Assembly (NCBI RefSeq): GCF_010015585.1 | Contig: NW_022985090.1 | Span: 62,001 to 126,000 of the forward strand | Length of the DNA stretch: 64,000 bases | Direction of reading: 5' to 3' | Origin: Eremomyces bilateralis CBS 781.70 | Taxonomy: Eukaryota; Ascomycota; Dothideomycetes; Eremomycetales; Eremomycetaceae | Shown: positions 1 to 64,000 of the stretch, in pieces | Layout of the letters: the number at the start of each line of letters is the position of its first letter | Position numbering within the stretch: the stretch's first letter is position 1 | The notes under the pieces: model-generated | What the model saw: only the letters and a program-made list of their open reading frames with translations | Told to the model about the DNA's origin: nothing | The model's database searches: none | Position numbers and translations under genes: made by a program

Positions 1-311
1 TGCCACTGATTCCGGTGAATGTCCCTTAGAATTCGGCAGCAGAGCGTCGAGCTGGACCGGATCCCTTTTCCATACGCTGGCTTGAGCTACTTTGTCGAAT
101 ATCTTCTTACATGACCATGGCCCAAATATGATTGGAGCGACATTCTTCGCTTCCTTTACTAGTCGCCATGGATCGATTGGCGTAGTCTAGGCCATCAGAT
201 CGAAATTCTCTGATAGGAGCAGCTCATGTAAAACGTCGAAGCGCCGCATTGGAGTCCAAATGTAGCCCCACACTTTCAAACTTCCGCAACTTCCTTTCGA
301 AAACACAGAAC

Positions 312-905
312 TCATACGTTTTTCTGCTCAGGCAGTCCAGGATTGGTCGCCAGCTCGGTTGCGTTGAAGATACCTGCCCATGGCACGGTCGTGGCCCCTC
401 TCCAGTCCAAAACTCCAATGATTTTGTAGTCCTCATCCACCAATATGATTCGATGATCCAAATCCGCATGACATAAAGGAAACGGACCTGTAGGAACCTT
501 ATCTCGGATGATGTGCGGGAGGGCGTGCATCAGAACCCAACAGACCGTGATCCACTCTTCCCTAGGGACATGTGTCCCAAAGCCCCTGGCGTTGCCGGTA
601 AGATAGGCCATGTTGATGGGGTTCATGTGCTGCCGATGGCGTGAAAAGTAATCCAACGATGGGCCTAAAGGTGGAGTCCAGGCATTGGACGAGGGAATCC
701 TAGACCGATCAACTTTGACGTTGGGTGAGCCCAGTTCGCGAGCGGGCATCCCAATCATATCGTAATTTATCAGGCTTAACTGACAATAGTAGTCTGCCAG
801 ATAGTGTGCGAACTTTGCGCAATGATCTGCTGGCACGATTTCGCAGGCCTGCAGCCAAGTCGCAGAGGTAGTTGAAGTTTGCTTCCACGAGGACTTGCCA
901 TATCT
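312..905 (-). pseudogene. APH-like phosphotransferase relic (fungal aminoglycoside-phosphotransferase fold)
   Basis: The minus-strand frame has the C-terminal half of a fungal APH-type small-molecule kinase: a helix of the form ADYYCQL, then a catalytic-loop-like CHADLDHRIILVDEDYK stretch (His-x-Asp, with the usual Asn-containing segment weakened) and the family's GVLDWRGATTVPW strand, where the Asp would bind metal. Substrates of fungal members are generally unknown. The reading frame stops soon after this strand; a different frame (224-469) continues over the place where the C-terminal helices should lie. No convincing N-terminal nucleotide-binding lobe is visible upstream to about position 1080. 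I read it as a truncated or decayed gene, although the missing part could lie outside an unrecognised intron. A second relic of the same fold lies at 30.5-31.2 kb. Confidence 0.5.
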
Positions 906-2620
906 GACTATGCAGGCCGCTTCATTTGGGGTTCAGACTGGACACAGGAACCCAAGTCTTGTTCAAAGCTCAGGAGGTGACTATAACTAATTCAGACCGG
1001 GGAGTGCAGATCTGAATTGAAAGGGCAGTGGACCGAATCGAAGGTGCTGGTAATATAAGGAGACGCCGGTGAGACTTAGCCATGCCAGCAGACACACCAC
1101 AGGAACAAATGGAAGCAAACAGTTTGGTTCTTTATATGTATGAGCCAGATGTCTCGGAGATTCTCTTACTGAGTGAGAAGAAAGGACGGTGTTTCCGACC
1201 GCCGCAAGGCGCGTGGTAAGACTTCCGAATAGATATAAAAGGCACGTGTTTTAATATCAAGCCAAAGATATTGCACCAGGATTCAATCCCGAGTACTTGG
1301 TGGTTCGAAAACATGATAAACACATGATGAAGACAAAACACAATGTCCTTCATGCTATTCTTTTCACAAGCTCTTCAACGGCTGCGTCTTCTGTGGATTG
1401 CAGATCAGGTTTGTCTTGATAGTTTGGTAACCCGTAGTGCTGGTACAAGCATGGTGGAGCCTTTGTCAGTTGTTCTTCGTAAGAGAAGTAATCAGGCAAT
1501 GGCTGTTCCTTCGAATTTTCTTCACAGTTTCATATGCTCGAGATCAAGGCTGGCTTTAGAAGAGCGATCCATGGTTGTATAGAGGATGGTAGACCGAAGC
1601 AGAGATTCATATGCACAGAAAAGGAATAAAGAGAAGGTCTAACTGACGTTAGAGTAAGGCAATTTAAGATTCATTTGCAACATGACTCTAGCAGAACGCT
1701 GACTCGGATAAAGCAGTGAAGAAGCTCTCTTGACATGACTAACCATTAGAATATATATAACTAACTAGTTATAGGAGAATGAGTATTCCGATACAAGTCA
1801 TAAACAGGCCTGATCAGGATCTCTACATAAGCAGCTCAGGGAAGAAAGATATGATATGCTCTAGTTAAGTTGTAAGACCGCATTCAAGGACAAAACGCAA
1901 GTTAGTGACCTACTGCGTCTCAGCTAAGGTCACTCTTGACGGCTGTAAATCTAGGAATACGAGGCCCAGCCAGAAGTATAGCTATGCAAGCTGCGGCTGG
2001 ACAGGTATCCTCATGATTGCAGCCGTGAGGGGCCGATGGCGCGAAGAGATGACACGCTCGATAGAATCGGGGCAGTCCGAAAAATCGTCTCCCCAAAGAG
2101 GTTGTCGAGAATATTTGAAGACCCTCACGATTTCGAGGACTCCGGAAAACAGTGGCTTAGCTTGAGTCATTAGCCAAGTCTCCATGTCGCTTGACCGAAA
2201 GTAGTGGCAACATTCAAATCATCCGCTTTTGATCCGTAAGCCATCCAAATTAACTCGAAGACTTAGGTGAGTTAGGGCAACAATGGTAAGGTCAGCTATT
2301 GTGGTGTTCAAAACCATTCTTTCCTTCCATAAGATCATCAGGGGCGACTTCATCCTGTTAATACGATATTCTATTGTTGGTTTTTGAATTGACAAATGAA
2401 ACGAAGTATGACATCCCGGTCCTTGAATGTACACGTTAAGCAGTCTGATCAATAGGAGATGACTGGGATCATAGCCGCAAGCCGAGCTCCGCGTGTGGGG
2501 AAGTCCATATCATACCTTATCTCCAACTTCACGGTCGCGGATTCGCGATGTTTATTAATTAGGCGTGCAAGCTTCGAGAGAGAACTAATTTACAATCCCA
2601 AATACAAACCTAATATCAAG
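906..2620. other. Intergenic, no gene recognised
   Basis: Only short frames without recognisable domains are present. The 3' end of this stretch should contain the promoter of the amidase gene that starts at 2621. Confidence 0.6.
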
Positions 2621-4487
2621 ATGGCCGAGTGGGAAGTGATTGCAAAGCGCAAACAGCAAGAGCGCGACTCCAAGATCCCCGCGGCCTGGCTGCTGCCGAC
2701 CAGCCCTGCCGATAATCACAATGTCCTCCAGGTCCCTGGAAAGGCGGGCATATTGACGCCAGCCGAAATCGACATCACCGAGAACTACGATGCCACAGGA
2801 TTGCGAGATGCCATTGCCGCCGGCAAATTAAAGAGCCTGGATGTTGCGAAAGCGTTCAGCAAACGAGCTGCAATCGCCCAACAGCTGGTTCGTCCCCTTA
2901 ATGCCGAGCCTTCGGGATGGAAATCATGCTGACGGTGGCAGACCAACTGCTTGACGGAGATTTTCTTTGATGAGGCCCTGAAGCGAGCGGAGGAATTGGA
3001 TGCCTACTATGCGAAGCACGGCCAGACCGTGGGCCCTCTTCATGGCGTGCCGGTTTCTATCAAGGACTGTTTCAGGGTAAAGGGGGCCGACTCAACCACC
3101 GGAATTGCTTCGTTGGCATTCAAACCAGCCGTAACGGAGTCAGCCCTTGTGCAGATCCTGCGAAAGGCTGGTGCAGTCCTGCATTGCAAAACTAATGTGC
3201 CCATGACCATGATGGCTCTGGATAGTCACAACAACGTCTGGGGACGAACCATGAACCCTATCAATCGCAAAGTCACAGCGGGTGGCTCATCCGGTGGCGA
3301 AGGCGCGCTCGTCGCTATGAGAGGGTCGGCGATGGGAGTCGGAACGGATGTCGGCGGCTCGATTCGTATCCCCGCGATGTGTAATGGCCTATATGGGATC
3401 AAGCCAAGCCATCAGCGCATACCTTTCGCGAATCTGCAAGGTTCCACCGCACCCGGCGGAAGCAGGGTCGCCGTCGCAGCAAGCGCAGGCCCTCTTACCA
3501 CGACATTGCGGGATTGCGAGCTATTCTTCGACGCTATATCTTCCCAAAAGCCGTGGGAAGTTGATCCTGAGGTGATTCCGGCCACCTGGCCATACCAGCA
3601 ACCTGCGCTATCGAAGCGAGATGCGATTATTGGTATCGTGAAACGAGACGGGTTGATTGAACCGCTCCCTCCTATTGCTCGCTTGATTGATGAAGTCGCG
3701 TCGCGTTTGAGGTCGCAGGGTATCACGGTAGTGGAAATGGACATCACGCCTCTGTTCTCCAAATGCCAGTCATTAGCGAACAAGCTGTTCGGAATTGATG
3801 GAAACAACTACGCCTTCGATCTTTTGGAATCCAAGGGAGAACCAGTGAGTGCAGATCGTATGAGCTTGACCATTAATCGTTTGCTGACTTTCTAGCTATC
3901 ACCATGGCTGGCCACTCGGTTGAAGCGAGGAAAAGTCAGGGGGTTGCCTGAAGTCACCGATCTCCATGCGCGTAGGATGGCGCTGGAGGCCGAGTTCCTG
4001 AAATACTGGAACGATACCACCACCGGACGCCAGATTGATGCCTTCATCTGCCCCATGGCGCCGCATCCGGTGCCACTCATCGACAGATTCAACGGAGTGA
4101 GCTACACTAGCTCCTTCGTCTTGCTCGACGCACCTGCTGGTGTAAGTAGCCCCGCCATCTTCCTGAGTGGTTTCCCGCTCACTCTGCTATTAGAACATCC
4201 CTGTGCGTGCATTTGGGCAACATGACCTCGAAGGCGAGGTGCCGAAGACCAAGGCGCTTTCATCTTGGGACGAGAGAAACAGAGAGCTTTGTGAGTCCAT
4301 TATGTTCGATTTTTGACCAGTATTGACTGTAGCAGGGACCAATGTCGACCGCTCCGTGTATCTGGGCACACCTCTCTGCATCCAGGTCGTCGCACCAAGG
4401 CTGCAAGAGAGACGGTTGACGGAGGCTATGAAGGTCATCGATGATGCTCTCAAGGCTTCTGGATCTGACACCAAATCGAAATTGTAA
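2621..4487 (+). CDS. Amidase signature family hydrolase (fungal general amidase/acetamidase type)
   Basis: Five exons join to one frame of 554 residues: 2621-2887, 2942-3844, 3896-4141, 4194-4290 and 4336-4487. All four introns are 45-54 bp with GT..AG ends and the phases agree. The protein should hydrolyse the C-N bond of a carboxamide; the substrate cannot be told. The Ser-cisSer-Lys triad is visible: Lys130 in SIKDC, Ser205 in GGSSGGEGAL and nucleophile Ser229 in GTDVGGSIR. The Lys-to-Ser and Ser-to-Ser spacings (99 and 24) equal those of mammalian FAAH (K142/S217/S241). There is no signal peptide, so it is probably cytosolic, unlike the secreted amidase at 61.2 kb. The ATG at 2621 is preferred because it fits the family N-terminus; an in-frame ATG-less extension lies upstream. 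Confidence 0.9.
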
Positions 4488-5074
4488 AATCAGCGTAGCA
4501 TTCTTACCAAACCGATTTAGCTATGGGCAATAATTCATTGGAATTTGTGATAAGGAACCGCATATGTCGTTCAGCTACCCGTCCGAGAGCTCCGCAATGC
4601 TGATAGCTTTGTCGTGGCGCGTGAAAACCACACCGGAATATTCTGTTCAGGTCGTCTCCAGAGTACTGCATGCCTATACAGTTAATCGAAACCATCATTG
4701 GGTATCATATATGTAAATATGGAATTGAGAACTGTTGTCCAGTTGGCTTCTTGAAAGAAGATCGTCGCATCACGTGCACTCGACAGGGATCCTTCATCTA
4801 GAAAGTTCGAGCCACGAATCGCAATTATGGTTGATGTGGCTCCAAGGACAGTTACATGACCACTCAATAATGTGAACGAAAGATTATGAACTCTCTTCCT
4901 CGACACTATTAACGTCCGCAGAGTCCATAGGGGGACTCGGTCAGCGACTTGCTCATGCAGACGGAAGACACTCTTTTGATACCCTTTTCGGCTTCACCCT
5001 TCAGCTGCGCCTGCAGCGCTCCCTTCGCGCTCTCCATCTATCGTCCGGTCATCGGATGAACAACAAGTCTCAAA
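4488..5074. other. Intergenic region between amidase and SEC63
   Basis: No coding signal. It should hold the amidase 3' UTR and the promoter of the SEC63 gene, which reads the same way. Confidence 0.6.
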
Positions 5075-7281
5075 ATGAGCACCGATTACAATTATGATGA
5101 ACAGGGCCAATATTTTCCCTACTTCATCCTTACGATTACCGCCCTAATTACCCTTCCGACCACATACTCGGTTCTTGCGCCGAGCAAAGGTATGACAGCG
5201 TGAGACCGCGATAATCAGGTGGTGCTAATGTTGATGACAGAGCTTGAAAACACCGCACCTCGAATCCAGTCCGATTTCAAACCCGAACATGCCGATCTTA
5301 TTGAAGGACAACGGCGAAAGCAGAAGAGGCGGGAGCGAAAGGTGAAGCGGATGATGCTATCTGTCGGAGGATGGCTCCTCATGGCATGGATGGTGTACCT
5401 GATGGTGGTGACGACAAGGACGGTACCAAAAATATGGGACCCATATGATGTCCTAGGGATCTCGAGAGTATGTGTTTTGGATCTTTGGTGTGGTTGACCA
5501 CATGCTGATCGAAAGCAGTCTTTGAACGAGAAAGAGATCAAGAAACACTACCGCAAGCTTTCCCTCACGCAACATCCTGACAAAGTCACACTTGATCCCG
5601 AGAGGAATATCACGACCGACTCGGTCAACAACCATTGGGTAGACATTACCAAGGCATATAAAGCACTCACCGATGATGAAATAAGGAACAACTACCTCCA
5701 GTACGGCCACCCGGACGGCAAGCAGAGCTTCAGCATCGGAATTGCGCTGCCCAAATTCCTTATTGAAGAGGGCAATGGGAAATACGCGCTTCTCCTGTAC
5801 GGAGGACTACTAGCCGTATTCTTGCCTTACATCGTTGGACGATGGTGGTATGGGAGCCAGCGAGTCACAAAAGAAGGCGTTCTTGTCACGAGCGCTGGCA
5901 ATATCTTCCGGGAATACCAGGAGACCTCCGATGAAGCCGCAGTCATTACTACTCTAAGCAGTGGAGAGGAGTTTGATGAGGTGCTGAGCGGTCGTGCGGA
6001 CAGCGGCTTATCGAAACTCGAGCAGAAAGTGCTCTCAGACGACGAGACATCCCCACTAGCCGGACTTATCAGTGAGGCCAATAAGAACAAACTGAAAGAT
6101 ATGGAAGGCGTCCGACGAAAGGCATTGGGTCTTCTCTGGGCATACCTTGGACGGATTGAGTTGGAGGACGAATCGTTGAACGATGAAAAGTTGGAATGTG
6201 CCACCAAAGCAATCGCTTTGAACGAGAGCTACTCATCGATCGCCCTGGCCTATGGAAACATTCAACCTCTCCTCTCATCCTACCGCACTTCGCAATGCTT
6301 AATCCAGGCCTTCCCACCAGGCGGGTCGCCTCTCCTTCAGCTCCCTTTCATCACCCCTACCATCGCGAAAGCCATCGAAGGTGAAGACTCGCGGCGCCAT
6401 CTCCGAGTTACCGACTACATGAACCTTCCAGCCGACATTCGAAAGAAGCGCTCCGTCGGACCCGACTTGCTCACTCCCCAGCAATACCAGTCCGCCGTCG
6501 CGCTCGCGTCCCAACTCCCCAACCTGCACGTCGAGAAGGCGTTCTTCAAGGTCGTCGGCGAGAAATACATCGTCCCCAACAGCTTCGTACAGTTCATCAT
6601 CAAAGCCCGCCTCATTCCTCCCGGATCCACCAAAGTCCCTGACCCGGACCCGAAGGACCTCGAAGAGCCCGACCCGAAAGGCAACAAGACAATCGCCGAC
6701 GACCCCAACGAAAAGCGCGAACAGCCGCCCCTAGCCCACGCGCCGTACTTCCCCCGCGACAAAGCGCCGCAATGGCACGTGTTCCTCGCCGACGGCAAGC
6801 AGGGGAAGCTCGCCGTGCCGCCGTTCACGTTCAATACCTTCAACAAGGCGGTGTACGACGAGGCGGGGAACCCGACGTACGCGGTGCTTACATTGCGGAT
6901 GCAGTTCGGTGCGCCGCCGCAAGCGGGAAAATATACGTTCGCGTGCTACATCACGTGCGATTCGTATGTTGGGCTGGATACCAAGATCGATGTCACGATG
7001 AATGTGGAGGATGCGAGTAAGGCGGAGGCGATTGATATCGTTGATGATGATGCGGAGATTGCGAGAGGTATGTTACTCTGTTTGCTTCCTACGTCGATTG
7101 ATAGGACTTTGGCTAACGATGTTTGACAGATGAGGCAGAATCTCTCATCGGCGGCGCCAAAGCCGCAGCTGCGAGCGGCCGACTACCCAGCATGGGCGAT
7201 TCGGACGACGAGAGCGGGACGGATGAGGATGTCGAGACGGAGAGCGAGACGGATACGGAGACGGACACGGATGGGGAGTGA
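5075..7281 (+). CDS. SEC63: Sec63, ER translocon J-domain subunit
   Basis: Exons 5075-5189, 5241-5467, 5519-7067 and 7130-7281 give 680 residues. Order: short lumenal N-terminus (YDEQGQYFPYF), first membrane segment, charged loop (RRKQKRRERK), second membrane segment around residues 85-105, DPYDVLGI and a lumenal J domain with HPD at 133-135, then a third membrane segment, a long Brl/Sec63 domain, and a strongly acidic Asp/Glu/Thr tail. This is the textbook Sec63 architecture: it recruits BiP/Kar2 to the Sec61 channel and binds Sec62 through the acidic tail. Length matches yeast and Aspergillus orthologues. The first intron falls straight after the first transmembrane helix and the second directly before the J domain. 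No defect is seen. Confidence 0.95.
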
Positions 7282-8713
7282 TTGACATGGCGGTTTCCAA
7301 AAATTCATGGCGTTATATCCGCTTGTTCTCTCGTATCCTCGCACAGTGTAAAGTATATCCTAGTCCATGAGCATCGTGCAGGTGTTTGGTGCCAATATGA
7401 GTTCGAGCAAGGACGCGAGGGGCAATATGCTTTAGGTTGGTTATCAAATTCCGATTGACTATTGAGACCGATACCTTGTCGACCATGAGTCTTTTCCAGC
7501 CATGAAACCTTTCTGCCTCAACGATCTTGCCACCATTTGTGAATAAATCGACCTCATGGTCAGGAGACAATCAACATGCCTGACTGCCTCATAAGCGACC
7601 CTTCACCGACCATGAAGCCACCCGATATGTTCTGAACCCTGAATCCTCGCCTGATCATCAGCAGGCCACTTCAGGGGCAATCACCGCCGCAATTGCGCCT
7701 TACTTATTATGCCTTGTATGCCTTTTGCGTGGCAACCAAACCCCTCCTTCCATTAGGATGCAGGTCATCTACATGCTAGTGGGGGTACGGAATACTGCGC
7801 CTGGTTGCTCGGCTCCCTGCATGATTCAAGGTAGCCCATTAAGCGCGATACTAGTTTCGCACCAGGGGGCATGTGTTCGAGAAGATATTGCGAAGGTTGG
7901 GCTGTGCCGCAGGTCGATGTTGTTTCCTTTGCCGCTTTGCAGTTGTCAACTGCCAGGGCGGAGTGGTGGCTTAGCAGTTAGCATTCCGACCCGTCGAAGT
8001 GAGGATCAGCCAATCATATCGTGGTACATTCATCAATGTAAAAAATGCCATATGGCCAATCAATCAATTCCTGGCGTCCACTGGTAATGACTTTGCCCCA
8101 TATTTCAGCCGTTTACGGCGTAGCGCGTGTGCAGAGATTGGAGTATCTAAAGAAATCAAAGCGAATCGACCAGCACTAGATGGCATCGCCGTAGTGTCTA
8201 GAACTGCCTTGTCCTGTGGATCTCAATGCCAATATCAACGTCTCTCTCTGTTATGCTTGAGACGACAGGGACATCCTCAATCAATATTTGAGCTTAGCAG
8301 GACATGGCATAGCCTATCTCAAGGCCACCGAAAGGCGATACTGTAGGCAGTGCATTCATATCCGTTGGTGAAATGCATGGAGGATCATGGAGGAGGTCTT
8401 GGAGGAGGTCTATAAGAAAGGAGAAACCGTCTCCCCTATGCTATGAATGCTTTCAGATCCTGATATAACTTGATCAAGAAAACAGCCCGTGGAATATCCA
8501 ATCTAATATTTTAGCCATATCACAAAGCCGAAGGGTGCCTTGCTGGGGTACCTACCGACCTAAACCGAAGAATATACTTCGTCGCTTCCGTTTGCGAGTC
8601 AGAAATCGCCCGTTTGCTTTCACTTAAATCGCGTCATCATGTCCTTAACTGTGTTGAATTCACAATGCCATCCCTCAGATTCTCCCTCTCCGCTTATCCA
8701 CAGATCAAGCACC
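7282..8713. other. Intergenic, with a tRNA-like 5' half
   Basis: No protein gene recognised. Near 7968-8010 there is a stretch with a perfect Pol III A-box match (TGGCTTAGCAG) in a D-arm-like context, but no B box follows at tRNA distance. GGAGG-rich short repeats occur at 8380-8420. Confidence 0.4.
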
Positions 8714-9770
8714 ATGGAGCGCCGACAGAGCATCTTCAAGAACTTGAAAAGCAAGTTCGGGAGCAAGAATTCCAATTCTACCTCACGGCAGGACTCGTTC
8801 GAACCAGCATCATCTCCTACAAGTATGGCTGATCGAAATCCACTGCAAAATCTTTCCCCGGTAACTCGTCGACCTAGTGAGTTCCCATGTCCAAACGATA
8901 CCAACACATCCAATCTAACGCCAATTTAGTCCGTCCTGGCATGAACGCTTTTATCACCCCCTCAAATGAGCCACCGCCAGCATACACCCCCGCCGCGAAC
9001 TCCCAGCCCAACCCCGCCATCGGCACCTCTGCCGCCGCCTCGGACGACACCTACGCCTTCCTCGGCTCCTTCGACACCGTCTTCCTCATCGACGACTCTG
9101 GCTCCATGGCCGGCCGCTCCTGGCGCGAAACCGCCCAGGCCCTCGAGACCATCACACCCATTTGCACCGTGCACGACGCCGACGGGATCGACCTGTACTT
9201 CCTTAACCAGGCAGACAGCCCGTACTACCGGCACGTGCAGTCGGTCGCCACGGTGCGGGAGATCTTCAGCACGGTGCGGCCGCGCGGTGGGACGCCGACG
9301 GGGCAGCGGCTGAATCAGATCTTGCGGCCATATGTGGCACGGTGTGCGAAGAACGTCGACGCGGTGAAGCCGTTGAACGTGATTGTGATCACGGACGGGG
9401 CGCCGAGCGATGATGTGGAGAGCGTGTTGATCAGTGCGGCGAAGAAGTTGGATAAGATGGACGCGCCGGCGTGGCAGGTGGGGGTGCAATTTTTCCAGGT
9501 GGGGAGGGAGCCTGGGGCGAAGGAGCATTTGAAGCAGTTAGATGATGAGTTGGCGGAGTTGGCAGGGGAAGATGATCTGAGGGATATGGTGGATACGGTG
9601 CCGTTTACGGGGGACAACGATGCGCAGCTGACGGGTGATGGGATACTGAAGGTAAGCACAATCACGACCAAGGAACACGCAGCCGCTAATCTAAAATAAA
9701 TCAGGTTGTACTCGGCGCTGTAACTCGTCGGCTAGACCGAAAGCGGTCAAAGGACCTGCATCGTAAGTGA
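8714..9770 (+). CDS. von Willebrand factor A (vWA) domain protein
   Basis: Exons 8714-8876, 8930-9651 and 9705-9770 give 316 residues. After a Ser/Asn-rich, probably disordered N-terminus of about 75 residues there is one vWA domain with a full MIDAS set: DDSGSM (D-x-S-x-S), the Thr in GGTPTG, and the Asp in ITDGAPSDD. Such domains bind a divalent ion and a protein ligand; in fungi this stand-alone intracellular form is common but its partner is not known to me. The C-terminus is basic (TRRLDRKRSKDLHRK). An in-frame ATG at 8639 would add 25 residues; 8714 is chosen because MERRQSIFKNLKSKFG looks like the usual start, but both are possible. The 9652-9704 intron is short and GT..AG. Confidence 0.85.
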
Positions 9771-10339
9771 GGATAAGATCCATACACCTTGTATCATGAG
9801 GGCGTCGAGCTATGAAGCGAAATAAGAACCCCTGATCAGAAGAGATCGAAGGGCTTACATCGTCAATCCTAGCGGATACGCCGGCTGGATCCCTATGGAT
9901 GGAATAGGGATTGGCGTTTGAGGTTTTCTGTCAGCTCTTGGCTCTGCGCTGCTCCGTTGCTCTGGAACATGTGCTTTTATATCTCCTTTCTCCTTGCGGT
10001 TCACGGCTTGCTCGTACAAGACAGCGTCAACTTAGGCTTTGAGTGATTTCATAGGTGTCAAGGAGGCTTGCAGATGAGTTAGTATCGCTAACTACTTAAG
10101 ATATGGAACACATAGATACCGAAATATGGAACCTATTCTCCGATGCCCTTGAAACACATAATTCCATCTGGCAGTTTGCCTGGGTTGTATCCTTTGTCCA
10201 ACTTGACCTTGGGTCTCACTAGGACAACAATAATCTAGACCAACTAGATAGGACTGTCTCCAGGGGTTCCGGAAGCAAAAGCAGCATAAACACTATCAAG
10301 AAAATCAATTCGGCCCCCATTCCCATTCCCATTCCCCAC

Positions 10340-10533
10340 CCACAATAATAACAATGAAAAAGAACACACCAGCTGCGACTTGATCGTAGGACCTCTGTCC
10401 AGCAAAAGGAGAAGGAGCCACCCGGCGAAACCAGGTGACAGGATAATTTTTGAAGCCGAAGCCGTCAAAAGACTTGTGTTGGTCAACTACTTCTCCGAAA
10501 TACAATTCAAGATTTAAAAATATATAATTATCA
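10340..10533 (-). repeat. SINE-like tRNA-related repeat, copy A
   Basis: Read on the minus strand, this copy begins with a TATATATTTTTAAA-type leader, then GGAGAAGTAG followed by an A-box-like segment, a middle with CTTCTCCTTTTGCTGGAC, then CCTACGATCAAGTCGCAG and a tail rich in TTATTGTTATTATTG. The same modules in the same order occur in copies B, C and D. The ends are approximate and no target duplication was found. Confidence 0.6.
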
Positions 10534-10787
10534 AATTTCGTCAAGTGAAAATGCTTTGTTCTGAGCTTCTGGTCGGATCTGCGATCAATCGCTGCGGAGA
10601 GATAGATGACTGGTCAAGGATGGCTGGGCTGACTGCTTCATGTCCGTCTGCCTCAGATCATCGCGCTGAGCCTCCCCGCTCGTAAACGTCAGCTAAACAT
10701 AACAAGTGTGAGCCACTCGTAAGTCTATAGTTAAAGGAGATAATGTACCGGATAATCTGCCCGAGGGCTCTCTTACTTCTCATACCT

Positions 10788-10962
10788 AAACAACAATACT
10801 AACAATAAGAAGCAAGACCACCAACAGTGACTTGATTTTCACTCCCCATCGGCGGAAGGAGAAGTGATCGACCCAACATTGTGCCCCTCTCTCTTCTAAC
10901 CCGAAGTTTTAATTAAACCACTACTTCGAGAGGAAATAGAACCTTTAAAAATATATACCATA
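10788..10962 (-). repeat. SINE-like tRNA-related repeat, copy B
   Basis: This is the most diverged copy. On the minus strand it has TATATATTTTTAAAGG, CGAAGTAGTGG, CTTCTCCTTCCGCCG, AAAATCAAGTCACTGTTGG and a TTATTGTTAGTATTGTTG tail, collinear with copy A about 250 bp away and in the same orientation. Confidence 0.55.
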
Positions 10963-11904
10963 AGCCTGGTCTACAACGTGTCATTTGGTCCGACAAGCAT
11001 GTCTATCAACCACAGGCTTACATAGCTGTTGATTGCCTGCCTGGCTTGAGTACATATTCCTAAGAGTTTCGCTTTCTGGGGGTGAACAGATCGATGGTAC
11101 CTCTGGAGTCTGGGGACTTTGGACTCCTAGCGCCCAGGACAGGCTCTTATAGCCCCTAAAATTGGGGAGGTTGAGAACTGAGACTCCACTTACTTTCCCA
11201 TGACCCGCCCATTTTCGAGGGACTCACTTTTGCCCGTCAGTGGCATAGGAGGATATTCGAAGCGCACCCTTACTTAGGAAGGCCGTGATACATACCTCAG
11301 GTGCAGCAGCAAAAGAAGACGTGTACTGCGCTTCCGTGTCGATTACCAGTAGTTAAGACCAGCTTATAAGCTTCCGCATGTATGTATCGCGAACATCGAC
11401 AAGCTTTCTAAATCTTATAAGATCATGTGAACGTCCGCTTCCTTAACCTGGGCAAGTATATTACTACAAAGAAGTCCGCTAGTTCCGCTTAATCTGAGTT
11501 CCCGATCGTGGTGTCAGACTCACAGTCAGAGCCTTGAACTTTGCTCAGACTTTATCAGCTGGGACTCAGCCGGCAACTGTGCTCCCTGGCCAATATGGCG
11601 TTCCGCTATACCCAATGAAGCCAGCTTCTTTTTTAGCATTCTCCATTAAATATTGACCAATCATATGCCTTAAGGCCAGAGGGCACCAAGTCTAAGAGAT
11701 TTCTGCATAGTTTTGTGTGGATGTGTACAGCATCCTATCATGATATAGGTGAGATAACTTCCATCGTTAAGTGAACTCGATACAGAAGGATTCTCGCTAA
11801 CCTGTTATCAGAAATTGATTCTACGCGTGGACTTCCACATTTCATCAAGTTTTAGGACCAATCCAACCACTACAGTAAAAGAACGCGTTATCTTCCCTTT
11901 CGCT

Positions 11905-13490
11905 ATGCCGACTGCGTCCTCCCTCTCGAGCGAGTTATCCTCTATACCGCCAGATGAGATGCATTTATCATCATCGCCGTCTGCCTCGTCCACATCCTCA
12001 GATTCGACTCCCCGACCAAAACGTCCTTCCCCAAGACGATCCCCTACCAGATATCGGCAGATTCGGCGTGTTGCAGGGAAAAAACGGCTTCAACCATTTG
12101 ACAAATTACGCGAAACATTGTACCTGTGGCGAAAGCAGCGGTTCACATTTAAAGAATTTCTCCGCGCCTGGTTACTATCGGATGAGCACCATGGTTCCTT
12201 GGGGAGGGCTACAAGGGTTGGATTATTCCGTGAACTCTTAGAAGAGGAGGAAATCCGTGAGGTTCTTGGGCATCACCCCTCAAGCCGCCGTAATTGGCAA
12301 CCTCTCCTCAAAGAACTTGATGGCTTGACCGAATACAAATACTTTGACACTTTCGATCCTGATACCGCCCACGAATGGGATATCGACCTTGAAGATGTCC
12401 GAAAAGTTATCAAGACTAGGGCACCAGAATGGTACAGCTGCTTGGATCTAGTTCTTCGAAACTGTCGCAGTCAAGAACCAGATCAAAGGGAGACTCTTTC
12501 AAAGGGGACGATTGGGCAAATGTACACGATGACTGCAGTAGCATGCCGGAGTCGTAAGCGGAACACATCAAGTGTATACGCTAAGAAGCTGGGATTATAT
12601 ATGATCTCTAGTGGGACAAAGCGGCGGGTTGTGGATACAGTTGCTGGTCTCGGGCTTACTGACACTTACCAAAGTATCAATGAGGATATTTCAGATATGG
12701 CGCTCAAGGCGAAGGCAGGTTGATTATACCTTAGGTTAGATATTTTCTTCCTACTTCGCTATTAGAATCGTCCCCCAATGCTAGCCAAAATGCCAAAGGC
12801 AGTTCTTGTTTATAATAACTTCAACTTCAAAGATACATATTGTGCATGAACAGACGATTGGTTCAACTTATATTGTGCGGAATCTGTCAACATGTCTGAT
12901 GAAGGTTTATCCCAATCAAGTTTCGATCCCACCCAACGTCTCTCCTTTAAAGATATCTGCAAAGCCGATGGTTTAAAGTATGATAAGAAAAAGCAGAGTG
13001 TAAACATTCACTTAGTCTACGAGGCCCTACAACACGTTCATTCTACAAGTATTGACTTGGTTTTCCATTCACAGCCGTCTACTGTCCCTTCTTCTGGTAT
13101 CCGGAGATCAACCGTCTACACGCGGGTGGGAATACAACAAACATTCATCATCTTCGGGCTGCCCCTTTTGATGAGGGAACAATCCAAGGAATCTACGGAG
13201 TTCATGAAGATATTTGGATCCGACAGTTGGGTTTCCAATCCCAACCACCATGCGAAGACTTCACAAACCATCTCTCACTGGTATTTGGAGATCAGAAAGT
13301 AGCCCAACATATCCGTACTCTAAAGGAGGCACAGGAGATGGATATTGGGTCCCTCTGAACTATTTCATGTCTTGAATCTAATCCTAACAATCGCCCGTAT
13401 CCATTTTGATATGAAGCCTCCACTACCGTCGGATACAAAGCCTTTAATACCATCAGATGCAACGCTTCTACCGGATATCATCTACTAGGA
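11905..13490 (+). pseudogene. DUF6589-type protein relic
   Basis: An uninterrupted first part (11905-12723, 272 codons from the first ATG) has a Ser/Pro-rich start and then a helical region ending in LYMISSGTKRRVVDTVAGLGL, which resembles the N-terminal segment of DUF6589 proteins common in fungal accessory DNA. About 70 bp further on, AVLVYNNFNFKDTY matches the family's conserved D/N-x-N-F strand, but a stop follows within a few codons. Later pieces (12892-13302, then HIRTLKEAQEMDIGSL and ELFHVLNLILTIARIHF in other frames) continue the same family order. The whole is therefore a relic with several stops and shifts, although part of the first break could be an intron. Function of the family is unknown; it is often found next to mobile elements. 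No terminal repeats were found. Confidence 0.5.
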
Positions 13491-14526
13491 TCGAAAAGGA
13501 TGTACTCGAGATTCCCCCCTAAATAAATCTGAAAGGAAAATGTCCTAGAATTTCTCAGGTTTCTAGAGGGGGTTTTGGAGGTTTTTTCCCCAAGCGCTTC
13601 GCTTTCGTCCCAAACTCACCCCTGGCTTAGCTAATTAGGTGCCTAAATTACTACATAGGCTATCAATCCCTTGCCAGTGGAGCCCATCTTGCACTTGCTC
13701 ACTCCAGTGACTTCATTGGACCTTTCCTTTGCGGCGCGCTCTTCCATTGACAGGACAATCCAGCCGCCTACATTTCCTAAAGGCAAGGCACAGCATCAAT
13801 AGCGACTCTCTCGGCCGTTTAGTAGTAGTCCGGACTACGGACCCAAAACTAGGCTGCTTCAACCTGTCTCTAGGAAGAGGAAGCCGACTACTCTTCCGTA
13901 TCTCCTTTATGTCGATCTGCTTTCTCTAGCATTTAAATTATAGCGGACGATCTACTGGTGCTAAACGGCTTCGAAGAGTAAGTTGTTGATTGGTTTAGAC
14001 GTGTCAATCAATCACGGAAGCAATAGGTTCTCCTGCAGAGGGAGTGAGATGCATGTATTGTGGAAGCTGTGGGATACACCGCAAGGTAGATATACCCGAG
14101 CTTATGTAAGATAAAGAACAAGGAAAGAAATCTTGTGTGATGACTAAGTAATAACCTCTGATTTCCAACATAAGTCGATAGGCTAGTAGACGTCAAGAAG
14201 CGCGAAAGGAGATAACAACTCGTTTAAACTATGAAGTGTTAATGAGAAAATGGCGAGAGTAAGCTCTATGGACATGGTAATGACTAATGAGCACCTGCGG
14301 ACTAGTTAATAGAATCCTTAAGTTACTAACTACCGATATTGAAAGTATCCTGGAACCCTAGAGTGTTATAGTTCCAGGCCCATGGTCTCCTCCCCTTGAA
14401 GTTATAGTCACTTCTTCTTCAGCTTTGCAATATGTACTCTAACTCTGTCTGGCTTGCTTATATTGACCTCTTTCTTCAGCGCTAACATCAACTCAGTTGT
14501 CCGCCGCCAATTCGATGCAGGCTTAG
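13491..14526. other. Repeat-island spacer
   Basis: No gene recognised. Short frames only. Confidence 0.5.
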
Positions 14527-15622
14527 GTGTCCACCACCAGCGGTTTTGCTGTTCAACCCCGAGCGGCCTACCCATCACCATCCCATAGCGACGGGGCCAG
14601 CAGTGTTCCCGATATCAACAAAGCTCAAAATGTCACCTTTCGTCATCCCGGATACCCTGACGGAGCTAATATCCTGCTCATACTACCCGTGCACGATGGC
14701 CCTGGCGGAGGTATTCACCACGACTTTGCGTGGACCGCTTGTGCTGTTGTTGCGAACTGCGCATGGAGGAGTTTCCTGTCCGAGAGGCGAGATGGGCAAA
14801 GCGTTGATGTGGGAAAAGACAGCCTCTTGAAGGAGAGTGATTACTACTTTCGATTAACAGATGATGAGGGTCAAAGTGCGTAGTAGACGCGAGCATATGC
14901 ATCAGGTGCTGATGGCCATCTGTATGGACATTGAGAAGTATCCTATTGTCGTATCCTTCGCCCATTTCAAGTTCCCGCACCGCAACCTTCCGCCATGCTG
15001 GACCTCCGAAGGTCTTCGAATTCCTATATCGAACTACCAATCACGTCCGACCAGCCTCTCAGATATACTTCTAGTGCGCGATAGATCCTGTCGAGTTACC
15101 GACCACTACGAAGGTACTGAAGACGTGCATCTCATCCCGCTCGTCGAGGAACGTTGGTTCAGATCAAACGAAATGTTGAAATGCACTTCTCGCCCGCTTC
15201 CATCGGTCACTTCGGCTGACGACCCTCGCAACTCTCTACTACTGCGCTCCGATCTACACTCTACCTTCGACGCGAAACGCTAGGTCGTGGTCCCGAAGGC
15301 AGAAACCTGGGTAGTCCACGTGCTAGATCCTAGCCCATCAAGGCAGTTTTTAAGCTTATACCACAACGTGACGTTGCAGCTGCTCGAGGACGTGTCGGTT
15401 GAGTATTTGTTCGCACGATTTGCTTCGACGATCTTGACCCAACTCGCATTTACTGGTTTTGCTGGGCGACGGAATCTAGTTATTGTAGACATGGAAGACC
15501 AGTCGAGTAATATCGAGGAGCTCACGGGCGAACAGTGGGCAGGGCTCTTCCCTCTTCGAACGAGGAGCAGGAGCCAGAGTCCTACAAAGAGAGCGGTAGG
15601 AAGTAGCAGAAGAGGATCTTAA
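14527..15622 (+). pseudogene. Fungal HNH-endonuclease-domain protein, broken
   Basis: Three adjoining segments match the usual order of fungal HNH_2-type proteins. First comes an N-terminal domain (VTFRHPGYPD, ILLILPVHDGPGGGIHH, ACAVVAN) at 14527-14880. Next is the core (LVEERWF, DDPRNSLLLRSDLHSTFDAKR), which contains the Asn and His of the HNH motif, at about 15100-15280. Last is the C-terminal part (WVVHVL, LYHNVTLQLL, SVEYLFARFA, GRRNLVIVD). An in-frame TAG sits at 15281-15283 directly after FDAKR, where an aromatic residue is expected. The first and second segments are in different frames around 14865, and no ATG fits the start. It should have been a metal-dependent nuclease; its cellular target is unknown in fungi. 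Surrounding DNA is transposon-rich. Confidence 0.6.
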
Positions 15623-17600
15623 CGAAGAAGAATAGCCCGAGCCCCGGGGTTGAAGGAGAAAGAGGAGTTTGAAGCTTTCTACTCCCACTTGGTCATCTAG
15701 GGAGGATGCTTTCACGACGGAAGTCGAAGCAGTATAGGGACAAGTACGGAAGAATTGTCTCTCGAAAAGAAGACGACTTTTACAGCAAGAGCCTAGAACG
15801 ACTGGAACACCCGGCGAGAGTGTGGATAAGGAGATCTTGGATACATAGCCGAAATAACGGCCAGTGGAATGAGTACTTTGAGTGAACGTGAGTATCTCCC
15901 GAAGATGGTAGTAGCACATTCAATCCGAAGATCGAACAGTTAACTTCGCACAGTGAATGACAATATGCCCGCTCATCCGTACTAAATGTCCTATAGAGCT
16001 ACGTATGATCAACTGTCGTAATAAGAATGAAAATGAACGGAAGGAAGGAGTAAAAATAAAATCTCCTTCGTGCAGCGGCGAGGACCCTTGTCAACCCCCA
16101 AAAGGAGGCTCGCTCGGGGGCGTAATTAGTTGACCGAAAAGGTCACCCTCGCCGCATAGGACAGAATAGTGGGATTTGTGAAGTCCCGAGTACCCGGAGA
16201 AAGGCTTATACAAACCTAATTAAGCACGTGGACGCACAAATCATCAGTAGCGTATTGGAAGACATTTTCTCCGGAATTACTCCCCAACCTTGCCGATCCT
16301 ACCACCAAGAGATTAAGAGCACTCTCCAAACAAAATCACCGTCCGGGTAAATACCCCCTTGCATCTCAGCACAAGTCATATATTGTGTGGAAACCCTTCA
16401 GGCATTGACCAACAGTGAAAGTGGTCAGTCGGTCCACCATTTCATGTTGCAGGGAGAAGGGTAATATGAGCCCTTTGGTCGTTAAATATCCATCTACGCC
16501 CATAAAAACAAGGTAATTCCTCTCCTGTTATAGCGGCGTTCTGGTAGCAGAAGGCGCCTACGTTTTGAAGGAGTAGAGCGTTATCATTTTGTGTCTAACA
16601 TTCTGCCATAATGCTCACAGTATTGGCCAAGCACGGCTGGAATAAAAGCAAGGAGAAAGTTTGTTATATTGAATTTTAAGTGTTCTTTTAGCTCAATTAT
16701 TTCCATGCCGAAGTTCTTTTACTATCCATACAGTACTTTTGAGATGTGCGGGCTGATCAAATTTGAAGCCCTGGTCAAAATCTGAACACCCTGCGTATCT
16801 ATTTATACAAATTGACTAACACTCAGGAGCTCTCGGTACATATCTTCCTGCCTAAGGAATGAGGAACATCATTTAATAGATCATCTTGCAATTCCTGAAG
16901 CAACGGCCCTATTGGTTGCGAGAGAAACTAGCGTTAGAACCACCGACCGATTCGCGCACCCAGGAAGCGTTCGAGTAACGTAGCAGCCGAAAGAAAGAAT
17001 ATTGGGAGTTATGGTGGCGGTCAATGTTGAGAAATTTACCTGAGAGAAATGGACCTGAGGAGAGGTTTGAGTTAGAGAGATTGATTTGAGGTAAGGTTGG
17101 AGTGCAAGAAGTATAGCGGGGAGGCGGGTGTACGAGAATTCCATAACCGTTTCGCTGCCGATCTCTTACGACTCGAACTTGCTCTCAATAAAGTCCAAGA
17201 TGTCCTCTATAGCTTACGAGGGCTGCGATGAGATTAAGGGAAGGGATCCGCTTAGGGCAAGTCATCTCGAGAAGTAGTGATTAATCAGTCGAATCAGTTG
17301 GATCACTAACTAAAGGTTCCCTACCCTGTTACACATTACGACGGCTACACTACAGCAAAACCAAGCTTATGTCACCTATACTAATTCAATTACGAATTCT
17401 GCAGCGGATAAGGTGATACATTTCATTCAAGGATATCACCAACGAGAAAATGCAGCTCGTTATCCCGTTAAATGTCGAGGCTTGAAGAGGGGGTTGCAAA
17501 CCAAGAGAAAGTTATAACTGAAATAGATCTAAGCGATCACAGGGTAAGAATTGCCATGCTACATCAAGTTCGAATGATCTTATAATAGTATAGTTCCGTC
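15623..17600. other. Repeat-island spacer with a strong nested hairpin
   Basis: No protein gene recognised. A nested inverted repeat at 16044-16155 is listed separately. Several short repeats of unclear nature are present. Confidence 0.5.
16044..16155. other. Nested hairpin (possible structured RNA or cruciform)
   Basis: First a perfect 7-bp stem, GAAGGAG (16044-16050) with CTCCTTC (16063-16069). Then a second, nested structure: GCGGCGAGG (16075-16083) pairs with CCTCGCCGC (16147-16155), GTCAAC (16090-16095) with GTTGAC (16129-16134), and CCCCC with GGGGG inside. The three stems are in register, which is unlikely by chance. No open reading frame covers it. Confidence 0.45.
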
Positions 17601-17834
17601 TGTTATGGTCCCAGGCCTGCGGCCTGTTCCCTTGGTTGTGGCTGAAGAGGTGGCTGGTGGATTATGGTATATCAGAGAAGCAAACAAACATGGTAACACA
17701 GCATTAGGGCAATGGAGAGGAGAGTCGCTATCTCGCGCACAAAGGAGCCGGGAGATTTCTTCTCTCCCTCTCTCTCTTCAGTTTAGATTAATGGAACTTG
17801 GTAATCGCAGACCTTGCGCATCCAGACCGTGTCA
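17601..17834. mobile_element. Solo LTR, copy 1 (LTR retrotransposon fossil)
   Basis: A 234-bp unit that begins TGTTATGG and ends GTGTCA (TG..CA termini) is flanked on both sides by the 5-bp direct repeat CCGTC (17596-17600 and 17835-17839). A second unit, about 95% identical by eye, lies at 22425-22654 with its own different 5-bp repeat. Each copy having its own target duplication shows two independent insertions, each later reduced to a solo LTR, not the two ends of one element. The superfamily (Copia or Gypsy) cannot be told without internal sequence. Moderately young by divergence. Confidence 0.75.
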
Positions 17835-18179
17835 CCGTCGAAGACTAGAAGGAAATGATTTACGCTGCGATTATCCCTTGGTTGTACCTAAGCTGTTGCC
17901 CAATTTAGAAACCGACCATAATTTCTAGCCACTTCTTGCTTTGTTTCTTCGTAATCGGTTCTTCGCAATCGGTTCTTCATCCGAATTTACAGCGGGGATT
18001 TCCTGCTGGAGCATTTACTCGAGCAGGCCAGAGTCGTTCAATGGCCCTCCGATATCATCTGCTTTCCGCTTTCCAATTGCCCTCTTAGTCCGAAATTCGG
18101 ATATTGGTTGAACTCGCTTAGACGATCGTTGATGTTCACGCTATTTTAACCCAACGTTGCACAGACGAGGTGTGTAATG

Positions 18180-19072
18180 CTTCCCATGCATACGCTACAA
18201 GTGATCGCAAAAGGGTTATATTCCATCTTGAATCATTGGCTCGCAATCAGGAACTGGGCATTGACGAACTTGATCGAGGTGGCCCAGAGGTAAATGCTCA
18301 GCCTTGAATTGTGCTGTTAGAGTGTGACATTTCGAATATTACAACGGACGCCCAGTCGGATCGCAGAGGACGCATATAGGGCGTTCGGTGCCTCGATGGC
18401 CAGCAGGAGTATAGTGTTTGCCGTGCTGACGCTGCAAATGAGTAAAACGGAGATACGCCAGCGCCAACGGTCAAACCGTAGTCAGGAACTGGGCATTTAT
18501 GTCCTTTGTCTAGGTGACTATGTCGCAAATGTGTGACCAGAAAGTGTCTCATGAGAGACAAATGTTGTGAGAAAGATACAACTCTACCAGTCGGATCGCA
18601 AAGGACGCAAATAGACCGAGGACATGGATCTGGAGCGTTTCGGTCATGCCCCTTGCTTTTCTTCAAAAGGCGGGAATAGCTAGCCAGTAACTCAATAAAT
18701 GGAGCCTGACCTTCTTCATTAACGGGTGCTGCATCAACGAAGATGTCGCTGTTCGAAATCGGCGACTCGATAATAGTGATATGGCCACCTATCGCCCCGT
18801 GTATGTTGCACATTGCCAAAGTATTTCTCCCGCTTCTCTCGAATAACGAAGTCGGATAACCGGTCCAGTAAGTGGCGCTGTACCTTCTTATTGTCCTGGA
18901 GATCTTTGATATCTCGTCTCTCAAGAAGCTTTTTAAACTGTTCTTCATTCATGTGGCATGGGGCAATAGACGTAGAGAAAGAACTTTTGATGCTTGGAGC
19001 GTTGTGGGGAACTTCCATTGCTGCGTGTTTTTGCTTTTGGGACTTTTGGCCATATCTTTTTGACTGGAACAA
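18180..19072 (-). pseudogene. DUF3435/FluG-type zinc-finger C-terminus relic (tyrosine-recombinase-like gene family)
   Basis: The minus strand first encodes a basic helical segment (RHLLDRLSDFVIREKREKYF) like the region following the recombinase core in fungal DUF3435 proteins. Then come two tandem finger units of the same type: CVLCDPTGRVVSF..LMRHF..H..HLDKGHKCPVPDY, and about 235 bp further CVLCDPTGR..FKAEHL..HLDQVRQCPVPDC. The second unit lies in another frame and contains a stop. DUF3435 proteins include the captains of Starship transposons, which are tyrosine recombinases. Only the C-terminal part is here and no recombinase core (R..HxxR..Y) was found, so it is a fragment. The duplicated fingers explain the repeated CAGTCGGATCGCA blocks at 18353 and 18588. 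An origin from another C2H2 family is possible. Confidence 0.45.
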
Positions 19073-19153
19073 TAAAGAGGAAGGAGATTGAAAGCACCGA
19101 TCCGGACTTGATCGTCTGACTCCGGACTGGCAAAAAGAGAAGTGTAGTGCACC

Positions 19154-21985
19154 TAGGGATGTGTAAAGTGCGAAAAGTAAGGACCTTACCGTAAACTAGC
19201 CCTAGATTTCTGGAAAGGTTATTTTTTACCTTACATGACGGTATTATGCGCTAGCTTAATATGGTTAGTGTATTTTTTGTATCAATAGCACGCTAGTCGT
19301 ATATAGTTAGTAACAACGATTCTACCAAGGCCCCAAACTCCAAACCACCGTCATTTCTATCTACGATATCTTCACAAAACGACGTTTAATCTTAATATAC
19401 AATACATTTCTATAATGCCCTGATCAAAGGCTACAAAGCAATATTTATATCACATGAAAAAGTCTATGTTCTACTCACTTCAAACTGTCGCGTCTTCTTG
19501 TCAACTGTCGAGCCGAAAGATGATGCACGTTGCCTTGGGCAACGAGCTGGAATATTTGATGCATTTTCTGCCGCCGCCCATAGCCGTACGAAACCTAACT
19601 TATTATTATTATTATTTACATGAGCAGATTGCTCTCGATGAGCTGTATAATTTGATATGGATAAGACAATATCTAGACTAGGTTTTCGTTGGTTACGGGT
19701 ATGCCATTGCGTTGAGCATGAAAGTGCTCAACTTCTTGAATAAGTTTGTGGCCACTTTATTCATCAACTACAGAACTCAAAATAATTTCACCAAACATCG
19801 ATCAATTCGTACTTTTTTTACATCAAATTATTCGTCTTGATAAGCTCTACTACTCCATCTATTCAAATGCCCCCTAAAGATCGTCTTGTCTGGAAATATT
19901 TCGAGGAGCGCCCTGAGCTTGGCATACCGAAGCAAAAGTATTGTACACTTTGCAATAGATACAGCTGTCAATCGAACACCACCAGAGAACGCACACATCT
20001 CGTTACTATTTGCAAGGAAAATATGGAGGCAAAGGAATCAGAGAACAGAGGAAAGGATGAGATACAGAGAAAGAGGCCTCTTTCTCCAAATGAAGATGCT
20101 TCGCCTATTGTCAAAATACCCAGGCAAACGACGCTGACAGCAAACGGTATTACCTACCGTACGCAGGGCGAGAGACTGCAGGAGAGAATCGAGGCTCTTC
20201 TAACGCGGTTCATCGTGATGTCTGGATCTCCATTTTCACTTGTTGAAAACAGCGATTTCCAGAGTTTTATCAAGATACTCGATCCTGCCTTCAAACTCCC
20301 TAATCGCGAACGCCTCAGTGGTGAGCTCCTCGCCGACCTATATCACAAAACATCGCTTCAAGTCCAACACGTTATCGACCATCGACGCGACCATTTCAGC
20401 CTCAATTTCTGTCTGGACGAGTCGAATAACCAACAGAACGATCGCGTCTTGAACTTCTCCGTTGTCCATCCCGACTTTGGATCGCTTACACTCCATACAA
20501 GACCTGTCGATGCGCAAGCCTCCTTGACTGGGGAATTCTATTACGAATACTTCCGCTCGGTGGTAAAACCGGTGGTGAAAGGAGATTACAAGCGGATCAA
20601 CAGTATCTCGACGGATACCTGCAAGACAATGAGGAAGTTCTGGAAACTCTGTCAAAATGATGAAGAGCTATCGCATATCATCTGTGTACCTTGTCAATCT
20701 CACAGTTTAAACCTCCTCATTGGCGATATCATCAAGATGGACCATTTCCGCGATCATTTCACCACTTTCAAGAATCTCGTCCGCGACCTCTCGTCCTCAA
20801 ACAAAACCATCGGTGAGATTAAAAAGATACAGCAAGAGAACGGACGGAAATATATCGCTTTTGCTTCAGCGGTAGAGACGCGATGGGGAAGTCATATCGC
20901 GATGCTGAAATCGCTGCAGGCGAACAGAGATCCTATACAAGAATTCTTTTTCTCGCGATTACCTCTGCTTACCGGTGATGCGATTAAGAAGCTGAAACCG
21001 TACCGCGATGAGATTCTGGCCCCTGGTCTGTGGAATGAGCTTGATCGGACTCTCCACGTCCTTGATCCTATCACCAAGGCTCTGAAAAAGACGGAATCAT
21101 CTCGATTAGACATTGGGCGTGTCGTAAAGCTCTGGAACGACCTTAGGAAAGAGGTTGAGTCTGCAGGAATCCGGTTTGGTATGGATGCCTTCGCAGCGAA
21201 GCTCCTCGCGGTGTTTGATAAGCGATATCAAGACCAGCTGGATGTCTCATTTCACCACCTCGCGTTTTATATCCATCCAGAGTTTAGGAAAGAGCCTCTC
21301 CAAGCTGATTCGCTCGATCACATCAAAAGCACGATCCAGGATCTATTTTTTCCAGAGGAGGAAGATGTCCAGGCCTGCCTTGATGAGATTATGCTATTCA
21401 AGTCTTCATCGGGCATCTTTGCATCAAATAAGGACCTAGCGAAGCGAGTTGGTGATCCTGAGGGATACTGGAGGTTTGCGGAGGCTCTCCTTCATAGCAG
21501 TCGTATCGCTTCTATCGCTGCCCGCATCTTTTCAGCTCCAACGAGCTCAGTTCCATCTGAACGAGCGTTTTCTATTCAGAATCTCACGATGAGTGCGAAG
21601 CGCTCACGATTGGATCCAGAGAGATGTAATAAAATGATGTACATCTATATGAATAGGCGATCGATGGACGCGATGAAGCAGGAGCGAAAAGAACGCGGTG
21701 TATCGCAGATTGAGATGGAGGATCTCCTCCTCCAAATTGAGGAGGAAATCGGGCTGCGATATCACGCATTTGACGATGTCTAAATAGCTTCATAACTTCC
21801 TACTTCAGCGTGTTTTGAGTCTGAGATCTCCATCACTTATGGTTGTCTGTGAACATCATCAACCCGAGGTCGTATTACAAATTTGTATGGTAATGTGGGC
21901 CGGTAAAGTAAAAAATCTATAATACCGCCAAGACCCGTAATTACGGGCAATCTATCTTTCATACATCTTACATTACACACCCCTA
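19154..21985 (+). mobile_element. Complete hAT-superfamily DNA transposon
   Basis: The element is 2832 bp. Its termini are imperfect inverted repeats, TAGGGATGTGTAA on the left and TTACACACCCCTA on the right. It is flanked by a perfect 8-bp target site duplication, AGTGCACC (19146-19153 and 21986-21993), the hallmark length for hAT. It carries one uninterrupted transposase gene on the plus strand. The perfect duplication and open frame suggest a recent insertion, and the element looks structurally autonomous. It sits inside copy C of the SINE-like repeat. Confidence 0.92.
19867..21783 (+). CDS. hAT transposase with BED zinc finger
   Basis: Single exon, 638 residues from the first ATG. Residues 1-50 form a BED-type zinc finger (VWKYFEE, YCTLCN, then a His/Cys pair in RTHLVTIC). 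The catalytic core shows the usual hAT acidic positions in FCLDES and ISTDTC. It also has the CxxH-like CQSHSLNLLI segment, the RW motif in ETRWGSHIAML and the Glu in SSVPSERAFS. The C-terminal dimerisation domain (SIAARIFSAPTSSVPSERAFSI, then NKMMYIYMN) is complete. The enzyme would cut and paste the surrounding element using the terminal repeats. No stop or frame change is seen, which stands out because nearly every other accessory gene in this window is damaged. Confidence 0.93.
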   Translation: MPPKDRLVWKYFEERPELGIPKQKYCTLCNRYSCQSNTTRERTHLVTICKENMEAKESENRGKDEIQRKRPLSPNEDASPIVKIPRQTTLTANGITYRTQGERLQERIEALLTRFIVMSGSPFSLVENSDFQSFIKILDPAFKLPNRERLSGELLADLYHKTSLQVQHVIDHRRDHFSLNFCLDESNNQQNDRVLNFSVVHPDFGSLTLHTRPVDAQASLTGEFYYEYFRSVVKPVVKGDYKRINSISTDTCKTMRKFWKLCQNDEELSHIICVPCQSHSLNLLIGDIIKMDHFRDHFTTFKNLVRDLSSSNKTIGEIKKIQQENGRKYIAFASAVETRWGSHIAMLKSLQANRDPIQEFFFSRLPLLTGDAIKKLKPYRDEILAPGLWNELDRTLHVLDPITKALKKTESSRLDIGRVVKLWNDLRKEVESAGIRFGMDAFAAKLLAVFDKRYQDQLDVSFHHLAFYIHPEFRKEPLQADSLDHIKSTIQDLFFPEEEDVQACLDEIMLFKSSSGIFASNKDLAKRVGDPEGYWRFAEALLHSSRIASIAARIFSAPTSSVPSERAFSIQNLTMSAKRSRLDPERCNKMMYIYMNRRSMDAMKQERKERGVSQIEMEDLLLQIEEEIGLRYHAFDDV

Positions 21986-22111
21986 AGTGCACCCAATGGG
22001 CAGCCCACAATCTTTGCTTCAAGGCAACGCTGATTTAGTAGCTACTTCTCCGACATTAATTGCAAGTTTCAAAAATATATAATACTCCAAAGTTCGGAAA
22101 TGCAATTAAAA

Positions 22112-22270
22112 ATTGACAATAACGACCCTACCGCGACTCGATCCGACCCCGACTCGATCGTGGGGCGTTTCACTAACAAAAAGAGAAGAGGCCCGCCCAA
22201 TGGACGATCCGTTCAGCTGTTGAGCTACTTCTCTGAACACAAATCGAAATTTCAAGAACATATACTCCGT
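22112..22270 (-). repeat. SINE-like tRNA-related repeat, copy D
   Basis: About 24 bp from copy C, same orientation (tandem pair). It has the best internal promoter of the four: TAGCTCAACAG matches the Pol III A box, and CACGATCGAGTCGGGG plus GGATCGAGTCG resemble B boxes about 85 bp further on. It keeps the leader (GTATATGTTCTTGAAATTTC), CCATTGGGCGGGC, TTCTCTTTTTG and a TTATTGTC end. Confidence 0.6.
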
Positions 22271-22424
22271 AACACCAGTCATTAAACTGGTTGCCTAGCC
22301 CATGTAACTTCATTCTTCCTTCAGTGGACTGTGGAATAAATCTACTGCGGAGACTAGGAAGGCGATAGATGGTATTGCCGCCGCATGCTTGACTCTTACT
22401 ATGAATCATTCTATTTCTGGGTTT

Positions 22425-22654
22425 TGTTATGGAACAGGCCTGCGGCCTGTTCCCTTGGTTGTGGCTGAAGACGTGGCTGGTGGATTATATCAGAGAAGCA
22501 AACAAACATGGTAACACAGCATTAGGGCATTGGAGAGGAGAGTCGCTATCTCGCGCACAAAGGTGCCGGGAGATTCCTTATCTCTCTCTCTCTCTCTTCA
22601 GTTTAGATTAATGGAACTTGGTAATCGCAGACCTTGCGCATCCAGTCCGTGTCA
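22425..22654. mobile_element. Solo LTR, copy 2 (LTR retrotransposon fossil)
   Basis: A 230-bp unit, TGTTATGG to GTGTCA, is flanked by the 5-bp direct repeat GGTTT (22420-22424 and 22655-22659). Near its 5' end is a perfect 10-bp inverted repeat with a 3-base loop (GGAACAGGCC, TGC, GGCCTGTTCC). It is the sister of copy 1 at 17601-17834. Confidence 0.75.
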
Positions 22655-22994
22655 GGTTTTGGTGGTTTTGGATTGCAAAAGTCGTTACTCAAATTTGGCA
22701 GTTTTTTTGCGAGTTGTACGCCAAGCAATGTAACAATATATGCAACCGCCTGATTAAATTCGTCTCATTCAGAGCGGTATCCCTTTTGTCTCAAGGAATT
22801 CTTCTGATAGACAGTTACATCAGCGAGTTCTATACCTATTGAAATAAATCCCAAACTTCGTCTTATATCAAGGATTAATCGTAAGAAATCAACAAGAGAC
22901 TCGCATTACAAAACGCCATGCTGGATCATCCCAGAACACATAACTTCACAACCTCCCCTTTCCCCCTCCAACGCACCCCTCATCGATCCTGATA
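22655..22994. other. Spacer at the right edge of the repeat island
   Basis: No gene recognised. It contains the probable 3' UTR of the DUF7053 gene, which ends at 22995 on the minus strand. Confidence 0.5.
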
Positions 22995-24134
22995 CTACGG
23001 CGGATTCCCCCCTTGCACCCGCTGAAAGTCCCTCGGATTATACTGATACCCCCCAACCCTCCCCCCCATCGCCTCCATCTCCTTCGCCCGCGCCCCTCCG
23101 TCCCCCTCTTCCCTCGCCTCCCCCACTGCCGGCAATTCCGCCGCGTACCCCTTATGATCCCCAGGTAGCCCCGGCGACCGGAACCCGCTCGTGTCCGACG
23201 AATACGACGTCGGGCGCGAGCTGCCCTGGCTGTGTGGGTCCGCCCATTGCGGGTCGGGCGAGCCGTGGGAGTATTCGGAGAGCTGTGCGGAGTGGCGTGG
23301 GTGGCCGGGGGAGGGTTTCGGGGTGTCGAGGGAGGCAGGGGAGGGGTGCGGGTAGTCGCCGGGGAGTTCCATGGGTTGGATGACTGGGGGGACGGGTTTA
23401 TAGTCGGGGTATTGGGCGTAATGCTGGTCTGGGGGGTGTTGGGAGAGGATGTTTTGCTGCGGGCGTTGGTACTGTAGACGCGGCGATTGCAAGGTCGCGG
23501 CGGCGATGACTGGCGACATTGGCCCGGCGGTATCGGATCGGTCGGCGGGATTGATGGTTTTCAGTTTCCCGTTCTCCATCATCGCGATCAGCGTGCCCGA
23601 GTCGATCAGCTCCGCCTTCTTCACCAGCCGGTCCACCAGCACCTTCGACGCCGCCTTCAGCTGCGCCTTGACGAACGACACCAGCGTGATGTTACACCGG
23701 ATCTCGATGTCCTCCCGCAGATACAGCCCCTCCGCCGGCGCGCCGATGCCCATCTCGCGCGTCTGCGACGGCTCGCCCGGCTGGGTGCCTGCGATGCGCC
23801 AATTGTTGCGTAGGTCGACGCTCATGGGAGCAAGGATGTGGGTTTGCAGGCCCCACGGCATGTCGTGGAAGCACCCCTTGAAGGTGATCTGGCCAGAGCC
23901 CATCTTCCCGAGGCCGGGCACGAACTGCACGCGCTCGGCGATCTCGTACCAGGTGGCGTAGAACTCATCGGCTTCGGCATTGCGGGGGGGCTTGGTTGGC
24001 TGGTGGCCGGTGACGAGCGGGTTGAGGGTGATGATCTCGCTGTGGGAGTGGAGGATGTCGATGGCGAGTTGGCGGGGAATGTGGGAGGGGATCGGGGTGA
24101 TGTTGGTGTAGACATCCTTCTTTCGTAGAACCAT
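22995..24134 (-). CDS. DUF7053 domain protein
   Basis: One exon, 379 residues. Residues 1-185 form the fungal DUF7053 domain: it starts with KKDVYTNITPIPSHIPRQ and contains HSHSEIITLNPLV, FKGCFHDMPWGLQTHI and IRCNITLVSFVKAQLK. The rest is a Pro/Gln/Ser-rich tail with many Tyr and Pro, probably disordered. The domain is conserved across Pezizomycotina and has no assigned function; its fold is sometimes compared with START/SRPBCC lipid-binding barrels, which I infer only from memory. No signal peptide or membrane segment. It is adjacent to and in the same direction as the 955-residue coiled-coil gene, with about 1 kb between them. Confidence 0.85.
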   Translation of the reverse strand: MVLRKKDVYTNITPIPSHIPRQLAIDILHSHSEIITLNPLVTGHQPTKPPRNAEADEFYATWYEIAERVQFVPGLGKMGSGQITFKGCFHDMPWGLQTHILAPMSVDLRNNWRIAGTQPGEPSQTREMGIGAPAEGLYLREDIEIRCNITLVSFVKAQLKAASKVLVDRLVKKAELIDSGTLIAMMENGKLKTINPADRSDTAGPMSPVIAAATLQSPRLQYQRPQQNILSQHPPDQHYAQYPDYKPVPPVIQPMELPGDYPHPSPASLDTPKPSPGHPRHSAQLSEYSHGSPDPQWADPHSQGSSRPTSYSSDTSGFRSPGLPGDHKGYAAELPAVGEAREEGDGGARAKEMEAMGGRVGGYQYNPRDFQRVQGGNPP

Positions 24135-25099
24135 GGTCGCGGATCGGTTTCGTCGAAGGTGCTGTTGAAACTTGAACCCTGAGCCCCAGACTGTGGAGAA
24201 GTGATCCCTTGTTCAGCCTTATCGACTCGTCTGGTAGTTCCCGCAGCGTCGGTCCCGCCAAATGCTATCTCGATGTTTTCAACGCGAAGAAGATCCGTTC
24301 TGATTCCAGGGAAAATCGTCGTTCAGCGCAAAGTCAGCTACAAAAAGGCAAAAGATCAGAAACAGGGGATGGCTCAACATTGGATCAATAAGCAATAAGC
24401 ATAAAATCTAGGTCGCTCCAAGTGCTGACACCACGTGATGTCATTATCAGCTCCAACTGCTAACAAATGTTGGACGGAGATATACGATCCGCGGTGGCAT
24501 GCCAGTTTCTGCTTGCCTGGTGGAACTAAGGGAACTGCGCCGCCACAAGACGCAAGCACAAGACGCAAGCGCCTGGATCTGCCACCCGAATAACAACGAG
24601 CCTCTGATATGGTGATTGGCAGCATATATATGCTAACATCACGCTCGTTAATGCAGTACTGACTAGTACCTAGGGAACAGTGCCCTTCTGAGATACCCAA
24701 CCGTCACCAGGCAGCAAACCCATGCAGTTTCATATATGAATAGTATATATAGAAGTATTCCACAGGCCAATCTATCATTCCAAATGCCGACCATGAACAG
24801 GGGCCAGGAAAGCAAAGGGGGTATCCCATGCCTCGTACATAACTATCCGAGCGAGTGACCTTCAGCTTGTTGATCCACCAAGCCAGATTTCATCCGCAAC
24901 GTGCTCTCTCGTCCTCTAAAAACCATCTAACCTTAGAAATAAAATTCCATCGTATCTCATCCATGTAATATCCTCGTTCCTTCCCCGGTAATCGCCGCCT
25001 CGGGTCATACCTCATAAAACACCTAGATTCTCACCGTCCTTCAAATCATCCGATATCTGCAGTCATCGCTACCCACCGCCACCCCCCCACCGGAACCCC
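24135..25099. other. Promoter of the DUF7053 gene and 3' flank of the next gene
   Basis: No coding signal. Both neighbours read on the minus strand. Confidence 0.55.
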
Positions 25100-28000
25100 T
25101 CAAGCTGCATACACCGGCGCCTTAAACAGCACGCTCCTTCCCCTCACCTGCACCCCCAACCCCACCGCCATTCTCACCCTCTTCTCCTCCTTCCCCTCCG
25201 TCCCCAAACTCACCTGACTTCCCCCCTTCTTCTCTGCTGCCGGCGCCACCGGCGCCACCTTCTTACTCCCACTCGACATCAACCCCGCCAACATACTTCT
25301 CCTCCCCGCCTTCTCGTCCTTTCCTCCCACCGCCCCCGGGCCCGCGGCATCCTCCGCCGGCTCCTTCGCGTCGCTCGCCGCGCTGTGGAAGCTCGCGCGG
25401 TCGTCTTTCTCGCCGTCAGCGGCGGTCGACGCAAGCGGGTTGGTGAGCGTGGGGATGCCGGATTCGGATTTCATGGTGTCGGCGACGACGGGGGTGCCGG
25501 GGAGGTAGTAGTCGATGCACACCTCGCGCGACTCACAGGGGAGGTGCAGGAGGATGTTGACGGCGAGTTCAACGATCATGTAGACGCCACCGTTGAGCTC
25601 AGGAGGCGAGGGGTCTTGGAGGTATCGTTGGAAGTCCGCGACGAGGCGCTCGTTGAGGGAGTCGATGAGCTGGGCGCGGTGGGCGGCGGCGTTGGGGGAG
25701 CGGAGTTGGTCGACCAGGCCTTCGAGCGTGGTGAGGCGCCAGGAGATGATCTTGCTGGAGAGGTTCTCTTCCTCCTCGGCGGATTGGACCTGTCCGACAT
25801 ACCGCCGGATGTTCATCTGGATCTGCTTGAGCTGCGACGAGAGGGCGGGGTCGAGGTCCGGGTGGAAGAGCTTGTCGAACACTTCGTGGCTGATCCACGC
25901 GGAGATGTAGGCGCGGCCGACGGCGGTCATTTCTTGCTTGCCGGTGAGGACCGCGTCTTTGTTCACGGAGGAGGTGAGGAAGGAAGGGATCTCGCGCCAG
26001 TTTTTTCGGATGTTGAAGGCGAGTTGGGAGACTAGGCCGTCCAGTCGGGAGAAACGCGTCGCGTATTCGGAGTCGTCGAGAGACGTGCGAGAAAGCGACA
26101 GCCGTTGGCGGGCGAGGGTGTTTTGGAGGGAGTGGACCTGGGCTTCTTTCTCGAAGTAGTATTTCTTGACCTTTTGGTATTTGTCGCCTATCGGACGGTT
26201 AGCACTTCATCCACATACGGTGAGAAGTTTTCACTGCAAGGCGCAATGTCGCATGGGGAAGGAAAACTTACGCAGTTCTTTATGCTCCCTCACGAGCTGA
26301 TTGAACTGCCCCTCCTCTTCCTCCGACTGACCCGTTGCGCTTCTCGGCGGCGGAGTATTGTTGCGACTCGGATCACCATCCTGCTGCAAAGTCTGCGGCT
26401 GTCCTGGTCGATACTGTTGACCCTGCGGGGGGCCACCAGGAGGAGGTGGATACCCTGGCGTCGGTGGCTGCATCTGTCCTTGGTTGAACTGCTGTTGTGC
26501 TTGTTGCGGCTGTTGCGGCTGTTGCGGCTGTTGCGGCTGTAGCCCAGGCATCTCCCGACTTTGCTGCAGGGCTCCTTTCGGTAGCTCGCCGGATCGTTGC
26601 AATTTTCCTCCCGAAGCGAGCGGCGCCATAGATGTCCCTTGCTGTTGCTGTTGCTGGTGCTGCTGCTGTTGTTGTTGTTGTTGTTGTTGCTGCTGCTGCT
26701 GCTGCTGTTGTCCCTGCAGAACGTGTTGGGGCGTTTGCTGGTTGATATCGATTGATGTCCGTTCCTGACTTTGGCCTTGCTCGCCCTGTGGGATATATGG
26801 CGAGTAATTCTGCACCAATGGAGACGGGGGGTTCAACTGCTGTTGAGACGACGGGCGACCGGTGTTCAGAAGCAAGTCTTGGTCGGACTGGTTCAGCGAC
26901 TGCGGTTGCTGGACGATCCTAACGGATTGCGGTGGTTCCCCTTGCGGATGGCTTTGCTGCGACGAAGGGCGTCTTGGCTGCAAGAACTGTAGGTCAGGTT
27001 GTTGCTGCGTCTGTGCACGCGCTTGCGGCGGATATTGCTGGTCGCCTTGCTGCTGGTAGTACTGAACGCGAACGTTCGGGTCGGCACCAGGTGGAGGTGG
27101 GCCTTGAATGGCAAGGCCTTGCGGTGGTGGTTGGAACGCGTGGTAGACTCCCGGCTGTTGAGGGTTGCCTTGCTGGCCTTGGTAAGGCTGGTAGCCAGGC
27201 GGGGCGCCTTGGCGGTTCACGGCTTGATCTGGCTGGCCGAAGCGGTCGGGGCCAGCTCCGCTCTGCGAACTTTGATCGGTGCTGGTTCGCTGGAGTTGGG
27301 GGTTCGAGGGATACCCAGACTGTCCTTGCGGGTATGGTTGATTGGGGGATTCCTTCGACGGCACGACGGGAGGGGAGTCACGGACAAGGTAGGGGTCGTA
27401 ATCGGACTCTTCGTCTACTTCGGTGGAAATGGGGAGGTGTTGGGAGGAAGCAAGGCGAGTGTCCCAATATTGACGGTTGGGGTCTTCTGCTGGCTGGATG
27501 CTATATCGGTTTGAAGGAGACCGTTTTTCGCGAAGAGAGACTGTTCGCGAAAGTCCCTTGTTCGGTGCGAGCTGAGACCCGTCTTGTGATTCTCTATGAG
27601 AATGACCGAATCCCAATCGACCTAGAAGTCGGTCTTTCTTCGACTCCGGTGCGTGCGAGGTGGGAAGCTTGGTTTGCGGGGTTGCGTATGAATATCGGCG
27701 GTCCGCGTTGTAATTTTGGTTCCCCTCCTTGGCAGGGACCGGAGAAGCAACGTCAACCGCTGGTGGGTCAATGGAATGGCTGGGCGCCGGTTTCAGGGTA
27801 CCGGACCTCGATACCCCGATATGTTGATATCTTTCGTCGGTCGGCGGCTGTTGGAAATACTGGGGCGACCGTTGTTGCTGCCGCTGTGACTGCTGCGAAG
27901 GAGGCTGAGAAGAGTGAGGAGGGTCGTGACGCTCTGTGAATCAAATCGTAGTCGATGTCAGCCTGGAGATGCAGCACGGTGAAGTGGGAAGGGAAGCTCT

Positions 28001-28161
28001 CCGCTCCTCATTCAGGGTCAGGGAAATTCGAGAGGAGGCCCACCTGACGGGACGGATTGCTGCGATTGCTGCGATTGCTGCGATTGCTGCGATTGCTGCG
28101 AGTGCGCCGATGGATTCCCCACTGCCGGCTGCGAATGTTTCCTTGAACTGAAGATGGGCAT
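25100..28161 (-). CDS. Large Gln-rich, coiled-coil fungal protein of unknown function
   Basis: Three exons (28161-28044, 27933-26272 and 26187-25100) give 955 residues. The first donor (GTGGGC) is weak but the phases fit. Residues 1-45 hold a (Ser-Gln-Gln)n run encoded by 9-bp tandem repeats. Residues 45-570 are a Pro/Gln/Ser-rich disordered region with a long polyGln tract near 26640-26710 on the minus strand. Residues 575-860 are a conserved helical domain (KYQKVKKYYFEKEAQVHSL, RLDGLVSQLAFNIRKNW, GKQEMTAVGRAYISAW, SRLDGL, WRLTTLEGLVDQL, VELAVNILLHLPCESREV). The end is low complexity. I recognise the helical domain as a conserved Eurotiales protein but know no function. An in-frame ATG at 28251 would add 30 residues. 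Confidence 0.75.
26479..26710 (-). repeat. CAG/CAA microsatellite coding polyglutamine
   Basis: Two blocks of Gln codons lie inside the 955-residue gene, a perfect-looking (CAG/CAA) run around 26640-26710 and a CAGCCGCAA-type PQQ repeat at 26500-26540. CAA interruptions make it more stable than pure CAG. Confidence 0.85.
28056..28103 (-). repeat. 9-bp tandem repeat (AGCAATCGC)n
   Basis: About five near-perfect 9-bp units in exon 1 of the polyQ gene each code Gln-Ser-Gln. Copy number is likely to vary between strains. Confidence 0.85.
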
Positions 28162-30539
28162 CGCAATATGCGAGGCTGACGGGAATACGGAGGAAGCAGT
28201 GGAAGCGGGCGAAGTGGGTGAAGCGTTTGTGTGGAGAGGAGAGCCGCGCAAAGGGGTTCCTGGAATCTGACTGGAAGTTCCAATAAGGAGACAGGAGGGC
28301 AGGGTGGGGCTGAAAGGACAAGCTGTTCCTCACAAGTGACAAGTCACAGCAGCTGCTTGGAAGTCTGTCACCGTCCCAGGCTGCTTTTTTCCTCGCTCTG
28401 TTGGTACTCGCTGCAGTAGCTGTAATATGGAGGATGCACGCTTAGACGAATGGGCGTCGCTGGATGGCTAAGAATAAAGTCGTCAAGCGGAAACCCGGCG
28501 CCCGAGCGCGACCGCGACACTGCAAGAAAAGGTATCGACGCGGACGCGCAACACCTGTCTCCCAGCAAACACGTACGAGCAGAAGGTGCCAGGCGGATGT
28601 TTGAGGAGAAATCGAAGAAAAGGCTAGCAGATGTTTAAGGATACGGTTTAGGATACGGGCAGGTCTTGTTCTATCGATTTCGCAGGAACGCCAGCACCTA
28701 CGCCTCACAACCCGTCTTGCCGTCTTGCAGCTGGTGCACTAGAATTAGGTAGATGAATGACAGACCTTCCCCGGGTCCAGGAGTGAAGACTGAAAAGGCA
28801 GCAGGAACCTCTGCCGCCACTCCACTGTAAAGCAGAAAGCTGAGAAACAGCTTGCGTTTAAGGAGGTCTGCCCGCATCAGCAGCACATGGATACGGGACG
28901 GTGTAGGAACCGACTGCCACCAGCAGCTAGCCTATCCAATGGTCTGGTCGGGGTTCGGTGCGAGGACGGAGATGTCGGACTATCAGTGCCATGGGAGCCG
29001 ATGGGAGTTGGGATGAAGCCAGCAGCTCCAGCTCAGGAGTGAGGTTATGCTCCTTAGTACACTAAGTACAGGGCAATCAAGGGGGCACGGCGGGTTACGG
29101 ACAGAAATCAAGACGGGTTCAGTTAGACCCGTGAGAATCATAATGTTTTGTGACCACCTACCGCATATTCAAGCTGCCAGATATGAGATAGCCGAATGCC
29201 TAACCAAAAGAAACCAGCTGGGTGGTTCATGGAGGAGGCTGTGCAAGTAGGCATGCATACTATTCGACTCCACACTGTCCACAGGCATGAGAATTGATAC
29301 CTACCCGCGCCAACATCTCCGGTCTGCCCGATCCTTTTTTCTGTTACATGGACCATTTTCAGCTTTGGACTATTTCGTCTTGCAGATTCGGTAGTTTACA
29401 ATTTACCTTCACCATCATGTCATTGACAACCCAATGTGGCTCACGATAAACTCCAATCCGAGGAAATGTTGAGGACCTGAAGCCAGCCACCAGGCGGGGT
29501 CCAATGACATGTAATGCTATTTTTAGGATCTCGCGTTCCCTTATCCTCATCGATCCTGAGTCCTGTCAGGCGAGTGTCAGCACTTAAACCTCAATTCTGC
29601 AAATGTTGGTTCGTTGTTCTGGTTCCAATATTAATGCCTAGGGAATGTGGATAATATGGCGGGAAGGGGGATTGCGTGACCGCTTTCTCAATATTGCTCT
29701 ACCACTCCATGTCAGATCAATGCAACTGTCTCAAGTCTCCAACCCAACCTGAACCACGAGGGACTATTCTCAGTTCCATGGGAATCAAGACCAGTTGGCG
29801 AATTGAGGCTCTGCAATGCAAACAAGCTGCCATAGTCTCACCCCTGTTAAGTGCACAACAGATGTCTGGTTGGCATTAGGGCTCAGTGTCTTATTGCCTG
29901 AGGCAAGTATCCCTCCAACCCTCCTACCGTTCTAGGTAAAATATGAACGGGTACGCTCGGAGTCGAACCCGCGACCACCAGGTAAGCCCCTGAATGCCTT
30001 TTATAACTCCTTTCCATGCCTAAGCACCACAGTGCAAAAGAGAAAAAGGTAGGCATAGCGATTCCCAGTAGAAGTGTACAACTATAAGCCCGAGGCCCTA
30101 GGTAACCCCCTAGGGTTTTTTCAACATACTCCCGATACTTTCGTCCTGTGGGGAGTGAATCGAGCGGTTATAACCACCACGGCTTAGCCAGATTATTTCC
30201 GCTGAAAGGATTTGTTTAAACTGGGTATATAAATTCCATCGGCAATTCACCCCCAACCAATATATCCCCCCCTGTTGACCTCCCAACTCAATGAAAGGGG
30301 TTAATACAGCAAGTTTCCATCTCTGGAGAGTCAAAGCCAGGCGAAGAAAGTTAATGGTTGGAAGCATCTTGGAGCCCAGGGGTGACTATGGTCAGCGTTA
30401 GGGTCATCACTTCGCCCAACTGGGCGGAACATCCGGAATAAAACCAACTGCTGGCCTGGAAGCGTATTCCCAGGCTCGAAAACTGTTAATCATTACTTTC
30501 CTTTCGCATTGCTTGGCCCTTCGAATACAAATCTCAGCC
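28162..30539. other. Gene-poor spacer
   Basis: No protein gene recognised. A B-box-like segment with a damaged T arm is seen near 29955-29985 (minus strand), and a hairpin followed by T6 at 30096-30121 is listed separately. Confidence 0.5.
30096..30121 (+). terminator. Hairpin plus T-run, of uncertain role
   Basis: CCCTAGG (30096-30102) pairs perfectly with CCTAGGG (30109-30115) and is followed by six T. In a fungus, six T on the sense strand could end Pol III transcription, but no matching promoter was found upstream on this strand, so this is a structural observation only. Confidence 0.25.
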
Positions 30540-31172
30540 CCTACTCCATTGAATTAGGTGAGCCGAAAATTACGACTCGTCGGCAAGGTAGGCAGAACGT
30601 GTCAACGCGGCAGAGGGGTATCACGCAACGCAATTTTACGGGGCGGCAGCTTTGATGGACATAAAAATAGTGGATGTTATCATGTTTGCATCCTTGATGC
30701 CCCGATAAGTCCTGTCGCCAGGTCCTTTCCACTCACTTCATCCCATAATTCCACTATCACGTCCCACAGCCTCGATTCAACCACAGGGGAGAGCCTGCGG
30801 TAGACGAGGTGATCGACCTCATACGTCGGATATAACGGCGGAGTCGTAAAGCTAGCTTTGCCGTCGCAATCCATCCTAAGTTTGTCCATGATGCAGTAAA
30901 CGTCCTCGTCATGCGGAACCACTCTCCGAATCGAGGGGCCAGAAACCCCAAGTTCGTTGGCCGTTTTAATCGCTTTCACGGCATCTTCTGCTGAGAGAAG
31001 AGGTATAACGGTTAGGTATGAGGTTCATCGATAGTTGGTACACGCGGGCGAATTGATTGACTGAGGGAGAGGCAAAAATGTACCATATCAGCTCATTGTC
31101 TTTGATATTGCTGGAGGCTGTCTTCCTCGAAACCAGTTTTGTTGGCCTCGGGCAAGACCTGGTGGGATTCAA
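30540..31172 (-). pseudogene. Second APH-like phosphotransferase relic
   Basis: Minus-strand pieces resemble the N-lobe-to-hinge part of fungal APH-like kinases. One is a helix with AIKTANELGVSGPSIRRVV and the strand DEDVYCIMDKL. In another frame there follows ATAKLALRLRRYIRRMRSITSS, which is the family's helix after the hinge. The switch of frame in the middle and the lack of any catalytic loop mark it as broken. The C-terminal catalytic part should lie below 30540 but was not found. Confidence 0.45.
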
Positions 31173-31658
31173 TAGTGCTGTTCTCTGAGACGCTGGTCAT
31201 AATGTGAGATGACTAAGAAATTTACTGCTTGTTGGACGGACAAGAAGGCCTTGATAAATGAGTCGGAGAATTATGAAATGTGAGACTAGTATGAACGTTT
31301 GGTACGGGTGGATGACTGATTCCCACATATCATATCTGCCTAAAACTGCTAATGGAATGGCCATGCTGAAATGCCCGAAAATTTCGTCTTGGTCACATTT
31401 TTTAGTGAATTGACACGGAGTAGAAAGAATTCACACGGGGATGAAGATGGTGGCCAGTGAGTCGACCTTCAATTTCCCAATATGCCACCGATCACCAAGC
31501 TCCCTGGAGCCTCAACTCGCTCCTTGCCTCCATCACTCTAGCGACAGCTCACAGCTACACTACTACAATACCGTAGGTAGCCTGTGGGAGTGAAAGAACC
31601 AACATAATTCCCGATCCACCATATCTCCGCATAGGCATCCAAGGTTCCAGATTCCGCG
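31173..31658. other. Promoter region of the UCH gene
   Basis: No coding signal. Confidence 0.5.
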
Positions 31659-32415
31659 ATGCCAGGTCCGTACCGAAAGCACTTCATCCCCCTTGAATCC
31701 GACCCGGAAGTGTTCACCCGTCTCCTGCATAAGCTGGGCATCTCACCGGACCTCCGATTCCAGGAAATCTATGCGATCGACGAACCTGATCAGCTACCAC
31801 ACCCAGCCTTAGCGCTTGTCTTCATTTTCCCTGCGCCAGCGGCCTACGAGGTTCAAAAAGCAAAGGAGGATTCTGGATCGAGCGAATATGCCGGAGGTGA
31901 TGACCAGGATGTAATGTGGTTCAAGCAAACAATCCATAACGCGTGTGGATTCTACGCTCTGCTCCATTCCGTCTGCAACGGACCTGCTAAGGCATATATC
32001 CGTAAGTTATGGTGGGGATTTGAAAATCCACATAACTAAACCAAACCCAGAGCCAGGAACCCTTTTAGGAAGGCTCATGGATACTTGCCGATCGTTGGGG
32101 ACGGAAGACCGCATCCGTGTGCTGGAAGATTCTAAAGAGCTTGAGACTATCTATGCAGAGGCTGCTAGAGAAGGGGGCACTCCAGTGCCGGGTGCTGAAG
32201 AAGAGGTGGACTCCCATTACATCTGCTTTGTCAAGTCCACCGGAAATTCTCATCTATATGAGCTCGATGGGGACCGAAAGGGTCCAGTCGACAAAGGCTT
32301 CGTGGAAGCGGATGATGTGTTGGCCGAAGAAAGCCTAAATGTTGTCAAACAGTATATGCAGGATGCTGGTCTTGGTCACGGTCTCATGGCCCTGGTAAGC
32401 GACAGCGCAAGGTGA
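31659..32415 (+). CDS. Ubiquitin C-terminal hydrolase, UCH-L3/Yuh1 type
   Basis: Exons 31659-32001 and 32051-32415 (49-bp intron) give 235 residues, the normal length for a single-domain UCH. The full catalytic set is present: oxyanion Gln90 in FKQTIHN, nucleophile Cys96 in HNACGF, His170 in DSHYICF and Asp187 in YELDG, almost the same numbering as human UCHL3 (Q89/C95/H169/D184). The crossover loop lies between about 150 and 168 and is Glu-rich. The enzyme removes small adducts from the ubiquitin C-terminus and can process NEDD8/Rub1 in fungi. It is intact although set between damaged genes, so it is a housekeeping island within the accessory block. Start chosen because MPGPYRKHFIPLESDPEVF is the usual N-terminus. 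Confidence 0.93.
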
Positions 32416-35400
32416 TTAGCAGAAGAGATTCTCGTGAGTCATCTGTCGTCCGGTAGGTGCGGCCTGAAATGAGCATAGTTGCAAAGGATACAAATGATAT
32501 TCCCCATGCCTTCAACGCCACCCAGACTGTTCGCCGCCTGTTCTGAAAGTTTGAGGACAAGTTCCGGAATCCGCGTCCAGCACCAAGGATATTTAAGCCA
32601 AAGCAGAGGATGGCATGAGTGGCATCAGAATCAAACTAAGGCTACCTCCGCGGGCCTGACGTTTGTGGGAATATAAGTACTTTGATGGACCCACTGGTTT
32701 GCTGCTCTTCTTCGCTCCTCATTCATCTATCATCCAGACTCTATCCCCTTCGTGGCCCGACAGGCTCCAAATATTTGGGCACCGCAATCCCTATTGGCCA
32801 TGAAGGGGATATATACATGATTCTATACACACAAGATTCTACACACCCTCATACAAAAATTCTATATACACCACACCTCGACCACTAACCGGCTGCGGAA
32901 GCACCTTCGTCGTACGTTCACCAACGGGATCTGCCAACGTTGTGGGACGAAGTAGACAGCGCTTAGAACGAGAGGTGAATATATATTATCTTTTCCAATA
33001 GCCAAATGAGTGCTAATCCAGTCGAGTCCCATCATTTTCGTCCACTCGAAATGGGTCAACCCCTCATTTTGGTATATCGTCAGCTTGGGATGCCAACCAT
33101 TGCTCCTGGCGCTAGAATGAGGAGGCAGACACCCGCGACGAACCGAACTTTTCGATCTGGATTTATATAATGACTATTACCTGCCCGCATAGATGAGTGT
33201 ATGAATCCTTCAATTCACTCAAGAGATCCCCCGGTGGTTTGCAGAATCACATCATTCACACATCATTCACTGAATCACTGACAGGATATATTGCCTTCCT
33301 TCTACCGTTGCTGGCGCTACTGGGTCGCCTCATATGGCGGCCAGAAGGCGGAAAGAGAGATGCGTTATCCGGACCAGAAGGCATTCTCGAATACCCAGCT
33401 CCAAAGCATGGGAGTGGCGAAAGACGACCACTCTATCCCTAAGCTTAAGGTGGTGGACCAAAAATCTTATTACATGCATCGGATGTCGTATTTGCTAACA
33501 ACGGAACACTCCCGGCGGATAAGCGGGAGGTGAATCATCTGTGCGGCAACAAACGCAATCGAGTTTTTCCACGAACCAAAAAATCTACAGACCTGATAGA
33601 ATCGGATGAGTCAGGGGGCGGAGATTGGTGTGGTGGCCGAAGAAAGGATATATATCGTCAAACGGTATGTGTAGAGGTCTTATTCATGGCCCCATGGCAC
33701 TGAAAGGAACCCTCGAGGCTCGGCTTGATATTGTGGAGGCGATAGAACGTGTAGAGTAAGGAGTGTAGGCGGTTTGTGAGCAGGTTGACCACCGCCTGCA
33801 CTGCCTGCTCTACCAGTGCTGACGCCTCCACCATATCAAGTCGAGCCTTGAGAATTTGACCAAGAATTTGGTCGATCAAAACGGCGGGTAGGGATGGAGC
33901 GAGGGTACGATCACCATCTAACTTGGTTGTCTATTTCCATCATACCTCCGCTGTGGTGGTTCGAACCCTAGCTGGATTCCGCGGAGCCCTTTTGATCGAC
34001 CAAATCATCAGCCAAATCCTCGAGGTTCGACTAGCTCAGCTTCCTAGTACAAAACAATCGCACATCTAAGAAGCCGATAACTAGACCGGATTTCAGGGTC
34101 GAATGTATCCCAGGGACCACTGTTCGAAAGCTTCAGCTCGGATTGGTAGACACCTAACGTAACCTAGAGTACATTAGTGTTGCATCGGCTGTTTCTTTTG
34201 GAGTCAGTTACATGTCACTTGGATCGCAGATATCCACTTTACCTAGCTACTCCCCGATGTAGATAGAGACACCAAGGGGGCTGGTTAAGGAATCTCCCAT
34301 AATTCCTACGAGTCCATGGAATGGGATACTATCTATCCATCCTCACCCAGGTGTTTGTGTCCAAGCCTGGTAGAATGAGGCACAGGGTATTTCATCTGAA
34401 GGGCATCTTGGTCATTGATGTGATACATCGAACAGCGGCCCCAGACACTGAGGGATATTCGCCAACCTTGCAGCTATACGTCCGCGTATTGTATCAGGAC
34501 ATATCGGCAACCAATTAAGTTCATTAGTGCGACTGCGGTCGGTGCTAGAAAGCGTTAGCACAGAATTTTTTTTCTAGGAGCTGGTTCGTCAATGTCTATC
34601 GGCACTGAACTGACTGTTTCAACATTCAAGATATCGTGTTTCCCTTGCACAATCATGACGATCAGATTTTGGGCTCAAAGATTACCTCAACGCAGAACAT
34701 CGTAGGTGTTTGGTTCAGAAGTGTGCGACCACATATCCGGGGCATGATAGTTTTATCGATTATATAAAGAGAGTCGTTGGGATCTTGTAAAGGACTCCGA
34801 AGTCGAGGTGCACATTCGATGAGAGGTGAGATTTTCGCATTATTAGACATGTACTAGTAACTGAAGGGGCCGAGGCCGAGGTGGTAATATATTTACCGTG
34901 TCTGAATTCTGAATACGATACTATATGTTGGAGTATCGCGTGACTTCCAGGAGACTCCATGATTTCGCCGCTCATTCATTTCATATGCAGTCGCGCCCCT
35001 TGTCGACGTCTTCGGATCTTCAATCTTTTGCCTTAGCAAAATGATAGTTCTCACCTTTAGCGGCTCTGTTCGGATCATCCTACTTGGAGGCTCCTGTCTG
35101 CCTCAGCGTTAGCAGACGTGTTGTGGTGGCGACCATGGCACTTAGGAGATCTTGAAGCTCACTACTTACCCGAGCCGAGCATGCTTGTTTTGCTCACAGC
35201 TCCCAGTTCTTCGTCGCGTTAGGAAACTTCAGGGATCAATCCTTTGTTGGACATCCATGTCGCATGCGTTCAACCATAGAATATTAGTGCTGAAATGCTC
35301 ACGAGGCAACAATCAATTCCGTACTCTTCCAGTCAGGTGGACACGGCCTGCACATTTGCTTAGTACACGGTTTCGATTAAACCGGCTTAGGCGATCCATG

Positions 35401-35709
35401 GAAATGTTATAATCGGTCATGCTAGAAGCCTAGGAATCGGTAATATCCACGAATAATACGAAGAGTCTTGCTTCACGCAAAATCCTCAATTCACTTCGTG
35501 GCGACTTGTAATACGAGTGAATTACAAGGGGTTGGCTACCCCTGTTCCAACCGACGAACCGGACCCCCTATTTCTATGCTCAGCCTTACCTCTTGATTTT
35601 CGATCCGCCTTCGCTCTCCTCAAAGGACCTTAGTTATCGCCTGTCCAATCAACTGCTGACATGCAATCAGTCGATCGCCCCCATCGCCAGCAGAACGCTT
35701 CAAATCTCA
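32416..35709. other. Gene-poor spacer
   Basis: No protein gene recognised. It contains a 16-bp inverted repeat at 33866-34005 and short A/C-rich repeats near 32820-32880. Confidence 0.5.
33866..34005. repeat. Foldback: 16-bp perfect inverted repeat around a B-box-like core
   Basis: ATTTGGTCGATCAAAA at 33866-33881 returns inverted at 33990-34005. Between them, 33958-33968 reads GGTTCGAACCC, a perfect Pol III B-box consensus, with no clear A box. It may be a small foldback element or a chance arrangement. Confidence 0.35.
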
Positions 35710-36246
35710 ATGCAGGAACCCGTTATCCAATGGCCGCTTGATCTCGACGGCGAGGACCGTGTTAGTGCAGGTATCACAGCGGTTGTTGCGCGACTTGATG
35801 CCGTCGTCAAATTCTAAGACCCGTCAGAATCAAACCTTTGAAAGGAGGAGCTCGTGTATCATCACCTTGGTCGCGGTCACAGCGACATTGTTCGGTATTT
35901 TGGTGCCTTGGAAAATGCCATCATCTTGCAGTTTGCGGAGCCAGACGTCAATCAGATTATAACTGGCAAGGCAAACAAATCCAGTGGCGCGTTCTCTCAA
36001 GCTTCGTTGGTTTGAACAACTCACCGATGCCATGTTTCATCCACTCGAGAAAGGTGTTCCATGGGGAGATATCCTGCAACAGCATTTTCTTCGACGACAG
36101 CTTTGACGTGAAACTCGGTGATTTCGCCGGATCAACCATTGATGACCTTTCTCTACTCATCTGCTACGAGACCAGCTATGAACTTCCCGGCGAAGATATC
36201 GCGATAAGAACGAAACTCTTTGCCCTCGGCTCCACGATCTATGATG
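35710..36246 (+). pseudogene. Fungal protein-kinase-like relic
   Basis: Pieces in three frames follow the order of a fungal kinase-like family. The start (WPLDLDGEDRVSAGITAVVARLD, then VVKF) covers the glycine-loop region. DIVRYFGALENAIILQF gives the hinge. The later frame gives VFHGEISCNSIFFDD, DVKLGDFAGSTIDD and RTKLFALGSTIYDG, which correspond to the catalytic loop, the DFG position and the helix after it. Two frame changes separate the pieces. The family usually has GDISCNN at the catalytic loop; here the Asp and one Asn are replaced, and DFG reads DFA. It is therefore doubly inactive as a kinase. Confidence 0.6.
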
Positions 36247-37824
36247 GTTAGTTATTCTGGCGGCTGCCATCCAAGAGTCGCATAAAACGTATCTCGAATC
36301 GTTCTCAGCCCACGATTCTTGTTCCCCTTTCTATTCACTGCTATTTCCCTCCTTCCAATTGTAGGTTGGGTAAGGCGCTGGAAGTTCCTTCGATGATATT
36401 TAAGCACTGTACTATGTAGTACTGACCTCGTTAACTTCCTGCCTGCAACTCCTTAAAGCTCCTCGACTATTACCCGTTGGTTGTTCTAAGTACCGGAACC
36501 TTACTCGAATGGGTGAAAGTAACGTGGCGATAGAATGATGAGCCTTTTTCACTGTTCTTGCTCCACTTGGTCAACGTTGGCCCGTAATTATGCCTTCTCA
36601 GGTTCAGGTTATGTACCGTCTGTGCTTGGCAGCTCATAGGGATAGAGCTACCGGATACATACCCAAGCCTTCCAGCATGGTACCAGTCCGAGGAGTCAAC
36701 CTTCAGTTCCAAATTCCAACCTCCAGCTGCCCATTTTCAGGGAATCAAGGATTATTGGTTCCTTGTGCCTTGTGGGGACTGGATCGTCCAAAAATAGAGC
36801 CCCATCATGCTCCCCGCAGCAAGACTGGAAAGTGGAAAGTGTAATTTGTTATACCGAATACCGGCCACCAGGACTTTATTTTAGAATTTAGACAAGTGCT
36901 GTAATGTCTTGCACCGGGAATCCTGGATAGCTGATGGATATTGTACCTTACTTCCCTACCCGAAGGAATCGTCGATATTCATATCCCGTATTTGCCACTT
37001 TCGCCTGTCTGCTCATGCTTCTATGCTATGGTGAGCTGGTAACAGGCCACAGCAGCTTCGGTCCGACCAACTTCCCTTGCCGACAAGACCACCTCAAAGT
37101 TTTATCGAATCCTGTATTTATAGAGCCTCGTGGTGGGTTTACCAGGTATATACGAGCAACTCCAGCCGATCATTTCCGTACTAAGTATCATGGACGACGA
37201 TCTTCCACGATCCCGCTCAAATAAGATCGTGTTCCTCACGATGTTACATTTTGCATTCCGAACATTGATACTTCACCGATCCTAGCGTCCTTCTGATCCG
37301 ACATCCAGGCTTTCGGCCGTCTCTTTCCAATTCCAATCAGGTTATGGAAACTCCATCGTGCCTGTAGAGTGGACGGATCCTGAAACTCCTTCTATCTCCG
37401 CTCCGATTTCCGATCTTCGACCCTGTGAACTTCCCTGTGAACGGGTCGGCGAGGGATCTTTCGTTGCTTACCACTTAACTGTCACCAATACATGGGAGCT
37501 CGAGTGCATCCGAAATTCCCAATCGAGCATCACGATACATTGGATGGAACGAAAATAACCTCATCCTAGTCACACGCGAACAAACGTTCCGGTTGTCCAT
37601 GGGGAAGGGCGCTCCACTGCTATTTTTACTGATCCTCTGGCGACATAAATGCCCTCAAGCGTCCGCTTTGCAATTTGGACAGCAGCAAAACACTCAAATT
37701 TGTCCATTTCAATCAAAGAGTCTACATTCTAATAGCGCCTCGCTGCTCCTTCGTCAATTCCTCCACTTTCTCTCCTATTTTTATTAAACGTCCATCCAAT
37801 TCCTTCTCCTACCAAGTCACCAAA
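36247..37824. other. Spacer with unassigned short frames
   Basis: Frames at 36934-37224 (with a hydrophobic stretch VFATFACLLMLLCYG) and 37358-37558 may be exons of an unrecognised or decayed gene, but no family could be assigned. The 3' end is the promoter of the secreted protein gene at 37825. Confidence 0.35.
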
Positions 37825-38436
37825 ATGCAATTCCTCACCCCCCTCACCCTCCTCTTCCTCACCCCCCTTCTCCTCGCTTCCCCCACCCCCCGCTCCCCTA
37901 TCTCCGCCTACGAAGTCACCAACATGGGCCTCTTCCACGGCTCCGGGCGTCCCGGCAACGTGAACAACTACGTCGTGAACATCCGGATGCACGACCTCGA
38001 CCCGGCCGCGAGCGACGTCTACACGAATTGCACGGCGACGTGGCCGATGGCTGAGCCAAACACGTGGCCTCACGAATATGTGGACTGCGCGGACGACGAC
38101 GGGAATGCGAGCTTCCAGTGGAAGTTTGGGAGGTTTTCGAGCCTGTCAGACTTCTTGTTCGAGGCGAAGCATACGTATGAGGATCCGAGGTGAGTTGCGA
38201 ATTGAATTCTTTTGCTGGTGCATGTCTATTTGTACCGTTCGGCGAGGGCAGTGGCTAATGAACTTGTTTCTGACAGTGTCGGATATCCGAATATCGTTAC
38301 GACCTGGGCGCACGCGAATGTGACTGCCGGGCCAAACGCTGACCTCACATGTGTCGGTGGTGCATCAGGAGTCTTTTCGTGCGGATTGCGGGACAGGATC
38401 CCTCTTCGTGTTGATGTCTATCAGGCGATTGCGTGA
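37825..38436 (+). CDS. Small secreted protein, AA1-like (Alt a 1-type fold) candidate
   Basis: Exons 37825-38189 and 38277-38436 give 174 residues. The start MQFLTPLTLLFLTPLLLASP is a clear signal peptide. The mature part holds four Cys (NCTAT, DCADD, LTCVG, FSCGL), enough for two disulfides, and alternating short strands with Asn-x-Thr/Ser glycosylation sites. The spacing C..W..C plus F-x-F and H-x-Y motifs is like the AA1-like/Alt a 1 family of fungal secreted proteins. That assignment is an inference from pattern only. It is probably extracellular. No known enzyme motif. Confidence 0.7.
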
Positions 38437-38804
38437 AGCGGGAAGCGTTGATCGGAATTCTGAAAAGTGCATGTACAGCGATCCGCTAGACAGATAGTTC
38501 AATGTATGAATCAAATCTGATAATATATGTTCGTACAGTGGTGCATCTACCAATGGAGTCGTCCGGAAATCCATTCGCCGGCATTGGCTTTTATATTCAC
38601 GTGAATTACACTTCGAGAGTATGTGGCCAGGCATTTACGACTGGTGGATACCATGCACTGCATATGAATCCCTCTTCCAAGCCAAAACTGCATTGCCCGT
38701 ATTCCCTCATAACGCCATAGTGTCTTTCCTTCGAGGCATGTATACCCAGCCGTTATCAGTACCAAGCACATCCATCTCCAACCCACCCAACCCTGATGGC
38801 ACCC
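38437..38804. other. Convergent 3' flanks
   Basis: The spacer between the secreted protein (plus strand) and the Mpv17-family gene (minus strand) should hold both polyadenylation regions. Confidence 0.5.
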
Positions 38805-39575
38805 TCATAGCTTACTCCCCACCAAACTCATATACACGCCCCACGCCAACCCCACCGCGCTCAAAAACACAATCCGCTTCTCCACTGGCACGCAACTGAA
38901 GCTAATGATGCTCGCAATCGGCCACACGCGATATCCCGCCACGATAATCGGCACCGTCTCGCTCCACGCCATCCCGTAGATCTTCTCCGTCGTATATCCC
39001 TTCATGATCCCCATGAGCACCAGGAACAACACCGTATTGACGACCGCCCCCAGCGTGATGCAGTCGATAAACCACTTCGTCATCGTATTCCGCAGGTTCA
39101 GCTTCCGTTCCCCTGCGTCGACAGAGCTCGGAGAGGTACGCCGGTGCGGGGAGTGCGGTCGCTTGTCGCCCAGTTCGAGGTCTTTCTCTTTCTCGCGGTT
39201 GATAGCCGGGGAGTGGTTTCGGCCACCGACGCCGGGTTTCTCAGATTCGGTGCCGCTGGATCGGCGAGAGAAGAGGGAGGAGAAGGGCCGGGAGGGGGCG
39301 TAGGCGGGGAAGGTGCGTTCGAGCCATTGTTGCCAGAGGTAGTTGGGGGGCGCACAGACGATTTGGAGGGCGGAGAATCGGAGGAGCTCGATGGGGGAGA
39401 AGCCGTTGGGTTTCTGATCGAGTGGGGTGGTTAGCGGTGGGGGTGCATTGGGTCTTGAGGATGGGAAGGGGAGCCATACGTCACCCTGGTATAGCTGGAT
39501 GGACTGTGCTAAGGCATTGGAGAGAGATGCAAGTGTGGTCGCTTGGATGGTCGCGGTGACGATGGGAGAAGGCAT
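38805..39575 (-). CDS. Mpv17/PMP22-family organelle membrane protein
   Basis: Exons 39575-39480 and 39413-38805 give 234 residues. The 66-bp intron has GT..AG ends and a GCTAAC branch site, and it contains no stop and is a multiple of three, so the unspliced frame is also open (256 residues). Splicing gives a better family fit: YQGD is followed directly by KPNGFSPIELLRF. Membrane helices lie near residues 1-25, 45-70, 140-165 and 185-220. The signature of the family is visible (W..ETVPIIVAGYRVWPIASIISFSCVPVEKRIVF). Members sit in mitochondrial inner or peroxisomal membranes and may form channels; a charged loop (about residues 75-130) is longer than in Sym1. Confidence 0.85.
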   Translation of the reverse strand: MPSPIVTATIQATTLASLSNALAQSIQLYQGDVWLPFPSSRPNAPPPLTTPLDQKPNGFSPIELLRFSALQIVCAPPNYLWQQWLERTFPAYAPSRPFSSLFSRRSSGTESEKPGVGGRNHSPAINREKEKDLELGDKRPHSPHRRTSPSSVDAGERKLNLRNTMTKWFIDCITLGAVVNTVLFLVLMGIMKGYTTEKIYGMAWSETVPIIVAGYRVWPIASIISFSCVPVEKRIVFLSAVGLAWGVYMSLVGSKL

Positions 39576-41309
39576 AATACGGTTGTCCGCATCAATGGTG
39601 GGAGAGGGGTTCGTTTCAATGATCAGACGAGCGTCTCCTTGGGTTCAATCAGGGGGCGATGCGCGGATATCAAGGAGGATACGGGGGAGCATCGATACCA
39701 CATCAATGAGACTGGAGTCTTAGTGAATACGTGCAGTGCTCCTTCCAAGTGTTCTTCTCTCTGTAGAGCGTAACACGAAACTTCAAATTGATTGCGGGCC
39801 CAGCCAGGGTTCCCCAAGCCTTCGCGTTCCTTCAGCTCTTCCAGATCATTTCCTCTTTGGAAGGGTCGAAGTGTTTCAGGAGGAAGCACGTGTGCACGTG
39901 ACCAGATTTGCCCTTTTCTTGGAGAGCAATCTCGATGTTCGGTAACCTCCAAGCAGGCTCGAGCCGAATGTCAAAGTCACTGAGTCGTCAATTTAGTCTA
40001 CTCCAGATGGATTGGAATAGCGAGTACATAATTACATGATAAGAGCTAAAGGACGTAACATGGCAGAAAGATCAGACGAATGCGAATCTTGTAACCGCCA
40101 TCAGTTGATTCAATGTTCTGTCAATGAATTTCAACTTTCAACTCTTACACTCACGCCTCCCCCACTCACACACATCATCATCAAAATCCGCGGCCCACCC
40201 CCATCAACAGCATCACAGATGACAACAAGAAAATGGATTCCAATAATCCATACCATTCGAGTTCCCAGAGTCCAGGAGACTGCGGACATCCGTCCGTGCC
40301 TCAGTTCAAGATACCCACCGTGAGCGGCATGGGTAAGTATATGGATACCGATCAGTCTACTGATTAAAGGTCCCAGAAACTAAAGCTGCAGACAATGCAG
40401 AGTCAAGGTTACTCCGAGTCCCAAGAGGACACCGGCCTTCGGCATTTCTACTGGCACCCTGATTTCCCAGAGGTAAACAAACAGAATCAGGTAAAACCAC
40501 GAATCATAACTCAATGTATTCGAGGTTCAAACTGGCACAGACCTTAGGAGATGACTTAGAGGATGCTTATTCGCCTCTGATGCGGAAGAGATGACTATAT
40601 AGCTTGGCATGAGTGTACAAACCGTTGTACACATTGCGGTCTTACTTCATTTGAGCCCGGCGGACATCGTGGTTTTTCTAAATGTTGTATCGAGAGGCCG
40701 CAAAGCTATGGGATAGATTCAATCCGATAGGTGTAGCGCTCCCGGCGGACTGTTGGGATAGAATGTCCTTTGAGGCTCGGGAGGTAGTCGAATTTTCATG
40801 GCATCTTCATTAGGTTCACCTAACTATCTAAACATTCCCCGCTTTCTCCAAGCAGCCAGGTGTATATTCTTCAAGATTGTGGTAATAAGGATGTCCAAGG
40901 CAAGGCGGCCACAGTTGCTGATGCGGCCACGTACAAGCGTGACTGAGAGCTGCAAAAGTATAAAGCTATCACCAGTTTTACAGAGAAAGAATGCGCCGCC
41001 ATGCGGCTGGAACTTAGACAGATGCAGACAAAGCTTCTCGCAAGTTGGAAAGAAGTTGATGACTCCTTGAACCCTCAGTGTAATAGAGGTTTGGAGAGAA
41101 AGAAAGACTACTCCTTAAACACTCAGCTGACATAGAACTACAAATACAACGGATTAGAGTACTCCGTTATACAGACTTGCAAGCTTCACGAAGACAAATC
41201 CGCTTTCCATTGCAATCCAAGCTTTTGAAGGATCCTTTTCCGCCTAGAGAACTTTTCCCCTCGGATGCTGGTTAGACCGCTCTTCATAGGAAGGATTTCT
41301 CAGATTAAT
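39576..41309. other. Promoter of the Mpv17-family gene and gene-poor spacer
   Basis: Apart from the possible small Cys-rich gene at 40233-40730, nothing was recognised. A coiled-coil-like frame is present at about 40870-41100. Confidence 0.4.
40233..40730 (+). CDS. Possible small Cys/His-rich protein (unresolved exons)
   Basis: An ATG at 40233 opens MDSNNPYHSSSQ, ending at a consensus donor (GTAAGT, about 40335). A second stretch reads GYSESQEDTGLRHFYWHPDFPE (40400-40470), also followed by GTAA. A last stretch at 40601-40730 reads YIAWHECTNRCTHC, then GGHRGFSKCCIERP, ending in TAG. The C-x3-C-x2-C..H..CC pattern could bind zinc. The joins between the second and third parts cannot be settled by frame, so it may be a relic. 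No known family. Confidence 0.3.
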
Positions 41310-42650
41310 TCACGACTTCGCACGTGTAATTTCAAGCGCACGTTGAAAAGCTAGTAGCTGCTGGACCATCGTTTCGTGGCCTCGAGTCGCAGCTGCTCGC
41401 AATGCCGTGCCGAAGTGGCCTGACTGCGTCCTTGATCAAATGTTGACAACCACAAAGCGACAAGACATAATTACTATAAAGAAGTCCCGCCTCCATGCTA
41501 TTTTCTAGCCACGGATACTCCGCACCACCGCCAGTGGTATGGAAAAATATTTTCCACCACATAAACCAATTGTGTTGCTTTCGAAGCCACTGTACAATAG
41601 CCTCTCGCATGACACCTTCGGATAGTGCCTTCTCTGCATGGTCGAGTACATATATGGCTCACTGCATACCCTAGAAAAGAATAATCAATATCCATCTCCT
41701 CCATTTTCTTCTCGCTCGTCGGTGCCATAATACTAACCTGCTCGATAGCTGACCGGCAAGAGGCGCACAGCTGGCCATGGCTGCAACTGATAGGCTCTGG
41801 GACCAGCGTTGGGTCCAGCTTCTGTAGCCTTTGATTTCGTAGTAGGAAGTCATTGGCCGACAGATGGATGAATTGCACAGACGCCTTATTACCTTTTCGA
41901 ACCTCGAGCAGGCCTCGGGACGAGGAGGTGATGCGTCGTCGGATAGTGTTGTTATTGAATTTGGATCGATTCCATCGCCCTCTGCTGTCGTTCACCACAG
42001 CTTAAAAGAGCTCTTCAGGCTTCAGCAGCCGCTGAGAGAACAGCACCCATTGAAGCATGGGAATTGTCTCTGCCTTGTCTTCGCCGTCTCTTCTCAAGAG
42101 GTTGTTGAACTCCTCCTCGAGATCGTTCGGTACCTCCTCTAATGTCTTACGCATGGCCTCAATACGACCCTCATCATAGGCTTTGTTAAGCAGCGAAACC
42201 ACAATGACAACCCACATGATAATCCCGTTTGCTCTTCTTAGAATCTCATCCTCGATATCGTTCATATCGTCCAAATCTTCCATATCATTGTCCTTTTTGC
42301 TCAATCTCTCCTTGACATATCTTGTTATGTCTTTTTGATGATATTCACTCTTCTCTACCGTCAAACTCAAGATTTTTCTTCATTCTAACACTCGGATAGT
42401 GACGACTCGAGAGACAAATTCTCAGATTCGCACCAAACGTAATAGCGTAGATGCTCAGCGACTCGAGAAAACCAACTACGTCACGCACATCTGCCTCGTT
42501 GCACTCGTCTAGCGCGTCAACGAGAAGCACGAAAGGCTCCGCTTTCTGCTGCTCGATTACTAAGACTATGAACTCCTTCAACTCTGATTGTCGCCACTCC
42601 AAAACTCTTTCTTGGTGAATTCTGGAGGGTCAAAGGGAGGAAGGCGGTTT
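41310..42650 (-). pseudogene. NACHT-ankyrin NOD-like receptor relic
   Basis: Minus-strand pieces follow a fungal NLR. The Walker B strand FVLLVDALDECNEADV is followed by LRICLSSRHYP (sensor region, 42345-42602). The NACHT helical part is ITRYVKERL, ANGIIMWVVIVVSLLNKAYDEGR and ALEEVPNDLEEEFNNLL (42002-42370). A winged-helix-like VQFIHLSANDFLL segment follows. At the end comes one ankyrin-like unit, GHFGTALRAAATRGHETMVQQLL, near 41330-41420 in another frame. The P-loop and the N-terminal effector domain are missing, and several frame changes are present. It is a fragment of a self/non-self or stress receptor of the kind that varies fast in fungi. The effector type cannot be told. Confidence 0.65.
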
Positions 42651-43988
42651 CGCTAGTGACAGTAACCCGTCCATTCTCCTCTCCTTTCTTTTCCAGTTGA
42701 CAGGGTGTGTGATATCGTGTTACAGTCCAGTGGATGTGGTTGTTCATGTCTTTCAAAGTCGGGACCGAGATAAAACCATTAATTACGGAAGCCGTGGTGT
42801 AACGAAGCCTGCATTGGTGTGAGCCGCAATCGCCAGTCTGTCATAGTTCCGGTCGACCTACTTTAGGGGTGAAAGCACTGTTCATCGACCATCTGGATAC
42901 ATGAGTATGATCATGGAGAGGCCGCTCCATTTTTAGCAATTGGACCAAAGCCGCTCATCGGAACCAATATACCTTATGAGCAGAGTTGGCTCCAGCGCCA
43001 GGAGGAGCCCAAATCAGAGAGCAGACAGGCAAAACTTTGTGAAAAGGCCGAATAGGACTAGGGATGGAAGCTATGCGATATAAGAGGTGCAAAAGAACTT
43101 TCTATATGTGAACCGCCGTCCCGAGACCCAACACCTCGCCTCCCGGGTTCCTGACCGAGACTGAGTCGTCTCCAGACACCATGCTAACGATACTCTGATG
43201 CAGATGTACATAGCCTACATTCGGCGACTATATATCAAGAGATCTACAGAGAAACGATGACCACTGGTCAGATCGACCAGTCGTATAGCGACAGATCTCA
43301 GATTAAGAGGATGAATAACCTGAGGAGCTCACTAGACGTCATCTGGTGCTATATTGAACGACGAGCAAGGTGATGTGAATGACCCGGTGGATTAATTGCT
43401 AGATGAATGGGAGGAGTTTGTCCACCATTCACAGAGGAAGGATGCTGGAAGTGGTCTCGGACGATAGCTTCCCGAGCTCCACTGCTACATATATGTTCAA
43501 GGAGGATATCGTGAGGTGCTGCATGTACACCCAAGAGCTGATCTTCAAGGGGAAGTGGGATGTATGGGGGGCTCCTAGACGTACACCACTTCTCCATGAT
43601 ATCCACCAATTCTCTTCCTAGGAAACGACTCACATCACAAAGAGGGGTGCGGAGAAGAATTAGAGTAAAGAAAGAGACATTTAATTGGGCCATGTATGAG
43701 TAGCGAAGGCTCCTAGCGGATGCTAAAACACGAACTGTGGTTATTCGAGACATGTATGAATACAGTCGCCCTCCCATACAGCAGTCTATGCCACCCATTT
43801 ACTCGTCTATCTAAGAGTGATAGTGTATGCATCATGCAAGTAATGCAGTATCCCATCCAATGCCTAGCTTGCCGCAGACAATGCCACGACTCCAAGCGAT
43901 GCCACGCAAATAACGAACGCCTTCCAGAATGCAATCATAATTCATTCGCCCCCCTCGCTGATCCCCCGCACCCATCCTGCACATCCCA
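42651..43988. other. Gene-poor spacer
   Basis: No family recognised. Upstream of the receptor relic, where its P-loop region should be, only short frames remain. Confidence 0.45.
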
Positions 43989-44792
43989 TCAGCCCACCGA
44001 CGCCAACTGACTCCTCTTCAACGCCAACGCCAACTCTTCCACACAAAACGGCGCCTCCCGCTGCGGCGTCCGCAAGATCCTCCGTGCCTCCATTTCCTCC
44101 TCCTGCGTCAACGTCGTCGGTGTACTTCGGCTATCAAGACTGTCTTCCGCCACCAACGACGGCGTCTTGATCCCGTCGCTCCGCCCCCCTTCCATCCCAT
44201 CAATCACGCTATCTCCCGGAGTCTCCCGCGGCTTCCCTTCACACCGCGTCAGGCTCGGGAGCTGTTGTTGCGGGTCACCGTCCACTGCCGTAACCGCCAC
44301 CGCCCCTTCCCGCGCCTCGACATCCAGCTCCTCGCACACCGGCTCATCGACCACGATCTCCGCCAGCGGCCGCGCTTTCTGGAAGCTCTTCCGCGGGATC
44401 CCGACCAGCACCGGCGTGTCCTCCTGCCGACTGCCCCGCCGACTGCTCGCGCAACTGTGCCCCGGCGAATATTCACTTAGCACGCTCCTCCTCCGCCAGC
44501 TGGTGGCCCAATCGTAGTTCTCGAGCTGCTCGCGGTGGGCCTTGGCGACGGGGCGGCGGTATTTGGGGAGGGGGAGGGATTCATCGGGGCGGTAGAGGAC
44601 GTGGTTGGGGTCCGGATCGTTGGGGTTGGCGGGGGTGGAGGGGAGGGAGGATTTGCGTTTGGATTTGGCGCGGAGTTTGATGATGGGGTTGCGGGAGGGT
44701 TTAGTCGTGGTGGTTGTTGTGGCGGATTTGGGGAGAGTGGTGGTGGAGGAGTCGCGGGAGACGTAACGTTTGAGGCGGTTGCGGAGGGACAT
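43989..44792 (-). CDS. Conserved fungal protein of unknown function
   Basis: A single exon of 267 residues. It begins with a basic, Ser/Thr-rich segment (MSLRNRLKRYVSRDSS, then a Thr run) and continues with a short conserved-looking block (DWATSWRRRSVLSEYSPGHS). It ends with an acidic/polar tail containing EEEMEARRILRTPQREAPFCVEELALALKRS. No membrane segment or signal peptide. The third-position GC bias fits a real gene. The function is unknown and no domain was recognised. Confidence 0.65.
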   Translation of the reverse strand: MSLRNRLKRYVSRDSSTTTLPKSATTTTTTKPSRNPIIKLRAKSKRKSSLPSTPANPNDPDPNHVLYRPDESLPLPKYRRPVAKAHREQLENYDWATSWRRRSVLSEYSPGHSCASSRRGSRQEDTPVLVGIPRKSFQKARPLAEIVVDEPVCEELDVEAREGAVAVTAVDGDPQQQLPSLTRCEGKPRETPGDSVIDGMEGGRSDGIKTPSLVAEDSLDSRSTPTTLTQEEEMEARRILRTPQREAPFCVEELALALKRSQLASVG

Positions 44793-46992
44793 TGTGAGGA
44801 GACGGAGGGATGTGATAGCGAATGTTGGAGAGGAGGGGATGGAAGCGATTGATGGCTCTCTGGAAGTAGACGTTACGGATCCATAAGGTCGAATATGTAT
44901 AGTTCGTGAAAGTGTTTTGTGTTGTCTTATCGTCGTGGAGTGACGGAAGGGAGACTGTGGCCGGGATATCGCGTGGAAGTGACGTTGGAGAGCAATTCGG
45001 TCGAAAAGGAGATAATCGGCAGTGTTGAACCGTAGTGGTGATAACGAGGGACGACCTCAACTAACACCATGACATATTCACATCGTACTGTGTCGAAGAG
45101 CAGAAAGAAGGATCAAGTGATACCAAGAGAGGTGGAGCGTCGGCATCGTAATAAGGTGAAGGGACGGAGTCCATCCGCCCCCGAAACCCATTTCGCAATC
45201 TGACGTCCACATCTCCCATCAGCCATCATCCACCAAATCTGCCGCCAACCAGACCCAGTCCCACGTCGATGGAGCGCCATCCCCCTAGGGCCCAAGCACC
45301 TCGAGGCATCTCACAACTCGGATTCCTCCGCGCCCACCCGCAAGACCATTCGCACCCTAAAACCACACACAAACCGACACCCTCGGGACCGGGTTGGATT
45401 CCGCGCCACGCCGCCTCACTGGGGCCCGCGAAAGATCCAGATTCCCGAATCGCATTTCTGGGTTTTGATTCTGGGTTTTGATTCTGGGTTCTGAGTTTTG
45501 TCGCCTTCCCAGTCTGGCAGCGTGGAGAATCGATCGACCTTTTGGAATGGCATGCACCGCCCCGGGTGATTGGTCGGCTCGCTAATCGCGGACGGGGGCT
45601 TCGGGGTGGCTTCGGCGACTGCGACCTACAGGGCGGAGGCCGGAGAATCTGGCTGGATGGGGCTCGGATAAGCCGGTCGACAGGGGTTAGAGGGGCGAAT
45701 CCAATGGGTTGGGCGGTGATTCGGGGATCAGCTTCCAATGACGAATGGTCTTCGATACAGGACAGAGTTGCGTGCATGATTGCGTGGGGTGCGCCTTGCG
45801 AGGGGTGGGCTGTTACATTCCTGTTCAGGGCTAGGGAAGCCAATTCGTATTTCTTGGTTCGGTGAGCTTATATTGAACGCCTCTTGGAGTTGAGCTTCCT
45901 TATTGGGTCTGCTACTGTAGGCTCTATTCCGTAGTTGCATCGTTAAATTATTGTGCAGCTGTCGGCCTCTCGAAACTCAAAGCTAGTTGAGCACGTTGAG
46001 GGCTTGAGCAAGGCACACAGGAGATTGCCACCTGGTGATCGCTCTAGGCAGGAGGTCTCAGTCTCAGGCATCGATTCATTCGTTTCTGCGGTTCTGCGCC
46101 TGTTTCGTGCATGTTGTTTCCGTCAACATCCGGGACTGGGTTTGATTCGCTACCATGGTATGACCAGGTACTCGGAGATTGATTGGAGTTGAGGGCTTAA
46201 CTCCGGGTCAATCTAGAACCTTAGTTCACCGATTCCTTGACACCAGGAATGATGCCACTGTCATTTTCTCGACCCTTCGGCATAGCTAGGTGGTTTCACT
46301 TCCATGAGACAGCATATGATGAGCGAGGGACCAAAGTTTCAACTCCAAAGGTTGGTGTACGTGCAAACGGGTCAGAGTGGTTGGAGTCAAGCTACCTACA
46401 CATATCCTGCTCCTGGCGAGAGGTAGTAGTTCATGGCAGAAGGGTTGGATATTCAGACGACTTGCACTCGTTCGCAATCGACTTCTCTATATAATTCCTA
46501 CTATGCTTTGGTATATATGGCACTCCATAGGCCTGCCGTTCTTCTCTCTTCCGCTTCTTCAAAGTCCAATCTTCTTTCGGTACGAGTACTGGCTTCTGGC
46601 GTCCCACGTCTTATCTTTGTGTTAATTATCCGCTTATATTTTTGGAGTTTGTTCTTGAGCACGACCACCATGCTCCTACTCTTGACAATGAATTGATACA
46701 ATGATAAGCCGCTGGAGGGTTGAGATTTTCCAAATCACTAGACAGAAAAGCTCGAACTATGTACTGCCAGTCAAGAATTTTGCTATCGCTTTACATGGCA
46801 CCCTCACGTCCTCAACAGCAAGATAAAATTCAAGGATGCGATACATTTACGGCAAATAACATCTTCAACGTCTGGGCTACTAAGCCGAACATTCTCCAGT
46901 GTGACCTCTCCGCTGGAATTCCCGCTCGCATCAAACGGGAAAGAGATACGATAGGTACCCATGACGATGTCATCACCTCGGCCGCATTCAGA
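44793..46992. other. Promoter region and spacer
   Basis: GC-rich stretch at 45230-45850 carries overlapping long frames on both strands, none with a recognisable domain. It also contains three copies of a 13-bp repeat at 45456-45494. Confidence 0.45.
45456..45494. repeat. 13-bp tandem repeat, three units
   Basis: TTCTGGGTTTTGA occurs twice exactly, followed by TTCTGGGTTCTGA. Confidence 0.9.
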
Positions 46993-47585
46993 TCAAAGAG
47001 TAGCACCTTTATTTGAAGCGGTCGCGTTAAACCTACCAGCATCGTCAAGCTCCTTGCCGCTGATCAATGTCCGGAAAATTGCCATCTTTTCAAGCTCGTT
47101 AGAAACGATTCGTCGGAGTCCACTGAACCGCGAAAGAATCTGCACCTGGTTTCCACCACTAGCGAACAAATACGTCGGGCTCAAATTCGCAACCGCGCTG
47201 TCCAACCAACTACGTCCACGAAACGTCATCGTGGCCGGCGACCATTGATCCAACAGATCATATTTCACCTGAAGGTAGACTTGGCACAGCGTGGTTCGGT
47301 CTCCACGATATGTGGTCGGACCGACGGCTTCTTGGAATGCGTCGAAGAATAGATCCGTCGAATTGCCGTAAAGTTGAGGGTTCCGGCGGAGCAGGCGCGG
47401 TCGCTGTGGAAACGGCCGGTAAACGTTAATGGTATAGAAGGGAGGGTTTGCTCCGAGATATATGACAAGGTACGGAAGATGACGAGAAGCTTTAGGACGG
47501 TTGACTGGGTCCAGGCCATGACGGTGGAAAGGGGGCGAGTGTTGGTAGAAGAGAAACCAGTCCTGTGTCGGAAAGCTAGATCCAA
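46993..47585 (-). CDS. DUF4360-like secreted protein with a frame change
   Basis: A signal-peptide-like start (MAWTQSTVLKLLVIFRTL) at 47585 leads to CSAGTLNF. Near 47380 the conserved part continues in another frame: NSTDLFFDAFQEAVGP, TTLCQVYLQVKYDL, ATMTFRGRSWLD and PTYLFASGGNQVQILSRFSG. This is the strand order of DUF4360 fungal secreted proteins. The protein ends soon after, so the C-terminal Cys-containing block is not seen in frame. The shift could be a true break, a sequencing error or an unseen intron; I favour a decaying gene. Expected location is extracellular and no enzyme function is known for the family. Confidence 0.45.
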
Positions 47586-47622
47586 GGTGCCTTCTGGCTA
47601 GGTGGTGTACTATATAATACAT

Positions 47623-48467
47623 CTATTGAAAAGATATGAAGCTATCGCAGGACAGCCTAATCTAAGTTCATATACAGCGGTCAGGTAATCAATTCAATAC
47701 GAAGCTTTTGTCTGAACATCAAGCACCGGATGCTTGCCCGTAGTTCGGGGTCAACTAGGACCATCGCTTGATGCATCTTCGTTCTACTGTGTCATAGTAT
47801 AATTGAATAATTCTGAATATGAGTACAATGTTCCGGCTCATTCACCCAATGCTTGCATGCCATGAGCCGATCGAGAAATAAAAACGCGGAGAAAATGGGT
47901 GACGTTAGTATTTTCGCATGGAAGAAGGTGGGGCCGTTACAATCCCTGTAGCGATCCTGCCCGATCAGGAAATGGTGAGGTCATACAAGTTACCACCAAA
48001 CTTCGTACCAAACTTTCCACCGTTGACTCCAGAACTTCCTTCTTTTCCTGGTCTGCTCAGCCATTTCCTGTAATCGCAATACCATCTGCTCCCATTACCG
48101 CCGCATATTTGTCCCACTGGACACCGCGAGGGTTGAAAGCGAAGAGAAATTCGGCGCCTGGATTGGCACAGAGGGGTGGATTTGCCAGTCAATCGGGAAG
48201 TATGGTCTCTCCGACCGAGGAACGAAAGATGGAGAAATTCAGAGAGCTCGTTATGTTTGTCTATCATATCCTGCTCCCCAGAAACTACCAACTGACCCTC
48301 CGAATAGGCCTCCGTCTGCTGCTACTCTTCAGCGCTATAGCGCAGGGCAGAAGAATCGCAGGGCCTCTGGGGCAGGGAATCCGAGTAGCACTCCTCACTC
48401 CATAGCGCCCGGGAATAACACGACCGAAAGTCCCAGAAGCGTACAACCAGACCCCCCATCAAACCTC
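47623..48467. other. Spacer and possible 5' exons of the next gene
   Basis: From about 48036 the frame of the long plus-strand gene is already open, but no ATG is found in it until after 48468, so upstream exons or an intron probably lie here. Another frame (47899-48405) overlaps the same DNA. Confidence 0.4.
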
Positions 48468-51188
48468 TTGGTACCAGGGACAGATAATAGCTCACTGGAT
48501 TCTGGGAGCAACGCGCCGACTATAGCGAGCATCAAGTCTGGCCATATCGGAAAAGCACCACGGAAAGAACATTTCATTGGCACTTCAACACCTATAGATA
48601 CCAGCGCTGCGGATTCGGCTGCTGCTGGGGCTTCTGGAGCTAATGCATTTTCGCAAGATCACAGTTCATACGTGGCGGAACCGGCAACTGGCAAGCAACC
48701 TCCGACGGCACAGGCCCTTCCAGCGGTGAGAGATCTCCCTGGATCATCAATGGCGGCCCTCGCACCTGCACCGACTGAGGCTCTGGGTTCTTGCCCTCAT
48801 AACACTCTGAGCGACGAGTCTCCTGGCCTTGGAGCAGGAGGAGCGGTTGGTGCAGGCGCGTATTCCAGAGGAGGATCCGGAACTACGGGCCCTACTTCAC
48901 CCACGGGAAGCGATGAACTTTCGCGTGGGAGCAGTCATGGGAGCAGCTATTCAGGCCATAGGAGCCCTTACAGTGCTAAATCACTGGATCCACGAGTTGA
49001 CGGAATTCTGAGCGGGAAACGAGGAGTCAAGCATGCTGGTGGAATAACCAGGAAACCAGTGCCTCAGAGGGGTTCAACGCCAGGCCAGAGGGCCACGCAA
49101 CTGGATACTCAGAGAGCAATTAGTGGGACTTCAGTGTCAGGCCCCTTTGCAGAATCTCGAGCGGCTATCCCTGCTGGAGCGATAGGTACAACGGGGGTAG
49201 CTGCTACGATGCTTGGACGGAACGAGGAAGTTCCCACGATGGAGACGATCGGACAGCCACAACCTCCAGGGTCATATCCGATATCTGGGCCGGTTGCTCA
49301 TGAGCAGGGCTATGCACCAGATAGTGCAGTGGCGGCTAACCAAGTCAGTGAACCATCATCCCAGCCGATCCCAGAGCCGCAATCGACAGTCCAGGATATC
49401 CCAACCCAAGTTACTTCACTCACTACGGAAAGGCCTCAAGGTGACGCTGAGAAGGGGACAGAGTTTGTCTCACCATATGTATCGAACCGGCCAGCGTTAG
49501 GGGATGAGCAGAGCGAGAAGGGTCCGGGGGGTCACAAAGATCAATCAAAGCATGGCAATACAGTGGCTGCTAAAGTTGGTACCACTGGACTAGGAGTTGT
49601 TATTACTCATCAGCACGGAGAGCACGAACAAATTCTCGCACATCAACCAGAAAATGCAGACATATCGCCTGGGGACCGAGTCATTGGAGACATCTCGCCA
49701 AGGAGAAGCATGCTCGAGAAGAAGGACAGTAAGCATGCGCGGAAGGCAAGCACTGAATCGGGAAAGGAAAAGAAGGGCCTCATCCACCGATTGACGCATC
49801 GTCGTAAGAGCAAGAAACACAGCTATGATGAGGCAGTCGAGCCTGTAGGAGAGAACCCAGGAAATCATGATTCTGCTTCAGCTGCGGTCCGTATTCCTGA
49901 CCGCACCTCTTCTCAGAATCGTGCCCAGCAGGAACCCGAAGACCCCCCCCCTGCAATGAAGGATGAGAAATTGGACGACGAGAAGGACCACCACTATGGC
50001 GCCGTCGCGGCCACAGGCGCTGCTGCAGTCGGATCCGGTGCTCTCACTTCTGAGGTACTGGGGAACCAGAAGGACTCAGAACTTCGCCACGAACCTATTA
50101 CTCGAGAGAGTTCCTCCTCGGGACCGCGAGAAAGCAAAATCTATGCACCAGGAGACAGTACCACCTACGGGCCAAACAGTGCCACTGGCTTTGCCGATGC
50201 ACCCCGAGAGCCTAGCCGCTATGGAACGGGTAACATGGGCTACGATTACACGGAAGGACAGGGCATGGACAGCACTGGCAGCTATGGATACGGTGCTATG
50301 GCAGCAGCAGGAGGATTCGGAGCAACACCCGCGCTGGACGCCTCTCATCACCAGTATCCGACTGATGCGACGAGCAGCGTATATAGCCACCAGCAGCCTC
50401 AAACCCCAGAATTCATTTCCGGCAGTGCTGCTCCTGACTACACACAACTAGCAGACCCTCCAGGGGCCAATTACCCCTATCCCGGCATCCTCCCCTCCGA
50501 CCACGACCCAGTCGTCCGCCGCGCCGACCCCCGTTTTGTCGCCGCCGGCTTCACCCAACCCGCCTTCCCACGCCCTCAAGCCGACCAATCCACCAAATAC
50601 CCCACCGGCGGGCCTCCCGACTACCCCCATAAACCCCATAGCTACGACCACGCCGCTCCTCGCCATTTGACGAACCGGCACTTCGAGGAGCTCGGGCTCA
50701 GCCACCATGGTCCCCGACCTGACGCGGCAGATACATCCAACTATAAACCCGCCATCTCAGGCGCTGGCGGTGCGAGCATCGGCGCTGTGGACGTAGAGGC
50801 TGTCTACGCTGGACGTCACACGCCGCCAAAACAGAGCGAACTTTATGCGCCCCGTGACGGGACTAGTGACGTGCAGCCAAGGGAAGTCGGGTTCGGCTCC
50901 GCTGGCGGAAAAGGGCTAGTCGGCGCGTCTGATATGCCGGAGATGAAGGATAGCGCCGCTGTGAAGGCGATGGATATGGGTGAGCGGGGGAGTGTGAGGA
51001 AATCCGAGGAGATGGGCGTGGCGATTAGGAGGGTTAGTGTTGGGAGTGGGGGCAGTGGGGGTAGTGGAGGTAGTGGGAATGGGAATGGGAATGGGAATGG
51101 GAATGGGAAGTTGAAGGTGCATCCGAGTTTGAAGGGGCGGAATCGGCTGCATAAGGCGCCGAAGAAGGGGAAGAAGGTAGGGGCGTGA
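48468..51188 (+). CDS. Large disordered Ser/Gly/Pro-rich protein, start unresolved
   Basis: The frame is open for over 900 codons to the stop at 51186-51188, and the upstream 143 codons are also open. The composition is Ser, Gly, Pro, Gln and Ala rich. Marked features are a short basic cluster (GLIHRLTHRRKSKKHS) preceded by RRSMLEKKDSKHARK, a Gly/Ala stretch (GAVAATGAAAVGSGAL), many Tyr-Gly pairs, and a C-terminal GSGGSGGSGNGNGNG run followed by a basic end (KLKVHPSLKGRNRLHKAPKKGKK). The coordinates here mark the long frame, not a proven start codon (TTG at 48468); the first in-frame ATG lies about 93 codons later. Similar fungal proteins are often labelled cell-surface proteins, but without a signal peptide that cannot be supported here. 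Confidence 0.6.
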   Translation: MVPGTDNSSLDSGSNAPTIASIKSGHIGKAPRKEHFIGTSTPIDTSAADSAAAGASGANAFSQDHSSYVAEPATGKQPPTAQALPAVRDLPGSSMAALAPAPTEALGSCPHNTLSDESPGLGAGGAVGAGAYSRGGSGTTGPTSPTGSDELSRGSSHGSSYSGHRSPYSAKSLDPRVDGILSGKRGVKHAGGITRKPVPQRGSTPGQRATQLDTQRAISGTSVSGPFAESRAAIPAGAIGTTGVAATMLGRNEEVPTMETIGQPQPPGSYPISGPVAHEQGYAPDSAVAANQVSEPSSQPIPEPQSTVQDIPTQVTSLTTERPQGDAEKGTEFVSPYVSNRPALGDEQSEKGPGGHKDQSKHGNTVAAKVGTTGLGVVITHQHGEHEQILAHQPENADISPGDRVIGDISPRRSMLEKKDSKHARKASTESGKEKKGLIHRLTHRRKSKKHSYDEAVEPVGENPGNHDSASAAVRIPDRTSSQNRAQQEPEDPPPAMKDEKLDDEKDHHYGAVAATGAAAVGSGALTSEVLGNQKDSELRHEPITRESSSSGPRESKIYAPGDSTTYGPNSATGFADAPREPSRYGTGNMGYDYTEGQGMDSTGSYGYGAMAAAGGFGATPALDASHHQYPTDATSSVYSHQQPQTPEFISGSAAPDYTQLADPPGANYPYPGILPSDHDPVVRRADPRFVAAGFTQPAFPRPQADQSTKYPTGGPPDYPHKPHSYDHAAPRHLTNRHFEELGLSHHGPRPDAADTSNYKPAISGAGGASIGAVDVEAVYAGRHTPPKQSELYAPRDGTSDVQPREVGFGSAGGKGLVGASDMPEMKDSAAVKAMDMGERGSVRKSEEMGVAIRRVSVGSGGSGGSGGSGNGNGNGNGNGKLKVHPSLKGRNRLHKAPKKGKKVGA
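51040..51108 (+). repeat. Coding minisatellite (GGGGGTAGT and GGGAAT units)
   Basis: A 9-bp unit coding Gly-Gly-Ser three times is followed by a 6-bp GGGAAT unit coding Gly-Asn five or six times, near the 3' end of the large disordered gene. Confidence 0.85.
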
Positions 51189-51678
51189 AAGGAGGAGTGT
51201 GGGATGGTGGCTCTAGCTGGTTGCGTGGTGTTTCGGATGCGAGTTTCGAGTGCGAGAGAACCACGGTTGTATGATATTGTTCTGGTCTTAATGCCATATA
51301 TGATTATAAGCCCATGAATTATACGGACATTCCTATTCATAAGCTCACCCTTCTTATTCGGCAGCTTGGAGTGCCATCATGAAGCTATGAGATGAGGAGC
51401 TTCGTACTTGGGAATAATCGTCTCGTCCAAGAGGATGACCGTATCTCTTGACCGTCGCCGCGTCCATTCTCGTCAAGCAAGCTGCGCCGAATTCCTGAGC
51501 TTCGCTTCCGAACAGGTTTGCGCTTCTGCTTTCTGCGCATCGGAAAACTGAGCCTCCATCCTTTTCATAACCCAACAACCTCATCCATTCCATGATCCGA
51601 TCGTAGAATCAAGCGCTTCGCACCCATCTCACATCCCCAAGCGCAATCCAGGCGACATAACCCCATCACCCGTCTCCC
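51189..51678. other. Convergent 3' flanks
   Basis: Between the disordered-protein gene (plus) and LSM7 (minus). No coding signal. Confidence 0.5.
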
Positions 51679-52328
51679 TCACTCCTCCTCCGCGTTCAAA
51701 AAAGGATTCTGAATCTCCTGACTCCCATCGAGCGGCGAGATGGCGGTTAGCAACGTCCCTCTTGCGACGACCAGGCCGAGTGGGCGGGTGGATTCGTTGC
51801 CTTCTTCGTCTGTTCGACGTGTTAGTACCGAGATGGGGGAGGGAGGAGTAAAGATAGGACATACCGCGGACGGTCTCTTTGACTTCGTCGAGGACGAGGT
51901 TCATGAGCTGGTCAAAGCCTTTGAGGAGGCCGATGACTGGGGATTCCGTTAGCTATTTCTGCTCCTCACCGCCGCATCCAGCGAATCCAAAAATGAAGAA
52001 AACCCCGTCACCACCTCCAATCCTCCTCGTCATCTCCACCCCAACCTCCATAAAAACAATCCGTAGAAAAAAAAAAACCAAAGAAAAGCCTATCCAACCC
52101 ACCTTCCCTGCCCCCATTAAACTTCACCCGAATCTCCTTATCCATATACCGCCCGAGATCTAAAATATTCTCCTTCTTCCTCTCCCTCCCCTCCTCCCCT
52201 CCTTCCCTCCCCGCCCTCCCCTCCCCGCCCTCTCGATCGCCGCGTCCCCGTCCCCCGCCACGACCGCCCCGGCCACCGCGTCCTCCGCGAGGGCCGCCTC
52301 GGGCGCGGAAGGCGCCGCGTTCGGACAT
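51679..52328 (-). CDS. LSM7: U6 snRNA-associated Sm-like protein LSm7
   Basis: Exons 52328-52103, 51936-51865 and 51809-51679 give 142 residues. The Sm fold is complete: Sm1 (ILDLGRYMDKEIRVKFNGGREV, GLLKGFDQLMNLVLDE) and Sm2 (LGLVVARGTLLTAISPLDG). The tail (QEIQNPFLNAEEE) is typical of LSm7. The protein joins the Lsm1-7 ring (cytoplasmic mRNA decapping) and the Lsm2-8 ring (U6 snRNA). The N-terminal 55 residues are an unusually long Arg/Gly (RGG-like) and Glu extension, which could bind RNA or be methylated. The intron positions lie at the Gly-Gly-Arg-Glu turn and after the first half of the fold. No defect. Confidence 0.95.
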
Positions 52329-55300
52329 GGTTTGATGCGTGATTGAAGTGAAGAAAGAGGGTTGGTGATGCGGTGTATGGTGTGGGGATAGGTTGCGATA
52401 TGGATTTGATTTGCGGTTGCGGTTTGTTGATATTGGTGGAGGCACGTGGTGATCTAGGTTGAGGTTGATGGACGGGCGGAGATGGAGGAAGTTTGATTTT
52501 CCGGTAGGTGGGGGTGGAGTGGGGTGGAGCTAGGTGCATGAGTGTCACGTGCACGCCCCTTTAATGACCTCTGACCTCAACTGAGAGCGAACCATGGACG
52601 ACACAGATCTCACTCTGATTCTTCATTCTACACTCATGCCTCGCAAGAAATCTTCCATCTTCCACGCCCATCTTCTTGATCTGTAGCGCTCAAATGAAAT
52701 CTTCCAGGAGTGTGGATAATAAATCGTAATAAGTTGCCCTTTCTTCGCGCATATGCTTCACGATCTGTTGATTTGGCGTATCCACCTGCGATGCTGTTCA
52801 GTACTTCTCTAATGACGATGCCTAGATGCCGCATGCTCTCCCAACCCGGAAGACTACACGAAAAGGTAAGAAAAAACAAAGATTGTGCCATGTCCAGTAC
52901 AGTACATTGTGCGACGTATGCCGAGAAATGATTGCTCAGCGGCGAAAGCGCTGGGAATTGTTGCGCGGTCATCTGCGCTTCGAAAGAGCTTCGAATGAGA
53001 CGGAGAGTCATCAGGTTCAGCATGGCAGCAAGTGTCGGCACAATGCTGTGGCTCGAACCCTAGTCGTTTCAGAGTCGAAATGTTTTCTGCGACGCGCATT
53101 GAATTAATTTTGCACTACTTAAACCGAAATCTTAGGTATTCTGGTGTATGAATCGCCGGGTCACTATGGTGTGTTGGGGGTTGGTGGACCTCGTCATGCC
53201 CTCTAGTCAAGAGCTCCCGGTTCGATTCGGTCACAGTCAACTATGAGTCGAGGTTTCAGAAGCCTCTTGACGATGACGGTTCTGTTGGTGCAAAAACCTG
53301 CTTTCACCATGCCGCGGGTTTTTGTAGCGCTTGCCCTTACGTGTAGAGTAGTCGTAAGGGGGCGTGAGCTTTTTGCAATTTCCTTCTAGGAATCTAGAAG
53401 TCCGAGAGGATGGATGTTTTAGATGTTGAGTCTCCGGTCGCCCCTTCCCTTCGGTCAGTTGGCACTTAGGGGGGTCTTTGTTCGTTTGATGATCAACTTC
53501 TCCTTCTCAGCCGTGAGGATAGATGCTTTAAAGCAAAAGGGTTAATAGATATTGTTCCAATACAATACTATACGGCGTATAGAAGATATCATATGGATGG
53601 AACATCTTCTGAGCATTGACAAGCTATTCCGTAGGGCCTGCCTCCACAGCATACTCTACTAATCGATTGGCTCTGAGGGTTGAGGTGCTTAGGAAAGCGA
53701 ATAGAAGCTCGGCTTGTCTTGTAAGAGAAAATTAAAAGTGCGCTGATCCTACGTGGATAGAAGCTGTCTGTCACGGTGCTATTTTGGAGGACCATGGATA
53801 TGGATCACTATCGTAAAACAGCTTGTATTTGACGAAACGAAAGATGAAGAAGGAGAATGGGAAACCAGAACAGAGAGAGATATAATATACACAAAGCGGG
53901 ATTGTGAATCACCACGTGATAGCCCCTAACACATCGGAGGCATCACATCACATCGTATCGTGAGGCATCCGTATCAGGCCATAAGTCAACAATACATTAA
54001 CGCCTCAAAGCACGAAAAGTACGACCGTGACACTGTCAATCATTAGTTTAGCGTCCTTACTATCCCTTAGATCTTATATCGCATACACATTAATTAGATA
54101 TGATGCCAGCAAGTCGATCAAATCTTATCTCGTCAGACATTTCCCTTTGGAGCGTTGATCGATTGCCATCGTTCCGCTCTCCTTTCAAGCGTCGCTCCAA
54201 TCTCGGGTACATCCTGGCTGAAATACAACATGTAGCCTACCGCGGTTCGAGTAGATGATACAGAACCACCCGCTGGCGTGGAAGCGAAACATCAAGCAGT
54301 CGAAGTGACGGTGACAAGCTTTCGGGTACCCTGCTTAGCGTGGCATGGCGAAAGCTTGCGCAGCCTCTGGCGGGGATGTTTCAAAGATAGTGGGGCCAAT
54401 CTGTCTCGATTGCACGGGTCGGGCTAGTTTGATGAACGAGAGCTCGGTCGAGGATGGTCCGGTGGCATGGGGAGGTGGTGAGGGTTCGTTTCCGGATATA
54501 ACGGGTGAAGGGAATGAAGTGCAGGGGAGTCTAGTTCCGGGATAGTGGTGTTGCAACGAGAAGATTGGTGCAACTCGCAGGAATATATTATTAACCTGCT
54601 CCGAGATGAGGTGGAGGATGAGGATCCGATAGTGCTTAGTTCGGAATCCTCCTACAGGATACTTCGAATCAGGCCGTGAATGTTCACGTTGCCTTTGTCT
54701 CGGGTAGGGATGCATGAATCACCTCAGTGATACCGCCACTCCGCTCGGGCAGGCATCCATATGAATCAAGGAAAAATATCAATATCAAGTAATGCAGCTA
54801 ATAGCATACCATGTAGTGCTGTGCCGTATCAGAAACACCAGTGGGCGTCGTCATCAATATTTAATAGGATTGGTGCCGTCCCGCCCCGCAGATGAGGCTT
54901 GCCATGGGTTGGGGGGCGGGATCTGAGCTCATGAGCTGAATGTCAGCGAGGCTGCGCCGCTGCGGCAGCTCGGACTCCACAGATGCCGTTTGTTCCGCCC
55001 CCCTCTTCGCCTACGATACACCAGACTCGCGATGGACTTTGTCAGTGAGTTGTTTTCCCCGGTGGGGTGTCAGATGCAGGTTGGCCTTACCCTTATAGAT
55101 GGAGAGGGGTCGCGTCGTGGAATGCGCTCGTGACGATATGATCAACACACCGCCAACTGTCATTGTATACGTGTGGAGAGAGCACTTCGGACTTAATCGG
55201 CCACTTCGGATGAAGGGAAATACCATCAATACTATGCATCCCACCATTATCAGTCATCGCATCACCACATCCACGCGTTAGTTAGATTAGTAAGGACTGC

Positions 55301-55745
55301 GGAGGCGTCAGCGCAATGGTGTGGGAGAACCGGGGAAAGAGGAGAACGACGGCGAAGCAGCTGCAGGCCATCCCAATGATCCCGCTCCCGGTCGGGAAAG
55401 CACGAACGGAAGCGTAACCTGATTCCAGACTAGCGCGCCTTCCATCCCGCTCAGCGTCGTGGTTTCCGAAAAAGCCGCGGCGGATCCGTATGTCGTCCGC
55501 TCTCCCCTTCTGAGTCTCATTCTCCGGCTCCCCCCGTCTTCCCCCCCGTCCGCACCCAATTTCCCTTTTCCCTTCGGTTTTCCTCTCCTCACCACCTCTC
55601 CTCACCCTTTCTCCGCCCTCCGACTCGACCGTCACGATACCCTTTCCTTTCTTTCGCTTGGTTTTCGAACGATTCTACGCGTAACTCCTGAGGATTCTTC
55701 CATTCGATGAGTTAACCTTCCCATCTGGCGCAAAAATTCGCGATT
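52329..55745. other. Gene-free stretch of about 3.4 kb
   Basis: Only short frames without domain matches. It contains a Pol III-like unit (53156-53374). A CT-rich strand lies at about 55500-55620, directly upstream of the Zn2Cys6 gene, typical of fungal promoters. Confidence 0.55.
53156..53374 (+). ncRNA. Candidate Pol III transcript or tRNA-derived SINE fragment
   Basis: An A-box-like TGGTGTGTTGG (53168-53178) is followed 40 bp on by a B box, GGTTCGATTCG (53219-53229, one mismatch to consensus), the spacing of a tRNA gene. The tRNA fold itself is damaged (T stem shortened). Downstream lie two perfect hairpins, CAAAAACC/GGTTTTTG (53291-53298, 53317-53324) and CCCTTAC/GTAAGGG (53334-53340, 53354-53360), and a T5 run at 53370-53374. 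Together this looks like a Pol III unit of about 215 nt: a tRNA-like head and a structured body. It could also be a decayed tRNA next to unrelated hairpins. Confidence 0.35.
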
Positions 55746-57800
55746 ATGGACATTCCTCCGACTTCCGCACCTCCCGCCGACCTTCCCCCGCCGTCGCATT
55801 CAACACCCTCCCAACCTGCGACTTCCGACCTCAAGCGCAAACGCAGTCCATCCGACGGCATACATGCGTCTGCCTCTCACTCCGGCCCCCCTCCCGCGAA
55901 GCGAACCACGAATACTCTGCAGATCAATTACCTCGCCCGCCAATTCGAAGATGATCTCCCGCTCGTCTCCACCGACGACACCATGCCCGCCATCCTGCAT
56001 CTGCTGGGCGAATATCAAGGTGTCCTCGACCGCCACGAGTCTATGGGCGGGAACCTCGGGGCCCGTCCGCTCGGCCCGATCCTCATCAAGCGCTTCGAGC
56101 GACTCTTCGACGGTCCGCCGAGGGTGATCAAAGCGCATGGGAAAGACGGCGGGGCCGCCGGGGTGACGTGGTTGGATGTGGTGGAGTTTGCGCGGAACAA
56201 GCCCGAGCAGTTCACGCTGGGGCAGATGAGCGAGGGAGTGCGGGTATGTCAGTTCTACACGAAGCAATGTCGCGTGCAGGTTAGCGAGGAGGATTGGGTG
56301 TTGATCAATAGCGGGATTCCACAGAAGATGATCCCGCCGCAGCCGATCATGGAGGATGAGGAAAAGGAGCTAGGGACGTTGGAGATCTTGGAGAAGAGTT
56401 TGGCGAGTATTTTCCATTTGGCGGATCAAGGTGAGTTTCTTTCTTCTCCTGACGACCTGGAGGATCTGCCAGAGCGTGTTTGCCGGTCGCAAACATATAT
56501 GCAGAGCCCTTTGGCCTTGAATAGCTATAGCTGGCGATCACTCCACGCGATGAATCTTGCGCAAATGCTAACTTCGTCTCCAGTCGCCGCACGCTCTCGC
56601 CAACTCAACCACAAGCTCAAAGGACGTAAACAAGCCATCCTCGACCGACGCGCAACCTCTCCCTCGGTCTCCATCCGCTCCTCCTCACCGTCCGCTCTCG
56701 CCTACCTTAACGGTATTGCCAGTACTTCTACCGCTCTTACCACTACTGGGCCATCTGGCTTCACCGCTGTCAACGCGACTCCTCACCCAAGCTCGTCCAC
56801 CAATGGCGACAAGCCTCATCAAGCGTCCGGCGCATCCAGCGCCACCACCCGCGCGGAGCTTCTCTCGAAATTCCACACTCTCGCCGACCGACGCGCAAGC
56901 AGTGGCAGCGTCAACGGTGATCTGCGATTCAACACCCCTCGGGCTAGCACCGGCGGTGCCTTGAACTCCCCCGGCTACCCCACTGCCAACTTTACCTCCG
57001 CACCAACACATTCCCAAGCGCACCCCTCCGGCACCATCTATGCGCACTCCCCCAACTTCCCTCCCCCTCGCGCCCCCGACTCCGCCACCGCAACCCCGAC
57101 CGCCCCTCGGCCCGCCCGCCTCCGCCAACCTCCCAACGACGACGACGCGCAACCCTACCGCGCCCCTATGGTCGCGAAGATGGAAGCCCTCGCGAAGGGC
57201 GACCGGGTCATCCCACCATGCGATCGCTGCCGCCGCCTCCACATGGACTGCATCAAGAACCTCACCGCCTGCCTCGGCTGCACGCGCAAGCACGCGAAGT
57301 GCAGCTGGTGGGAAGTCAAAGCCGGCGAGATGGACAACGACAACGACGGCGACGACGGATTGGCTGTGTCGGGTGCGGGGGTGCAGCCGCAGTCGCAGTC
57401 GCGTGGCGGGAGCGCGGGCGAGACGGGCGGGGATGGACCGGCGGTGGACCAGCTCGCAGAGGCGGCATATGCGGCGCGCGAACACCAACAACCACCTCAA
57501 CACCATCTCCCGACTAACCCTGCCGACGACCCCGCTGCCAGCGTCGCCCCTCCGACCGACGACGGCGCAGCGGCGCTCAGCACGCTAGGGCAGCTAGGGA
57601 TGGGCGCGCTAGAGCGGTACGCGGCGGCTGGGGAATTGGAGATGCAGCCGGTGCATGTGGAGAGTCATGGCGTGGCAATTGGTGCGGATGAGGGGAGGGA
57701 GGGGGTGGATGGGATTCAGGATGAGAGGAGGGGGTTTGGCGAGGTGGAAATGCGGGATGTGAGGGATGGTGGGGAGGAGATAGGGAAGGTGGATGTATAG
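55746..57800 (+). CDS. Zn2Cys6 (fungal C6 zinc cluster) transcription factor
   Basis: Exons 55746-56430 and 56584-57800 give 633 residues. The first third has a conserved helical block (INYLARQFEDDLPLV, ILHLLGEYQGVLDRHESM, ILIKRFERLFDGPPRVI). The middle is Ser/Thr/Pro-rich. The zinc cluster lies at about residues 441-469, CDRCRRLHMDC..CLGCTRKHAKC, with the C-x2-C-x6-C-x6-C-x2-C-x6-C spacing intact. A poly-acidic stretch (DNDNDGDD) follows. Having the cluster in the C-terminal half, not at the N-terminus, is unusual for this class. The 153-bp intron (GTGAGT..CCAG) contains no stop and is a multiple of three, so the unspliced frame is also open (684 residues). Target genes are unknown. Confidence 0.85.
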   Translation: MDIPPTSAPPADLPPPSHSTPSQPATSDLKRKRSPSDGIHASASHSGPPPAKRTTNTLQINYLARQFEDDLPLVSTDDTMPAILHLLGEYQGVLDRHESMGGNLGARPLGPILIKRFERLFDGPPRVIKAHGKDGGAAGVTWLDVVEFARNKPEQFTLGQMSEGVRVCQFYTKQCRVQVSEEDWVLINSGIPQKMIPPQPIMEDEEKELGTLEILEKSLASIFHLADQGEFLSSPDDLEDLPERVCRSQTYMQSPLALNSYSWRSLHAMNLAQMLTSSPVAARSRQLNHKLKGRKQAILDRRATSPSVSIRSSSPSALAYLNGIASTSTALTTTGPSGFTAVNATPHPSSSTNGDKPHQASGASSATTRAELLSKFHTLADRRASSGSVNGDLRFNTPRASTGGALNSPGYPTANFTSAPTHSQAHPSGTIYAHSPNFPPPRAPDSATATPTAPRPARLRQPPNDDDAQPYRAPMVAKMEALAKGDRVIPPCDRCRRLHMDCIKNLTACLGCTRKHAKCSWWEVKAGEMDNDNDGDDGLAVSGAGVQPQSQSRGGSAGETGGDGPAVDQLAEAAYAAREHQQPPQHHLPTNPADDPAASVAPPTDDGAAALSTLGQLGMGALERYAAAGELEMQPVHVESHGVAIGADEGREGVDGIQDERRGFGEVEMRDVRDGGEEIGKVDV

Positions 57801-58656
57801 GTATGAGGACGCGTAGTTTGTTGGTTGGGTGCGCACGTGGTCTGTTTCTGGATTATCTTATCAGCAACGGAGGCGTGGGATGGTTACTGTACGGTATGTA
57901 CTGCAGAGGACGGGTCTGACATGATACAATGTCTCTAAGCCCAGGACGATTATTTGGTGGAACTGTATTCTTCTCCTATCGGTCGATACCGGTAGGAGGC
58001 GCGTTTCTCGTCGCTGTACTGTCATAATTGTCTGGATACCTATGTACGAATTATAGAAGCAGTGGGATAATATCAGTTTGTCTAAGTACCAATCCTTCCA
58101 CACCTATAACCACTGCCCCCAGTCCTATCACGCCGGTCCCATCCTCGATGCGATGCATCCACTTCGCAAACACATCTGATAAAAATAACGTTCGAACCCC
58201 TCCATCGCCCATCGCCACTCCTCCCAAGTCCCAACACCACGATACCCAGAGCCTCGGCACCGATTGCCTATCAAGAACACGAGCGTCCCCGTCTACAACA
58301 CGATCTTGGCGACTTTAATCTGGGATCGTCCCTGGCTCCGCCCCCAATTATAGTGTCCTTTCGTGCCCAGACGGATGGGCTTCACTATTGCTTGGATGGT
58401 GATGCGCATATTCCTTAGATTGGAGATGTGTATTTGGAGAAATCAGTCTTGCGTATAGGTGGAGGTATTGTCGCGCTGGAGACTGCGGTGGGTGACGTGT
58501 GTGTAACTGTGTATAAGGATAGGAGCTAGATATAAAGTAGGTGGATCGGTCGTTGGTTTAGCCTATTTGGTGGGCTCTGGATCTTCATCTGGCTAGTCAA
58601 TGTCCCTGCATACACGTACCTGACTTAGCTCCACCGTTCAGTGCCATCTCGTCAGG
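57801..58656. other. 3' flank and promoter of the lysozyme-like gene
   Basis: No coding signal that I can assign; a minus-strand frame at 58051-58260 has no known domain. Confidence 0.5.
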
Positions 58657-59867
58657 ATGTATTCACACAGATTAGTCGTTTTAGGCGTCCTGGCTACATC
58701 GATCTACTCCGTCCAGAGCTGGTGTCAGGCCGACAATGGCCAACGCGGCATCTGCATGCCCACCAGCCCCTGCGCGAGAAAAAATGGCATCTCCGAGCCC
58801 GGCCACTGTCCCGGCCCCATTGATTACCAGGTACCTCATCCCTCTCCTCCCTCTACTCCCCAATTAACTCCCCCCTCCCCCCAGTGCTGCACCTTCGGCA
58901 CCTGCACCGCCGCCGGCATCCCCGGCTGGTACCAACCCCACTCCGCCTGCTCCGGCACCTCCCACGCGGTCCTCCCGCACGCGCACCAGTCCGACGTGTT
59001 CTCCTGCACGTACGGAACCTGCGACTCGAAAGGCGGTACCTGCCAGCCGGTGGACACGTGCGATGGGACGAGCTACGCAGAGGATCTGTGTCCGGGCCCA
59101 AACGCGATTCAGTGCTGCGTGGCGAAGAAGAAGAAGAAGCCGACGCGGCCAGAGTGCGATGGGAGTTGTATAGTGAGGCCGGTAAGGGCGGATGCGGCGG
59201 TAGTGGGTTTGGTTAAGGGGAAGTAGAGGAGGAGGGATCACCCTTGTACGTGGATGTTCGGGGTCTGTAAAGGCAGGGCTAACTGTGGTAGATGAGGTTG
59301 TTGAAGGGAATGGGGAATGGACGGTCGGATGGGGCCATCGGTGCTCAGAGCCAAAATGCGCTGAGATTTCCGGGTGTCCGGTCCCCGATTCCACAATCGA
59401 GGCGCTATTCAACAGTGACCTCCACGTATGCCACCCGCCAGCACCCATCGCCATCCTACTAACCCCTTTCTAGGAAGCCGAGCGCTGCGTCACCATGAAC
59501 ACCCTCGCCTGCGTCTCCCTCACCCACTCCCAATACGGCGCCCTCGTCTCCGTCGCCTTTAAACACCGGCTGCCCGCAATTCACAGCGTTCGGCCTCCTG
59601 AAAACGCTGAATGGCTGCACCGGCGCCGACGCCGTCACGGCTGGGCTGTTCTATAATCTGAAAGCCAACGACGCGGACGCGCAGGCGGGCGTGCGGGCGC
59701 GGCGGGAGGAGGAGTGGGGGCATTATCGGGCGAATGCGAATACGGCGAGGGCGATTCCGACGGAGCATACGCTTCCTGATGGACGAGATGTGATCCGGAG
59801 AAGGGGAAGAGGTTGGTGGGATTCGGTGGGAGGGCCGTGCCGGTTTGTTGATGGTACTTCGCGATAA
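58657..59867 (+). pseudogene. Secreted GH24-type lysozyme, broken
   Basis: The gene begins with a signal peptide (MYSHRLVVLGVLATSIYSVQS). Two Cys-rich modules follow, of the fungal C..G..G.C..T..C......GHCPG...QCC type; an intron (about 58831-58884) splits the first at DYQ-CCTFGT. After these come GH24 parts: EWTVGWGHRCSEPKCAEISGCPVP, an intron (about 59430-59475), ERCV, THSQYGALVSVAF, GCPQFTAFGLLKTLN and a final helix region. Bacteria- and phage-like GH24 lysozymes of this design are found in many fungi and hydrolyse peptidoglycan. This copy looks broken, with about two disruptions, and its catalytic region is incomplete. Likely age is moderate because the protein order is still easy to read. 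Confidence 0.7.
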
Positions 59868-61218
59868 AGGATCGGTTATGATGGCGTGATAATGTAGGTT
59901 GACTTTGAATAGGAAATTCTGGGGATCAGGTGGTGTTTTTTGACTGGGGGAGACGTTGATGAGTGGAAATTGACGGATATCAACCCAAACAGCGATGAAC
60001 CGCTTGCCTTAACTTTTCTGACTCGTTAGGCATAGAGTAGAGGGACGTATACGCGCTAGAGTAGGGGAGACAGTCTTTAAAACACTTCTCCCGCAAGCTG
60101 TGCCCGTGTTCAAATTTGTCAGTTGCATACTCCGTGCTGCTATAGAGAGAACGATAGAAAGTCCAAGTAACTTGCTGTGTTGAAGATAAGGAAGCTGGGT
60201 GGTAGAAATAGAGAACTTGAAATAGGTAGTTATAAAAAAGGGGTCCACAAAGAACCTGACGCGACCGGCACGCGAACCAACACCAACCCCATAAGTCATG
60301 AATGCTATCGAACAGAAACGATTAAAGGACGATAAGGAATTACCATCCTCAAACAGGCGAGCCGCTATTAACAGCCCGATGGATAGCAGAAATCCGCCGA
60401 TTCCAATACCATCCATTGTCGGCCCCGATATTCCACGCTCCAGCCCGGGTTCCTCGATGCCGCTCTTCGAGATTTGAGGGAAACCGATTCCTCTTTGGTG
60501 CAGTGTATCTAGAAACAACTCCTCGAAGAGAACGGAAGATGTGGTGGATATGATATTAAGGATAAAGTCCTCCCCGGAGAGCCGATCTGGCCTTTTGCGT
60601 ATCGCAATGCGGCTGGCTGGCAGATAGCAAACAGATGCCAGGGTTGTCTTGTCAGAGATCAGTCTTTCAGGATATCTCTATTTTTCGGGATCCGCCGGTC
60701 TCTCTACCGAGCCCCCATTTCTTAGTTCTACTTAGGTGGTCTAGCCCCCATGGTTCCCCCATAGTTCCCCTGTGGTTCCCCTGTGGTTCCCCCGTGGTTC
60801 CCGCGTGGAGGAGCATACCATACCCCACTATATCACCAACGCTTCTTTCTTTGCTTCTTCGCTCGTTTTGAGGAAACCAAGGTCCCCACGACCATCAATT
60901 GTATACAGAACATAAAAGATGAGCGTATTCTTGTAGTTTGTACGCTCATTAAGGATCAAGATCAATCAACACTTTCAATTCTTGGTAATCAAGTGCTCTC
61001 CTGCTGAAGTCGCATCTCCAGATCACCGATCAAAGGAACAGCTATTTTCTGTCATGTTTGCCTCCACTGTTATCAAGGAATCTTGGCTTCGGAATGTTTG
61101 CTCGCAGATAAGGCCGGAAAGCAACTGCATGTCAAGGCGGGCAAGTTACGCAGTTCTCATGGTCGTCTTTTTAATTAAATTCAGGCGATATTATAATCCC
61201 TGAATTCAAGAAGTCACG
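59868..61218. other. Spacer with an 11-bp minisatellite
   Basis: Minus-strand frame 60009-60518 contains a hydrophobic start (MDGIGIGGFLLSIGLLIAARLF) that could be a membrane or HeLo-like N-terminus, but it does not continue convincingly. The region otherwise holds the promoter of the secreted amidase. Confidence 0.4.
60752..60806. repeat. 11-bp tandem repeat, five units
   Basis: Units close to GGTTCCCCTGT occur five times in a row with one or two changes each. Confidence 0.9.
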
Positions 61219-63171
61219 ATGAATTCAAGTCTGCGGTTCTCATTCGTTTCCAACATCGTATTCGTTTGTCTCCTATCAGTTGTTCATGGAGTCTCCAATG
61301 CAAGTGGTCACGATGCGTCCTTCCTCCAGGGCGGCTTCGACCAGATGCCATATGAGTACTATTTCCCCAATTCGGAGTTAGAAGACACGCCAGGTCTCTT
61401 CCCAATGCCGAAATGCTACGGATTTACTCTAGAAGAGGCTTCAATAGACGATCTCCAGCGGGCAATGGCTCGTGGCTTCTTAAACTCTGTTCAGCTTGTG
61501 CAATGTTGCTTGAGTCGAGACATCCAAACCGATGAGTACATCAAGTAAGATCTCTCATTAAAATCCCCGTGCCACTCGATGCTCCACCTACCTTGTGGAT
61601 GAAGTTGTTTAATATCCCTTGTCTCGAAGTACGTCTAACTGCTATAAAAGTTCGGTGCTGGAACGGAATCCCGATGTATTCCAGATCGCGGCTTCACTTG
61701 ATCTGGAGCGTCGCATGGGCAAAGTCCGCTCACCACTCCATGGGATACCATTCCTTGTCAAAGAAAACATTGCCACGAAGGATAAAATGCAAACCACTGC
61801 CGGCAGCCATGCACTCCTTGGATCGATTGTGCCCCGAGATGCACACGTCGTCCGTCTACTCAGGGAGGCTGGAGCTGTCCTTCTAGGGAAGGCAACCTTG
61901 AGTGAGTGGGCGGATATGCGCAGCAACAACTATTCCGAGGGTTACTCTGCCCGAGGTGGGCAAGCCAGAAGCCCTTACAATTTAACCCTGAACCCTGGTG
62001 GATCAAGCAGTGGTAGTGCAGCGGCAGTTGCAGCTAATGTCGTCCCCTTTTCGCTTGGAACCGAGACGGATGGGAGTGTGATCAGTCCTGCTGAGCGGAA
62101 TGCAGTAGTCGGGATCAAACCCACCGTTGGACTAACGTCTCGAGCCGGGTGAGTTGAAGGGGGCGTCTTCCAGTTTCGAATTCTAACATGTGATAGAGTC
62201 ATCCCAGAATCAATTCATCAAGACACGGTGGGAACGTTTGGAAAGACCGTGAGGGATGCGACATATGCATTTGACGCCATATTCGGACCGGATTCAATGG
62301 ACAATTACACCGCTGCTCAAGTTGGTAATACGCCAAAAAGAGGATACGCAAGCTTTCTAGCCGATAAATCAGCTCTGAAAGGAGCAAAGTTTGGACTTCC
62401 TTGGAACAGCTTCTGGGTGTATGCCGACGAGGAGCAGCAATCCATCCTTCTTCAACTGATTGATATGATCAAGCAGCAGGCGCCACGGTGATAAATGGGA
62501 CGGAGCTGCCAAACTACGAGACGATCGTGTCCCCCAACGGCTGGGACTGGGATTACGGCACGACACGCGGACGATCTAATGAGTCGGAGTACACGGTGGT
62601 CAAAGTGGACTTCTACAACAACATCAAATCGTACCTTTCCGAGCTTAAAAACACAAACATTCGTTCGCTGGAGGATATCGTCGCGTACAATTACGCCAAC
62701 GACGGCACCGAGGGCGGAAACCCATGGCCATTTGGCAACCCCGCCTTCTACTCCGGCCAAGATGGATTCCTCGCATCTCTCGAGACCAAAGGACGTATGG
62801 ACGAGACATACTATCAAGCCCTCGAATTCTGCCAACGCAGCACACGCGAAGATGGAATCGACGCTGCCTTGGCCCAAGGCCCAGATGGCAGTCAACTTGA
62901 CGCATTGCTCGTCCCACCGGACGTGGGTCAGACATACCAGATCGCAGCGCAGGCGGGATATCCCATGATCACGGTTCCTGCATCGGTACAGTCGTCAACT
63001 GGGATGCCGTTCGGGCTTGCACTCATGCAAACGGCATGGGGAGAGTCGAAGTTGATTCGGTATGCCAGTGCGATTGAAAATCTGCAACGAACGTCTGGAA
63101 CGCCGTATAAAAGAACGCTGCCAGGTTGGTATGGTTATCTCAGGAAGAATATTCCGGTGCTTAACTTGTAA
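61219..63171 (+). pseudogene. Secreted amidase-signature enzyme with one frame break
   Basis: Exons 61219-61544, 61651-62148 and 62197-63171. A signal peptide (SFVSNIVFVCLLSVVHGVS) is followed by a full amidase domain: Lys146 in LVKENIATK, Ser227 in GGSSSGSA, nucleophile Ser251 in TDGSVIS, then a normal C-terminal half (GNPWPFGNPAFYSGQDGF, YPMITVPA, GMPFGLALMQTAWGE). Near 62480 the frame changes by one base: IDMIKQ runs to a stop, and the expected AGATVINGTELPNYE is in the next frame. No splice signals explain this. So the gene is either newly broken or there is a one-base sequence error. All catalytic residues lie upstream of the break. It differs from the amidase at 2.6 kb in being extracellular. 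Confidence 0.75.
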
Positions 63172-64000
63172 GGAGTAGCTAGGTAATAGCATGTACACCC
63201 GGAGAGGCTTGATCCGCCTGTGAGTATCAAAAGATATTTAGTAGGGGATATAATAGTGAAGAGCAGGTGGGCTTTGGAATATTAGATCACCACCCTTTTC
63301 ACAAAAATCTCTCAGTCATCAATTCAACAATCGCCTCCTTTTTTGACTTCTGAGTAACAATACATTAAATTAGTTGTGCTCCAGATGCAGTCCTATCAGT
63401 GAGCTTCGTGAGACACTAGCGAATAGCACACGGGATAACTAGTTGAACGTTATTCCGATTACAACTTCTATAACCTGTCAACTTCACAACATTCCTTCAG
63501 TAAGACACACTTTTGCGTAGTGATTTAATCGTAGCCGAATCTTTGACAAACCGTAATGGACGTGTTAGGAAGAGGGATCAACAACTCCATGATTAGGTTG
63601 CTCTGTATCCCCATGATAGGTTCTTCGCCGCGCATCGGCCAGCAATCAAACATTTCCTTTCTTCGGCATCACAACAGTTGGTTCATTGAGTCTTTTTGCG
63701 GTCTCTCTTTTGGTCAAACCTCTCAATTCCTGCCTCAAGGCAGACCCCCGATTCGTCATCCGGTCAAATAATGTTACTGTGCCATGTTGCGTCAGAGAAG
63801 TCGGCGAGATCAACCCGAAACGAGCCCCTGCCAGTAGTCAAGCCTTCTCGGCTCTCGCTCCTCAGTAGCTCGATCTTCAGCGCCACTCCCCTAGTGTTGC
63901 ACCGCGTATCCACTTGCCAGAACTCTAATCCAAGAATCAGCGGGTCGCCTTGAGCCTCACTTTCATAACCCGGTCTCGGGCTACGAGATTTGGCCTGTTG
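63172..64000. other. Right edge of the window, no gene recognised
   Basis: Short frames on both strands only. A minus-strand frame running off the edge (LILGLEFWQVDTRC) could not be assigned. Confidence 0.4.

Follow-up and report, generated by a model that had tools for sequence, protein, structure and literature searches.

The region considered here lies on contig NW_022985090.1 of the Eremomyces bilateralis CBS 781.70 genome and was analyzed within a window of 64,000 nucleotides (positions 62,001 to 126,000 of the contig), to which the coordinates below refer. The sequence-only reading of this window had reported four copies of a short repeat on the minus strand, and all four were located where it had placed them: copy A at 10340–10533, copy B at 10785–10962 (that is, beginning at about 10785 and not, as first given, at 10788), copy C in two parts—a 3′ part at 19064–19153 and a 5′ part at 21994–22086—and copy D at 22112–22269. 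The two parts of copy C are separated by a hAT transposon on the plus strand (19154–21985), with the ends TAGGGATGTGTAA and TTACACACCCCTA, and with Dimer_Tnp_hAT and DUF659 in an open frame at 19786–21780. The target duplication of this element is 8 bp long (AGTGCACC) and is found at 19146–19153 and 21986–21993. Protein families found also include DUF7053, as well as a fungal Zn2Cys6 match solely below its cut-off. The four copies lie between a VWA-domain gene (8881–9696) and the DUF7053 gene (22998–24212). A self-BLAST of the window showed a further repeat, at 17601–17834 and 22425–22654, lying outside the four copies. The possibility that the copies are parts of one longer segmental duplication was rejected, the self-BLAST (E 1e-3) having paired, among the copies, only 10487–10540 with 22042–22096.

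Read along the minus strand, the copies show the same order of modules: a TATA module, GGAGAAGTAGCT at 30 bp from the TATA start, a variable stretch, CTTCTCYTTTTG, 17 bp of spacer, GATCRAGTC, and a TTATTGT-type tail. The full set, with small changes, is present in copies A, C, and D. Copy B deviates at the stem, has no T-run, and has a degenerate B-box. With respect to the individual modules named in that description, CCCATTGGG is exact in C only, with TCCATTGGG in D and degenerate forms in A and B, and the tail TTATTGTTATTATTG is complete in A only, with one change in B and the shorter TTATTGT in C and D. Pairwise identity among the four copies is 51–59% (alignment A1) and is concentrated in blocks, the interior being unalignable. 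The spacings in A, C, and D are constant: the TATA start and the stem are 30 nt apart, and TTTTG and the B-box 17 nt. The 3′ module (CTTCTCYTTTTG-N17-GATCRAGTC), with up to three mismatches allowed, was found three times in the window—in A, C, and D, each with 0 mismatches—and a mean of 0.00 times in 100 dinucleotide shuffles of the window. Model R1, built from the four copies, recovered by construction just these four in the window at E ≤10, with copy C as two halves. Beyond the module order, the DNA can be seen directly to contain features that the earlier reading had not given: a 7-base complementarity between GGAGAAG and CTTCTCY, the constant spacings, and a leader that is a TATA box positioned as in the U6 gene, with an exact 14-mer in common with it.

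This 14-mer, TATATATTTTTRAA, occurs four times in the 26.63-Mb genome, both strands taken together: in copy A (10513–10526), in copy B (10944–10957), in copy C (22068–22081), and 30 bp ahead of the single U6 match of the genome. The expected count was 0.18, 0.30, or 0.52 (Markov order 1, 2, or 3, respectively, trained on 186 kb), and the reversed-pattern control gave no match in the genome. Copy D contains TATATGTTCTTGAA (22251–22264), differing from the 14-mer at two places. The 30 bp immediately 5′ of U6 read TATATATTTTTAAAAACTTCAAATTAAGTT, and the equivalent stretch of copy C reads TATATATTTTTGAAACTTGCAATTAATGTC. The fetched DNA, with 30 tRNA loci among it, contains 146 further TATATA 30-mers; compared with the U6 30-mer, none equaled A or C in likeness, and one equaled B or D. 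The two of the 146 most like U6 precede tRNA genes (L045 and L056). The module itself can therefore be taken as a mark of Pol III genes in a wider sense, and its exact form as a mark of U6 and the four-copy family. A TATA box about 30 bp ahead of a start would also fit Pol II, and the copies might on this ground be regarded as promoters of duplicated small protein genes; such an origin is exceedingly improbable, however, given that the exact 14-mer is found elsewhere at U6 only and that a T-run and B-box then follow at U6-like distances.

In yeast, SNR6 is described as having an upstream TATA box, an A-box inside the gene, and a B-box past the terminator (PMC9136082, PMC11346459). The copies resemble both SNR6 and the U6 gene of the same genome in having a TATA box at −30 (30 bp away from the stem in A, C, and D, as from the U6 match), a T-run (though short in A and absent from B), and a B-box past the terminator. 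The last of these is seen in A, C, and D and is degenerate in B. Counted from the start of the T-run, GATCRAGTC lies at 22 bp in A and at 23 bp in both C and D (B-box-like sites at 10377–10385 in A, 19105–19113 in C, and both 22151–22159 and 22135–22143 in D), and the U6 B-box GATCAATTC lies 25 bp past the T-run start, giving a distance of about 20 bp in the copies and in U6 here, as against about 120 bp in the account available for yeast (PMC1796607). The core of the B-box is GTTC in all of 27 distinct tRNAs (from 30 loci, out of 42 tRNA matches), and GATC in U6, A, C, and D, these copies resembling the U6 gene of the same genome in the type of B-box as well as in a nearly identical TATA module. 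Many tRNA genes of this genome contain intron-like inserts. Scored with a matrix from the 27 distinct tRNAs, the B-boxes of the copies (4.8 and 7.9 for the two sites of D, 5.9 for C, 2.8 for A, and −4.5 for B) are weak and below those of tRNAs (10.9–18.3), as is that of U6 itself (8.2). A candidate A-box near +8 reads TAGCT or TAGTT in A, C, and D, and only that of D resembles, as judged by eye, the A-box consensus. The T-run is T5 in C (19132–19136) and D (22178–22182), T4 in A, and absent from B; the sequence TCTTTTTG, at which C and D would terminate, is also the commonest context of the first T-run in the tRNA loci (8 of 30), where the first T-run is T5 in 16 of 30 and T4, as in copy A, in none. 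Overall, the promoter layout of the copies is, as judged from the arrangement of these elements, that of U6 (SNR6-type Pol III) and not that of tRNA genes. The tRNA-style promoter first proposed for the repeat was right in that parts resembling a Pol III promoter are present, a B-box-like site among them, but not as to layout.

From the distance to the TATA box and the position of the T-run, RNAs of 93, 80, and 57 nt are predicted for A (10404–10496), C (start at about 22051, insert removed), and D (22178–22234), respectively. The putative closing stem, GGAGAAG with CTTCTCY (the latter strand lying, in C, in the 3′ part, which also contains TTATTGTT), pairs at 7 of 7 positions in A, C, and D with G-U allowed, a result found in 15 of 10684 sampled stretches that end at a T-run. 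The first pair of the stem varies among the three copies (G-C, G-U, and A-U); covariation is thin, as this is the one pair that varies. Compared with 200 shuffles each, the predicted folds gave z values of −4.58 for A (no shuffle as good), −2.37 for D (2 as good), −1.19 for C (23 as good), and −0.24 for B (77 as good); A and D thus fold more stably than their shuffles, C little more so, and B no more so. Searches of Rfam gave no match at gathering score over the whole window, and none at E ≤10 over 21990–22300; the looser search, which left out the 3′ half of copy C, gave a weak TtnuCD16 match at 10739–10789 (13.3 bits against a gathering score of 75), touching the end of copy B. In this respect the copies are unlike U6: their RNA is not U6, with no Rfam match at gathering score, and is instead predicted to form hairpins of 57–93 nt from four local copies. 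Known small RNA classes were likewise rejected, with ARAGORN finding no tRNA gene in the window and Rfam none at gathering score; no C box of a C/D snoRNA (1 mismatch allowed) in any of the four copies and CTGA in D only; and ANANNA and ACA words in all four copies, yet no ACA near the 3′ end as in an H/ACA snoRNA.

The fold predicted for D is a single hairpin, which would suit a precursor of microRNA-like RNAs (milRNAs) made by Pol III. In Neurospora, as far as the cited account goes, milR-1 is produced by Pol III through TATA-like elements, with no A or B box predicted, and the Pol III milRNA loci resemble the copies in their TATA-like elements, poly-T, and mostly intergenic location (PMC3547838). 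However, the folds predicted for A and C are multi-branched and not long hairpins, unlike those loci, and a Neurospora-like milRNA precursor appears distinctly unlikely as the specific identity of the family; it would, moreover, be a sub-case of a Pol III hairpin RNA family, the explanation preferred here.

The four copies differ in state. D, in which every part is present, looks the most intact; A has an exact TATA box and a GATC-type B-box, with a short T-run (T4); C has all parts and is interrupted by the hAT element; and B, with no T4 run between 60 and about 270 bp beyond the TATA box and with AATCAAGTC in place of GATC in a degenerate B-box, is probably decayed. We read this pattern as gene birth and death within a local cluster. 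Alternatively, all copies might be duplicates of a Pol III gene that have decayed and no longer serve a function, as the lost terminator of B, the break in C, and the short T-run of A would allow. This appears unlikely, since at an overall identity of 51–59% A, C, and D have kept almost the same stem strands and B-box, and A, B, and C an exact TATA 14-mer; neutral decay would not be expected to spare the modules selectively.

The repeat had originally been proposed to be a SINE, for which dispersed copies and short target duplications were the features to be sought. In favor of such a family are the length of the copies (about 160–195 bp), their Pol III boxes, and their T-rich tail, and the SINEs of Aspergillus fumigatus are given in the material cited as very low in copy number, from single to about five (PMC5063351). 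The genome (26.6 Mb, 62 contigs) was searched with copies A and B as DNA and with several module patterns. Outside C24:72340–84270 (contig coordinates) this yielded no convincing copy, although strongly diverged ones could be missed; the matches standing out from the control, U6 apart, all lie within this interval. At 55% identity the DNA search was weak—copy A missed B, C, and D, and copy B missed the other copies—and the patterns were stringent, so that diverged copies elsewhere may have escaped. One pattern scan with up to 3 mismatches gave 69 matches against 47 for the reversed-pattern control, the 3 exact ones being A, C, and D and the next best having 2 mismatches; a second gave 3 matches, again A, C, and D, and none in its control; and another found A only, with 1 control match, and is uninformative on copy number, as it also missed U6. 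A scan for TATA variants gave 64 matches against 55 in the control, six of them being A, B, C, D, U6, and a site at window positions 12817–12839. No B-box-like word was found 40–180 bp past the TATA start at this last site or in 20 fetched of the remaining 58 matches, with one of the 20 having such a word at 183 bp and two having it at 15 and 25 bp. Run at E ≤10 over 121,945 bases from 31 fetched loci (about 0.5% of the genome, with 35 N in L024), model R1 found nothing; over 21 loci picked for a TATA-like word, its top match was U6 (21.8 bits, E 0.022), followed by one of 14.7 bits. Exact-pattern scans of viral contigs, a collection not expected to contain fungi, gave nothing.

The search for target duplications gave a similar picture, the longest words shared by the flanks being 5–6 bp in all four copies and matched by 36–79% of 300 random pairs. 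Furthermore, both the TATA box at −30 and the B-box downstream of the T-run belong to the copies yet lie outside the predicted RNA, the ends of which are themselves inferred, and not within the transcript like the internal promoter of a SINE. A retroposed copy would not be expected to carry elements lying outside the transcript, and the copies thus seem to stem from DNA duplication. In terms of published descriptions, the copies are like the fungal SINEs AfuSINE2, AfuSINE3, Foxy, and MgSINE in being short and having Pol III promoter parts, with the AfuSINEs being low-copy (PMC5063351), and unlike them in showing no dispersal, flank words shared at chance level instead of target duplications, and promoter parts outside the predicted transcript. 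With all four copies on one strand within 12 kb and no convincing copy elsewhere, a low-copy SINE family is very unlikely, and the original proposal was not sustained, a lack of further copies in these searches being the outcome it had itself named as refuting.

Taken together, the four copies probably represent a locally duplicated, undescribed family of Pol III hairpin RNAs with a U6-type promoter; the family was not found described in the open-access literature searched. Under this explanation, TBP/TFIIIB would bind the TATATATTTTT module and position initiation 30 bp further downstream, at GGAGAAG, and TFIIIC would recognize TAGCT, a weak A-box near +8, together with the B-box about 20 bp beyond the terminator. 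The transcript would end in the T-run directly after CTTCTC, and GGAGAAG would pair with CTTCTCY to yield an RNA of 57–93 nt whose interior varies and whose ends are closed in the manner of a tRNA acceptor stem. The gene would have spread by old local DNA duplication with birth and death, leaving D and perhaps A usable, C cut by the hAT element, and B decayed. From sequence features we infer that Pol III transcribes the copies, where the RNA begins and ends, and that these factors bind, and the product may serve as a stable structured RNA or as a small-RNA precursor.

The vault RNAs and Y RNAs of vertebrates are Pol III transcripts encoded in small local clusters, and each has a terminal stem, an interior that varies, and a T-run. 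The copies, as predicted, would share these general features, and they differ in that their B-box lies outside the predicted transcript. A fuller proposal can tentatively be put forward, for which the odds are somewhat below even: that of a family of hairpin RNAs made by Pol III and evolving fast in fungi, with vault/Y-RNA-like organization, a TATA box whose exact form otherwise occurs only at U6, a tRNA-like 5′ end and closing stem, and a B-box moved outside the transcript.

U6 (SNR6) is the described fungal Pol III gene found with an upstream TATA box and a B-box past the terminator. If the explanation preferred here is true, a second, non-U6 family using a U6-type promoter would represent a new small RNA worth searching for, and its copies would be natural variants that could reveal which promoter parts are required. 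Short, low-copy fungal repeats with Pol III boxes should thus be treated with caution, as they are not necessarily SINEs.

At their 3′ ends, all four copies (A–D) of the minus-strand repeat, read as a candidate Pol III small RNA gene family, carry a TTATTGT-type motif located ~20–30 bp beyond the B-box-like site; no such motif was seen within 160 bp after the genome's one U6 match. U6-like TATA modules were also found upstream of two tRNA genes, L045 and L056 (TATATATATGAAAACCTTGCAATT and TATATATTTTAGACTGCAATT).

Copies C and D are flanked on each side by one arm of a direct repeat of ~230 bp (window 17601–17834 and 22425–22654; 93% identity), which contains the palindromic word CAGGCCTGCGGCCTG and is outside the RNA family. 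Between the A/B and C/D pairs, an open frame at 14861–15283 matches the HNH_2 endonuclease domain. Elsewhere in the window, an imperfect palindrome of 141 bp (33712–33852) shows 76% identity to its own reverse complement; near it, 32313–32394 is similar to 33626–33702, and 33839–33885 to the reverse complement of 33986–34032.

Within the hAT element splitting copy C (19154–21985), a reading frame at 19786–21780 stays open for 665 codons between stops and includes a hAT dimerisation domain. Identical 8-bp target duplications, together with this open frame, suggest that the element is young.
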